Part shown: piece by piece, positions 1 to 64,000 of the stretch
How positions within the stretch are numbered: position 1 is the stretch's first letter
Layout of the letters: the number at the start of each line of letters is the position of its first letter
Source of the DNA: Halarcobacter ebronensis
GTDB taxonomy: Bacteria; Campylobacterota; Campylobacteria; Campylobacterales; Arcobacteraceae
Assembly (NCBI RefSeq): GCF_013201825.1
Contig: NZ_CP053836.1
Location: 2,542,001-2,606,000, forward strand
DNA: 64,000 nucleotides
Reading direction: 5' to 3'
Notes under the pieces: model-generated
What the model was told of the DNA's origin: nothing
Seen by the model: the letters and a program-made list of their open reading frames with translations, nothing else
The model's database searches: none
Made by a program: the position numbers and the translations under genes

Positions 1-286
1 CCAAAGCTATATTACTCTCTATTTTTTTTATAATATTTAGTTTTAAAGCTATATCCATAAACTTAACACCAATAATACTAAGCATTAAAAAACTGTTATT
101 ATGTAAGTATATAACTAAAAAAAGTGAATATATAAATCCAAGATTTAATATAAAAAAAAGAAAAATGCTTTTTTTATATATTGCGTAGTTGTTGTGGATT
201 ACTCCATATAAAGTATCTGATTTTTGCCAATTTGATTCAAAGATTTCAATGGCTATGAAGATAAGGAAAAGTGAGATTATATCCAT
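1..286 (-). CDS. Partial hypothetical membrane protein (C-terminus outside window)
   Basis: I do not recognise this gene. An open frame starts with ATG at 286 on the minus strand and runs off the window edge, giving about 95 residues. The visible part is hydrophobic: an N-terminal helix (MDIISLFLIFIAIEIFE), a short polar stretch with NWQKSD, then further hydrophobic stretches rich in Phe, Ile and Leu, which suggests two or three membrane segments. It begins 27 bases after the rpoC stop in the same direction, so it may be read as the last gene of the rpo operon. There is no clear Shine-Dalgarno site before the ATG and a 7-bp hairpin lies between the genes, so expression may be weak or separate. 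Confidence 0.55.
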   Translation of the reverse strand, partial: MDIISLFLIFIAIEIFESNWQKSDTLYGVIHNNYAIYKKSIFLFFILNLGFIYSLFLVIYLHNNSFLMLSIIGVKFMDIALKLNIIKKIESNIAL

Positions 287-293
287 AGTTTTA

Positions 294-311
294 TTAGGGC
301 CTAAGCCCTAA
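294..311 (-). other. Small hairpin after rpoC
   Basis: Perfect 7-bp inverted repeat TTAGGGC / GCCCTAA with a 4-base loop directly after the rpoC stop codon. The minus-strand transcript continues TAAAAC, not a U tract, so it is at best a weak terminator or an mRNA 3'-end stabiliser. Confidence 0.4.
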
Positions 312-313
312 TA

Positions 314-9104
<8,791 letters not shown>

Positions 9105-9110
9105 AGTCTT

Positions 9111-9134
9111 TATACAAGGCAAAAGCCTTGTATA
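9111..9134 (-). terminator. Perfect 10-bp hairpin after rplL (possible attenuator)
   Basis: TATACAAGGC and GCCTTGTATA form a perfect 10-bp stem closed by a 4-base AAAA/TTTT loop, 23 bases after the rplL stop. The following bases on the minus strand (AAGACTAGC) are not a U run, so only partial termination or transcript stabilisation is likely. It lies just before the longer hairpin at 9041-9104 in the direction of transcription. Confidence 0.5.
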
Positions 9135-9156
9135 ACATCAAGAGTGTAAAAAATTA

Positions 9157-9534
9157 CTATTGTAATTCTACAACTGCTCCAGCTGCTTCTAATACAGCTT
9201 TTGCAGCTTCAGCGTCTTCTTTAGAAACACCCTCTTTAACAACTGCACCAGCTTCTTCAGCCATTGCTTTTGCTTCTTTTAATCCAAGACCAGTAAGTGC
9301 TCTAATCTCTTTAATTACGTTGATTTTTTTAGCACCTGCGTCTTTAATGATAACATTAAATTCAGTTTTTTCTTCTGCAGCTTCAGCAGCAGCACCAGCA
9401 ACTGCTCCACCAGCAACTGCAACAGGTTGTGCAGATACACCAAATTTTTCTTCGAATTCTTTAACTAATTCTGATAATTCTAATACAGATAAACCAGAGA
9501 TGTATTCTAATACGTCTTCTTTAGAAATTGCCAT
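9157..9534 (-). CDS. rplL: 50S ribosomal protein L7/L12
   Basis: Stalk protein of the large subunit, 125 residues, a normal length. The N-terminal dimerisation helix ([22 protein letters not shown]) is followed by an Ala/Gly/Val-rich hinge near residues 38-53 and the C-terminal factor-binding domain ([20 protein letters not shown]). Start ATG at 9534 follows AAGGA. It lies 59 bases after rplJ, whose product L10 anchors L12 dimers on the ribosome. Confidence 0.97.
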
Positions 9535-9593
9535 TTCATTTTTCCTTATTTTATTTTTTTATTTAATTTTAAATTTAATATCAATGTTGCGTC

Positions 9594-10082
9594 TTACGCA
9601 GCCTCTTCTTCTTTTTTTCTTCTAAGAGCATCAAGCCCAATAGTAAAGTTTCTAACAGGTCCCATCCAAACAGATGCAAGCATTCCAAGAAGCTCTTCTC
9701 TAGATGGTAATTTAGCAAATGCATTAACTCTATTAATATCTGCAATTTGTCCTTCGATAATCCCAGATTTAATAGCAAATTTATCTTTGTTTGCAGTTGC
9801 AAATTTATCAGCTACTTTACAAGCAGAAATTTGATCTTCAGACCATAAGAAAATGTTAGTTCCAGATAATTCAATATCTCCTAACTCAGCATTTTTAACA
9901 GCAACTGTTACTAAAGTATTTTTAGCAACTTGAACTTTTGTTCCACTGTTTTTAGCCTCTTTTCTTAATTCTTCTAATTTCTTGTGAGTTAAACCTTTAT
10001 AATCACATACTACAATAGCTTGTGAACCTTTAAACTCAGAAGTTAAGAAATCAATTACTTCAGCTTTTTCTTGTTTAGTCAT
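9594..10082 (-). CDS. rplJ: 50S ribosomal protein L10
   Basis: L10 forms the base of the L7/L12 stalk and, bound to L12, represses its own operon. The preferred start is the ATG at 10082 (MTKQEKAEVIDFL), giving 162 residues. An upstream TTG at 10109 is also open, but AAAGGAG stands at the right distance only from the ATG, and 162 residues is typical. Recognisable features are the N-terminal RNA-binding part with VVCDYKGLTHKKLEELRKE and the C-terminal helix that holds L12 dimers (MGPVRNFTIGLDALRRKKEE). The preceding spacer contains an L10-leader-like structure. Confidence 0.96.
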   Translation of the reverse strand: MTKQEKAEVIDFLTSEFKGSQAIVVCDYKGLTHKKLEELRKEAKNSGTKVQVAKNTLVTVAVKNAELGDIELSGTNIFLWSEDQISACKVADKFATANKDKFAIKSGIIEGQIADINRVNAFAKLPSREELLGMLASVWMGPVRNFTIGLDALRRKKEEEAA

Positions 10083-10190
10083 TCTATATTCTCCTTTCAA
10101 AACATCCAACTTCGGCAGGATTTACAAGAATCCGGAGTTGACTCTAACCGGCTGTCTTCAGTTTTAGTGTAGTGCTTTGATTAACACTCA
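10083..10190 (-). promoter_or_regulatory. Probable L10 leader (autoregulatory mRNA site) before rplJ
   Basis: The roughly 160-base spacer between rplA and rplJ holds a conserved-looking stem: AACTCCGG and CCGAAGTT on the minus strand (10108-10139), with an inner GATT/AATC pairing and a loop, ending about 25 bases before the rplJ start. Position and arrangement fit the L10-L12 binding leader known from many bacteria. The identification rests on position and stem only. Confidence 0.5.
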
Positions 10191-10194
10191 AACA

Positions 10195-10214
10195 TAAGGA
10201 TTAAAGAATCCTTA
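10195..10214 (-). other. Hairpin in rplA-rplJ spacer
   Basis: Perfect 8-bp stem TAAGGATT / AATCCTTA with a 4-base loop, upstream of the L10-leader-like structure. Possibly part of the same leader or a processing site. Confidence 0.4.
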
Positions 10215-10228
10215 CTATTGAATGTTAA

Positions 10229-10254
10229 TTAAATAAGGGGAAACCCTTATTTAA
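10229..10254 (-). other. Hairpin spanning the rplA stop codon
   Basis: Perfect 11-bp inverted repeat TTAAATAAGGG / CCCTTATTTAA with a 4-base loop; the rplA stop codon (10247-10249) lies in one arm. No U tract follows. It may protect the 3' end of the rplKA part of the message or set the ratio of L1 to L10 expression. Confidence 0.45.
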
Positions 10255-10945
10255 TATCCATTAATTCTAATACATCAACATTAACTGATGGTGACATAGT
10301 TAATGAAATTGCAGCATTAGTAATATATCTACCTTTTGCAGATGCTGGTTTAGCTTTGTTAATTGCTCCAACGAATGCAGAAATATTTTCTCTAATTGCA
10401 TCTTCAGTAAATGAAACTTTTCCAACAGCAGCATGCATATTTCCTTTTTTATCAACTCTATATGCAACTTGACCACCCTTAGCATCATTAACTGCTTTAG
10501 TAACATCCATAGTAACTGTTCCAGTTTTAGGATTCGGCATTAAACCTTTTGGTCCTAGGATTCTTCCTAGTTTACCAACTAATCCCATACAATCAGGAGT
10601 AGCAATTAAAACATCAAAGTTAATCTCTCCACCTTGTACAGTTTCTACTAAATCATCATTACCAACAATATCAGCACCAGCTGCTTTAGCTTCATCCATT
10701 TTTGCACCCTTAGCAAATACTGCAACTCTTACAGTTTTACCAGTACCATTTGGAAGAACTACTGCACCTCTGATCATTTGATCTGCATGTCTTGGGTCAA
10801 CATTTAAGTTTAATGCAACTTCTACTGACTCATCAAATTTAGCAGATTTCAATTCTTTAACTTTTGCACAAGCTTCAACTAATGAATAGTTTTTATCTTC
10901 AATTTTTTCTGCTAATGCTTTGTATCTTTTTGAAACTTTTCCCAT
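10247..10945 (-). CDS. rplA: 50S ribosomal protein L1
   Basis: L1 stalk protein of the large subunit, which contacts E-site tRNA and can repress the rplKA message, 232 residues. Typical L1 sequence includes the N-terminal [14 protein letters not shown], the central [20 protein letters not shown] block near residues 122-141 and the C-terminal [15 protein letters not shown] at 10945 follows GGAG at normal spacing. It lies 70 bases downstream of rplK. Confidence 0.97.
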
Positions 10946-11015
10946 CTTATTCTCCGCAATTTATATTTTTTTTGCTACCGCTGTTTAAAGCCAAGTGGTA
11001 AGGCTACTTTGAATA

Positions 11016-11441
11016 TTATAATTCAGTATCAATTCCCATTGATCTAGCAGATCCTGCAACAATTTTTGCAGCTTGCTCTTTATCGTCTGTATTTAAATCT
11101 GCGATTTTCATATCAACGATTTCCATAATTTGATCTTTAGTAAGTTTTCCAACTTTGTTTTTAAGTGGATTATCACTACCTTTTTTTACACCTGAGATTT
11201 TTTTAATTAAATCTGTCATTGGTGGTTGTTTTAAAACAAATGTAAAACTTTTATCGTTGTAAACTGAAATTTCAACAGGGATTGTATATCCTGCTTTATC
11301 TTTAGTTTTTTCGTTAAACGCTTTACAGAATTCCATGATGTTAACCCCTCTTTGACCAAGAGCAGGACCAACAGGTGGTGATGGATTAGCAGCACCAGCA
11401 GGAATTTGAAGTTTTAAAATATTTTCTACTTTTTTAGCCAT
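11016..11441 (-). CDS. rplK: 50S ribosomal protein L11
   Basis: L11 forms part of the GTPase-associated centre. With the ATG at 11441 it is 141 residues ([16 protein letters not shown]), the usual length. A second ATG lies directly upstream at 11444, but the AAGGA site is better spaced for 11441. The proline-rich linker motif [15 protein letters not shown] (about residues 22-36) and the C-terminal rRNA-binding domain (GSARSMGI) are present. The nusG-rplK spacer carries a very long hairpin. Confidence 0.97.
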
Positions 11442-11480
11442 CATATTTCCTTTTTAAATTTTTATTGTTTTTAATGTGAT

Positions 11481-11537
11481 TTAGGCATTAGGCAAGAAAA
11501 CTCAAAGGAAGCTGAAGTTTTTTTGCCTAATGCCTAA
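11481..11537 (-). promoter_or_regulatory. Very long hairpin in the nusG-rplK spacer
   Basis: The arms TTAGGCATTAGGCAA (11481-11495) and TTGCCTAATGCCTAA (11523-11537) are a perfect 15-bp inverted repeat. The stem can extend seven more pairs inward (11496-11502 with 11516-11522, one G-U), for about 22 bp around a 13-base loop. No U tract follows on the minus strand. This fits an RNase III cleavage site or an attenuator ahead of rplKA. Confidence 0.6.
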
Positions 11538-11547
11538 AGTTTATTAT

Positions 11548-12075
11548 TTATATTACTCTTTCTACTTGAGTATAATTTATTTCAACAGGAGTATTTCTTC
11601 CAAAAATTGAAACATTTAATTTTAATAATCCTGAAGCCATATCAAAATCTTCAACCACACCGTTAAAGTTTGCAAATGGACCCTCATTGATTCTAACCAT
11701 TTCACCTTCATCGAATGAAATTTTTGGTTTAGCTGCTGCTCTATTTTGAACTTTGTCAATAATAGAATCAATATCTTTTTTAGATAATGGAGTTGGTTTT
11801 TTTGATTCACCAATAAATCTTCCAACTTTTGGCATTGATTGAATTCTATGCCAAAGGGCAGTATCTAAATCTATTTTAGCAAAAACATATGCTGGATATA
11901 AAGGTCTCTCAACAATAGTTTTATTACCTTTTTTTACTTCGATTAAATCCTCTGTTGGAACTAATACTTCAGCAATTCTATCATCACCCATTTCATCAGA
12001 TAATCTTAATAGAGCTCTTTTTACAGTTAATTCACTTCCAGAGTGTGTTTGTATCGCGTACCATTGTTGTGCCAT
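11548..12075 (-). CDS. nusG: Transcription termination/antitermination factor NusG
   Basis: NusG binds RNA polymerase and links it to Rho or to the ribosome. 175 residues, a normal size. The NGN domain begins MAQQWYAIQTHSGSE and includes RPLYPAYVFAKI around residues 57-68. The KOW domain begins near residue 122 (GEMVRINEGPFANFNGVVEDF). ATG at 12075 follows AAGGA. It lies 10 bases downstream of secE in the standard secE-nusG-rplKA order. Confidence 0.97.
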   Translation of the reverse strand: MAQQWYAIQTHSGSELTVKRALLRLSDEMGDDRIAEVLVPTEDLIEVKKGNKTIVERPLYPAYVFAKIDLDTALWHRIQSMPKVGRFIGESKKPTPLSKKDIDSIIDKVQNRAAAKPKISFDEGEMVRINEGPFANFNGVVEDFDMASGLLKLNVSIFGRNTPVEINYTQVERVI

Positions 12076-12085
12076 TAAAATATCC

Positions 12086-12268
12086 TTAGTTTATTAATGC
12101 TGATAAGCTTAGAGACATAATTGCATCAATTAATGCTAAGAAAAGTGAAATTACAGTTACAACTACAAATACAGATAAATAAGCTGATCTAATTTGTTCT
12201 TTAATAGGAAAAATTACTTTTAAAAGTTCTTCTTTAGCATCTTTATAATATTTTTTTAATTTGTTCAC
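12086..12268 (-). CDS. secE: Preprotein translocase subunit SecE
   Basis: Small essential component of the SecYEG channel. I choose the GTG at 12268, with GGAG six bases upstream, giving 60 residues (VNKLKKYYKDAKEELLKV...). An earlier TTG at 12280 is open but would overlap the GGAG site. A positively charged amphipathic N-terminus containing the conserved VIFPIKEQ segment is followed by one membrane helix (VFVVVTVISLFLALIDAIM). It is the single-TM short form found in most bacteria. Gene order tRNA-Trp, secE, nusG is conserved. Confidence 0.93.
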   Translation of the reverse strand: MNKLKKYYKDAKEELLKVIFPIKEQIRSAYLSVFVVVTVISLFLALIDAIMSLSLSALIN

Positions 12269-12293
12269 AATCGACTCCAAAATTCTAAGCTTA

Positions 12294-12337
12294 TAAATTT
12301 TTTTAAAAGAAGTCGAAACTGCTTTTAAAAAAATTTA
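12294..12337 (-). other. Perfect 16-bp AT-rich hairpin between tRNA-Trp and secE
   Basis: TAAATTTTTTTAAAAG (12294-12309) and CTTTTAAAAAAATTTA (12322-12337) are perfect inverted repeats; three more pairs close a CGAA loop. It starts one base after the 3' end of tRNA-Trp, so it may guide endonucleolytic release of the tRNA from the polycistronic transcript. Confidence 0.55.
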
Positions 12338-12338
12338 G

Positions 12339-12414
12339 TGGCAGGCCAGACAGGACTCGAACCCGTAACCATCGGATTTGGAATCCGGCGCTCTACCATT
12401 GGAGCTACTGACCT
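12339..12414 (-). tRNA. tRNA-Trp (CCA)
   Basis: 76-nt cloverleaf with encoded 3' CCA. Acceptor AGGTCAG pairs with CTGGCCT (one G-U), the anticodon arm is CCGGA-TTCCAAA-TCCGA with anticodon CCA, and the T loop is TTCGAGT. It lies between rpmG and secE, its usual place in this cluster. Confidence 0.96.
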
Positions 12415-12442
12415 ACGTAAAACACAGTTAAGTGTAGCCTTC

Positions 12443-12616
12443 TTACGAAGACTTTAACTTAACCTCTTTATGAATTGTGTGTTTTTTTAATCTTGGACAA
12501 TATTTTTTTATTGCCATTTTTTCTGTATATGTTTTTGGATTTTTGTAAGTAGTGTAGTTAATATCACCACACTCCTCACATTTTAGTCCAATTTTTATGC
12601 TTACACCATTACCCAT
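12443..12616 (-). CDS. rpmG: 50S ribosomal protein L33
   Basis: 57-residue ribosomal protein ([18 protein letters not shown]...[13 protein letters not shown]). The middle [12 protein letters not shown] and [15 protein letters not shown] are typical of L33. ATG at 12616 is preceded by AAGGA at seven bases. It has CEEC and a third Cys in KYCPRL, but the fourth zinc-ligand position is Leu, so it is an incomplete C-plus form and may not bind zinc. It lies between tuf (9-base gap) and tRNA-Trp, as in many bacteria. Confidence 0.93.
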
Positions 12617-12625
12617 AAATCATCC

Positions 12626-13834
12626 TTACTTGATAACTTCAGCAACAACTCCAGCACCTACAGTTCTACCACCTTCTCTAATAGCAAATTTAGTACCTTT
12701 TTCTAGAGCAACTGGAGCAACTAATTCAACTGTCATTTCAACGTTATCACCTGGCATAACCATTTCTGTACCTTCTGGTAAAGTAATTGATCCAGTAACG
12801 TCAGTAGTTCTGATATAGAATTGTGGTCTATAACCTGAGAAGAATGGAGTATGTCTTCCACCCTCTTCTTTAGAAAGGATATAAACTTCAGCTCTAAATT
12901 GTGTATGTGGAGTGATTGATCCTGGCTTAACAAGAACTTGTCCTCTTTGAACATCCTCTTTTTTGATACCTCTTAAAAGAATACCAGCGTTATCACCAGC
13001 AACACCTTCATCCATCTCTTTTCTAAACATCTCAATACCAGTAACTGTAGTTTTCATTGTATCTTTGAATCCAACAATTTCGATCTCTTGAGCAAGTTTA
13101 ATTGTACCTTTTTCAATTCTACCAGTAACAACAGTACCTCTACCTTGGATAGTAAATACGTCTTCTACAGGCATTAAGAAATCTTGGTCAGCATCTCTTT
13201 CTGGAGTTGGAATATATTCATCAACTTGATTCATTAATTCATAAATTTTTTCTGACCACTCACCAGCAGTACCAGATTTAGCTTCTTCTAAAGCTTGGAA
13301 TGCAGAACCAGCAACGATTGGAGTGTCATCACCTGGGAAATCATACTCAGATAATAATTCTCTAACTTCCATCTCAACTAATTCTAACATCTCTTCTTTA
13401 TCTTCATCATCAAGTTGATCTTCTTTATTTAAGAAAACAACGATGTATGGAACACCTACTTGTTTAGATAATAGAATGTGCTCTCTAGTTTGAGCCATTG
13501 GTCCATCTGTAGCAGCAATAACTAAGATAGCTCCATCCATTTGTGCAGCACCAGTAATCATGTTTTTAACGTAGTCTGCGTGTCCTGGACAATCCACGTG
13601 TGCGTAGTGTCTTTTTTCTGTTTCATACTCAACGTGAGAAGTAGCGATTGTAATCCCTCTTTCTCTCTCTTCTGGAGCGTTATCAATTTGATCGTAATCC
13701 ATTGCTTTAGCACCAGTTTTAAGTGATAAACACATAGTAATTGCAGCTGTTAAAGTAGTTTTACCGTGGTCAACGTGACCGATAGTACCAATATTTACGT
13801 GCGGTTTTGTTCGCGCGAATTTTTCTTTTGCCAT
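12626..13834 (-). CDS. tuf: Elongation factor Tu
   Basis: GTPase that delivers aminoacyl-tRNA to the ribosome, 402 residues. G1 is GHVDHGKT (about residues 19-26), the switch I block contains [16 protein letters not shown]3 is DCPGH and G4 is NKED (NKxD). Domains II and III follow, including the TGRIEKG and [19 protein letters not shown] segments. The ATG at 13834 follows AAGGGG. It lies between the Phe-Thr-Tyr-Gly tRNA cluster and rpmG. Only one tuf copy is visible here. Confidence 0.98.
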
Positions 13835-13867
13835 AAAATTCCCCTTAAAAAATTTTGGTTGTTGTTG

Positions 13868-13909
13868 CCCTCTGAGTAGATAAGTCCAATAACTTCTCTA
13901 TTCAGAGGG
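13868..13909 (-). promoter_or_regulatory. Leader hairpin upstream of tuf
   Basis: CCCTCTGA (13868-13875) and TCAGAGGG (13902-13909) form a perfect 8-bp stem with further partial pairing inside, 33 bases ahead of the tuf start. It is in the 5' leader of the tuf message. The promoter between here and the tRNA terminator could not be fixed with confidence. Confidence 0.45.
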
Positions 13910-14015
13910 GATTGTTTTATTAAATTACACAAAAAAAATAGTAACTAATTTTTTCGTGGATTGGTATTTTACTTAAAAAATACTAAAAAGAACTTTAATG
14001 GGAGATTTTTTGTAT

Positions 14016-14047
14016 AAAAAAGGAGTTATAAATATGCGTTATAACTC
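14016..14047 (-). terminator. Rho-independent terminator of the tRNA operon
   Basis: GAGTTATAA and TTATAACTC (14023-14031 and 14039-14047) form a 9-bp stem, followed on the minus strand by C then CTTTTTTA. It stands about 25 bases downstream of tRNA-Gly and would separate the tRNA transcript from tuf. Confidence 0.75.
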
Positions 14048-14071
14048 AGCTCCCAGTAATCAATAAATTAA

Positions 14072-14148
14072 TGGAGCGGGAGACGAGACTCGAACTCGCG
14101 ACAATCTGCTTGGAAGGCAGAAGCTCTAGCCAACTGAGCTACTCCCGC
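14072..14148 (-). tRNA. tRNA-Gly (TCC)
   Basis: 77-nt cloverleaf with encoded CCA. Acceptor GCGGGAG / CTCCCGC is perfect, and the anticodon arm TCTGC-CTTCCAA-GCAGA has anticodon TCC. Last tRNA of the Phe-Thr-Tyr-Gly cluster. Confidence 0.96.
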
Positions 14149-14157
14149 AACATTACG

Positions 14158-14242
14158 TGGTGGTGAGAGAAGGATTTGAACCTTCGAAGCCATAGGCGGG
14201 AGATTTACAGTCTCCTGGATTTGACCACTCTCCAACCTCACC
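14158..14242 (-). tRNA. tRNA-Tyr (GTA)
   Basis: 85-nt class II tRNA with a long variable arm and encoded CCA. Acceptor GGTGAGG / TCTCACC, anticodon loop CTGTAAA with anticodon GTA. Confidence 0.95.
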
Positions 14243-14306
14243 GTTGAAAAATTATTGTTCTGGTCAAGCGCTGATCTTTTTAAGATTACGCACGACATTA
14301 AAAAAA

Positions 14307-14382
14307 TGGAGCTGGTGAAGGGAGTCGAACCCCCGACCTGCTGATTACAAATCAGCTGCTCTACCAACTGAGCTACACCAGC
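14307..14382 (-). tRNA. tRNA-Thr (TGT)
   Basis: 76-nt cloverleaf with encoded CCA. Acceptor GCTGGTG / CACCAGC is perfect, and the anticodon arm GCTGA-TTTGTAA-TCAGC has anticodon TGT. Confidence 0.96.
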
Positions 14383-14395
14383 TTCCGAATTTAAG

Positions 14396-14471
14396 TGGTG
14401 GCGCGGGGCAGAATCGAACTGCCGACACAAGGATTTTCAGTCCTTTGCTCTACCGACTGAGCTACCGAGCC
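14396..14471 (-). tRNA. tRNA-Phe (GAA) with a U-C mismatch in the acceptor stem
   Basis: 76-nt cloverleaf with encoded CCA. The anticodon arm AAGGA-CTGAAAA-TCCTT has anticodon GAA. The acceptor strands GGCTCGG and CCGCGCC pair except at position 4, where U faces C69. It is the first tRNA of the cluster, directly behind the promoter at 14490-14495. Confidence 0.93.
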
Positions 14472-14489
14472 GTCTTAAATTGGAGTGAA

Positions 14490-14495
14490 ATTATA
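14490..14495 (-). promoter_or_regulatory. -10 box of the tRNA-Phe/Thr/Tyr/Gly promoter
   Basis: Perfect TATAAT on the minus strand, in context GTGTATAATTTCAC, 19 bases before the mature 5' end of tRNA-Phe. No good -35 box is seen, which is usual for sigma-70 promoters in this group. The upstream part overlaps the 3' end of murD. Confidence 0.65.
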
Positions 14496-14507
14496 CACAT
14501 TGGATTA

Positions 14508-15668
14508 TTAATTTAAGCTTAATTGGAAAACAAATTTTTTAAATTCTTCTCCTCTTTGTTTGTAAGAAGAAAATTGATCAAGTGAAGCAGCTGCAGGTGA
14601 AAGGATTGCAACGCTGTTTTTATCGTGTGTTTTAGCTATCTCTTCAACTGCATTTTTAAGGATATTACACTTTAAAATTTTTATATTATTTTGCATACAA
14701 AAATCAAAAATTCTCTCTTGATTAGTTCCAATAGCATAAACTTCTACATCTAAATCTTTTATATACTCAAAAAGTGGTTTAAGATTTGCTCCCTTATCAT
14801 CTCCTCCAAGTATTAAATAAATCTTTTTATCTTTATATGGGACAAGGGCATTAATAGTCGCATCTACATTTGTAGCTTTACTATCATCAATCCACAATCT
14901 TGAACTTTTATCAAAAAATTCTTCAACTTTGTGTTCATCAATTTTAAAACTATTTATTCTTTCATAATCGACCTCATCAAAGATTATCTTTTTTGAAGCT
15001 AAAGCCATTAGAGCATCTAATAAAAATGGTTCTTTGAAAGATATTTTTTCTTTTTTTATACCAAAATAACTACAAAGATCATCACTGTTTTTATATGTAA
15101 TTTTCATTGCACTTGTTGGATAATCTTTAAACTCTTCTGGAATTATTGCAATTTCACCTTCAACCATCATATCAAGTGGTTTGAGTTTCGCTTGTTTATA
15201 CTCTTCAAAACTTCCATGCCAAGTTATATGATCTTCTGTAATTGGAAGCAATATATAGAGATTTGGTTTTGCTCTTTTTGTATAATAGAAGGTAAAAGAA
15301 GAGGTTTCTAATATCCATATTGGAGCATCTTTATCTAGTTTTGTTATTGGTGTACCTATATTTCCACCACAAACACTACCTTTGCACTCCAAAAGATGTT
15401 GTGTCATCTGTGTAGTAGTTGTTTTTCCATTTGTTCCACTAATCCAGATAGAAAAAGGCATCTCATCATAGACTAAGTCATAATCACTTTGGATATTTTT
15501 AGAAGATTTTACCATTTTATTATATGGTGGGATTCCAGGACTTACAATAGTAATCTCATTTGAGTCTAAATCATATTTGTCAAAATCAGAGTCATCATAT
15601 AAAACAACATCTTCTAAACTATCTTTTATAGCTTGGGCAGTTAAGCCTTTACCTAAAACTCTAATCAT
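14508..15668 (-). CDS. murD: UDP-N-acetylmuramoylalanine--D-glutamate ligase
   Basis: Cytoplasmic ATP-dependent ligase that adds D-Glu to UDP-MurNAc-L-Ala in peptidoglycan precursor synthesis. 386 residues, shorter than the 438 of E. coli but normal for Campylobacterota. The N-terminal UDP-binding fold starts MIRVLGKGLTAQ. The Mur-ligase P-loop GTNGKTTTT is at 78-86. The central domain has ITEDHITWHGSFEEY, and the C-terminal domain has WIDDSKATNVDATINAL and GGDDKGANL. It follows mraY by 10 bases in one operon. Confidence 0.95.
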   Translation of the reverse strand: MIRVLGKGLTAQAIKDSLEDVVLYDDSDFDKYDLDSNEITIVSPGIPPYNKMVKSSKNIQSDYDLVYDEMPFSIWISGTNGKTTTTQMTQHLLECKGSVCGGNIGTPITKLDKDAPIWILETSSFTFYYTKRAKPNLYILLPITEDHITWHGSFEEYKQAKLKPLDMMVEGEIAIIPEEFKDYPTSAMKITYKNSDDLCSYFGIKKEKISFKEPFLLDALMALASKKIIFDEVDYERINSFKIDEHKVEEFFDKSSRLWIDDSKATNVDATINALVPYKDKKIYLILGGDDKGANLKPLFEYIKDLDVEVYAIGTNQERIFDFCMQNNIKILKCNILKNAVEEIAKTHDKNSVAILSPAAASLDQFSSYKQRGEEFKKFVFQLSLN

Positions 15669-15678
15669 AAATTAAGCC

Positions 15679-16740
15679 TTATCTGATTTTTAATGATAGA
15701 AGAGCAACTAAATTTGCCATAAAAGAGATTATCCAGAATCTAACTATAATCTTATTCTCTTTCCAGCCTTTCTCTTCAAAGTGGTGATGAATTGGTGCCA
15801 TTAAAAAAATTCTCTTTTTTCTTAACTTATAAGAACCAACTTGGAGTATAACTGAGACTGTCTCTATTACAAAAACAAGTCCAATTAAGATAAGCAGAAT
15901 CTCAGATTTAGCAACAATTGCCATATAGCCCATAAAAGCACCTAAAGGCAGAGAACCACTATCTCCCATAAATACTTGGGCAGGATGACAGTTGTACCAT
16001 AAAAAGGCAATAAGTGCACCAATTAATGAAGTTCCAACAATTGCCAACTCACCTGATAATTGGATACTTGGAATAAATAAATAAGATGAAAATACTGAGT
16101 GACCTGTAACATACACAAGTCCAGAAAGAGTTACAAATGCCATAATTGAAGGCACTGTAGCAAGTCCATCTAAACCATCAGTTAAATTTACTGCATTTGA
16201 AGCAGAGACCATTACAAGAGCCCAAAATATAACTGCAAAAAAACTCATATCAAAAAGCGGATATTTATAAAATGGCGTATATAGTGTTGTAGTATGATGA
16301 TAAACAACTAAAACAACTGCAATAATAGTTGCAAAAAGAAATTGTAAAATCAATTTGCCCCTTGGAGACAAACCAGCAGAGTTACTATTTTTTATAATTT
16401 TTGAAATATCATCTTTAAAACCTATAAGAGAAAAAGTTCCTAAAGTCAATAAAGCTCCAACAACATAAAAGTTATTTAATTTTGCTGTAAGAAGTGTTGC
16501 AATTAGACTTGAAAAAATAAAAACGACTCCTCCCATTGTTGGAGTTCCTACTTTTTCTTGGTGAGAATTTGGTGCATATTCATAAATAGGCTGAGAAGCC
16601 TTTTTTGATTTTGCCCATTTTACAAACTTTGGAAGTAGATACATTGTTAATGAAAAAGAGATGAAAAATGCAATTCCTGCACGAACTGAAATATATTGAA
16701 ATATATTTATATCTAAGTGTCTATAAAACCAGTAAAACAA
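15679..16740 (-). CDS. mraY: Phospho-N-acetylmuramoyl-pentapeptide-transferase
   Basis: Integral membrane enzyme that transfers phospho-MurNAc-pentapeptide to undecaprenyl phosphate, forming lipid I. I choose the TTG at 16740 (353 residues, starting [16 protein letters not shown]). GAAGG stands seven bases upstream, and the longer frame to a TTG at 16785 would begin upstream of the -10 box at 16774-16779. About ten membrane helices are visible. Catalytic motifs are [13 protein letters not shown] and [13 protein letters not shown], with the typical [12 protein letters not shown] near the C-terminus. It diverges from gpmI. Confidence 0.94.
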
Positions 16741-16773
16741 ATTTAAACCTTCAATTTGGTATAATCCGCGTTG

Positions 16774-16781
16774 ATTATAAT
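16774..16781. promoter_or_regulatory. Shared palindromic -10 element for divergent mraY and gpmI
   Basis: ATTATAAT is its own reverse complement, so TATAAT can be read on both strands: at 16776-16781 toward gpmI (ATG 29 bases downstream) and at 16774-16779 toward mraY (TTG start at 16740). A second TATAAT on the plus strand lies at 16760-16765. Opposed transcripts from one -10 palindrome would exclude each other. Confidence 0.6.
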
Positions 16782-16809
16782 ACAATGTACTTTTTAAAAG
16801 GTTTAAACA

Positions 16810-18285
16810 ATGAGTAAAAAAGCAATATTAATTATAACAGATGGGATTGGATTTAATAAATCAGAAAATTATAATGCATTTGTAAATGCAAATACTCCAA
16901 CCTACGATTATCTGTTTAAAAATGTACCTTATTCACTAATCCATACTTATGGAAAACATGTTGGACTTCCTGATGGACAAATGGGGAATAGTGAAGTAGG
17001 ACATATGACTATAGGAAGTGGTAGAGTTCTGTATCAAGATTTAGTTAAGATAAATATGGCTATAGAAAACAACACTTTAAAAGATAATGAGATTATTAAA
17101 AATACACTCTTAAAATCAAACAATATTCACCTTATTGGACTTGTTAGTGATGGGGGAGTTCACTCTCATATAGAACATATAATTGCTTTAGCAAAAATAG
17201 CAAAAGTGAATGGAAAAAAAGTATTTATTCATGCCATCACTGATGGTAGAGATGTTGCACCAAACTGTGCAAAAGAGTATATTGAGCAACTTCTTAATAT
17301 ATGTGATGAAGATATTAGCCTAGCAACAATCTCTGGAAGATATTACTCTATGGATAGAGATAATAGATGGGAAAGAGTTCAAAAGGGTTATGATGCAATT
17401 GCCTTTGCAAAACCAAAAACTACTAAAGATGTATTAACATATATTGATGATTCATATAATAATGAGATATTTGATGAATTTTTAGTTCCAACTGCGTTTG
17501 AAAATTATATGGGATTTAATGAAAATGATGGAGTAATTTTCTGCAACTTTAGAAGTGATAGAATGAGAGAACTTTCAAATGTTGTAGCAAATGCTAAGTT
17601 TAGTGAATTTAAGAGATTTGAGAAAAATTTAAACATTGCTACAATGACACAATATGACAAAAATCTTCCTCTTCCTATAATTTTTCCAAAAGAAACTCCC
17701 AAAAATACTCTGGCAGAAGTCATTTCAGAGGCTGGTTTATCTCAACTTCATACTGCTGAAACTGAAAAATATGCCCATGTTACCTTCTTCTTTAATGGAG
17801 GAGTTGAAGAACCTGTTTTAAATGAAAGCAGAGTTTTAATTCCTTCGCCAAAAGTTGCAACCTATGATTTAAAACCCCAAATGAGTGCTCCTGAAGTTTG
17901 TCAAGAGGTTTTAAAAGGGATGGATGCAAATATTGATTTTATAGTTGTAAACTTTGCAAATGGGGATATGGTTGGTCATACTGGGGTTTATGAAGCAGGT
18001 ATAAAAGCAGTTGAAGCAGTTGATGAACAACTTGGACTCATATTAGAAAAAGCTAAACAAAAAGAGTATGCTCTTATTTTAACAAGTGACCATGGAAATT
18101 GTGAAATGATGAAAGATGAAGAGGGGAAAACCCTTACAAATCATACAGTTGGAGATGTTTTTTGTTTCATAATGGCAGAAAATGTAAAAGAGGTTAAAGA
18201 GGGAAGTTTAAATAATATAGCTCCAACTGTTTTAAAACTAATGAATCTTGAAAGACCTAATGAGATGGATGAGGCTTTAGTTTAA
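16810..18285 (+). CDS. gpmI: 2,3-bisphosphoglycerate-independent phosphoglycerate mutase
   Basis: Mn-dependent glycolytic/gluconeogenic enzyme that interconverts 3- and 2-phosphoglycerate. 491 residues, slightly below the usual 500-515. The alkaline-phosphatase-type metal site begins at Asp11 (IITDGIGF), and the phosphorylated serine is Ser61 in [45 protein letters not shown] and the C-terminal LTSDHGNCE complete the metal and substrate sites. ATG at 16810 follows AAAAGG. The stop codon shares a base with the next start (TAATG). Confidence 0.96.
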
Positions 18286-18983
18286 TGACAAATGCTGTAG
18301 AGATTAAAAAACTTACAATAACTACTAAAGAGAAAAAGTTAGTAGATATTAGTTTTAAAATAGAAGAGTCTACAGCACTGATTGGACAAAGTGGAAGTGG
18401 TAAATCTTTGACTCTAAAATCTATTTTAAATCTATTGCCTTCAAATTTAGAACTTAAACTTGAAGTTGATTCAGATTTTGAATTAAGTAGTAAAACAATA
18501 GGATTTATTCCACAAAATCCTTTTACTTCACTCTCTCCTATGACAAAAATCAAAGAGCAATTTTTTTGTCAAAAAGAGAGAAAAGAGAAACTTTTTGATT
18601 TAGTAGGTTTAGACAAAAAGCTTTTAGATAGATTTCCAAGTCAATTAAGTGGGGGACAACTTCAAAGGGTAGTTATTGCAATTGCTTTAAGTAATGAGAT
18701 AAAACTTCTACTTTTGGATGAACCCACAACAGCATTGGATGAAAACTCTAAAAAGGTTATATTAGAGTTAATTTATAAATTACAAAAGGAGTTAAATTTT
18801 TTAACACTTTTTGTAACTCATGATATAAACTCAATTATAGATGTGTGCAAAAATATTGTTATTATAAAAGATGGAGAGCTAATTGAAAAAGGTAATACCA
18901 TAGAGATTTTAAAAGAGCCTAAAAGTTCATACACAAAAGAGCTAATTAACTCAACTTTTAATAACAAAGAATTTAGGAAATAG
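18285..18983 (+). CDS. ABC transporter ATP-binding protein, no partner permease nearby
   Basis: Cytoplasmic ABC ATPase of 232 residues. Walker A is GQSGSGKS (34-41), Q-loop Gln77 (PQNPFTSLSP), signature LSGGQ (121-125), Walker B LLLLDEP (141-147) and switch His179 (VTHD). The Q-loop sequence and the C-terminal EPKSSYTKELI tail resemble the oligopeptide/nickel (DppD/NikD) class, where such tails are common. No membrane or substrate-binding partner is in the window. It is translationally coupled to gpmI and ends two bases before the PBP gene, so it is probably co-transcribed with cell-wall synthesis. Substrate unknown. Confidence 0.85.
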   Translation: MTNAVEIKKLTITTKEKKLVDISFKIEESTALIGQSGSGKSLTLKSILNLLPSNLELKLEVDSDFELSSKTIGFIPQNPFTSLSPMTKIKEQFFCQKERKEKLFDLVGLDKKLLDRFPSQLSGGQLQRVVIAIALSNEIKLLLLDEPTTALDENSKKVILELIYKLQKELNFLTLFVTHDINSIIDVCKNIVIIKDGELIEKGNTIEILKEPKSSYTKELINSTFNNKEFRK

Positions 18984-18985
18984 TT

Positions 18986-20992
18986 ATGAAAAAATATATA
19001 TTCACTTTTTTATTGGCACTTTGTATAGGTGTTGTAGGATGGCTTTTAGTCTTGTATAATGATATTAGAGGCGATTTAGATGAAGTTGTAAACTACAATC
19101 CACCAATGACAACCCAATTCTTTGACAAAGAGGGAAGACTTATTGCGAACATATTTAATAAAGAGCATAGACTCTATGTAAAATATGAAGATATTCCTGC
19201 AAGAGTTGTAGAAGCACTTGTTGCAATTGAAGATACAAATTTCTTTGAACACCATGGAATAAATCCAGATGCAATTAGTAGAGCAATGATAAAAAATGTA
19301 AAAGCAATGGGTTATGTTGAAGGGGCTAGTACTCTAACTCAACAACTTATAAAAAGTGTCTCATTAACAAGAGAAAAGAAATTGATGAGAAAAATAAAAG
19401 AGGCTCTTTTAGCAATTAAATTAGAAAATGTTTTAACAAAAGAACAAATTTTGGAAAGATATCTAAATCAAGTATATTTTGGGCATAGCTATTATGGTAT
19501 TAGAACAGCTGCGCAAGGTTATTTTAGAAAAGATCTTTTTGAATTAAATCTAAAAGAGATAGCTATTCTTGTGGGACTTCCAAAAGCACCAAGTTTTTAT
19601 GATCCTACAAGAAATCTTAAATTTGCGCTAACAAGAGCTAATCAAGTAATCAATAGAATGCATACTTTAGGATGGATAAATGAGGATGAGTATAATGATG
19701 CTATAAATGATATTCCAACTGTTTACAATGATACTTTAACAAAAAACAAAGCTCCATATATAGTAGATTTTGCTATAAAGATTTTGGGGAAAGATATTGA
19801 AGATATTAAATCAGGTGGATATAAAATTAATCTTACAATTGATCTTGATGCACAAGAAATAGCAAGAAATGCTCTTAAATATGGTTATGATGCAATAGTT
19901 GATAGGGATAAAAAACTTCAAGCTAATCCAATAAATAATGTAATAAAAAAAGCAGATGAGGAAGTTCCAGTTGAAGAAGGATATTTCGTAAATACCTTAA
20001 ATGGTGCACTTGTATCAATTGAGAATAGTACAGGGAAAATTTTAGCTTTAGTTGGTGGAGTAAATTATGAGGAATCCTCTTTTAATAGAGCTATTCAAAG
20101 TAAAAGACAACCAGGATCTGCTGTTAAACCATTTTTATATCAAACAGCACTTGATTTAGGTTATTCTCCTGCATCACAGTTAATAGATATTGGAAGAACC
20201 TACGAATATGAGTCTGAGGGAGAAGAGAAAGTTTGGCAACCTAAAAATTATGGTGGCAAATTTAAAGGGATTATTACCCTAAGAGAATCACTAATAAAAT
20301 CAAGAAATCTAGCAACTATCAATCTTGTAACTGATGTTGGTATTAATGAGATGTATAAAGGCTTAGAGAATTTTGGAATTGAAGATATGCCTAGAGATTT
20401 ATCAATTACTTTGGGATCTTTTTCTATCTCTCCAATTGATATGAGCAAAGCTTATAGTGCTTTCTCAAATGATGGTATTCAAGTAACTCCTTATTTGATA
20501 AATTCTGTTACTAATGTAAAGGGAGAGACTGTTAGTTTTGAACCTGAAACAAAATATGTTGATTCTCCTGAACAAATCTATCTTATGAAAACTATCTTAA
20601 AAGATGTGGTGTTAAAAGGAACAGGAAGAAGAGCAAGTGTAAAAGGTCTTGAACTTGCTGGTAAAACAGGGACAACAAATAGTAACGTTGACGCATGGTT
20701 TTGTGGTTTCTCTCCTACAATTCAAACTGTTGTATGGTATGGGAAAGATGATAACACAGCAATGAGAAGAAGTGAAGGTGGAGGTTCAACAGCCGCACCA
20801 GCTTTTTCATATTTTTATAGAAAATATTTAGAAATACATCCAGAATTGGATAGAAAATTTGAGATAAATACTAATGTTAAAAGCTCTTTTGTAAATGGTC
20901 AAAAGGAGTATTATACTGAAATCTCTCCACTTCCAAAAGTTCAAATGCCAACAACAAGTGAATCTTCAGATGGAAAAATTATCGAGTTCTAA
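18986..20992 (+). CDS. Penicillin-binding protein 1A (bifunctional transglycosylase/transpeptidase)
   Basis: Class A PBP that polymerises lipid II and crosslinks glycan strands outside the inner membrane. 668 residues. There is one N-terminal membrane anchor (residues 5-23). The GT51 domain has catalytic Glu82 in AIEDTNFFEHHGI, followed by GASTLTQQLIKS and LERYLNQVYFGH. The transpeptidase domain has the SxxK serine at Ser378 (PGSAVKPF), SRN in the second motif (LIKSRNLA) and KTGTT near 560. RBS AGGA precedes the ATG. Followed by a strong bidirectional terminator. Equivalent to mrcA/pbpA in related species. Confidence 0.95.
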   Translation: MKKYIFTFLLALCIGVVGWLLVLYNDIRGDLDEVVNYNPPMTTQFFDKEGRLIANIFNKEHRLYVKYEDIPARVVEALVAIEDTNFFEHHGINPDAISRAMIKNVKAMGYVEGASTLTQQLIKSVSLTREKKLMRKIKEALLAIKLENVLTKEQILERYLNQVYFGHSYYGIRTAAQGYFRKDLFELNLKEIAILVGLPKAPSFYDPTRNLKFALTRANQVINRMHTLGWINEDEYNDAINDIPTVYNDTLTKNKAPYIVDFAIKILGKDIEDIKSGGYKINLTIDLDAQEIARNALKYGYDAIVDRDKKLQANPINNVIKKADEEVPVEEGYFVNTLNGALVSIENSTGKILALVGGVNYEESSFNRAIQSKRQPGSAVKPFLYQTALDLGYSPASQLIDIGRTYEYESEGEEKVWQPKNYGGKFKGIITLRESLIKSRNLATINLVTDVGINEMYKGLENFGIEDMPRDLSITLGSFSISPIDMSKAYSAFSNDGIQVTPYLINSVTNVKGETVSFEPETKYVDSPEQIYLMKTILKDVVLKGTGRRASVKGLELAGKTGTTNSNVDAWFCGFSPTIQTVVWYGKDDNTAMRRSEGGGSTAAPAFSYFYRKYLEIHPELDRKFEINTNVKSSFVNGQKEYYTEISPLPKVQMPTTSESSDGKIIEF

Positions 20993-21012
20993 AACTAAAA
21001 TATTTTAGGTAT

Positions 21013-21048
21013 AAAAAAAGGCTAGTCCAAATTGGACTAGCCTTTTTT
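21013..21048. terminator. Bidirectional terminator between the PBP gene and glnA
   Basis: AAGGCTAGTCCA and TGGACTAGCCTT form a perfect stem with a 3-base loop, flanked by A7 on the left and T6 on the right. It can therefore end transcription in both directions, serving the convergent PBP (plus) and glnA (minus) genes. Confidence 0.9.
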
Positions 21049-21063
21049 ATTGTAGTAATACTA

Positions 21064-22491
21064 CTAGCAAGAGTAAGTTGATTTAAATTCAAATGCAGTT
21101 GGTCTTGCTTCGTAAGGCCAAACTTGACTTTCAAATTTATAGTGTTGATAAGTATCAATCATCTCTTGAGAGAATACTGGTTTTAAGAACTCATTGTCTC
21201 TAATTAGAGCCTCTAATGAACCTCTTAATGTATGAGGCATTTGAGGAATATTTCTCTCTCTAATCTCATCTAAAGATAATTCAAATAAGTCGTCATCCAT
21301 TGGTCCAACTGGTTCAAATTTATTTTTAATACCATCAAGTCCAGCCATTAACATTGCAGCGAATGCTAAGTATGGGCAAGCAGTTGAATCTGGGAATCTC
21401 ATTTCAACTCTTGTTGCAGCTTCTCCAGCTCCATAAGGAATTCTACAAGAAGCAGATCTGTTTTGAGAAGAATAAGTTAAAATTGAAGGAGCTTCAAAAC
21501 CTGGGATTAATCTTTTATAAGAGTTAGTTGCTGCATTAGTAAATGATGCTACAGCTCTAGCGTGTTTGAATACACCACCAATGTAGTGTCTTGCAGTTTC
21601 ACTTAAATTACCATATTCACCTTGTGAATAGAATAAGTTTTTACCATTTTTCCAGATTGATTGGTGTACGTGCATACCATTTCCATTATCACCAAATAGT
21701 GGTTTTGGCATAAATGTACAAGATTTACCATTTAAGTGTGCAACCATTTTACAAACATATTTGTATTTTTGAACATTATCAGCAGCTTCAACAAGTGTTC
21801 CGAATTTTACTCCGATTTCACCTTGAGCTTGAGCAACTTCATGGTGTCCTAAAGTAACTTCAAGACCAACTTGCTCTAATACTTGCATCATTTCAGCTCT
21901 TAAATCAACCATTGAGTCAATTGGTTGAACTGGGAAATATCCACCTTTTGTTCTTGGTCTGTGTCCCATGTTTCCTACTTCATAATCAGTAGAATCTGAC
22001 CAACATCCCTCTTCTGAATCTACTTTATAGTATGACTCATTAATCTCATCAACAATTTTTACATCATCAAAAATAAAGAATTCATTTTCTGGTCCAAAGT
22101 ATGCTACATCTCCTAATCCAGATTCAGCAAGGTGTGATAATGCTTTTTTAGCAATAGATCTTGGACATTTTTCATACATTTGACCTTTATAAATATCATA
22201 AACATCACAAAATAGAATAACTGTAGAATCAGCAGTAAACGGATCTAAAAATGCAGTTTCAACATCTGGTTTTAAAAGCATATCTGATTTGTTAATTGGT
22301 TGCCATGCATCAATCGAAGAACCATCAAATGGCATACCATTTGCTAAGTTATCTTCATTTACAGCACTTAACATATAAGTTAGGTGATGCCATGCACCTT
22401 TCATATCTGAAAATCTAAGGTCAACGAATTTTACTTCATTTTCCTCACAAAATTTAAAAAACTCTTGAGAATTATTTACGAATTTTCCCAT
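21064..22491 (-). CDS. glnA: Glutamine synthetase, type I
   Basis: Makes glutamine from glutamate, ammonia and ATP as a dodecamer. 475 residues, standard for GSI. Conserved blocks include the N-terminal FDGSSIDAW, the metal and substrate motifs [25 protein letters not shown] and [10 protein letters not shown], and the C-terminal [20 protein letters not shown]. At the position of the E. coli adenylylation tyrosine (NLYDL) this protein has Phe403 (DDLFEL), so control by adenylylation is unlikely. It has its own promoter and an AAGGAG site before the ATG. Confidence 0.97.
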
Positions 22492-22521
22492 ATCTTTAAC
22501 TCCTTGAAATAATTATGCAAC

Positions 22522-22527
22522 ATTGTA
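22522..22527 (-). promoter_or_regulatory. -10 box of the glnA promoter
   Basis: TACAAT in context TTGATACAATGTTGC on the minus strand, about 30 bases before the glnA ATG, preceded by a strongly AT-rich, T-tract region. This is the common sigma-70 pattern of Campylobacterota. Confidence 0.6.
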
Positions 22528-22626
22528 TCAAAATAAATAAAAATTAACATAAATTTATTGATTAAAAAATATACAATAAAATATTTTTTATTGGTAATTT
22601 CTTCAATGATAGTAGTATATAGTTGT

Positions 22627-23427
22627 TTAAAAAATAACTAGCTCTTTAGCTCTATTTTTAAAGGTTGCGCACTTCGTATAACCAACACTTTTTGCAAAAG
22701 ATTTAACCTCATCGTACATAAACCCAACTTGCTCAACACTATGTGCATCTGACGAGAAAGTAATAGGAATATCAAGCTCAAATGCAAGTTCTAAAAGCTC
22801 TTTTGATGGATAAGGTTCATTTATTGGTTTTCTTAAACCAGCAGCATTGATTTCAATAACCATATTAGCTTTTTTTATCTCTTTAAGAGCATCTTTTGCT
22901 AGTAGTTTTATATCTTTTTTAGGCAGGTACTTAAAGAGTTTAATCAAATCAAGGTGTCCAACTATATCAAATAATCTACTCTTTGCTAACTCTTTTATGG
23001 CAGTAAAATAATCACTCCAAATAAGGTCAATATCTTTTTCTTTGTATTTTCCAATAAATTCTGGATTATCAAACCCCCAAAGCTCTGAATTCTTTTCCTG
23101 TAAAAAATGGACTGAACCAATTAAAAAATCAACTTTTGAGGTTAATATTTCATCTAACATCAAAGAACTATTTTGCATAAAATCCACTTCATATGCTTTT
23201 AAAATCTCAATTGAATTTTTATACTTCTCTTGTAACTCTTCAATTGATTTCTCATAGCTACTTTTTAAAGATATATCCATTCTATATTTTGGATCAAAAG
23301 GCATTGGTGCATGATCAGAGAAACCGTAAACATCTATACCTATTTCTATAGCTTTTTGTATATACTCTTCCATAGTTCCAGTTGCATGGTTACAAAGTGT
23401 TGTATGATTGTGTAAATCTACTCTCAT
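22627..23427 (-). CDS. PHP-family histidinol-phosphatase-like protein
   Basis: 266-residue PHP-domain phosphoesterase resembling HisJ/HisK histidinol phosphatases, which remove phosphate from L-histidinol phosphate in histidine synthesis. Metal ligands are visible in MRVDLHNHTTLCNH at the N-terminus, in GFSDHAPMP near residue 37, in GSVHFLQ and GHLDLIK in the middle and in FSSDAHSVEQVG at the end. It overlaps the upstream REC-GGDEF gene by four bases (ATGA), so it is translationally coupled and belongs to the moaDE operon. No other his gene is nearby, so the substrate is not certain. Confidence 0.8.
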   Translation of the reverse strand: MRVDLHNHTTLCNHATGTMEEYIQKAIEIGIDVYGFSDHAPMPFDPKYRMDISLKSSYEKSIEELQEKYKNSIEILKAYEVDFMQNSSLMLDEILTSKVDFLIGSVHFLQEKNSELWGFDNPEFIGKYKEKDIDLIWSDYFTAIKELAKSRLFDIVGHLDLIKLFKYLPKKDIKLLAKDALKEIKKANMVIEINAAGLRKPINEPYPSKELLELAFELDIPITFSSDAHSVEQVGFMYDEVKSFAKSVGYTKCATFKNRAKELVIF

Positions 23428-24674
23428 CTATATCTCACCATATTTCTTCCTAAATCTTTTGCTTCATAAAGTCCATTATCTGCTTCTTGTATCATTTTAT
23501 CAAGGGTATCAAATCTTTTAAAACAACACCCAATAGAGATTGTAAAATTTAATCTATGTTCATCAACTTTTATAGAGTTTTTTTCAAATATTTTTCGTAA
23601 TTCTTCCAATTTATCTTTTACTTTATCAATATCTTTATTTGCAAAAACAATACAAAACTCTTCTCCACCTAATCTTGCGACTATCTCTTCATCATCAAAA
23701 GAGTTTTGCAAAAATGTTGCAACCATTTTTATTGCAATATCTCCAACACTATGTCCATAGGTATCATTTATAATTTTAAATTTATCTATATCTATAAGTG
23801 CAATAAAGAAGTTTTGATTCTTTTCATTTGCTATTTTTAAATCTTTATTACCAACTTCAAAAAGATATCTTCTATTATAAAGATTTGTTAAAAAATCTCT
23901 GTTTGCTCTATTTTTTAGCTCTTCAAATAGTTCCAAAACCTCAATATTTGCATTTATTCTTACATATAACTCTTCTTGCGTAAACCCTTTATATAAAAAG
24001 TCATTGGCACCACATTTTAAAAACTTTGAGGCAATTGTTTTCTCTTGTGTTACAGATGTAACAATAATTGATAATTCATCTTTACTATAATTTTTTCTAA
24101 CACTTCTAACAAACTCTAGTCCATTCATAATAGGCATATAATAATCTGTTAATATAACTTTTATATTTTTGTTGTTTTCCAGTATTTCAAGAGCTTCTTT
24201 ACCATTTGTTGCAGTAAATACAGTTAATCTATATTTCTCAATAAGATTTTTTGTACTCTCTAAAAAAGTTTTAGAATCATCTACAATTAGAACTTTCATA
24301 TTAACATTGTTAATAATTCTTTTTATGATTGAAAGTGTATACTTATATGAATATAATCCATCTTTTACTACATAATCTACTATATTTTTACTTCTATTTT
24401 TTATCTCATCTTCAATAGTTGAAGAACCAGTTAAAATAATCATAGGAACGTCAAATTTGGCTACAAAATCAACTATCTCTCCATGTTGAGCATCAGGTAG
24501 TCCCAAATCAAGAAGAGCGACATCAAACTTGCCTTTATACTCTAAGAATAGTTTTGCACACTCTTCAAGGGATGAACCTTTTATAGTCTCAAAGCCTAAA
24601 TGCTCATTTATAAGCATGCTCAATGTATTTGCAACAGATTTACTATCCTCTATAATTAATACTCTTTTTGTCAT
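23424..24674 (-). CDS. Response regulator with two receiver domains and a GGDEF output (PleD-like diguanylate cyclase)
   Basis: 416 residues, predicted cytoplasmic. REC1 spans about 1-120 with phospho-acceptor Asp56 (LLDLGLP), REC2 about 126-245 with Asp177 (LTDYYMPIMNG), and the GGDEF domain about 258-416 with active site GGEEF at 336-340. It is expected to make cyclic di-GMP when phosphorylated. The inhibitory RxxD site five residues before GGEEF is replaced by DDEE, so product inhibition is probably lost. No histidine kinase lies next to it. The start codon overlaps the moaE stop (TAATG) and the stop overlaps the PHP gene, so it is locked inside this operon. Confidence 0.92.
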   Translation of the reverse strand: MTKRVLIIEDSKSVANTLSMLINEHLGFETIKGSSLEECAKLFLEYKGKFDVALLDLGLPDAQHGEIVDFVAKFDVPMIILTGSSTIEDEIKNRSKNIVDYVVKDGLYSYKYTLSIIKRIINNVNMKVLIVDDSKTFLESTKNLIEKYRLTVFTATNGKEALEILENNKNIKVILTDYYMPIMNGLEFVRSVRKNYSKDELSIIVTSVTQEKTIASKFLKCGANDFLYKGFTQEELYVRINANIEVLELFEELKNRANRDFLTNLYNRRYLFEVGNKDLKIANEKNQNFFIALIDIDKFKIINDTYGHSVGDIAIKMVATFLQNSFDDEEIVARLGGEEFCIVFANKDIDKVKDKLEELRKIFEKNSIKVDEHRLNFTISIGCCFKRFDTLDKMIQEADNGLYEAKDLGRNMVRYR

Positions 24675-25117
24675 TAACTTAATATTCCCGATCCTTTAAT
24701 AGGAGTACTTCTATCAGCAGCATAAACTCTTTTGCCATCTATGATATCATATTTCCAAATTGGAGCATTTGCTTTAAAATCTTCAACAAATTCATCAATC
24801 ATTTCCAAAGCAACTCTTCTTTTTGGACTGCAAACAGCTGCAATATATGAACTTTGATGATTTAATACATCACCTTTGCTATGAGCCATCAAAACAATTG
24901 CATTATTTTCATTTGCTCTTTTTTGCCATGAATCAAACCAATTTTTTAAGATTGGTTCATAAATATCAAAACTTAATCCATCAATTTGATTTTCATCTCT
25001 TACTACTCCATTAAAAGTAATAATAGCTCCAAAATTTGAGTCTTTATACTCATCAAACCAAGATGCATTTATTTTATTAACATCAAGAGCTCCATCACAT
25101 AAAATCAATTTATCCAT
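24674..25117 (-). CDS. moaE: Molybdopterin synthase catalytic subunit MoaE
   Basis: Large subunit of molybdopterin synthase, which inserts two sulfurs from MoaD thiocarboxylate into precursor Z. I place the start at ATG 25117 (MDKLILCDGALDV), one base after the moaD stop, giving 147 residues; the frame is open to 25162 only through moaD. Typical motifs: GAIITFNGVVRDEN near residue 30, MAHSKGDV, AVCSPKRRVALEMIDEFVEDFK, and the active-site region APIWKYD with its lysine. MoaD precedes it directly. Confidence 0.94.
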   Translation of the reverse strand: MDKLILCDGALDVNKINASWFDEYKDSNFGAIITFNGVVRDENQIDGLSFDIYEPILKNWFDSWQKRANENNAIVLMAHSKGDVLNHQSSYIAAVCSPKRRVALEMIDEFVEDFKANAPIWKYDIIDGKRVYAADRSTPIKGSGILS

Positions 25118-25118
25118 T

Positions 25119-25340
25119 TCATCCACCACATACAGGAGGAAGAAGAGAAACTCTATCACCATCTTCTAAACTAATATCTTTTGAAATAACCATTGTATCA
25201 TTAACCGCAACTGCACAATTTTCTAACCACTTTGATAATGCTTCATCATTTTTTAATATTGTACTTAATTCATTTAAACTTTTTATATCAACTTCTATTG
25301 GTTCTTTATTTATTGGTCCTAAGAATTCTACTTTTACCAT
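25119..25340 (-). CDS. moaD: Molybdopterin synthase sulfur carrier subunit MoaD
   Basis: 73-residue ubiquitin-fold sulfur carrier. It begins MVKVEFLGPI and ends in the required Gly-Gly (LLPPVCGG), whose C-terminus is activated and thiocarboxylated by MoeB. AAGGGG precedes the ATG. First gene of an operon moaD-moaE-REC/REC/GGDEF-PHP, diverging from mqnA. Confidence 0.94.
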   Translation of the reverse strand: MVKVEFLGPINKEPIEVDIKSLNELSTILKNDEALSKWLENCAVAVNDTMVISKDISLEDGDRVSLLPPVCGG

Positions 25341-25369
25341 TTTAACCCCTTATTCACTTCAATTTAGAT

Positions 25370-25375
25370 ATTATA
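25370..25375 (-). promoter_or_regulatory. -10 box upstream of moaD
   Basis: TATAAT on the minus strand in context GGATATAATATC, 30 bases before the moaD ATG. The near-palindrome also reads TATTATATC toward mqnA, so both divergent promoters may share this 70-base gap. Confidence 0.55.
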
Positions 25376-25410
25376 TCCAATTAAATTTTATAAAAAAGAA
25401 GGACTCGCAG

Positions 25411-26070
25411 ATGATATTTGCAAAAATAGATTTTATTAATTTATTGCCTGTTCATGTATATTTAAAAAAACGTATTCAGTCAAGTCAAATAAAGTCAATT
25501 ATTAATTATAAAAAATCATACCCATCAAAAATCAATAAGAAACTAAAAAAAGGGAAAGTTGACTCTGGTTTTATCTCTTCTATTGCTTCAAGAGGTGAAA
25601 AAAAATTAGACTATGGAATCATTGCAAGAAAAGATGTAAGATCAGTAATTTTAATTCCAGGTAAAGATAAAGATGATTATCAAAGTGAAACTTCAAATGC
25701 TTTAGCAAAAATTTTAAATCTACATGGAGAAGTTCTAATTGGGGATAAAGCTTTGAAATTTTTCCATGAAAATCCTAATATAAAAGTGGTTGATTTAGCA
25801 TTGGAATGGAAAAAGAAATACAATTTACCTTTTGTTTTTGCAACCTTATGTTATAGAAAAAATGGAAAAATGTTAAATGATATAATGAAAAGTTTTAATA
25901 AAAAAGAGGTAAAAATTCCTCAATACATTCTAAAAGAGTACTCAAAAAGATCAAATGTCTCTGGAAAAAATATTTTAGAGTACTTAAAAAGAATTGATTA
26001 TGATATAAAAAATGCTGAAAAAAAAGCCCTTAAAAAGTTTTTAACGTTTGCAAAACAAAAAGGGTTTTAA
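25411..26070 (+). CDS. mqnA: Menaquinone biosynthesis protein MqnA (chorismate dehydratase)
   Basis: 219 residues, periplasmic-binding-like fold. MqnA removes water from chorismate to give 3-enolpyruvylbenzoate, the first step of the futalosine menaquinone route used by Campylobacterota. Characteristic features are the N-terminal [17 protein letters not shown], then [12 protein letters not shown] near 48-59, [16 protein letters not shown] near 67-82, GDKAL near 112 and [17 protein letters not shown] near 127-143. AAGGA precedes the ATG. The stop overlaps the uppP start (TAATG). Confidence 0.88.
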
Positions 26071-26840
26071 TGACAGCTATTGATTCTATTGTTTTAGGAA
26101 TAATTGAAGGATTTACTGAGTTTTTACCAATCTCTTCAACAGGACACTTGATAGTTGCAAGTGAATTTTTAGGGCTTGACCAAACTAATGTTAATAAAGC
26201 CTATGAAGTTATAATACAATTTGCTGCAATTTTGGCTGTTATTTTAAATTACCCTTCAAAATTTACACTTAAACATATTGATTTATGGACAAAAATTTTT
26301 ATAGCTTTTGTTCCAATTGGAGCTGTTGGATTTCTTTTTTCTAAACAAGTTAAAGCTCTATTTTCATTAGAAGTAGTTGCTTTAATGTTTATTGTTGGAG
26401 GTGTAATATTTTTAATTGTTGAAAAATATTATGATGAAAAAAAACATATTACAAGTGATGTTGAAGATGTTTCATACAAACAGGCATTATATATAGGAAT
26501 AGCACAAATTTTTGCTTTGATTCCTGGAACTTCAAGAGCTGGTTCAACTATAATTGGAGCCATGCTAGTAGGATTAAACAGAAAAGCAAGTGCTGAATTC
26601 TCTTTTCTTTTAGCCTTTCCTGTTATGTGTGCAACAACGGGATATGATCTACTTAAACATCATAATGAACTCTTTGTTGGAGATAATCTTCTAAATCTTT
26701 TGATTGGATTTGTTGTATCTTTTATTGTTGCTTTTTTGACTATAAAGATTTTTCTTAAATTCCTAGAGAATTTTACCTTTATAGCCTTTGGTATTTATAG
26801 AATACTTTTTGGTATTTTATTACTTACCTTCATTTATTAA
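26070..26840 (+). CDS. uppP: Undecaprenyl-diphosphatase UppP/BacA
   Basis: Inner-membrane phosphatase that recycles undecaprenyl diphosphate for peptidoglycan and other envelope polymers; overproduction gives bacitracin resistance. 256 residues with about seven or eight membrane segments. Both family signatures are present: [15 protein letters not shown] (residues 13-27) and [18 protein letters not shown] (around 151-168). It is coupled to mqnA and its last 21 bases overlap the 3' end of murG on the other strand. Confidence 0.96.
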
Positions 26841-27839
26841 ATCGACTATTGATTCTGCACCATCGCAGTTTATAGAGTTAACCAATTTTTTGCTAATTGA
26901 GAAGTTGTCTTTTTTCAATATCTCAATTAGCAACTCTTCACTTAGATTCTCTTCTCTACAAAGATAAGCCAAATCTCTATCTACTAAATATTTTGCATTT
27001 GTATATTGATGATCTTTTGCTGCATGGGGATATGGTACAAATAGTGTAGGCAATGAGTTTGCGCACAACTCCCAAAGTGTTGATGCCCCAGCACGGCTAA
27101 CCGCAAAATCTGCTTCACTCATTTTCAAAGAGATATCTTTTGAAAAAGGGAAAACATCAACATTTATTTTTAAGTTTTCATACTCTTTTGCAACTCTGTC
27201 ATAATCATTTTTACCTGTTTGATGAATTATCTTAAGCCCAAGTCGATTAAGAGTTGGAGCAACTTTTAAAGCAAAGTCATTAATTGCAGTTGCGCCTTGT
27301 GAACCTCCTAAAAAAATCACTGTATTAAGTTCATCTCTTATCCTTGCATTATCAAAAAACTCATTTGATACTGGATAATCTTTAACTACTGATTTTGGAT
27401 CAAAAGAAGAAAAAACATGTTTTGCAAATTTCGAAGTAATTGAGTTAAGAGTTCCCATAACTGAATTTTGTTCATGTATATATAACTTACAACCAAAATA
27501 TAAAATAGAGGTAAAAGTTGCAGGTGCAGCTGAAAACCCACCAACTGAAATAACAGTTTTTACATCAAACTCATCAAAAATATCAAAGCATATATTTATC
27601 CCCTTAAAGATTTGAAACAAAGAAGCCACTTTCCCAAAACCCTTTTTATTTACAACACCTCTTGTTTCCAAAAAATAGGCTTTATATAATCGTTTATCAT
27701 CTTTAAACCACTCTTGATCTTGTCCATTAACTGAACCTATAAATATAGGTTTCATCCCTCTTTTATGATACTCTTCAATTAATGCATCAGCAACTTTTAG
27801 ATGTCCGCCCGTTCCGCCACCTGTTATTACAACTCTCAT
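26820..27839 (-). CDS. murG: UDP-N-acetylglucosamine--MurNAc-pentapeptide transferase MurG
   Basis: Peripheral membrane GT28 glycosyltransferase that turns lipid I into lipid II. 339 residues. The N-terminal glycine-rich loop [14 protein letters not shown] is at 7-20, the second [12 protein letters not shown] loop (FLGGSQG) lies mid-protein, and the nucleotide-sugar site includes [12 protein letters not shown] and the [12 protein letters not shown] segment near residues 245-275. The ATG overlaps the ftsW stop by one base. The 3' end converges on uppP with 21 bases of overlap and no terminator. Confidence 0.96.
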
Positions 27840-29074
27840 TATTGATTAACCCTTTTACTTAAATCTACAGATTTGCTAATTGATAAAACTAAACCAATTG
27901 CAATGGAAATAGCAAGCATTGACGACCCACCATAACTAAGAAGTGGCACAGCTATCCCTTTGATTGGTATCATACCTGAAATTCCATATGAATTTATCAA
28001 AAATGCAATAATTATCATCAAGGCAACACCTATTGTAAAAAGATGATAAATCTTATTTTCAACTCTGCCACTAATTCTAAAAATCCTAAAAACAATTAAA
28101 AACATAATCAAGGTAATAAAAGTAAGACCAATTAATCCTATCTCTTCTGTAATTCCAGCTAAAACAAAGTCCGTATGAACTTCACTTAAGAAACCTAATT
28201 TAATATCTCCAAGACCAATTCCTTCTCCAAATATACCACCATTATGCATTGCATTTAATGAGTGAGAAACTTGATAAGGCTCTGGCAGTTCATCAATTCT
28301 TAAATACTTATCTGCCCAAGATGGTAAAATTGATAATATTTTATCTTGCACCATTGCCCACCAAGAGTAGATTCTTTTAATCCTATGGGGTGCTGCAATA
28401 ATCAATCCAACTAAAGCTAAAATCCCAACGACTCCTAAAGATACGAAAACTTTATAACTTCTATTTGCAAATATTAATAGAATAAATAAAATTGCTCCAA
28501 GCAATACAACTTGACCTAAATCCTTTTGTAAAAAAGCAATAATAAAAACAACAACTAAAAAAGCAATAAAATATGGCATAAGAAGTAGTAGTTCTTGTTT
28601 TAAGCCAATCTTTCTTGGAACTTCAATCAATCTTCTATGAAAAGACCAAGATAAGAAATATATAAATCCAATTTTAAAAAACTCAACAGGAGAGAGGGAA
28701 AAGCCTGGTAACCTAATCCATCTATTAGCCCCACCCGAAGCAGTAACTACAGAGGCAGGTAAAAAAGGCATTATTATCATTAAAATAAAGAAAAAGATAA
28801 AAAATCCCATTCCTACTCTATTTACTATTTTATCTGGTTCAACTAAAGAGAATCCCCACATAATAAAAATAGATAAAATCCCAACAGTTAATTGTCTAAT
28901 AAAAAAATGAAATTGATTATATCCATAGAATTCTACTGTATAAATTGTTAATGAATATGAAAAGATAATGCTTGCTATTATTAGTAGTGAAACTAATATA
29001 AATAGTACATAATCAGCTTGGTAAATTCTTTTTTGGGAATTGTTTCTTTTAATTGTATTTTTGTTAGAATTCAT
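27839..29074 (-). CDS. ftsW: Septal peptidoglycan polymerase FtsW
   Basis: SEDS-family lipid II polymerase of the divisome, 411 residues with about ten membrane helices. Diagnostic blocks: GGANRWIRLPGFSLSPVEFFKI, a large periplasmic loop with EPYQVSHSLNAMHNGGIFGEGIG, and IPIKGIAVPLLSYGGSSMLA near the end. The coupling with murG downstream and the divergent ftsI favour FtsW over RodA. The ATG at 29074 has no Shine-Dalgarno sequence; TATAAT ends five bases before it, so the message may be leaderless. Confidence 0.94.
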   Translation of the reverse strand: MNSNKNTIKRNNSQKRIYQADYVLFILVSLLIIASIIFSYSLTIYTVEFYGYNQFHFFIRQLTVGILSIFIMWGFSLVEPDKIVNRVGMGFFIFFFILMIIMPFLPASVVTASGGANRWIRLPGFSLSPVEFFKIGFIYFLSWSFHRRLIEVPRKIGLKQELLLLMPYFIAFLVVVFIIAFLQKDLGQVVLLGAILFILLIFANRSYKVFVSLGVVGILALVGLIIAAPHRIKRIYSWWAMVQDKILSILPSWADKYLRIDELPEPYQVSHSLNAMHNGGIFGEGIGLGDIKLGFLSEVHTDFVLAGITEEIGLIGLTFITLIMFLIVFRIFRISGRVENKIYHLFTIGVALMIIIAFLINSYGISGMIPIKGIAVPLLSYGGSSMLAISIAIGLVLSISKSVDLSKRVNQ

Positions 29075-29102
29075 TTTTTATTATATTATATTATGGATAA
29101 AT
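29075..29102. promoter_or_regulatory. Overlapping divergent promoters of ftsW and ftsI in 28 bp
   Basis: The whole space between the two start codons is a TATAAT-type repeat (minus strand CATAATATAATATAATAAAAA, plus strand TATATTATATTATGG). TATAAT on the minus strand lies five bases before the ftsW ATG, and TATATT on the plus strand lies about ten bases before the ftsI ATG. There is no room for two independent promoters with leaders. Confidence 0.5.
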
Positions 29103-30974
29103 ATGCCTTCAAATTTAAAGGAAAAAGATAACAAAATCAAGAAAATTATGTTTTTGTTTTTCTTTATACTTTTTTTACTTATTGTGTTAATAATTTCAAT
29201 TTTTGATACCATGGAAGAGTACCGGAGACTACCTTCTTTGGAAACTTCAAAAAAAGAACTCTCAGTTAGGGGAGATATTATTAGTTCTGATAATTTCAAA
29301 ATTGCAACCTCAAAAAAGATATATAAAGCCTCAATTGATACAAGATTTTTAGATACAGATAAGAAAGAACTTTTTGTTAGACTTTTCTCTATTTATAGTA
29401 ACATCCCATATAAAAAAATTGTAGAAAAAATTGATGAATCATTAAAAGAACCAGGGAATCTTGTTCTTTCATATAATATTGATTCAAAAACTGCTAAAAA
29501 CCTGAAAGAATTAGAGTTTAAGCTAAGAAGACTGGATGTTTTTAAAGCAATAAAAGTTCCTGGAGGGAAAATTTTAAGAGGGCTTACTGTTAGTGAGAGT
29601 GGAGAAAAACGTGTATACTCTTATGAAAAAACTTTAACTCCAGTTGTGGGATATATTACTAAATTTGAAACTCAAAATGATAAAACAAAAGTAAAAGGGA
29701 TAAAGGGTTTAGAACGTAACTATGATAAACTTTTAAATAGCAGTAAAGATGGTATTTTAAGTGGAAACAGAGATGTTTTATCATATATCTCTTTTAATAG
29801 AAACTCAACTATAAAACAGAGAGTGGATGGAGCAAATTTAGTCCTAAATATTCCTTTGAAATTACAAAAAAACAATGAAATGATTTTAGATATTTACAAA
29901 GAAAAACTACAAGCCCAAGAGATAATTATATCTGTTATGGATAGTAAGACTGGTAAAATTTTATCGCTTGCCTCTTCAAATAGATTTAATCCTGAAAAAA
30001 TTTATCAAAATGATATTCCATCTCTAAATGTAAATGCAATTGAGTACCAATTTGAACCTGGTTCTGTAATAAAACCCATTGCAATATCATTGGCAATAGA
30101 TAAGAATAGAATCAAAAAAAATGAACTCTTTTTTGCTTATAATAATAAGGGAAATGTAAATAAAGATGGAGAGTTTCCTAAGGGTGCTTATAAACTTGAT
30201 AGATTTACAATCAAAGATGATCACCAATTTAAAAAGAACTATTTAACTCTTGATGATATATTTATTTTCTCCTCAAATATAGGAACATTACAACTTGCAC
30301 AAAGGCTTACTGGACCAGAGTTTTATGAAGGTATGAAAAGATTTGGTTTTACAAGAAAAACTGGAATTGATTTGCCTTATGAAAAAATAGGAATGATTCC
30401 AAAAGTTTGGCAATTTTCTGCAAATGATAAAGAGAAAGAGGATAATGTATTTAAAGCAACTGTCTCTTATGGTCAAGGTATGACTTCAACTTTTATGCAG
30501 ATACTTAAAGCGTATAGTGCATTTAACAATGATGGAGTAACAGTAACACCTAAGATTGTCTCATATGTTGAAATTGATAATAATAAATATAAAGAAGACA
30601 AAATTGAAAATGAAAAGATTATTTCAACTAAAACAGCAAATGAGATTAAAAGATTATTAATTAAAACTGTAACACAAGGAACAGGAAGAGAAGCTCAAAT
30701 AGATGGTCTGGAAATTGGTGGTAAAACAGGAACAGCACAAATTGCAAGGGATGGTAAATATCAAAAAGAGTATATCTCCTCATTTTTTGGTTTTGTTAAT
30801 GATGAAAAAAGCTCTTACACAATTGGTGTAACAGTTATTGACCCAATTTCTACTGGTAAAAATTGGTATTACCACTATGCAGCTTGGTCAGCTGTACCTG
30901 TTTTTAAAGAGATTGTTAAAAATCTAGTTCGATTAAACTATCTATCACCAAAAAACGATATAATCTCTAATTAA
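29103..30974 (+). CDS. ftsI: Division-specific peptidoglycan transpeptidase FtsI (PBP3)
   Basis: Class B PBP that crosslinks septal peptidoglycan together with FtsW. I start at ATG 29103 (MPSNLKEKDNK), 623 residues; the frame is open further upstream only by running into ftsW. A cytoplasmic basic tail is followed by one membrane helix (about 14-35), the PBP dimerisation/pedestal domain starting near RGDIISSD, and the transpeptidase domain with the SxxK serine Ser321 (PGSVIKPI), SSN (FSSNIGTL) and KTGTAQ. No clear ribosome binding site. Followed by ppiB 15 bases on. Confidence 0.94.
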   Translation: MPSNLKEKDNKIKKIMFLFFFILFLLIVLIISIFDTMEEYRRLPSLETSKKELSVRGDIISSDNFKIATSKKIYKASIDTRFLDTDKKELFVRLFSIYSNIPYKKIVEKIDESLKEPGNLVLSYNIDSKTAKNLKELEFKLRRLDVFKAIKVPGGKILRGLTVSESGEKRVYSYEKTLTPVVGYITKFETQNDKTKVKGIKGLERNYDKLLNSSKDGILSGNRDVLSYISFNRNSTIKQRVDGANLVLNIPLKLQKNNEMILDIYKEKLQAQEIIISVMDSKTGKILSLASSNRFNPEKIYQNDIPSLNVNAIEYQFEPGSVIKPIAISLAIDKNRIKKNELFFAYNNKGNVNKDGEFPKGAYKLDRFTIKDDHQFKKNYLTLDDIFIFSSNIGTLQLAQRLTGPEFYEGMKRFGFTRKTGIDLPYEKIGMIPKVWQFSANDKEKEDNVFKATVSYGQGMTSTFMQILKAYSAFNNDGVTVTPKIVSYVEIDNNKYKEDKIENEKIISTKTANEIKRLLIKTVTQGTGREAQIDGLEIGGKTGTAQIARDGKYQKEYISSFFGFVNDEKSSYTIGVTVIDPISTGKNWYYHYAAWSAVPVFKEIVKNLVRLNYLSPKNDIISN

Positions 30975-30989
30975 AAAAAAGGATAACAA

Positions 30990-31502
30990 ATGTTTGGATT
31001 TGGAAGAAAAGAGTTAAAAGAATATAACTATAACAAAGAAGAACTCTCAAAATTTAAATATGCAAAAATGACTACAACTAAAGGTGTAATTTGGTTAAAA
31101 CTATTCTATGAAGAGACACCAAATACAGTTGCAAACTTTGCAACACTAGCAAATGATAAATTTTATGATGGATTAAATTTTCATAGAGTAATAGAAAATT
31201 TTATGGCACAAGGCGGTTGTCCAGATGGTACTGGAGCAGGTGGTCCAGATTGGGCAATAGCATGTGAAACTAATGCTCCTAAACAGATACATAATAGAGG
31301 AAGTTTATCAATGGCTCACGCAGGTCCAAATACTGGGGGAAGCCAATTTTTCATCTGTTTTGTTGATTGTCCTCATTTAGATGGTCATCACACAGTTTTT
31401 GGTGAAATAGAAAATAATGATGAAGAGAGTTTTGAAGTTCTTGATAGCATTAGACAAGGTGATATTATTGAATCTGTTGAAATATTAGAGTCAAAAAATT
31501 AA
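30990..31502 (+). CDS. ppiB: Cyclophilin-type peptidyl-prolyl isomerase
   Basis: Catalyses cis-trans isomerisation of X-Pro bonds. 170 residues without a signal peptide, so cytoplasmic. The cyclophilin core shows LNFHRVIENFMAQGG (active-site Arg and Phe), RGSLSMAHAGPNTGGSQFFI and HLDGHHTVFGE. An N-terminal extension of about 25 residues (MFGFGRKELKEYNYNKEEL) precedes the fold. AAAGG precedes the ATG. It lies 15 bases after ftsI and ends at a bidirectional terminator. Confidence 0.94.
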   Translation: MFGFGRKELKEYNYNKEELSKFKYAKMTTTKGVIWLKLFYEETPNTVANFATLANDKFYDGLNFHRVIENFMAQGGCPDGTGAGGPDWAIACETNAPKQIHNRGSLSMAHAGPNTGGSQFFICFVDCPHLDGHHTVFGEIENNDEESFEVLDSIRQGDIIESVEILESKN

Positions 31503-31515
31503 TATTGCTTTAAAA

Positions 31516-31537
31516 GGTGCTAGAATCTTCTAGCACC
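31516..31537. terminator. Bidirectional terminator between ppiB and a small acidic gene
   Basis: GGTGCTAGA and TCTAGCACC form a perfect 9-bp stem with a 4-base loop, with AAAA before it and ACTTTTC after it. It serves the convergent genes ppiB (plus) and the 77-residue ORF (minus). Confidence 0.75.
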
Positions 31538-31543
31538 ACTTTT

Positions 31544-31777
31544 CTATTCATCATCTTCGTCATCAAACTCTTCAGTATCTTCTTCAGCATAAATTGCAAC
31601 CACTTCATCAAAATTAACTAATAGTTCACCATTATTTGGAAAAGGGAAAGAGAATACCTTTTGCTCTTCATCAACCATATAGTTAAAATACTCATTTCTT
31701 AAAAAATTATAGTTTTCATCACTACCTACAAACTCTAACTCACTACCTTCAGATAAAACTAAATAAATCACTTTCAT
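31544..31777 (-). CDS. Small acidic hypothetical protein
   Basis: Not recognised. 77 residues starting MKVIYLVLSEGSELEFVG and ending in a strongly acidic tail (EEDTEEFDDEDDE). No signal peptide or membrane segment is seen; the body looks like a small alpha/beta domain. The ATG at 31777 is preceded by AAAGGGG at good spacing, which supports a real gene. It stands alone between the ppiB terminator and the terminator of the rRNA operon, and is transcribed in the rRNA direction. Confidence 0.7.
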   Translation of the reverse strand: MKVIYLVLSEGSELEFVGSDENYNFLRNEYFNYMVDEEQKVFSFPFPNNGELLVNFDEVVAIYAEEDTEEFDDEDDE

Positions 31778-31884
31778 AATTGCCCCTTTAAAAAGATAAG
31801 TAATTATAAAAGGTTAATGGCAACGAAATAGTTACAAACAAAAAAAAAGAGGAGGTAGCCAGAGAGGAGAGATAAAATTTAGAT

Positions 31885-31936
31885 AAAAAAAAAGCTCTTA
31901 GCTAAATCATGAAGGTAATGATTAAGCTAAAAGCTT
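31885..31936 (-). terminator. Terminator of the rRNA operon
   Basis: A 19-base arm (31918-31936) pairs with 31892-31910 apart from one mismatch and one G-U, around a 7-base loop, and is followed on the minus strand by a run of nine T. It lies about 60 bases beyond 5S rRNA. Confidence 0.85.
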
Positions 31937-31995
31937 GATTAAAAATATTTTGTCCCTGAAAAAGATGCAAATCTTTTTAAGCATAAATACTCAAG

Positions 31996-32112
31996 AGCTG
32001 GCAGTGGCTTACGTTTCCACCCCCGTAGGGGGCAGTATTATCAGCGCAGAGGTGCTTGACTTCCAGGTTCGGAATGGAGCTGGGTATTTCCACCTCGCTA
32101 TAACCACCAGCA
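31996..32112 (-). rRNA. rrf: 5S ribosomal RNA
   Basis: About 117 nt. The ends GCTGGTGG... and ...CACTGCCAGC pair to form helix I, and the internal block CCCAGCTCCATTCCGAACC is the conserved 5S core. Last gene of the 16S-Ile-Ala-23S-5S operon. Ends placed by helix I pairing, accurate to a few bases. Confidence 0.93.
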
Positions 32113-32234
32113 ATATGAGTAAAGAAAGTATTTTAAAAAATATATCTCTTTACTCACATTATATAATGAGTTTAAATGTTAAATGTCTTTATTGTTTTCT
32201 TTTATTCATATCATTTAGATATACACGCTTACGA

Positions 32235-32259
32235 GTTAAACTCAATAAGATAGTAAACC
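32235..32259 (-). other. 3' arm of the 23S rRNA processing stalk
   Basis: Positions 32235-32255 pair over 21 bases with 35205-35225 (one G-U), and CCAAG/CTTGG extends the helix. The two arms flank 23S rRNA and should form the RNase III processing stalk. Confidence 0.7.
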
Positions 32260-32269
32260 AAGAAATTAA

Positions 32270-35153
<2,884 letters not shown>

Positions 35154-35523
35154 GAATAAAATAACTTTCGTTATCTTACCTTTTTTGAATAATTATTCCT
35201 TGGCTACTATCTTATTGAATTTAACAATTCAACAAAACAGTTGTGTCTATCTATTTATTTTCTTAAAAAAACTATTGTTCTTTCAAGTCAACTTTTTTTT
35301 AGATATGAAATTTTATTTTTTTAAATCATCTTCATACGAAAGACAATTTAAACGAAAAAAATTAAAGACTTTAACATTATGTTTTTAAATATCATGCTAA
35401 CTTAAAAAAACAAGTTTTTTCAAGGTAACGCTTTGGTTCTTTTAAAACCAAATATAAATCTTATCTATTTTAAGACTTATATTTAGTTTTTATAAACTCT
35501 TCTCTTGATTTGCTTCTAATAGA
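35154..35523 (-). other. 23S leader / tRNA-Ala to 23S spacer
   Basis: 370 bases without a gene. It holds the 5' arm of the 23S processing stalk (35197-35225), a small hairpin TTGAA...TTCAA just after it, and a 7-bp hairpin TTTGGTT/AACCAAA near 35432-35452. The rest is AT-rich with runs of A or T. Short open frames here lack ribosome sites and are not genes. Confidence 0.7.
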
Positions 35524-35599
35524 TGGTGGAGATAAGCGGGATCGAACCGCTGACCTCCTGCGTGCAAGGCAGGCGCTCTCCCAGCTGAGCTATATCCCC
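35524..35599 (-). tRNA. tRNA-Ala (TGC)
   Basis: 76-nt cloverleaf with encoded CCA in the 16S-23S spacer. GGGGATA / TATCTCC acceptor, anticodon arm CTGC-CTTGCAC-GCAG with anticodon TGC. Confidence 0.96.
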
Positions 35600-35635
35600 A
35601 ACTATTATTCTATAATCTTTAGATTATCTAAATCA

Positions 35636-35712
35636 TGGTGGGCCTACCAGGACTTGAACCTGGGACCTCACGATTATCAGTCGAGCGCTCTAGCCAGCTG
35701 AGCTATAGGCCC
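35636..35712 (-). tRNA. tRNA-Ile (GAT)
   Basis: 77-nt cloverleaf with encoded CCA in the 16S-23S spacer. GGGCCTA / TAGGCCC acceptor is perfect, anticodon loop CTGATAA with anticodon GAT. It comes before tRNA-Ala in transcription. Confidence 0.96.
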
Positions 35713-35730
35713 ATCTTCACCTATTTATTT

Positions 35731-35750
35731 AAATAATCTTTATAAACCGA
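35731..35750 (-). other. 3' arm of the 16S rRNA processing stalk
   Basis: 20 bases that are the exact reverse complement of 37500-37519 in the 16S leader, with further imperfect pairing beyond. The arms flank 16S rRNA, as expected for an RNase III stalk. Confidence 0.7.
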
Positions 35751-35782
35751 ACATGAATGACTTGCTACTTATGTAGCTTTTT

Positions 35783-35842
35783 GAGAAGATAATTGTTTAT
35801 CTTCTCTTCTCTTATGCTTATTAAGAAACGAATCTTAATAAG
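35783..35842 (-). other. Two hairpins between 16S rRNA and tRNA-Ile
   Basis: GAGAAGATAA / TTATCTTCTC (35783-35792 with 35797-35806) and CTTATTAAGA / TCTTAATAAG (35817-35826 with 35833-35842) are perfect 10-bp stems directly downstream of 16S. Likely processing signals. Confidence 0.5.
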
Positions 35843-35856
35843 GTACATAATCTCTG

Positions 35857-37375
<1,519 letters not shown>

Positions 37376-37499
37376 ATATTTATAGATTATTTAATCTTGA
37401 CTTTAATTCTATTACTATTGTAACAAAATCAAATCTCGTGTTAATAGACAAGGATATGTTATTCACATATTCTCTTGTATTTTTTTTGTCATTTCATAT

Positions 37500-37519
37500 T
37501 CGGTTTATAAAGATTATTT
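37500..37519 (-). other. 5' arm of the 16S rRNA processing stalk
   Basis: Exact 20-base complement of 35731-35750, in the leader between the rRNA promoter and 16S. Confidence 0.7.
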
Positions 37520-37538
37520 CTCTCTTAACAAACCTGAG

Positions 37539-37550
37539 TTTTTAAAGATC
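37539..37550 (-). promoter_or_regulatory. BoxA-like antitermination motif in the rRNA leader
   Basis: GATCTTTAAAAA on the minus strand resembles the boxA consensus TGCTCTTTAACA used by NusB/NusE. It lies about 45 bases downstream of the expected start site, the usual place. Confidence 0.45.
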
Positions 37551-37595
37551 GTATCCCTTTAGAACTTTGTGTCGTTCCTCTGAAATTGGACGGGA

Positions 37596-37624
37596 ATTAT
37601 AGACAAATTTTTTACCTTTGTCAA
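37596..37624 (-). promoter_or_regulatory. rRNA operon promoter
   Basis: Consensus sigma-70 promoter on the minus strand: -35 TTGACA (37619-37624), 17-base spacer, -10 TATAAT (37596-37601). The upstream DNA to 37670 is A/T tract rich and could act as an UP element. A full -35 box is unusual for this phylum and fits a very strong promoter. Confidence 0.9.
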
Positions 37625-37673
37625 GAGTTTAAACTAAATTAAACCTTAAATTTTGAAAATTTTTGGGTTTTAG

Positions 37674-38297
37674 CTACTCTTTGTGTGTAAATCCTGTTTT
37701 AGGTTCAATAAAAATGCCTATTTTTTGGTCTTCTTTAGATATTAACTCTATTTTACATTTTTCAAAAATTTCATATTCATCTTCAGAATTTTCACTATTA
37801 CTTAGTTTTGAATAGACTTTTCCATCTCTTCCAAAAGATATTTGACCTAAACTTGTAGTGTTATTACAACTAATGTTTACACTTTTAATTCCAAACTCTT
37901 TTGTAAGAAGAACATACTTACTTGTATCATTACTACTTTCACAACTATTTGAAGAGTAAACTCTTTTTCTTGTTAAGGGATCAATTAGTGATTCATCTTT
38001 ATTTGGATGTCCTGTTTCATTTTCATCACTATATATTACATAATAGATTCCACCAACACTTTCACTACATCTAAAAAACTTCATTGTCCATCTTCTTTTA
38101 TACCATAAAGATACATTTTCATTTCTTCTATCAGCTATTAAAGCTTGATACCTTGTCTGTTTTAAATAAAGCACTATTCTATTTGCAGCTTTTTCTAAAT
38201 CTGTATTTGTGAAAGTTTTGTTTGATTGAGTAAAATAGATTATTGATATTAATGAAATTACAACTATTACTTCTAATAGAGTAAGTGCAGTTTTCAT
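37674..38297 (-). CDS. Prepilin-like protein with N-terminal methylation motif
   Basis: 207 residues. The N-terminus MKTALTLLEVIVVISLISIIYF is a type IV prepilin/pseudopilin signal: a short basic leader, TLLEV with Glu at +5, then a hydrophobic helix. The residue before the expected cleavage is Ala instead of the usual Gly. The rest is a soluble domain with several Cys (CSES, SCESS, SCNN, KCK) that could form disulfides. Its start overlaps the stop of the membrane protein gene upstream (TGATG), so it is coupled to it. Probably a minor pseudopilin of a type II secretion or transformation system, but no secretion genes are nearby. Confidence 0.7.
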   Translation of the reverse strand: MKTALTLLEVIVVISLISIIYFTQSNKTFTNTDLEKAANRIVLYLKQTRYQALIADRRNENVSLWYKRRWTMKFFRCSESVGGIYYVIYSDENETGHPNKDESLIDPLTRKRVYSSNSCESSNDTSKYVLLTKEFGIKSVNISCNNTTSLGQISFGRDGKVYSKLSNSENSEDEYEIFEKCKIELISKEDQKIGIFIEPKTGFTHKE

Positions 38298-39493
38298 CAG
38301 TTCTTTATTATATATAAAGTTGCAACAGTTTTGTCAAAATATTCAATGGGAATCTCTAAATCATAATAGTACTGTTTTCTTGTAGATACAAAATATTTAT
38401 GACCCTTTTTTATCCCATAGAATTTAAGCCTTAATAAGAGCTCCTTTTCATCACTCTCAATCTCATTTATATTATTTGCTTTCAAAATTGAGGCAACCTC
38501 TTTTGCAATATCATATTTATAAGCAAAATGTTTTCTTGGATTTTCTAACACCAAATATAGTGGCTTATTGTATATTGTTAGCATTACATTAATAAATAGT
38601 AAAAGCAATGTTGCCCAAGTTATATAGTAGTGTCTTTTTCTAAATTGTGGTAATCTAACTCTTAAAGAGTGAAAGAAGTTTCTAATCATATATGGTAAAT
38701 AGATAACAACAAAAGGTGCAAAGTCTTCAATATATATTCTTTGTCTAAAAGAGAAGAGCAGAGAAAAAGCTAATGAGGTTGCAGAAATAAACCACACAAT
38801 ATCTCTATTACCTTTTACTCCATCTCTATATATAGCGTAAAAAAAATATATAAAAAGTAGAGGTGAAAATATTGAGGCGTATATTCCAAAAGTATCTACT
38901 AAAAATCCTCTTGGTTTACCTCCCGTATCAAACCCATAAAAAAGCATTGAAATGATAAAAAGAGTTACTGTTATAAAAATTACCTTTTTATCATCCTCTT
39001 TTAAAGCATTGAAAAAGAGTGCTAAAAAAAGAATAGAAAAAGAGTTATCCACAAAAAGAAAAAGAATCAAAAGAAGATAACAATGTTTTTTAAATATTTT
39101 TAGATAATAGAGATAAAAAATTGTTAGAAATGTAACTATAATTGCACTATTAACTAAAAGTGCAGCACTAAGAAGTCCAGGTAAAACCATAAAAATCACA
39201 ATTGAAATAAATCTATCTTTTTCATTTTTGAAAAAATCTTCTGTGTAGTTGTACATTAATATAACGCTAAGAAGATAAAAGATTAGAAAAGGGACTCTTA
39301 AAGCAAAGTCATTTTGTCCAAAAAAATATATTGATGCTTTTGTAATTAAAGAGAGTAATGAATTGTTTACAAAAACATTCAATGCCTCTTTATATGAGAT
39401 ACTTAATGTCTCAACAGCAAAAAAAAGTTGTGATAATACTACAAATAAAATAGCATAAAAAAGATATTTGTAAGTATTATCAGAGAGACTCAT
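38297..39493 (-). CDS. Polytopic membrane protein, glycosyltransferase family 39-like
   Basis: 398 residues with about ten to eleven hydrophobic helices and a soluble C-terminal part of about 80 residues (YDIAKEVASILKANN...). The layout resembles ArnT/PMT-type (GT39/GT83) transferases that use polyprenyl-linked sugars. The early segment ISYKEALNVFVNNSLLSLITK followed by FGQNDFALRVPFLIFYLLSVIL matches the typical 'E...N.hPPL' / 'R.p..l.gll' pattern only loosely, so the catalytic assignment is uncertain. It overlaps pabA by four bases and the prepilin-like gene by one. Confidence 0.6.
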   Translation of the reverse strand: MSLSDNTYKYLFYAILFVVLSQLFFAVETLSISYKEALNVFVNNSLLSLITKASIYFFGQNDFALRVPFLIFYLLSVILMYNYTEDFFKNEKDRFISIVIFMVLPGLLSAALLVNSAIIVTFLTIFYLYYLKIFKKHCYLLLILFLFVDNSFSILFLALFFNALKEDDKKVIFITVTLFIISMLFYGFDTGGKPRGFLVDTFGIYASIFSPLLFIYFFYAIYRDGVKGNRDIVWFISATSLAFSLLFSFRQRIYIEDFAPFVVIYLPYMIRNFFHSLRVRLPQFRKRHYYITWATLLLLFINVMLTIYNKPLYLVLENPRKHFAYKYDIAKEVASILKANNINEIESDEKELLLRLKFYGIKKGHKYFVSTRKQYYYDLEIPIEYFDKTVATLYIIKN

Positions 39494-40059
39494 ATTTTAA
39501 GAAAGTTGTTAATAATAGTAAATCCATGCTCACTCATAATAGACTCAGGATGGAACTGAACACCATAAATTTGTTTATCTTTAATCTCTAAAGACATAAT
39601 CTCATCATCATCCATACTGTATGAAGTTGGGATAATACACTCAGGAAGATTCTCTTTTTTTACTGTCAGCGAGTGATATCTTGTTTGAATAAACTCATCA
39701 GGCAGACCGTCAAAAATTATACTTTTTTTAACTCTTTTCATTTTTGAAGTTTTACCATGCATCATATTTTTTGCTTTTATAACTTCCCCTCCAAAAACTT
39801 GGGCTATACTTTGATGTCCTAAACAAATACCTAAAATAGGTTTTTTATCCGCAAAATATTTAATTGCTTCAAGACATACTCCTGCATCATCAGGAGTTGC
39901 AGGTCCTGGAGAGATTATAATTTTTTCAGGGTTTAACTCTTCAATCTCTTTTACACTAAGTTCATCATTTCTAATAACTTTTAAATTGGCACCTAACTCT
40001 AGGCAATACTGAACTATATTGTATGTAAAAGAGTCATAATTATCAATCATTAAAATCAT
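39490..40059 (-). CDS. pabA: Glutamine amidotransferase of aminodeoxychorismate/anthranilate synthase
   Basis: 189-residue class I glutamine amidotransferase that supplies ammonia to PabB or TrpE. N-terminal MILMIDNYDSFTYNIVQY is diagnostic. The nucleophilic Cys is in GICLGHQSIAQVFGG (near residue 79), the oxyanion loop is SPGPATPDDAG, and the His-Glu pair is in VQFHPESIMSEHG. No trp operon surrounds it and no synthase component is adjacent, which favours pabA (folate) or a shared subunit over a dedicated trpG. First gene of an operon with the membrane and prepilin-like genes. Confidence 0.85.
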   Translation of the reverse strand: MILMIDNYDSFTYNIVQYCLELGANLKVIRNDELSVKEIEELNPEKIIISPGPATPDDAGVCLEAIKYFADKKPILGICLGHQSIAQVFGGEVIKAKNMMHGKTSKMKRVKKSIIFDGLPDEFIQTRYHSLTVKKENLPECIIPTSYSMDDDEIMSLEIKDKQIYGVQFHPESIMSEHGFTIINNFLKI

Positions 40060-40174
40060 TTAATATTGTCCTATATATATATTGAAATATGATTATATCA
40101 AGTTTTATATTTAATTTGTATTTTCTTAATGTCTAAAAAGTGTTTTATAATATAAAATAAATTATAATTTTTAT

Positions 40175-42453
40175 ATGTATAAAATCAAAATCACAACTAT
40201 CTTTCTTTTACTTGTAACAACTCTTTATGCTAAAGAATTGGAGAAGATAACTATTCAATTGGATTGGTTGCATCAATTTCAATTTGCAGGATATTATGTG
40301 GCAAAAGAAAAAGGTTTCTACGAAAAAGAGAGTCTTGATGTATCAATAAAAGAGTATAACTCAAATTTCAATATAGTAAATAAAATTTTAACTACACCAA
40401 ATAGTTACGCCGTAGGAAAATCTTCCCTTATTATAGATATATTAGATAATAAAAAAATTATTCTATTAAGTGCCATATATCAAAATTCACCAATGGTTTT
40501 AATATCAAAGAAAGAATCAAATATTACAAGCCCTTCTGATTTAAAAAATAGAAGTGTTATGTTAACCTCTGATGCAAGATCTGCTGCAAGTATAAATGCA
40601 ATGATAATCTCTCAAGGGCTAAAACTTAGTGACATAAGTTTCAAAAATCACTCTTTTGATTTGGAAGATTTGATAAATGGTAACACAGAGGCAATGGGAT
40701 GTTATCTATCTAATGAGCCTTATTTATTGGAAAAGAGAGGAATAAAATACAATGTTTTAAACCCAAAAGATTATGGATTTGATTTTTATGGAGGAATATT
40801 TTTTACTTCACAAGATGAACTTAAAAACCACTCCCAAAGAGTTAGAGCAGTTTATAAAGCTACTATGAGGGGATGGGAGTATGCTTTTAATAATATAGAA
40901 GAGACTGCAAAACTGATTTTTGATAAATACAATACACAAAACAAAACTCTAGAACAACTTATATATGAGGGGAACCTTCTTAAAAAACTTTCAAAAATTG
41001 ATGAAGGACTTTTAGGAGATATTGAAAAAAAGAAGATTGATGAAATAAAGAGATTATATATTCTTTTAGGTTTTGGACAGTATGCAAAAAATAGAGCTAA
41101 TGTTGAAGATTTTATATATGACAGCAGCAATATTCAATACTCAAAAGATCAAAAAAATTATATTGAACAATCAAAAATAACTCTTTTGAGTGATAATAAT
41201 TTCCAACCTTTTGCAATGATGATGAATAATGAGTTAACTGGAATAGAACTTGACTATTGGAATCTACTTATAAAAAAACTTGATTTTAAAAATAGCAATG
41301 TTGAGATAACAACCAATATAAAAGAGAGTGTTGAAAGGATTAAACACAATCCAAATTTAATAAAATATGCCTTTAGTAAAAGAGTACTTCAAATAAAACA
41401 GTATTAACAGACACAATAACAGAGATAAAAATTGGTATTGCCTCTCTTTATGACAAACCCTATATTTCAGATATAAATCAGTTAAATGGCAAAAAAATTG
41501 CTATAATTAAATATACATCATATTTTAATGAATTAAAAAAAGCTTATCCAAAAATAGATTTTGTTGAAGTAAAAAGTGCGAATGAAGGCTTTAAACTTTT
41601 AGAAAAGAAAAAAGTTTATGCATATGTGAGCAAAATGCCAGCTTTGAACTATAATATTTCATACGAAGGCTTAACAAATATCAAAATAGTTGGTTCTTTT
41701 GATGAAAAATATCAACTCAAACTAATTGTTAATTCAGATAACAAAACTCTTCTAAATCTTTTAAATAAGGCTATTTCAACAATTACAGAGAAAGAGAGGG
41801 AATTAATTAGTTCAAAATATTACTCTGTCATTTTTCAAAATAGTTATGATTACAAAGAGATATATAAAGTTGTTGTTCCCTTAATAATTGTGATATTTTT
41901 TATAATTAGAAGTAATAGAAAAATGAATATGGAAATAAAAAAGAGAACAAAAATTGAAAAAGAGTTGCAACAAATGGCAAATATTGATCCTCTAACTCAA
42001 ATTTTTAATAGAAGAAAAATTAAATCTATGATTAATCAAGAGATTCATAGATTTAAAAGATACAAAAGAGATTTCTCAATTATATTTTTTGATATTGATG
42101 ACTTTAAATTTGTAAATGATAATCTAGGACACTCAATAGGAGATGAAGTGCTAGTTAAAATATCTAATGTGGTAAAAAGCAGTATTAGAGATGCTGATTA
42201 CTTCGGAAGATGGGGAGGAGAAGAGTTTATAATTATTCTTCCTGAAACAGATAAAATAAAAGCTTCAAATATTGCACATATTTTAAAAGAAAAAATATCA
42301 AATAATGATTTTAGTGTAAATAAAACCATTACTTGTAGTTTTGGTGTTACTCAGTTTGAAGAGAGTGATAATGAAGATAGCATTCTTTCAAGGGTTGACC
42401 ATGCTATGTATTATGTTAAAAAACATGGCAAAAACAGCGTAAAAGTGGCTTAA
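40175..42453 (+). pseudogene. Frameshifted NMT1/SBP-sensor diguanylate cyclase
   Basis: Two open frames (40175-41407 and the frame open from 41380 to 42453) together spell one sensor protein of about 759 residues. Part 1 has a signal peptide (1-19), an NMT1/ThiY-like binding domain (KITIQLDWLHQFQFAGYYVAKEKGFY) and the start of a second, SBP_bac_3-like domain near residue 330 (ITLLSDNNFQPFAMM). The second frame continues that domain (IKIGIASLYDKPYISDINQLNGKKIA), then a membrane helix (VVVPLIIVIFFII), a short coiled linker and a GGDEF domain with GGEEF and an intact RDAD inhibitory site. The shift lies at an A-run near 41377-41381: adding one A joins both parts as FSKKSTSNKTVL. It could be a mutation, a phase-variable tract or a sequencing error. 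Confidence 0.85.
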
Positions 42454-42460
42454 AGCCCTT

Positions 42461-44275
42461 TTACAACTGGAATTTTTTTATAAACTCATCACTTATATCT
42501 AAAATACCTCTTTGTCTTAAAGAATCAATAACCTCTTTTGTACAATCAACATCTCCAGGCCATCTTCTATCAAAGTTATCTAATATATTTTTATTTGTTC
42601 CATCTATACAAATAGTATTTGATTCAATAAAAATATCTCTGTTTGAATCAATATTATTTACAACTCTCCATAAAAGCATATATGAGTTTTCCACATCATT
42701 TTGATTTGCAGCATCTACAATTACTAATATTTTCATATTTTCATATAGTGGATTTAAGCTCTCAAATAGTTTTTTCTGATTTATTTTTTTATCTACACTA
42801 ATTACAGTAATAGGGTTTTTTGTATTTATAAAATATTGTTTTAACTCTTTTATATCACTGCAAATATTTTGCATTTTATTTAATAACTCATCATCTTCAA
42901 CAACTTTTATTTTTGACTCTTCTACCTCATCTCCTGTACAGTCAAGACCAAGTTTTCCACCAATTGCAAATTTTGGACTAGAGTGGTCAAGGGCATCTAC
43001 AACCCCCTTTGATATTAAAATCTCATCAATATTTACTCTATTTAAAATATATTCAGAGATTGCTTGATGATCTGTAAGAGTAGGAGCATCTTCTCCTACA
43101 AAAATTGCATGTTTTACAAAACTCATCTGCCCTACTCCCCAAAATGCATGCATCATTTGTTGAGCATGCCCAGGATATAAAGTTTTTATTTTTGCAATTA
43201 TTAAATTATGAAACACTCCATTTTCTGGCATATAATAATCAATTAAATCAGGTGCAGTTGTTTTTAAAAGAGGTAAAAAGATTCTCTCAGTTGCATGCCC
43301 CATATATTTATCTTCTAAAGGTGGTTTTCCAACAACTGTTGCAAGATAAGTTGGCTCTTTTTTATGGGTTATTGCACTGATTTCTAAGAAGGGATACTCC
43401 TCTTCTAAAGTATAATATCCCGTATGGTCTCCAAAAGGTCCCTCTATTTTCATTTTTGAAGTATCAACAAAACCTTCAATTACAAAATCATTATCTTTTG
43501 GAATCCAAATATCATTTGTAATAGATTTTACCAATTGAGCTGGTTTATTTTTTACAAAACCATAAAGCATAAGTTCAAATACTCCAATAGGAAGCGGAGC
43601 TTGTCCACACCAAATATACATAGGATCCCCACCAATTCCGATTGATACAGGCATTTTTTTGCCAGCTTTTTTATACTCATGGAAAAAGTGATTTGAGTCT
43701 TTATGTATTTGCCAATGCATTCCTAATGTATTATCATCATAGACTTGAAGTCTATACATTCCTAGATTTTTCATCTCACCATTTAAAGAAGTTGTATAAA
43801 CTTGTCCCATGGTAATAAATGGTCCACCATCTTTTTCCCAAGTTGTTAATATAGGTAAATCAGAAAGTTTTGCATCATCTCCTAATTTTATAACCTCTTG
43901 ACACTCACCTTTTCCTTTTATCTTTTTAGGAATTGTATTTTTTAAAGAGAATAGTTTACCAAAAGTAGAGAGTTTCTCTGAAAAGGTTGTGGGTGGTTTC
44001 ATTTTAAGAAGAGACTCTATCTCTTTTCCTATCATATCCCCATCACCAATAAAAAGTTTTACAGCTTTTTCATTACAAAATACGTTCATTAATACGGGAA
44101 TATCAAATTTTTTTCCACTTTTTTTATCAACTACATTTGTAAATAAAAGAGCCTTACTATTCTCTTTTTTTACTTCAATATATGCAATATGTGGTATCTC
44201 CAAATAGATATCCAATTCATCATCAATTACTCTTAGTAAATCATTCTTCTTTAAAATTTCAATAGTTTCTTTCAT
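42461..44275 (-). CDS. UbiD-family decarboxylase, probably menaquinone biosynthesis
   Basis: 604-residue decarboxylase of the UbiD family, which uses prenylated FMN made by a UbiX partner (not in this window). Conserved blocks include PVLMNVFCNEKAV, LPILTTWEKDGGPFITMG, NLGMYRLQVYD, GMHWQIHKDSNHFF, PVSIGIGGDP and EGPFGDHTGYYTLEEEYPF, matching the metal, prFMN and catalytic Glu regions. Campylobacterota carry such a protein annotated as menaquinone biosynthesis decarboxylase. With mqnA nearby, a late step in futalosine menaquinone synthesis is likely, but an aromatic acid decarboxylase cannot be excluded. Length is above the about 490 of E. coli UbiD. Confidence 0.85.
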   Translation of the reverse strand: MKETIEILKKNDLLRVIDDELDIYLEIPHIAYIEVKKENSKALLFTNVVDKKSGKKFDIPVLMNVFCNEKAVKLFIGDGDMIGKEIESLLKMKPPTTFSEKLSTFGKLFSLKNTIPKKIKGKGECQEVIKLGDDAKLSDLPILTTWEKDGGPFITMGQVYTTSLNGEMKNLGMYRLQVYDDNTLGMHWQIHKDSNHFFHEYKKAGKKMPVSIGIGGDPMYIWCGQAPLPIGVFELMLYGFVKNKPAQLVKSITNDIWIPKDNDFVIEGFVDTSKMKIEGPFGDHTGYYTLEEEYPFLEISAITHKKEPTYLATVVGKPPLEDKYMGHATERIFLPLLKTTAPDLIDYYMPENGVFHNLIIAKIKTLYPGHAQQMMHAFWGVGQMSFVKHAIFVGEDAPTLTDHQAISEYILNRVNIDEILISKGVVDALDHSSPKFAIGGKLGLDCTGDEVEESKIKVVEDDELLNKMQNICSDIKELKQYFINTKNPITVISVDKKINQKKLFESLNPLYENMKILVIVDAANQNDVENSYMLLWRVVNNIDSNRDIFIESNTICIDGTNKNILDNFDRRWPGDVDCTKEVIDSLRQRGILDISDEFIKKFQL

Positions 44276-44359
44276 TACGTCCTCAAAATAACCTAAAAAT
44301 TAGTGTAAATCTTATATCATTTTATCCATAAAAAAAACTTTATAGTAGGAAAAATTTGT

Positions 44360-45517
44360 ATGATTTATAATTTTGATGAAATAATTGATAGAAAAAACAC
44401 CTCTTGTTCTAAATATGATGCACTTGATATCTATTTTGGTTACGAAGATCTTCAACCTTTGTGGGTTGCTGATATGGATTTTAAAACCCCTGATGTAGTT
44501 AATAATGTAATTTTAGAGAGAGCTAAAAAAGGATTATATGGTTATCCAATTGCTACCCAAAGAACTTTTGATGCAGTAAAAAATTGGATGAAAAAAAGAC
44601 ACAATTGGAATATTGATACATCTTGGATCACTTTTGTAAATGGTGTTGTTCCAGCATACAGTGCTGCAATTGAAGCTTTTAGCGAAGTTGGGGATGAAGT
44701 TATTGTTCAAACTCCTGTTTATTTTCCCCTTTTTAAGCATATAAAATCAAATAATAGAGTTTTAGTAACTAATCCACTTAAAGAAAACAATGGTTACTAC
44801 ACAATGGATTTAGAGGACCTAAAAAAGAAAATCACACCAAAAACAAAAATTTTTGTTTTATGTTCACCTCACAATCCAGTAGGAAGAGTATGGAGTAAAG
44901 AGGAGTTAAAAGAACTTGCACAAATATGTTTAGATAATAACATATTAATTATAAGTGATGAAATTCATTCAGATATAGTATTTAAAAAATTCACACCAAT
45001 CGCCACAATCTCGGATGAGATTGCAATGAATACTCTTACATTAAACTCTCCAGGGAAAACATTTAACACCGCTGGTCTAAAATGTGGTTATGCAATCTCA
45101 AAAAACAGTGAAATTATGAATACCTTTAAAACAATAATTGAAAAAAGAGAAGTTAAATCAATAAATGTATTTGGTTTTACTGCCCTTGAAGCTGCTTATG
45201 AGTTGGGAGATTCTTGGCTTGATGAATTATTAGTTTATTTAAAGAAAAACATAAATTTTACTAAAGATTTTTTAGAAAAAAATAACTCTAAAATTGAATT
45301 TTTAGAACCAGAAGCTACATACTTACTTTGGTTAAGCTTTAAAAAAATTACTAATGACTATAACAAAGTGAAACAAAAGTTATTGGAGGAGTCAAAAGTT
45401 GCTTTAAATGAAGGAAGTACCTTTGGAAGGGAAGGCAAAGGGTATTTTAGGCTTAATTGTGCTCTACCTCAATCTGAACTAGAAAAAGGTTTGAGTAAAA
45501 TAGTTACATTTTTTTGA
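44360..45517 (+). CDS. PatB/MalY-family PLP enzyme (cystathionine beta-lyase-like)
   Basis: 385-residue fold-type I aminotransferase-like enzyme. The N-terminal MIYNFDEIIDRKNTSCSKYD and LWVADMDFKTPDVV are typical of MalY/PatB C-S lyases, which cleave cystathionine or cysteine conjugates. SPHNPVGRVWSKEEL, then SDEIHSDIVF (PLP-binding Asp), and the Schiff-base lysine in SPGKTFNTAGLKCGYA are present. AGGA stands before the ATG. It stands alone, followed by a 7-bp hairpin (TGGTAAT / ATTACCA at 45518-45542). Substrate is not known from sequence alone. Confidence 0.88.
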   Translation: MIYNFDEIIDRKNTSCSKYDALDIYFGYEDLQPLWVADMDFKTPDVVNNVILERAKKGLYGYPIATQRTFDAVKNWMKKRHNWNIDTSWITFVNGVVPAYSAAIEAFSEVGDEVIVQTPVYFPLFKHIKSNNRVLVTNPLKENNGYYTMDLEDLKKKITPKTKIFVLCSPHNPVGRVWSKEELKELAQICLDNNILIISDEIHSDIVFKKFTPIATISDEIAMNTLTLNSPGKTFNTAGLKCGYAISKNSEIMNTFKTIIEKREVKSINVFGFTALEAAYELGDSWLDELLVYLKKNINFTKDFLEKNNSKIEFLEPEATYLLWLSFKKITNDYNKVKQKLLEESKVALNEGSTFGREGKGYFRLNCALPQSELEKGLSKIVTFF

Positions 45518-45566
45518 TGGTAATTTTTTACAAGTATTACCATTCTTCTCACAAGAAGATTAACTA

Positions 45567-45616
45567 TTACTATTTTTTACCATATGACCAAATAGTAAAA
45601 TAAAATATAGTACAAT
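45567..45616 (+). promoter_or_regulatory. nuo operon promoter with operator-like palindrome
   Basis: The -10 box TACAAT is at 45611-45616, about 33 bases before the nuoA ATG. Upstream, TTACTATTT (45567-45575) and AAATAGTAA (45590-45598) form a perfect 9-bp inverted repeat around ACCATATGACC. Its centre lies near -40, where a regulator would touch RNA polymerase. The binding protein is unknown. Confidence 0.5.
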
Positions 45617-45648
45617 TCATTTAACAATATAAATAAACGGGATAGAAT

Positions 45649-46011
45649 ATGTCAACACACTTAATTCTTTCATCTGTTATATTTGTTGCAATTGCTTTTA
45701 TATTAGTAGGAGTTTTTTTACTAACTAAGTATCTTGGACCAAATAAAACAGACGACAAACTAAAAAATACTGTATACGAAAGTGGTATCTCAAACCCTGT
45801 TGGGAATACAAATATTAGATTCTCAGTAAAATTCTATTTAGTTGCAATTGGTTTTCTATTATTTGATGTAGAGATTATATTTATGTTTCCTTGGGCAGTG
45901 AATATTCTTGACTTAGGATACGCAGGTATTATTAAAATGTTTATCTTTATAGGATTACTTTTTGCAGGATTAATTTATATGTATAAGAAAAAGGCATTAT
46001 CATGGGATTAG
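45649..46011 (+). CDS. nuoA: NADH-quinone oxidoreductase subunit A
   Basis: Small membrane subunit of complex I, 120 residues with three membrane helices. The conserved matrix-side loop YESGISNPVGNTNIRFSVKFYLVAIGFLLFD is present, as in other NuoA proteins (near residues 43-74). First gene of the operon. It overlaps nuoB by ten bases. Confidence 0.96.
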   Translation: MSTHLILSSVIFVAIAFILVGVFLLTKYLGPNKTDDKLKNTVYESGISNPVGNTNIRFSVKFYLVAIGFLLFDVEIIFMFPWAVNILDLGYAGIIKMFIFIGLLFAGLIYMYKKKALSWD

Positions 46012-46517
46012 GAGCAGAAGCTAATTTAGGTGATTCAATAATCACAACAAAACTTGACTCAGCTATTAACTGGGCAAGGTCATACTCTTTATGGCCTATG
46101 GCATTTGGTACTGCATGTTGTGGTATTGAATTTATGTCAGTTGCCGCATCAAGATATGATATTTCAAGATTTGGGGCAGAAGTTGTAAGATTCTCTCCAA
46201 GACAAGCAGACTTACTTATTGTTGCAGGAACAATTACTTATAAACAAGCACCTGTTTTAAAAAAGATTTGGGATCAAATGTGTGAGCCTAAATGGGTTAT
46301 CTCTATGGGAGCATGTGCTTGTTCTGGTGGTTTTTATGATAACTATACAACATTACAAGGGATAGATGAAATTATTCCAGTTGATGAATATATTGCAGGA
46401 TGTCCCCCTAGACCAGAAGCTGTTTTAGATGCAATTATGAGAATCCAAGAAAGAGCACAAGATGAATCAATCATCAAAGATAGAGTTAAAGAATATAAGG
46501 GGATTTTAGATGCTTAA
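46002..46517 (+). CDS. nuoB: NADH-quinone oxidoreductase subunit B
   Basis: Peripheral-arm subunit that carries the terminal [4Fe-4S] cluster N2, which passes electrons to quinone. 171 residues. The adjacent Cys pair is in GTACCGIEFM, the third Cys in GACACSGGFYDNY and the fourth in AGCPPRPEA. The N-terminus is short. It overlaps nuoA by ten and nuoCD by eight bases, which suggests coupled translation. Confidence 0.97.
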   Translation: MGLGAEANLGDSIITTKLDSAINWARSYSLWPMAFGTACCGIEFMSVAASRYDISRFGAEVVRFSPRQADLLIVAGTITYKQAPVLKKIWDQMCEPKWVISMGACACSGGFYDNYTTLQGIDEIIPVDEYIAGCPPRPEAVLDAIMRIQERAQDESIIKDRVKEYKGILDA

Positions 46518-48144
46518 ACCAGATATGCTAATTGATGCAAAAGATATAAAATCAACAATTACAAAACTCAAAAATGAACAAGACTACACTATTCTTTTAG
46601 ATGTAACTGCAATTGATTATTTACAATATCCAGATGTTACACCTTCAAGATTTGCAGTTATATATATATTAAGAACTAGCAACTTTAAAAAACAGCTCAC
46701 AGTAAAAGCTTATGTTGATGATAAAACTTTAGAAGTTGATTCAATAACAGACCTTTATTATGCAGCTAATTGGGGAGAAAGGGAAACCTTTGACCAATAT
46801 GGGATCAGATTCAAAGGTCATCCAAATTTAAAAAGAGTTTTAAATCACCATCAATTTGTTGGACATCCATTAAGAAAAGATTATGAAGTTACAAAAGGTC
46901 AAATCTGTACAGAAACAGAAGATTTAATGGATGAGATGATTCCTTTATTAAAATCAAAAGGATATAAAGATGTGGATTTAGAAGATTTAATGCTTCTAAA
47001 TGTTGGGCCTTCGCACCCTGCTTCACATGGTACTATTAGAAACTTTGTTGCAATGGAAGGGGAAACAATCAAAGCTTGTGTAACCGAGATTGGATATCTT
47101 CACAGAGGTTTTGAAAAAGCTTGTGAAACTCACAACTATTCTCAAGTTATCCCATATACAGATAGACTTAACTATTGTTCAGCAATGTTAAATAATATTG
47201 GTTATTGTAAAACAATAGAAGAGATGTTAGGGGTTGATATAACTCCTAGAGCAAAAATGATTAGAATTATCATTGGTGAGCTTAGTAGATTAACCGATCA
47301 TATTGTTTGTAATGCAGCAAATATGGTTGACTTAGGTGGTCTTACTAACTTTTGGTATATCTTCGCACCAAGAGATAAAGCTTATGATTTATTCTCAAAA
47401 CTAACTGGAGCTAGATTAACAAACTCATACACAAGAATTGGTGGTTTGGAGTTTGATTTATATGATGGTTTTGCCCAAGATTTAGAGGATGTTTTAAAAG
47501 ATGTTGAAAAAGCTTTAGATGATTCTTTATCTTTAATTGAACACAATAAAATTTTCCATGATAGAACTCAAGATGTAGGTGTAATAGATGCTAATTTTGC
47601 ACTTGATGCAGGGATAACAGGTCCAAATTTAAGAGCTGCTGGAGTTGCATTTGATTTAAGAAAAGATGCTCCATATTATGGATATGAAAATTTTGATTTT
47701 GATGTAGTTGTTGGATCACACGGAGATGTATACGACAGAATGATGTGTAGATTTGAAGAGATGAGACAATCAATGAAAATTATTAGACAAGCTATGAAAG
47801 AGCTTCCTGATGGACCTATAAATGCAGAACATCCTGCAATTCTTCTTCCTAGTAAAAAAGATGTTTATGGAAATATAGAAGGTTTAATGAATCAATTTAA
47901 ACTAACATTTGAAGGTATTAAAGTACCTAAAGGTGAATACTATAGTGCAACAGAAGGTGCAAATGGAGAATTAGGATTCTATGCAGTTAGTGATGGTTCA
48001 GGAACACCATATAAAGTTAAATGTAGACCACCATGTTATTATGCCCTTGGAGGATATGCAAAGATAGTTGAAGGTGGAATGTTAGCAGATGCCGTTGTAA
48101 CAATGGCAAGTATGAACTTTATTGCAGGGGAGTTTGATAGATAA
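46510..48144 (+). CDS. nuoCD: Fused NADH-quinone oxidoreductase subunits C and D
   Basis: One 544-residue protein made of NuoC (about 1-145) and NuoD (about 155-544), both in the quinone-binding region of complex I. The NuoC part has ANWGERETFDQYGIRFKGHP and HPLRKDYEV. The NuoD part has LLNVGPSHPASHGTIRN, IGYLHRGFEK, the quinone-site YTDRLNYCSAM and the C-terminal PPCYYALGGYAKIVEGGMLADAV. The linker is only about ten to twenty residues. Fusions of NuoC and NuoD are known in enterobacteria. The start overlaps nuoB and the stop shares a base with nuoE. Confidence 0.95.
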   Translation: MLKPDMLIDAKDIKSTITKLKNEQDYTILLDVTAIDYLQYPDVTPSRFAVIYILRTSNFKKQLTVKAYVDDKTLEVDSITDLYYAANWGERETFDQYGIRFKGHPNLKRVLNHHQFVGHPLRKDYEVTKGQICTETEDLMDEMIPLLKSKGYKDVDLEDLMLLNVGPSHPASHGTIRNFVAMEGETIKACVTEIGYLHRGFEKACETHNYSQVIPYTDRLNYCSAMLNNIGYCKTIEEMLGVDITPRAKMIRIIIGELSRLTDHIVCNAANMVDLGGLTNFWYIFAPRDKAYDLFSKLTGARLTNSYTRIGGLEFDLYDGFAQDLEDVLKDVEKALDDSLSLIEHNKIFHDRTQDVGVIDANFALDAGITGPNLRAAGVAFDLRKDAPYYGYENFDFDVVVGSHGDVYDRMMCRFEEMRQSMKIIRQAMKELPDGPINAEHPAILLPSKKDVYGNIEGLMNQFKLTFEGIKVPKGEYYSATEGANGELGFYAVSDGSGTPYKVKCRPPCYYALGGYAKIVEGGMLADAVVTMASMNFIAGEFDR

Positions 48145-48620
48145 TGGGTAAATTTAAATATACAGACGAAAACGAACAAGAGTTCCAAAGAGTAGCAAAA
48201 AAGTATCCAAAAATTGATGCTATGATGCTTCCTGCACTTTGGTTAGTACAAGAGCAAGAGGGATGGGTAAGCCCTGATGCAATGATTTATGTTGCAGATA
48301 GACTTGGTAAAACTCCAATTGAGGTTTATGAATTTGCAACATTTTATACAATGTTTAACTTAAAACCAATAGGTACATATCATATTGAACTTTGTAAAAC
48401 TCTCTCTTGTATGATTATGGGAGCGCCAGAGCTTAAAAAATTCATTAAAGATACTCTTGGAATTGAACCAGGACAAACAACTGCTGATGGGAAATTCACT
48501 CTTAGTGAAGTTGAATGTCAAGGAGCATGTGGTGGTGCACCAATGATTGCACTAAATAACCAATACCATGAAAACTTAACTGTTGACAAATTAAAATCAA
48601 TTATTGAGGAGTGTAAGTAA
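48144..48620 (+). CDS. nuoE: NADH-quinone oxidoreductase subunit E
   Basis: Electron-input module subunit of 158 residues with a thioredoxin-like [2Fe-2S] domain. Cluster ligands are Cys84 and Cys89 (CKTLSC) and Cys125 and Cys129 (CQGAC). The helical N-terminal part has MLPALWLVQEQEGWVSPDA. True NuoE and NuoF are present here, whereas Campylobacter and Helicobacter replace them with unrelated proteins; NADH is therefore the probable donor. Confidence 0.95.
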   Translation: MGKFKYTDENEQEFQRVAKKYPKIDAMMLPALWLVQEQEGWVSPDAMIYVADRLGKTPIEVYEFATFYTMFNLKPIGTYHIELCKTLSCMIMGAPELKKFIKDTLGIEPGQTTADGKFTLSEVECQGACGGAPMIALNNQYHENLTVDKLKSIIEECK

Positions 48621-49879
48621 TGGCAGTTGAATTAGTAAAAATTGTTAGTAAAAACTTCGACATTCCTGATTCTCATAAATTAGAAGTTGCTTTAAAACAC
48701 GGAAGATATGACTCTATTGATAAAGCTTTTTCAATGAAACCAGAAGATATCACTGAAGAGGTTTGTAAAAGTGGACTTAGAGGAAAAGGTGGTGGTGGAG
48801 CTGCTTGTGGTTCTAAATGGCAACTTATGCCACCAGTTGATGAGAGACCAAGATATTTAATAGTTAATGGGGATGAATCAGAACCAGGAACTTTTAAAGA
48901 TAGACAAATATTCCAATACGATCCACACTTACTTATAGAAGGAATTATTGTATCTTGTTGGGCTCTTCAAGCAAATGAAGCATTCATCTATATAAGAGGT
49001 GAATATAAATGGTTCATTGATAGACTAAATGAAGCTATTGAAGAGGCTTACAAAGCAGGAATTATAGGACCTAAAGTTATGAATAAATATGACTTTAGCG
49101 TTGATATTACAGTTCATAGAGGTGGAGGAGCATATATTTGTGGTGAAAAATCTGCTCTTATTGAATCTATTGAAGGTAAAAGAGGACATCCTAGACTTAA
49201 ACCACATGGAAAAGAGTGTGAATGGTTCTACGATATGCCAGCAACTGTAAACAATGTTGAAACTATCTCATCTGTTCCAAATATTGTATTAAATGGATAT
49301 GAATCATATACAAAATACGGAACCCAAAAAGCTCCAGGAACAATGCTTTTTGCAATGAGTGGTCCAGTTAAAAACCCTGGTGTTTATGAGTTACAATATG
49401 GTGAAAAGATGATTGATGTTATCAATGAAATTGGTGGTGGAATGAAAGATGGGCTTAAATTAAAAGCTGTTATCCCAGGTGGAGCATCTTGTCCTATTTT
49501 AACTGCACAAGAGGTTGAAAAAGCCCATTTAGATTATGAATCTATGTGGGAGATTGGTTCAACTTTAGGTACTGGTGGAATGATGATTATCCCAGAGGGT
49601 ACCTCAATGGTTGCTGTAGCTAAAAACCTAATAGAGTTTTATCACCATGAATCTTGTGGACAATGTACTCCATGTAGAGAAGGAACTGGGTGGATTGATA
49701 AAATTATTAAAAAGATTTTAGAGGGAGAAGGTTCACAAAATGACATTCAAACTATTCTTGATGTATGTGAAACTATGAATGGTAAAACTATTTGTGTTTT
49801 TGCACCCGCTGTAAAAGATATTATCAAAAGTATAGTGCAAAAATATAGACATGAATTTGAAGCACATTTTAACAATTAA
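48620..49879 (+). CDS. nuoF: NADH-quinone oxidoreductase subunit F
   Basis: 419-residue NADH-, FMN- and [4Fe-4S] (N3)-binding subunit. The nucleotide-binding loop is SGLRGKGGGGAACGSKW (51-67), where most NuoF proteins have GRGGAGFPTG. The acidic NGDESEPGTFKDR, the YICGEKSALIESIEG block and the cluster ligands CGQCTPC (Cys346, 349, 352) with a later Cys in DVCETMNGKTICVF are present. It is followed by gltA rather than by nuoG, and stops at 49879, only 14 bases before the gltA start. Confidence 0.95.
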   Translation: MAVELVKIVSKNFDIPDSHKLEVALKHGRYDSIDKAFSMKPEDITEEVCKSGLRGKGGGGAACGSKWQLMPPVDERPRYLIVNGDESEPGTFKDRQIFQYDPHLLIEGIIVSCWALQANEAFIYIRGEYKWFIDRLNEAIEEAYKAGIIGPKVMNKYDFSVDITVHRGGGAYICGEKSALIESIEGKRGHPRLKPHGKECEWFYDMPATVNNVETISSVPNIVLNGYESYTKYGTQKAPGTMLFAMSGPVKNPGVYELQYGEKMIDVINEIGGGMKDGLKLKAVIPGGASCPILTAQEVEKAHLDYESMWEIGSTLGTGGMMIIPEGTSMVAVAKNLIEFYHHESCGQCTPCREGTGWIDKIIKKILEGEGSQNDIQTILDVCETMNGKTICVFAPAVKDIIKSIVQKYRHEFEAHFNN

Positions 49880-49893
49880 TAAGGAGATATAAA

Positions 49894-51180
49894 ATGGGAA
49901 AAAATACGATGACATTAACTGATAACAGAACAGGTAAGTCTTTTGAGTATAATATTATTGATGGTACAAGAGGACCAAGTGTTGTAGATATTAGATCTTT
50001 CTACAAAGACTCTGGTATGTTTACATTTGACCCTGGTTACACTTCAACTGCATCTTGTGAATCTAAAATCACATTTATTGATGGTGAGAACTCTGAATTA
50101 AGATACAGAGGGATTCCTATTGAAGATTTAGCAGGTAAAAGTTCATACCTTGATGTTTGTTATCTTTTAATGAACGGTAATTTGCCAACTCCTGAACAAT
50201 CAAAAAACTTTGATTTAGAGATTAGACACAGATCTTTTCTTGATGAAGGTATTTTAAGACTTTTTGATGCACTTCCAGATCATGCTCACCCAATGGCAAC
50301 AATGGGAGCAGCAACAATGGCACTTGCAACTATTTATAAAGACCACTTAAACCCAAGCAATGAAGATGAGTTTAGAGTTATGAGAAGAAGAATATTGGCA
50401 AAAATGCCAACAATTGCTGCTATGGCTTATAGAAACTCTATTGGTGTTCCAATGATCTATCCAGATATAAACAGATATTTTACTGAAAACTTTTTATATA
50501 TGCTAAGAGCATATCCAGGTGGAAAACTAAAATATCTTGGAAATGGACACAATGATGAGATTAAACAAGTAGAAGTTGATGCTCTTGATGCAATTTTAAC
50601 ACTTCATGCTGACCATGAACAAAATGCTTCAACTACAACTGTTAGAAATGTTGGTTCAACAGAAGCTCACCCTTATGTATCTATTGCATCTGGTATTGCT
50701 GCACTTTGGGGATCAGCTCATGGTGGAGCAAATGAGAGAGTTATGGAGCAACTAAAACTAATTGGTGATGTTAAAAATGTTCCAACTTATATTGCAAAAG
50801 CAAAAGATAAAAATGATCCATTTAGACTTATGGGATTTGGTCACAGAGTTTATAAAAACAGAGACCCAAGAGCGCAAGAGCTTAAAAAACTTCAAGACAA
50901 ACTAAGAGAAGAGTTACATTTAGATTCACATCTATTAGATATCGCTGCTGCTGTTGAAAAAGCTGCATTAAGTGATGATTACTTTGTATCAAGAGGTTTA
51001 TATCCAAATATTGACTTCTATTCAGGAGTAATTTTAACAGCTCTTAAAATACCAATTGAGATGTTTACACCAATTTTCGTAATCGGAAGAATTCCAGGGT
51101 GGATCTCTCAATGGACAGAATTAAAACAAGACCCAACTGCAAAAATTGCAAGACCTAGACAATTATATACAGGTAAATAA
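49894..51180 (+). CDS. gltA: Citrate synthase, embedded in the nuo operon
   Basis: Hexameric type II citrate synthase of 428 residues, which condenses oxaloacetate and acetyl-CoA. Catalytic residues lie in LHADHEQNAST, WGSAHGGANE and FGHRVYKNRDPR, with the aspartate in YPNIDFYSG. The N-terminal domain with TFIDGENSELRYRGIPIEDLA is typical of the Gram-negative form that is regulated by NADH. AAGGAGA is seven bases upstream of the ATG. It sits between nuoF and nuoG, in the same direction with spacers of 14 and 35 bases, so it is almost certainly co-transcribed with complex I. Confidence 0.97.
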   Translation: MGKNTMTLTDNRTGKSFEYNIIDGTRGPSVVDIRSFYKDSGMFTFDPGYTSTASCESKITFIDGENSELRYRGIPIEDLAGKSSYLDVCYLLMNGNLPTPEQSKNFDLEIRHRSFLDEGILRLFDALPDHAHPMATMGAATMALATIYKDHLNPSNEDEFRVMRRRILAKMPTIAAMAYRNSIGVPMIYPDINRYFTENFLYMLRAYPGGKLKYLGNGHNDEIKQVEVDALDAILTLHADHEQNASTTTVRNVGSTEAHPYVSIASGIAALWGSAHGGANERVMEQLKLIGDVKNVPTYIAKAKDKNDPFRLMGFGHRVYKNRDPRAQELKKLQDKLREELHLDSHLLDIAAAVEKAALSDDYFVSRGLYPNIDFYSGVILTALKIPIEMFTPIFVIGRIPGWISQWTELKQDPTAKIARPRQLYTGK

Positions 51181-51215
51181 AATAATAGCGGTTAATTAAA
51201 AGGAGATTACACGAT

Positions 51216-52652
51216 ATGAGTGAAGTTGTCAAATTTACGGTGGATGGGGCAGAAATTGAAGCTAAAAAGGGAAGTCTATTAATAGACTCTCTTTTAGATA
51301 GAGATATCCATATTCCCCACTTTTGTTATCACCAAGCATTAGGAAAAGATGGAAACTGTAGGATGTGTATGGTTGAAATCGAAGGTCAAAAAAGACCTCA
51401 AATTGCGTGTGATACTCCTGTAAAAGAGGGAATGATAGTTAGAACAAAAGGTGAAAAGATTGAGAAAGTTAGACGAGAAATTTTAGAACTTGAACTAATC
51501 AACCACCCTATTGACTGTCCTACCTGTGACCAAGCAGGAGAGTGTAAACTACAAGACTACTATATGGAGTCTGGATTTTATCACTCAAGAATTGAAGTTG
51601 AACAAAAAGTTACTGCTAGAAAAAGAATAGAACTTGGAAGCAATGTAATGCTTGACCAAGAGAGATGTGTCCTTTGTACTAGATGTGTAAGATTTTGTTC
51701 AGATATTACAAAAACAAATGAGTTAGGTGTTATAAATAGAGCAGATCACTCTGTAATTGGAACTTTCCCAGGACGACCACTATCTAACCCATATGCTATG
51801 AATGTTGTGGATTTATGCCCTGTTGGAGCTTTAACTTCACAAGATTTTAGATTTAAACAAAGGGTGTGGTTTTTAGATTCATTTGATGCAATCTGTAATG
51901 GTTGTGCAAGGGGATGTAATATCAGAGTTGATCATAGAAAAGAGAAATATAAAGATGACCAAATCTTTAGATTCAAACCAAGAGTTAATAAAGAGGTTAA
52001 TGGATGGTTTATTTGTGATGAGGGAAGATTATCATATAAAAATGAAGCTGAAAATAGATTTGAAAAAACTTTAATGGATGGGAAAGAAGCACTTTTAGAT
52101 AATGCAATTACAAAATCATTTAAAGTGTTAACACAAAAAGATAAAATTGTGTTTATTTTAGATCCAAATCTCTCAATTGAAGAGATGCAAAATGCTAAAA
52201 ACTTAGCTTCTATTTTAAATGCAGATGTTACAGGATATGCACCACAATATATAGATGAAAGTTTTGGGGATGATTTCTTAAGAAAAAGTGACAAGTGTGC
52301 AAATAGAGCTGCATATAAAGAGCTTGAAATTGATGAAAATGAAGAGAACTTTAAAAAATTAATAGAAGAGGCAAACACTTTAGTTATTTTAGGAAATAAC
52401 TATTTTGATAAACATTTAGAATCACTTGATAATAAAAAAGTAATAAGCTTTTTCTCTCATAATTTTGAAACTATCTCAAAATCTGCTGTAGCAATACCTG
52501 TTGCATCATTTTATGAGAAGAGTGGAACTTATATAAACTTTGAGGGAATTAAACAAAAAGTAATATCAAAAATAAGAAAAGATTCTCCAAAAGAGACAAT
52601 AACTTCAATTATAGAACATATAAAAACTATGATAGATAAAGGTAATCTATGA
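51216..52652 (+). CDS. nuoG: NADH-quinone oxidoreductase subunit G, short form
   Basis: 478 residues against 780-910 in most bacteria. All cluster sites of the N-terminal half are there: [2Fe-2S] Cys37, 48, 51, 65; the His-ligated [4Fe-4S] His97, Cys101, 104, 110; the next [4Fe-4S] Cys151, 154, 157, 201; and an N7-like set Cys227, 230, 234, 267. The molybdopterin-like domain that normally follows is reduced to about 200 residues that end in VASFYEKSGTYINFEG. A frameshift is unlikely as the stop overlaps the nuoH start (ATGA-type four-base overlap). AAAGGAG precedes the ATG. Confidence 0.93.
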   Translation: MSEVVKFTVDGAEIEAKKGSLLIDSLLDRDIHIPHFCYHQALGKDGNCRMCMVEIEGQKRPQIACDTPVKEGMIVRTKGEKIEKVRREILELELINHPIDCPTCDQAGECKLQDYYMESGFYHSRIEVEQKVTARKRIELGSNVMLDQERCVLCTRCVRFCSDITKTNELGVINRADHSVIGTFPGRPLSNPYAMNVVDLCPVGALTSQDFRFKQRVWFLDSFDAICNGCARGCNIRVDHRKEKYKDDQIFRFKPRVNKEVNGWFICDEGRLSYKNEAENRFEKTLMDGKEALLDNAITKSFKVLTQKDKIVFILDPNLSIEEMQNAKNLASILNADVTGYAPQYIDESFGDDFLRKSDKCANRAAYKELEIDENEENFKKLIEEANTLVILGNNYFDKHLESLDNKKVISFFSHNFETISKSAVAIPVASFYEKSGTYINFEGIKQKVISKIRKDSPKETITSIIEHIKTMIDKGNL

Positions 52653-53932
52653 GTGTAGCTGAAATAGTTATTATAATAATAAATATTCTTCTTGCTGTAA
52701 CCCTATCAGTTGGTACAACTCCTGTTATGGTTTGGTGGGAGAGAAGAGTGGCTGGTTTTATTCAAGATAGAACTGGGCCAAATAGGGCTGATATTGGTGG
52801 GATTAGACTTGGTGGTTTAATCCAAGCAATAGCAGATATGTTAAAACTTGTCTTTAAAGAGGACTTTACTCCTGCACATATCAAGTTCAAATTTTTATAT
52901 ACAATAGCTCCAGCAATTGTATTTATCTGTTCGTTTTTAACAATGGGTGTTATCCCTTTTGCAGATAATATAACTGTTGATGGGAATACTTATATGATGC
53001 AAGCTATTCCAACAACTCTTGGAATTATGTGGTTTTTAGCATTTGCAGGGCTCTCTGTATTTGGTATTATTTTAGGTGGATATTCATCTGAAAATAAATA
53101 TGGACTTTTAGGTGGAATTAGGGCTTCAGCACAAGTTATCTCTTATGAAGCGGCTATGGCTCTTTCAGTTATCTCAATTTTATTAACTTATGGTTCTATA
53201 AACTTAAATGATATGGTTCAAGCTCAAGGAGATACTTTTTGGGGAATAATACCTGCATGGGGACTATTTATGCAACCACTTGCTGCTCTAATATTTGTAG
53301 TAACTGCATTTGCAGAGTCAAATAGAACTCCTTTTGATATAGCAGAAGGTGAATCAGAAATTGTTGCAGGTTATCATACTGAATACTCTGCAATGAGATT
53401 TGGTCTTTTCCAAGTTGGTGAATATGCAGCAATGTCAGCATCATCAGCAATTATTGTAACTTTATTTTTAGGTGGATATCAAATCCCTTGGATGGATACA
53501 CAAACAATCCAAGGAAATATCAATTATGTACTAATTGCACTAATAATTCTTTTCCCTATAAAAGCATTTTTCTTTACTAAATGGATGAATAGAAATTATA
53601 ATTGGTTAGATAAAAATGATAAAAGAGAAAAAGAAAAAAATATTCTTATTAGAGGATTCTGGGGTATTGCCGTTATAGTTTCACTAGCTTTAATTGCTTT
53701 AATTGCAACAGGTCTTGGTGAAAATGGTGTAAATATAGCAACAACAGTTATTCAAGTTGTAGTATTTGTAGGTAAATTTTTATTTATGAACTTTGTATTC
53801 ATCTGGATTAGATGGACTCTATTAAGATTTAGATATGACCAACTACAAATGCTTGGATGGAAAGTACTTATTCCATTATCAATATTAAATATTGTAATAA
53901 CTGCAATTATTGTAGTAGCAACAGGAAGTTAA
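52649..53932 (+). CDS. nuoH: NADH-quinone oxidoreductase subunit H, enlarged
   Basis: Membrane subunit next to the quinone tunnel. 427 residues, about 95 more than the usual 325-335. Conserved blocks: WWERRVAGFIQDRTGPNRA (29-47), the loop AESNRTPFDIAEGESEIVAGYHTEYS (222-247) and the last-helix entry RWTLLRFRYDQLQMLGWK (388-405). The extra material lies at about 285-365, between the helix ending GGYQIPW and the IRWTLLRFRYDQ block. It contains a hydrophobic stretch (292-310), a charged loop (NWLDKNDKREKEKN) and another hydrophobic stretch (335-356), that is, two probable added helices. Confidence 0.93.
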   Translation: MSVAEIVIIIINILLAVTLSVGTTPVMVWWERRVAGFIQDRTGPNRADIGGIRLGGLIQAIADMLKLVFKEDFTPAHIKFKFLYTIAPAIVFICSFLTMGVIPFADNITVDGNTYMMQAIPTTLGIMWFLAFAGLSVFGIILGGYSSENKYGLLGGIRASAQVISYEAAMALSVISILLTYGSINLNDMVQAQGDTFWGIIPAWGLFMQPLAALIFVVTAFAESNRTPFDIAEGESEIVAGYHTEYSAMRFGLFQVGEYAAMSASSAIIVTLFLGGYQIPWMDTQTIQGNINYVLIALIILFPIKAFFFTKWMNRNYNWLDKNDKREKEKNILIRGFWGIAVIVSLALIALIATGLGENGVNIATTVIQVVVFVGKFLFMNFVFIWIRWTLLRFRYDQLQMLGWKVLIPLSILNIVITAIIVVATGS

Positions 53933-53933
53933 T

Positions 53934-54440
53934 ATGGGAATTAAAATAGTAGAAAGACACGGAAAGTCTTTAAAAGATAAACTATATATACCAGCAATTG
54001 TTGGTGGTATGAAGACTACATTTTCTCACTTTAAAAAGAATTTAGGTGATGTATCAAACTTAAGAACGATGCAATATCCTGAAGTACAACCTACAGATAT
54101 TACTGATAGATACAGAGGTGTACATAGACTTACAAAGTGGGAAGATGGAAGTGAAAAGTGTGTTGCATGTTATATGTGTGCAACAGCTTGTCCTGCTCAA
54201 TGTATCTTTATAGATGCAGAAGAGAGATTTGATGGAGTTGCTGAAAAAAGACCAAAACAGTTTAAAATTGACCTTTTAGAGTGTGTATTTTGTGGATATT
54301 GTGTTGAGGCTTGTCCTTGTGATGCAATTAGAATGGATACTGGAATTTTTAGCTTCACTGCAAGTAAAAGAGAAGATTTTGTAGTAGATAAAGATCGACT
54401 TATGTCTCATGAGCGTTCAAAGGATTTTGATAATGAATGA
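53934..54440 (+). CDS. nuoI: NADH-quinone oxidoreductase subunit I
   Basis: 168-residue ferredoxin-like subunit with two [4Fe-4S] clusters (N6a, N6b): CVACYMCATACPAQC and CVFCGYCVEACPCDA. N-terminal RGVHRLTKWEDGSEKC is typical. One base separates it from nuoH. The end overlaps nuoJ by eight bases. Confidence 0.96.
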   Translation: MGIKIVERHGKSLKDKLYIPAIVGGMKTTFSHFKKNLGDVSNLRTMQYPEVQPTDITDRYRGVHRLTKWEDGSEKCVACYMCATACPAQCIFIDAEERFDGVAEKRPKQFKIDLLECVFCGYCVEACPCDAIRMDTGIFSFTASKREDFVVDKDRLMSHERSKDFDNE

Positions 54441-54948
54441 AATAATTTTTATAGGACTTAGTTTTTTTGCAATAACAGGTGCTATTGCAATGTTAGTGTA
54501 CAAAAATCCTATGTACTCTGCATTAGGACTACTTGTATCTATTATGTCAGTTGCTGGTCTTTTTGCCTTGTTAAATGCAACTTTTTTATTTATGGTACAA
54601 ATTATTGTTTACGCTGGTGCAATTATGACACTAATTCTCTTTTTACTTATGTTTCTTAATATTAAAGAGGAACACCTTCCTAAAGAGCCTAAAAAGTTCT
54701 TTTTGATTGGTCTTGGTGTGCTTATTATGATTCCATTTAACATTGTAATTTTGAAAGCGGTTTCAAATTTACCAAATGCAAATATGAGTGTAGTTGAGAG
54801 TAGTTTTGGTGATATTAAACCAATAGGAACGCTACTATATAATGATTGGATTTTGGCATTTGAGTTAATCTCTATTCTTCTTTTAGTTGCTTTAGTTGGT
54901 TCAATTGTTTTAGCAAAAAGAAAAAAAATCAATAAGGAAAACTCATGA
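54433..54948 (+). CDS. nuoJ: NADH-quinone oxidoreductase subunit J
   Basis: Membrane subunit, 171 residues with about five helices. The ATG at 54433 (MNEIIFIGLSFFAITG) is preceded by AAAGGA nine bases away, inside nuoI. An earlier frame start at 54409 has no ribosome site. The conserved MVQIIVYAGAIMTLILFLLMFLN segment is present. Confidence 0.93.
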   Translation: MNEIIFIGLSFFAITGAIAMLVYKNPMYSALGLLVSIMSVAGLFALLNATFLFMVQIIVYAGAIMTLILFLLMFLNIKEEHLPKEPKKFFLIGLGVLIMIPFNIVILKAVSNLPNANMSVVESSFGDIKPIGTLLYNDWILAFELISILLLVALVGSIVLAKRKKINKENS

Positions 54949-55256
54949 TTAGTTTAACATCATACGCTTTTGTCTCTATGATTCTTTTCTCAATTGGAGT
55001 TATAGGTGTAATTGCAAGAAGAAATATATTTGTAATCTATATGTCTATTGAGTTGATGTTAAACGGAGTTAACCTTTTCCTTATAACATTTGCTAGATAC
55101 CATTTTAATATGGATCCACAAATTATTACAATTATGGTTATATCGATTGCTGCAGCGGAAGCAGCGATATTCTTATCAGTTATCATTTTATTATTTAGAT
55201 CAAAAAGATCTCTTGATACAGATATTTTTACAACCCTAACACAAGGAGAGAAATAA
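54945..55256 (+). CDS. nuoK: NADH-quinone oxidoreductase subunit K
   Basis: 103-residue subunit with three helices, homologous to MrpC. Conserved NIFVIYMSIELMLNGVNL contains the membrane Glu of the proton path, and DPQIITIMVISIAAAEAAI the second one. Four-base overlap with nuoJ, and its stop shares a base with the nuoL start. Confidence 0.95.
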   Translation: MISLTSYAFVSMILFSIGVIGVIARRNIFVIYMSIELMLNGVNLFLITFARYHFNMDPQIITIMVISIAAAEAAIFLSVIILLFRSKRSLDTDIFTTLTQGEK

Positions 55257-57145
55257 TGGTTGATACTTCACTTCTTGTATGGATTGTTTTAGCTCCATTA
55301 CTTGGTGCTATATTAAATGGTGGATTCTATTTCTACCATATAAAAAGAAAGCCTGTTCCTGAAATAGTTTTCTCAATAATTGGAACAATGACTCCACTTA
55401 TTGCTTTTTTAATAACACTATGTCTATTTTTAGATATGCTTAATGGTAATACAACTTTTAGACAAGAGCTTTTTACTTGGGTTAATATTGGAAGTCTAAA
55501 TATCTCAATGGCATTTTTAGGAGACCATTTAGCAATTTTTATGTCATTGTTTGTAACTTTTGTTGGTTGGTTAATCCATATTTATGCAATTGGTTATATG
55601 ACAAAAGATGAAGGTTTTGGTAAGTTTTTTGCATACTTCAACCTATTCTTAGCTTCAATGCTTATTTTAGTTTTAGCAGATAACCCAGTAATTTTATTTA
55701 TTGGGTGGGAAGGGGTTGGACTTTGTTCATATTTACTAATTGCCTTTTATTACTCTGAAGAGGAGAATGTTCTTGCAGGTAATAAAGCTTTTATAGCAAA
55801 TAGAGTTGGAGACTTTGGATTTATTTTAGGTATTGTTACCCTATTCTTTGCTTTAGGTGGAGTTGATTTAAGTTTTGGTTCTCTTGAAACAAATATCTCA
55901 AATGCTTCAACATCACTTTTAGCACTATCAGGGTTTTTACTATTTGTTGGGGCTATGGGTAAATCTGCACAGATTCCACTTTATGTTTGGCTTCCTGATG
56001 CAATGGCAGGACCAACACCAATCTCTGCTTTAATTCATGCTGCAACGATGGTAACAGCAGGGGTTTATATGGTATCTAGATTTCACTTCTTATATAGTGG
56101 AATTGAAGAGATTGGAACATTTATAGCTTATATTGGTGCATTTTCTGCCCTATTTGCAGCTATTATTGCTACAAGACAACAAGATATTAAAAAGATTCTT
56201 GCATATTCAACAATGTCACAACTTGGGTATATGTTTATAGCTGTTGGACTTGGATTTTATAGTTCAGGACTGTTTCATGTATTAACTCACGCTTTCTTTA
56301 AAGCTATGTTATTCATGGGAGCTGGAGGTATGATTATTGCCCTACACCATGAGCAAAATATCTTTAAAATGGCTCAACACAGAGTTCAACTTCCAATCAT
56401 AGGGATTACCTTTTTAATTGGTGTAATTGCTATCTCTGGTATTCCACCATTTTCTGGATTCTTTTCAAAAGATGCAATTTTAGCTGCAGCTTTCCAAGAG
56501 GGTCAATATGGAATTTGGGCAATTGGAATGTTTACAGCATTTTTAACAGCATTTTATATGTTTAGAATGTATTTTATTCTATTTGTTGCACCAAATAAAC
56601 ATACTAAACACTATGTGTATACTTCAAAAACAATTACTCTTCCATTACTAATTTTAGCAGTTGGAGCAGTTGGGGCTGGTTTTCTAAACCTTCCAGGTGC
56701 ACTTGGAGGAGAACATATGGTTGACACTTGGTTAGCTCAAACTAACTCAACACAAGTTCATATGTCTCATACAACAGAGTATATACTAATGGTTGTATCA
56801 GTTCTTATTGCAGCTTCTGGTATTGTTGTAGCATACAAAAAGTATGCAAACTTTGATGTTTATGCTCCAGAAGACGAAAAAGGTTTAATAGCAAACAAAT
56901 TTTATATTGATGAAATCTATGACGCAGTTTTTGTAAAAAGTGCTAAAAAAATCTCATCTTTTATTGACAAAACAATTGATATGAAAATTATCGATGGACT
57001 TATTATGAGTGGTTGTAATCAGTTTATTGCCTTAGGTAAAAAAGTTGCAACAATTCAAAATGCAAATGTTAGATTCTATGCAGGATTTATGCTTATTGGT
57101 ATGAGCTGCGTATTTATCTATCTATATATTTCTTTAGGATTGTAA
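55256..57145 (+). CDS. nuoL: NADH-quinone oxidoreductase subunit L
   Basis: Distal antiporter-like proton pump subunit, 629 residues with about 14-16 helices and a long lateral helix. The conserved FIGWEGVGLCSYLLI (Glu of the pump channel), FIANRVGDFGFILG, PTPISALIHAATMVTAGVYM and YSTMSQLGYMF blocks are intact. It ends in a hydrophobic stretch of the lateral helix. Confidence 0.97.
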   Translation: MVDTSLLVWIVLAPLLGAILNGGFYFYHIKRKPVPEIVFSIIGTMTPLIAFLITLCLFLDMLNGNTTFRQELFTWVNIGSLNISMAFLGDHLAIFMSLFVTFVGWLIHIYAIGYMTKDEGFGKFFAYFNLFLASMLILVLADNPVILFIGWEGVGLCSYLLIAFYYSEEENVLAGNKAFIANRVGDFGFILGIVTLFFALGGVDLSFGSLETNISNASTSLLALSGFLLFVGAMGKSAQIPLYVWLPDAMAGPTPISALIHAATMVTAGVYMVSRFHFLYSGIEEIGTFIAYIGAFSALFAAIIATRQQDIKKILAYSTMSQLGYMFIAVGLGFYSSGLFHVLTHAFFKAMLFMGAGGMIIALHHEQNIFKMAQHRVQLPIIGITFLIGVIAISGIPPFSGFFSKDAILAAAFQEGQYGIWAIGMFTAFLTAFYMFRMYFILFVAPNKHTKHYVYTSKTITLPLLILAVGAVGAGFLNLPGALGGEHMVDTWLAQTNSTQVHMSHTTEYILMVVSVLIAASGIVVAYKKYANFDVYAPEDEKGLIANKFYIDEIYDAVFVKSAKKISSFIDKTIDMKIIDGLIMSGCNQFIALGKKVATIQNANVRFYAGFMLIGMSCVFIYLYISLGL

Positions 57146-57146
57146 T

Positions 57147-58631
57147 ATGAGTGCAGATATATTATCGTTTATTATCTTTTTACCAGCAATAGTTGGCTTT
57201 GGTTTAATGATTACAACAAAACATGTAGAGACTGTAAGAAACATAGCTTTCTTAACTACTACAGTTATACTAGCACTTGTTCTTAAAATCTATATTGACT
57301 TTGAACCAAGTTCTGGAATGCAGTTTGTTACAAATGTGCCTTGGATTGGTTCATATGGTATTAACTACTATATAGGTGTTGATGGTTTTTCTCTTACAAT
57401 TTTAATGATGATCGCTATATTAATTCCAACTGCTTACCTTCTTTTATGGGAAGGAAGAACAAAAGGTTACTGGATAAATATGCTTTTAGTTCAAACAGGT
57501 GTAACTGGAGCTTTATTATCTTTAGATGTAATTTTGTTTTATTTCTTTTGGGAAGTTATGCTTTTACCAGTTTTCTTAATGATTGGTATTTATGGATTTG
57601 GTGAAAAAGTATTTACAACTATTAAAGTTACAGTATATACAATGCTTGGATCATTACTTATGTTTGTGGCTATTTTATACCTTGGTGTTAGTTACTTTAA
57701 TGAGTTTGGACAATGGTCATTTCAATATGACTCTCTAACTCAAATTACAACACTAAGTTATAATGAAAAAATTTGGTTATTTTTAGCATTTCTTTCAGCA
57801 TTTGCTATTAAAATTCCAATTTTTCCACTTCATACTTGGATTATGGAAACATATAAAAATGCCCCTACAGGTGCAGTATTTTTACTATCATCAATAATGG
57901 CAAAACTTGGGGTTTACGCAATTGTTAGATTTATGATTCCAATTTTCCCTGATATTTATGTAGAGTTCTCTACTTGGTTTGTATTTATTGGACTATTTGG
58001 TCTTATATATTTTGGTGTAGCTGCACTAATGCAAGATGATATTAAAAGAATGTTTGCATACTCTTCAGCTTCACACTTAAGTTTTATAGCTGCTGGTATC
58101 TTCTCTCTAAATGAGTTTGGTATTAATGGAGCTTTATATTTAATTATTGCTCACGCAATTGCAACAGGGGCACTATTCTTACTTGTTGGTATTATCCATG
58201 ATGAAACTGGATTTAAAACAATCAAAGATTTAGGAGGACTTGCAAAACAGTCTCCAATTTTTACAACTATTTTTGCAATTATGCTTTTTGCAAATGTGGG
58301 ACTTCCTGGAACAAATGGATTTGTGTCTGAACTTCTTATAATTTTTGGGATTTATGAATTTAATCATACATTAGGTTATATCTCAGCTCTAACAGTTATT
58401 ATTGGAGCTTCATATATGTTATGGATGTTCCAAAGAGCAATTTTAGTTAAAAGAACTTCTGGAGAAGATCTTAAATTTAGAGATTTAAAAATCAAAGAGA
58501 TTCTAGGTTTAACTCCTTGGATTATCTTAGTATTTTTAATGGGTATATATCCAGAAATTTTCATAGATAAATTTGAACCAACTGTTACCCACTACTTAAA
58601 TGATATTTTACAAATTGGAGCAACAAAATGA
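57147..58631 (+). CDS. nuoM: NADH-quinone oxidoreductase subunit M
   Basis: Antiporter-like subunit, 494 residues and about 14 helices. Motifs: [18 protein letters not shown] (pump Glu), [38 protein letters not shown] and [13 protein letters not shown]. Two bases after nuoL, and four-base overlap with nuoN. Confidence 0.97.
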
Positions 58632-60133
58632 GTCAATTTATTCACATATTACCTGTAATAACAGTACTTATAGCAGCTGTTGCTTTGATGTTTATGAGTA
58701 TGTATACAGACAAATTTTCTGTTAAAACTTATATTGGTGTTTCATCTATAGTATTAGTTGCTGCACTAATATTTGTTTTTATTCCTTTTGGTGAGTCTTT
58801 TTCAATAAAACCATACAACTCAGTTTTTAATAATGTTTTAATATTTGATACTTTTTCAAACTTCTTTTATGTTTTACTAATTGGTGGAACACTATTAACT
58901 CTTTTAATTGGTGAACACTATTTTCAACATAGAGATTACTTTAAAGGTGAATTTTTCTCAATCTTATTATTTGCACTATTTGGTATGATGATTTTAGCAA
59001 ATGCAAATGAGCTAATAACTGCTTATATTGCACTTGAAATTGCATCTTTTTCTGTATATATTATGGTTGGTTATAACTCTGAGGATTCAAGAAGAGTTGA
59101 AGCTATCTTTAAATATTTAGTTTTAGGTTCATTTATTGGAGCATTCTATCTACTTGGTGTTGTTTTAGTTTATGGAGCTACTCAAACTACAAATTTAACA
59201 GAGATTTCTAACTTTATCTCAACAACAAATTTAAGTGATGCACCACTTTTATATATAGGATTAACACTAATTTTATTTACTTTCCTATTTAAAATATCTG
59301 CTTTCCCATTCCAACAATGGGTACTAGATGTTTATAGGGGAGCACCTATGATAATTACTGCATTTATGGCATCTACTTTTAAAATTGCAATCTTCTCTTT
59401 CTTCTTAAGAGCAATGCTACAAGATCTACAAGCAATTGTAAATTTCTGGGATTCTATAATTTATGTTGTAATTGTCTTAACTCTAGTATTTGGAACATGG
59501 TTAGCAGTCTCTCAAAAACTTGTTAAAAGAATGCTTGCAGCTTCATCAATAGTTCATACAGGATACTTACTATTAGGATTTATTGCGATTGGACAAAATA
59601 TGGATGCAGCATACTCTGTAGTATTTTATCTTATAGCATATCTTTTATCAGCTCTTGGTTCTTTTGGACTTGTTTCACATATAATCTCTGAAACAAAAGT
59701 AAGAGTAACCTATGATGATTTTAAAGGTTTAGCTCACGAAAGACCATTTTTAGCTGCAATGATGACGGTATTTATGTTCTCTCTTGCTGGTATCCCTTCA
59801 ACAATTGGATTTATGGGTAAATTCTATGTATTTACTGAAGCTATACATGCAGGATATATTGCCTTAGCAATCTTAGCAATTATTGCTACTTTTGTATCTG
59901 TTTACTACTATTTTAAACTTATAGCTATGATGTATTTCTATCCAACAAAAGGAGAATGTGTATCAAATGACTTTAATGATAAAAGAGTTTCTACTTATGC
60001 GATTGCTTTTTTAGCAATTATTACAGTTGTTGGTGGTATTGGTAGTGCAATTGTATTCTTTATACCTGTACTAAATATTGATACTTTAATAAACTTAACT
60101 CAGGTTTCAATTCAGTCACTATTTATAAAATAG
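58628..60133 (+). CDS. nuoN: NADH-quinone oxidoreductase subunit N
   Basis: Antiporter-like subunit closest to the peripheral arm, 501 residues and about 14 helices. Motifs: [23 protein letters not shown] (pump Glu), [53 protein letters not shown]. Last gene of the nuo operon. A 38-bp near-palindrome follows 17 bases after the stop. Confidence 0.97.
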
Positions 60134-60150
60134 TGATGTGTTAATATGTA

Positions 60151-60188
60151 ACATATATGCATAATTTTTAAAAATTGTGCATATATGT
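60151..60188. repeat. 38-bp near-perfect palindrome after nuoN
   Basis: The arms at 60151-60169 and 60170-60188 are inverted copies with no spacer, matching at 18 of 19 positions (TGCATA-rich ends, T5/A5 centre). A T run does not follow on either strand. Possible functions: transcript end structure for nuo, or a binding site upstream of frd (its right end is about 80 bases before the frd -10 box). Confidence 0.55.
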
Positions 60189-60233
60189 ATGGTTTAGCCA
60201 AATTCCCTTAAATGGGCTTTCCATTTTTTAGAA

Positions 60234-60274
60234 TGTACATTGTGTACAAAAATTGTACATAACTTTGATATAAT
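60234..60274 (+). promoter_or_regulatory. frdCAB promoter with three TGTACA repeats
   Basis: Extended -10 box TGATATAAT with TATAAT at 60269-60274. Three self-complementary TGTACA hexamers lie at 60234-60239, 60243-60248 and 60254-60259 (start spacings 9 and 11), covering the -15 to -45 region. A repressor or activator that binds TGTACA is inferred. The leader between -10 and frdC is about 80 bases. Confidence 0.6.
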
Positions 60275-60354
60275 TGGATAAGCCTATATAAGGGGATTTA
60301 AGCTATGATTACGTTTAGAATAAATTAAATAAATTTATAATGAAAGGATGTCAA

Positions 60355-61149
60355 ATGAGTGACCTAATAGAAGGTTATTTAGGTAAGACTGTAGAGAGAA
60401 AAAAGAGTAGAGTTCCAGCAAAACTTGATTATATTCAAAGTGCAACTGGATTATTTCTAGGTCTTTTTATGTGGGGACATATGTTATTTGTTTCATCAAT
60501 TTTAGTTAGCAAAGATTTTATGTATACAATTACAAAATTCTTTGAAGCAAGCTTTATTTTTGATGGTGGAGAGCCAATTATTGTTTCTGCAATTGTACTA
60601 TTTGTATTTATTGTATTTATAGTTCACGCAGCAATGGGAATGAGAAAACTTCCTTCTAATTTTAAACAATACCAAGTAATTAAAGCACATGCGGATAGTA
60701 TGGGGCATGAAGATACAAAACTTTGGTTTATTCAAGCCTTTACAGGTTTTGCAATGTTTTTCTTAGGTTCTGTTCACCTATATATTATGATGACAAATGC
60801 AGATACAATTGGACCTTATGGTAGTGCAGATAGAGTTTGGTCAGCATGGATGTGGCCTCTTTATATCCTTTTATTATTAGCTGTTGAATTCCATGGAACA
60901 ATTGGTCTATATAGACTTGCAGTAAAATGGGGATGGTTTGACGGAAGTGATCCAAAAGCAACAAGAAAAAAATTAAAAATGTATAAAAAAGCATTAACTT
61001 GGTTTTTCCTAATTCTTGGATTTGCTACACTTGCAGCTTATATGAAAATTGGTTATGAACATAAACAAGCTGGCAAAGTTGGTGAAAGATATACTCCAAC
61101 AGCACAAATTATGATGGATTATAATATTAATAGTGGGAGAGTTGCATAA
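60355..61149 (+). CDS. frdC: Fumarate reductase cytochrome b subunit
   Basis: Di-heme membrane anchor that oxidises menaquinol, 264 residues with five membrane helices. The preferred ATG is 60355 ([17 protein letters not shown]), with AAAGG eight bases upstream; an ATG at 60340 overlaps that site. His42, His91, His141 and His180 stand at the spacing of the Wolinella heme ligands (44, 93, 143, 182). Glu64 and Glu178 match Wolinella Glu66 and Glu180, which serve quinol oxidation and the proton path. The stop shares a base with the frdA start. Confidence 0.96.
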
Positions 61150-63134
61150 TGAAGATTAATTACTGTGATGCATTAGTTATTGGTGGAGGATTAGCAGGAC
61201 TTAGAGCTGCTGTTGCTACACAAAAAAAAGGTCTTAGTACAATCGTTTTATCACTTGTTCCTGTTAAAAGATCACACAGTGCTGCTGCACAAGGTGGGAT
61301 GCAAGCCTCTTTAGGTAACGCTAAAATGAGTGATGGTGATAATGAAGATTTACACTTTGCAGATACTGTAAAAGGTTCAGACTGGGGATGTGACCAAGAG
61401 GTTGCAAGAATGTTCGTTACAACTGCTCCAAAAGCTATTAGAGAGTTAGCATCTTGGGGTGTGCCTTGGTCTAGGGTAAAAGCTGGAACACATGAAGCAG
61501 TTATCAATGCTAAAAAAACAACTATTACTGAAGATGAAGATAGACATGGTCTAATCACTTCAAGAGATTTTGGTGGAACAAAAAAATGGAGAACATGTTA
61601 TACAGCTGATGCAACTGGGCATACAATGCTATTTGGTGTTGCAAATGAAGCTTTAAAACATGATGTTGATATTAGAGATAGAAAAGAAGCAATCTCTATT
61701 ATACATGAGAATGGAAGATGCTTTGGTGCAGTTGTAAGAGATCTTATCACTGGTGAACTTGAAGCTTATGTTGCAAAAGGAACTTGTATAGCTACAGGTG
61801 GATATGGAAGAATCTTTAAACAAACAACAAACGCAGTTATCTGTGAAGGTATTGGAGCTGCAATTGCTCTTGAAACTGGAGTTGCAACACTATCAAATAT
61901 GGAAGCTGTACAATTTCACCCAACACCAATCGTACCATCAGGAATTCTATTAACTGAAGGTTGTAGAGGTGACGGTGGAGTATTAAGAGATGTTGATGGA
62001 CATAGATTTATGCCAGATTATGAGCCAGAGAAAAAAGAATTAGCTTCTAGAGACGTTGTTTCAAGAAGAATGATTGAACATATTAGAAATGGAAAAGGTG
62101 TTCCTTCACCTTATGGTTTCCACGTATGGTTAGATATCTCTATTTTAGGTAGAGAACATATTGAAAGAAACTTAAGAGATGTTCAAGAGATTTGTCAAAT
62201 TTTCAACGGTATAGATCCAGCAGATGAGGGTCCAAAAGGTTGGGCTCCAGTTCTTCCAATGCAACACTACTCTATGGGTGGTATTAGAACGAAACCAACT
62301 GGTGAATCTACAAGACTATCTGGTCTATTTGCTTGTGGTGAAGCTGCTTGTTGGGATATGCATGGATTTAACAGACTTGGAGGAAACTCAGTTTCTGAAA
62401 CTGTTGTTGCTGGTATGATTATTGGTAACTACTTTGCAGACTACTGTTTAGCAAATGATGTTACTATTCCTACATCAACTATTCAAAGATTTGTTGATGA
62501 ACAAGATCAGTACCTAAACGAGATTTTAGCTTACAATGGGAAAGAAGATATTTTCAAAATCAAAAATAGAATGAAAGCTCTAATGGATGAAAAAGTTGGT
62601 ATTTTTAGAACTGGTGGTCCATTAGCTGAAGCAGTTGAAGAGTTAAAAGAGTTACTACAAAAAACAAAACATATCACTGTAAAATCTAAAGAGAGAGCTG
62701 GTAACCCAGAACTTGAAGAGGCTTATAGAGTTCCAAAAATGTTAAAAATTGCACTTTGTGTAGCTAAAGGAGCAAGGGACAGAACTGAAAGTAGAGGGGC
62801 ACACTATAGAGAAGATTTCTTAAAAAGAGATGATGCTAACTGGATGAAAAGAACCCTTTGTACTTGGCCAAATAAAGATGATATTGAACCAACATTAGAA
62901 TATGCTGATTTAGATATTATGAAAATGGAGATGCCACCAGCATTTAGAGGATATGGGGCAAAAGGTATGATTATCGAAAATGAACTATCTGCAACTAGAC
63001 AAAATGAAGTTGATTCTATTAGAGAAAAAATGGAAGCTGAAGGTAAAGATAGATTTGAGATTCAAGAGGCACTTATGCATTTTGATTTGCCTATGAATTA
63101 TAAAGAGAAAAATGAAAGAGCAGGAGATAAGTAA
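61149..63134 (+). CDS. frdA: Fumarate reductase flavoprotein subunit
   Basis: 661 residues; reduces fumarate to succinate at the inner face of the membrane. The FAD dinucleotide fold is [12 protein letters not shown] (10-21), covalent FAD attaches at His43 ([10 protein letters not shown]), and substrate-site regions include [26 protein letters not shown], the catalytic arginine region RDVVSRRM, and [14 protein letters not shown]. The C-terminal REDFLKRDD segment is normal. Translational coupling on both sides (TAATG). Confidence 0.97.
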
Positions 63135-63865
63135 TGAGTACACAAAAAGGTAGAGAAATTACAATTAGAGTACTTAAATTTAATCCAAGAAGTAAGGTGT
63201 CAAAACCTCACTATGTAGAGTACAAATTAGAAGAGACTCCAGGTATGACTCTTTTTATTGCATTAACATACATTAGAGAAAATCTAGATGCAGATTTATC
63301 TTTTGACTTCGTTTGTAGAGCGGGTATTTGTGGTAGCTGTGGAATGGTTGTAAATGGGAAACCTACACTTGCTTGTAGAACACTTATAGCAAACTACCCA
63401 GATGGAGTTTTAACACTACTTCCAATGCCAGCATTTGAACTAATCAAAGATTTATCAGTAAATACTGGTAAATGGATGGATGGAATGAGTAAAAGAGTTG
63501 AGTCTTGGATTATTTCTGATCATCAAGTTGATATCTCAAAACTTGAAGATAGAATTGACCCAGATGTAGCAAATGATACATTTGAACTTGATAGATGTAT
63601 TGAGTGTGGTATCTGTGTTGCTTCTTGTGGTACTATGCTTATGAGACCAAACTTTGTTGGTCCTGTTGGATTAAATAGAGTTGCAAGATTTGAAATTGAC
63701 CCACATGATAAAAGAACAGCGGATGATTTCTATGAATTAATTGGTGATGATGATGGAATTTTTGGTTGTATGTCACTTATGGCTTGTGAAGACCATTGTC
63801 CAAAACATTTACCACTACAAAATAAGATTGCTTACTTAAGAAGAAAACTAGTAGCACTTAGATAG
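63134..63865 (+). CDS. frdB: Fumarate reductase iron-sulfur subunit
   Basis: 243 residues that link flavin and heme. [2Fe-2S] ligands are in [10 protein letters not shown] with a later CRT, the [4Fe-4S] in [12 protein letters not shown], and the [3Fe-4S] in the [13 protein letters not shown] region. Length and motifs match Wolinella and Campylobacter FrdB. Last gene of frdCAB. The order C-A-B is that of the Campylobacterota enzyme. Confidence 0.97.
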
Positions 63866-63866
63866 A

Positions 63867-63890
63867 TATAAGAGGGTTTTCCCTCTTATA
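63867..63890 (+). other. Hairpin just after frdB
   Basis: TATAAGAGGG / CCCTCTTATA is a perfect 10-bp stem with a TTTT loop, beginning one base after the frdB stop. AAACC follows, so it is not a terminator by itself; it may protect the message 3' end. Confidence 0.5.
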
Positions 63891-63901
63891 AAACCAAATA
63901 A

Positions 63902-63937
63902 AAAAAGTCAATTACTTGTTGAAGTAATTGACTTTTT
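63902..63937. terminator. Terminator after frdCAB
   Basis: AAAAAGTCAATTACTT (63902-63917) and AAGTAATTGACTTTTT (63922-63937) are perfect inverted repeats with a GTTG loop, with an A run on the left and a T run on the right, so it works in both directions. Confidence 0.85.
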
Positions 63938-64000
63938 CTATTTTAGAGAAAAAAAAATTAGTTTTAAAACTTTACTTTACTTTAACATTTTTACATTTTA

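Follow-up and report, generated by a model that had tools for sequence, protein, structure and literature searches.

The gap between nuoN and frdC in Halarcobacter ebronensis harbours a cluster of three TGTACA hexamers, and the question raised by this locus is whether the cluster serves as an operator and, if so, for which part of the metabolism. In a preliminary description of this DNA it had been regarded as a candidate operator array for a regulator of fumarate respiration. The window, i.e. the whole stretch of 64 kb that was analysed, belongs to a genome of 3.17 Mb in one contig (G000). The three copies were found where they had been described, with starts at 60234, 60243 and 60254 and spacings of 9 and 11 bp, and all of them are housed in the 221-bp gap between the nuoN stop codon (60131-60133) and the ATG of frdC at 60355. 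The identity of frdCAB was borne out by NCBIfam. Copies 2 and 3 together form a 17-bp near-palindrome, TGTACAAnnnTTGTACA, which is the core operator candidate (Table 1).

Table 1. Positions of genes, repeats and promoter-like elements in and around the nuoN-frdC gap (window coordinates).
Feature	Position	Strand	Remark
nuoN	58628-60133	+	gene immediately upstream of the gap
Palindrome TGTTAATATGTAACA	60139-60153	.	five bases past the nuoN stop; 60147-60153 on the reverse strand reads TGTTACA, a full TGTTWCW match
Terminator-like stem, degenerate	60197-60229	+	genus consensus AAAAGCCC..GGGCTTTTT
TGTACA copy 1	60234-60239	.	9 bp 5' of copy 2; exact there in 6 of 16 genus members
Core operator candidate TGTACAAAAATTGTACA (copies 2 and 3)	60243-60259	.	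near-palindrome; nnnACAAnnnTTGTACA in the frdC leaders of all 16 genus members
Weak further repeat TTGATA	60265-60270	+	11 bp past copy 3; overlaps the TATAAT of the preliminary description
Extended -10-like element TGATATAAT of the preliminary description	60266-60274	+	TATAAT there in 1 of 16 genus members
Conserved -10-like element GCTATGAT	60302-60309	+	GCTATnnT in 16 of 16
frdC	60355-61149	+	cytochrome b subunit (NCBIfam)
frdA	61149-63134	+	flavoprotein (NCBIfam)
frdB	63134-63865	+	iron-sulfur subunit (NCBIfam)

A search of Rfam returned no RNA element at the array site, and in the plasmid search nuoN was the sole match. The degenerate terminator-like stem perhaps closes the nuo operon; in the terminator scan no call (0 found) fell on this place. 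Additionally, the gap contains an A+T-rich long inverted repeat, CATATATGCATAATTTTTAAAAATTGTGCATATATG, at 60152-60187, the conservation of which is limited to its middle in the genus consensus.

By its total number TGTACA is not enriched in the window (15 occurrences against 17.8 expected); 11 of these lie within ORFs, one lies within the 23S rRNA and three constitute the array. Imperfect pairs with the 5-nt interval of the core (N5, up to two mismatches) occurred three times in the window against 3.5 expected, the only exact one being that at frdC. When the 221-bp gap was shuffled with its dinucleotides retained, three TGTACA copies were obtained in 0 of 20,000 shuffles. Genome-wide, 650 copies form five pairs at intervals of 2 to 15 nt, where about 1.9 would be expected (Poisson P ~0.04) and the reversed control gave three; this pair enrichment, taken for the present genome alone, is weak evidence. 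A chance or non-regulatory word, e.g. a restriction site, would agree with the chance-level total in the window and with the mild enrichment of clustered pairs in this single genome, but it is contradicted by the position-fixed conservation in all 16 genus members and by the recurrence at the same few promoters, and is considered extremely improbable. The three-copy array itself is unlikely to be a chance product, because the core is kept in the frdC leaders of all 16 genus members, which constitutes strong evidence.

For this comparison the frdC leaders of 16 genus members, the present genome counted, were used. nnnACAAnnnTTGTACA starts 108-113 bp 5' of the start codon in each of them, GCTATnnT is located 50-53 bp 5' of the start codon, and TATnnT begins 52-54 bp from the dyad centre. 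Matches to frdC were obtained in 16 further members of the family, and the leaders were examined in 13 of them (all except G019, G022 and G026). The exact N5 pair was found in one of these 13 leaders (G027), two TGTACA copies 22 bp apart in another (G030) and a single copy each in G018 and G020, while no TGTACA was detected within 170 bp of frdC in the remaining nine; a one-mismatch pair is located about 171 bp upstream of frdC in G024. The conservation upstream of frdC for which the preliminary description had called in related species thus holds throughout the genus but is mostly absent beyond it.

The extended word TTGTACAN4TTGTACA was matched in 20 of the 60 genomes searched and never in the control. 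These comprise 12 of the 16 genus members, 7 of the 21 other family members and 1 of the 23 genomes from beyond the family; the exact word is absent from the other 40 genomes, the present one included. This strong form of the site is for the most part restricted to the genus. With two mismatches allowed, the same word gave 96 matches in the own genome against 37 in the control; this result was left unused, 27 of the 96 matches being one tandem repeat. In that region (G000:C1:1285572-1293779, minus strand) one word recurs 27 times at exact steps of 315 bp; it is probably a very long tandem repeat and perhaps the gene of a giant repetitive protein.

Paired copies (TGTACA-N2..15-TGTACA) were counted 106 times in the 16 genus genomes and 36 times in the reversed control. 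The spacing was analysed for 72 pairs from the 12 genus genomes with complete place lists (leaving out G007, G003, G010 and G002). The N5 interval accounts for 30 of the 72 pairs, where 1 in 14 would be expected (binomial P 3e-16, in which independence is overstated since the species are related, as it is in all P values for genus and family). These 30 N5 pairs are located at acnB (11), in the gap between mqo and ileS (8), at DUF485-actP (5), at frdC (4), at a dicarboxylate-type transporter gene (CitMHS/Na_sulph_symp; 1) and inside an ORF (1), so that 29 of the 30 adjoin acnB, mqo, acetate-permease genes, frdC or the transporter gene. The genome-wide scan for clustered TGTACA, which had been proposed in the preliminary description, accordingly revealed pairs that are non-randomly placed in the genus. 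acnB, mqo and DUF485 were named via Pfam, and the genes which we take to be actP (acetate permease) and ileS were named by reading of their sequences. The five pairs of the own genome lie in the mqo/ileS gap (N12), at acnB (N5), at frdC (N3 and N5) and within an ORF. In the family outside the genus, pairs are present at mqo (G017, G024, G027 and G030), acnB (G025) and pta (G033); pairs in coding or unrelated places were found in G023, G026 and G028 and also in G051, a member of another family. Because the N5 pairs adjoin acnB, mqo and acetate-permease genes besides frdC, the paired site is best read as the candidate operator of a TCA/acetate regulon rather than of fumarate respiration specifically.

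A second frdCAB is encoded in the genome, the FrdC of which is 53% identical to the nuo-linked FrdC. It is present in two near-identical copies that flank a fumarase gene (3475/3489 bases, offset 5151 bp; L312 1263-4751 and 6414-9902, G000:C1 ~377-386 kb), by appearance a recent-looking tandem duplication, and it adjoins a Na/alanine symporter gene and a Lyase_1-family gene, presumably for aspartase as read from its sequence. TGTACA is absent from the leaders of both copies, so the site does not accompany fumarate-respiration genes generally. Given this TGTACA-free paralogue and the other neighbours of the site, i.e. acnB, mqo, the acetate-permease genes and the dicarboxylate-type transporter gene, the preliminary assignment to a regulator of fumarate respiration is not supported, and a fumarate-respiration operator was set aside as the main reading. 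On this view the nuo-linked frdCAB would be controlled within the TCA cycle, and the paralogous frdCAB may be the set for fumarate respiration. According to a review, FrdABC of Campylobacterota is able to work in both directions (PMC6682613).

The array had moreover been assigned to the interval from -45 to -15 relative to an extended -10 promoter. The arithmetic of this placement is right for TGATATAAT, but the TATAAT is peculiar to a single one of the 16 genus members, and for that reason TGATATAAT is probably not the ancestral promoter. With the conserved -10-like element GCTATGAT instead, the operator centre comes to lie near -65. In the present genome, the first base of its TATGAT is located 53 bp from the operator centre. 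In sister species the counterpart of GCTATGAT also provides the 5' half of a GCTAT-N6-GCTAT repeat, which is degenerate here. A simple promoter scan requiring a -35 element reported two sites between 60000 and 60450 (3.0 expected), and neither of the -10 candidates was among them.

A second geometry was obtained from acnB, for which the 12 leaders with a distal pair were examined (leaving out G002, G003, G008 and G010). In all 12, a second, half-degenerate site is present, with TGTACA 61-64 bp 5' of the start codon and TG(C/A/G)TATACT following at a distance of exactly 19 bp. What was observed directly are the sites with their conservation and neighbours and, at frdC and acnB, the fixed distance to conserved -10-like elements. 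If the first -10 base is taken as -12, the site centres would be located near -65 at frdC and near -43 at acnB. Relative to these inferred transcript starts the two centres are 22 bp apart, i.e. two helical turns, and this offset favours an activator without proving it. The mqo sites are found about 210-230 bp from the start codon, in a gap that is common with a divergent gene, and for the acetate-permease sites this distance is about 90-290 bp; due to these variable distances a single simple geometry of activation cannot account for all promoters.

LysR-type regulators typically bind an interrupted dyad of the form T-N11-A near -65. TACAAnnnTTGTA shows this form and its centre would fall near -65 of the inferred start, so that a LysR-type regulator, perhaps Cj1000-like, could occupy the palindrome together with a weaker site nearer to the promoter; Cj1000 is reported to activate frdA/B in C. 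jejuni (PMC6682613). The promoter-near site of acnB, however, is positioned at -43 and not at -65, and no LysR gene was recognised beside the targets in the regions examined, where unlabelled ORFs were judged by their first residues. A regulator of this type is a candidate of rather low probability. The AraC-type gene near ackA was set aside as a candidate, as it could not be recognised within the first 20 kb of the contig of G001, a genome that has the sites.

Further information on the type of binder was drawn from the shape of the site. When 47 distinct N5 sites from every available locus were pooled, among them a few unrelated ones, the base adjoining the copies was A/T on the inner side in 70 of 94 cases and on the outer side in 37 of 94 (Fisher P 2e-6, the species not being independent). 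This asymmetry of the flanks points to an inverted repeat near ATGTACAAWWWTTGTACAT rather than to two equal direct repeats; a sign to the contrary is that the weak further repeat at frdC runs head-to-tail in 10 of the 16 genus members, the present genome counted (TT[TG]A[CT]A). The preliminary remark that the array does not resemble an FNR/CRP box is agreed with by sequence, as 60234-60259 fits neither TTGAT-N4-ATCAA nor the CRP dyad TGTGA-N6-TCACA.

Tandem sites of OmpR/PhoB-type regulators customarily consist of head-to-tail copies with a repeat spacing of about 11 bp. This spacing is realised in the 30 N5 pairs, and the gene of an OmpR-type response regulator, part of a histidine kinase-response regulator pair that is syntenic with the target genes, lies between mqo and the acetate-permease genes. 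A tandem direct-repeat site for this protein was first favoured on account of the 11-bp spacing, with which the weak head-to-tail repeat at frdC also agrees. It was then lowered because the two copies have mirror-like rather than repeated flanks and because the promoters of the regulator's own cluster bear a different 11-bp direct repeat, and it is now held to be very unlikely.

This other repeat, TGCTAY-N5-TGCTAY, is found at the promoters of the acetate cluster and was matched eight times in the own genome and not once in the control. The places are the two pta leaders, the leader of the DUF4212 symporter, acnB, the gap before DUF485-actP (in reverse orientation), a solute-binding-protein gene, a gap next to a gene weakly similar to that of the histidine kinase, and one ORF end (coordinates of the first six, L299-L304: G000:C1:683190, 685558, 693049, 697879, 1142342 and 511573). 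A TATnnT follows 10 bp past the second half in one of the two pta leaders, at the symporter and at the binding-protein gene; acnB has none at this distance. At frdC, the repeat is present in most sister species and degenerate in the present genome; a one-mismatch scan of the window gave 7 matches against 7.3 expected and none at frdC. Where the acetate cluster is covered, it contains genes of a Cache-type histidine kinase and an OmpR-type regulator, which are not so placed in G016 and G035. It is more likely that the OmpR-type regulator of this cluster reads TGCTAY and not TGTACA, and an OmpR-type regulator of Sulfurospirillum is described to bind CTATA repeats with gaps of 6 nt (PMC7755780).

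In a search of the genome for activators of the NtrC/Fis type, only two HTH_8 matches exceeded the Pfam cut-off, one of them NifA-like, and the search led to a protein resembling CemR (HP1021/Cj1608/Abu0127 family), an atypical orphan response regulator of Campylobacteria. The gene (G000:C1:238045-238932) encodes a receiver domain and a weak C-terminal HTH_8 (16.4 bits, under the 22-bit cut-off). The Cys of the protein at position 27, or 31 if counted from the upstream start codon, is invariant and corresponds to the one reported for CemR; the protein was called CemR-like from its domain layout, the conserved Cys and its conservation. Sites of the Fis type have a 17-bp geometry with G/C at -7/+7, which the core of the array shares. 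CemR might bind TGTACA via its C-terminal Fis-like HTH, in which case the array would be the Arcobacteraceae form of its box. A CemR-like match was obtained in 57 of the 60 genomes searched, the own one counted, but its HTH is near-invariant even in species without sites. The co-occurrence of regulator and site does not discriminate between the candidates, as OmpR-type matches were present in 59 of 60 genomes (paralogues being caught too) and CemR matches in 57 of 60, site-free species included. Against CemR stands also the leader of the gene in the window that we take, by our reading, to be nuoA, the counterpart of a proven CemR target of A. butzleri, which is free of TGTACA.

The published evidence on CemR is likewise divided. 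Mutation of cemR is reported to cost both C. jejuni and A. butzleri TCA and respiratory enzymes, but two TCA enzymes, one of them FrdABC, did not decrease in the C. jejuni mutant (PMC11334517). The published HP1021 boxes are TGTTWCW and WKTHWCA, and TTGTACA fits the looser one in 6 of 7 positions (PMC6052347). The operator contains no TGTTWCW; a perfect TGTTACA is instead located elsewhere in the frdC leader, within the palindrome behind nuoN, whose form TGTnA-N5-TAACA is present in 11 of the 16 genus members. From PMC10593804, only HP1021 boxes at comB and oriC2 were obtained. By eye, TGTTAC(T/C) words close to the HP1021 box were seen to recur in mqo and actP leaders across the family (L190, L176, L178, L289 and L296). 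CemR is the first guess for the binder, one that we expect to fail clearly more often than to hold.

It is fairly probable that the array is an upstream operator of frdCAB, at which a putative dimeric regulator of the genus keeps the TCA cycle in step with acetate and dicarboxylate uptake. The earlier notion of an operator array is supported by its conservation at a constant position in all 16 genus members and by the recurrence at functionally related promoters. A putative dimeric DNA-binding protein would recognise TGTACAAnnnTTGTACA upstream of frdCAB, and the same protein would tie the TCA cycle to the uptake of acetate and dicarboxylates, with acnB, mqo, frdCAB and the neighbouring acetate-permease genes as its predicted targets. 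The regulator might act mostly by activation, from positions near -65 at frdCAB and -43 at acnB, the sign being a guess, and frdCAB would here be controlled as the succinate-oxidising step of the cycle.

As a wider and only tentative proposal, the site may be a TCA master operator of Arcobacteraceae, at which CemR or another regulator acts via the symmetric TGTACAAnnnTTGTACA and the acetate two-component system acts in addition on TGCTAY repeats in overlapping promoters. If so, acnB, mqo and acetate uptake would be switched together with a fumarate reductase run as succinate dehydrogenase, and two inputs would converge at acnB and frdCAB in bacteria that are reported to be without ArcA. The Campylobacterota reportedly possess neither ArcA nor FNR orthologues, and most Arcobacter regulators are said to lack a reported function (PMC6682613). 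Among the open-access papers listed, no title or beginning of an abstract pointed to a TGTACA operator for these bacteria; the two listed papers in which the letters occur are, judged by title, surveys of bacterial communities. With a defined operator and a short list of neighbours, the missing regulator could be found directly by DNA-affinity pull-down. The operator would moreover connect FrdCAB with the oxidative TCA cycle in bacteria where one enzyme may serve both directions.

Several known systems can be compared with the one described here. Palindromes of the NtrC/Fis type, TGCACYAnnnTRGTGCA, have the same length of 17 bp, an N3 centre and G/C at -7/+7, and several sister species read TGCACAAnnnTTGTACA at frdC; in contrast to these systems, no promoter of the sigma-54 type was noticed here by eye. 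In gammaproteobacteria, ArcA is one regulator over several steps of the TCA cycle, which is likewise proposed here, but its orthologues are reported missing from Campylobacterota (PMC6682613). The CemR/HP1021 regulon also covers TCA and respiratory genes, and a CemR-like protein is encoded in the present genome; the CemR/HP1021 boxes, however, are unlike TGTACA (PMC6052347), and the nuoA leader lacks this word. The CTATW repeats of PceP, the OmpR-type regulator of Sulfurospirillum, resemble the second motif TGCTAY-N5-TGCTAY, whereas they are unlike TGTACA and serve another signal and other target genes (PMC7755780). Finally, Cj1000 and RacRS of C. jejuni likewise regulate genes of fumarate uptake, production or reduction (PMC6682613), in contrast to which the set of neighbours found here belongs to the TCA cycle and acetate metabolism.
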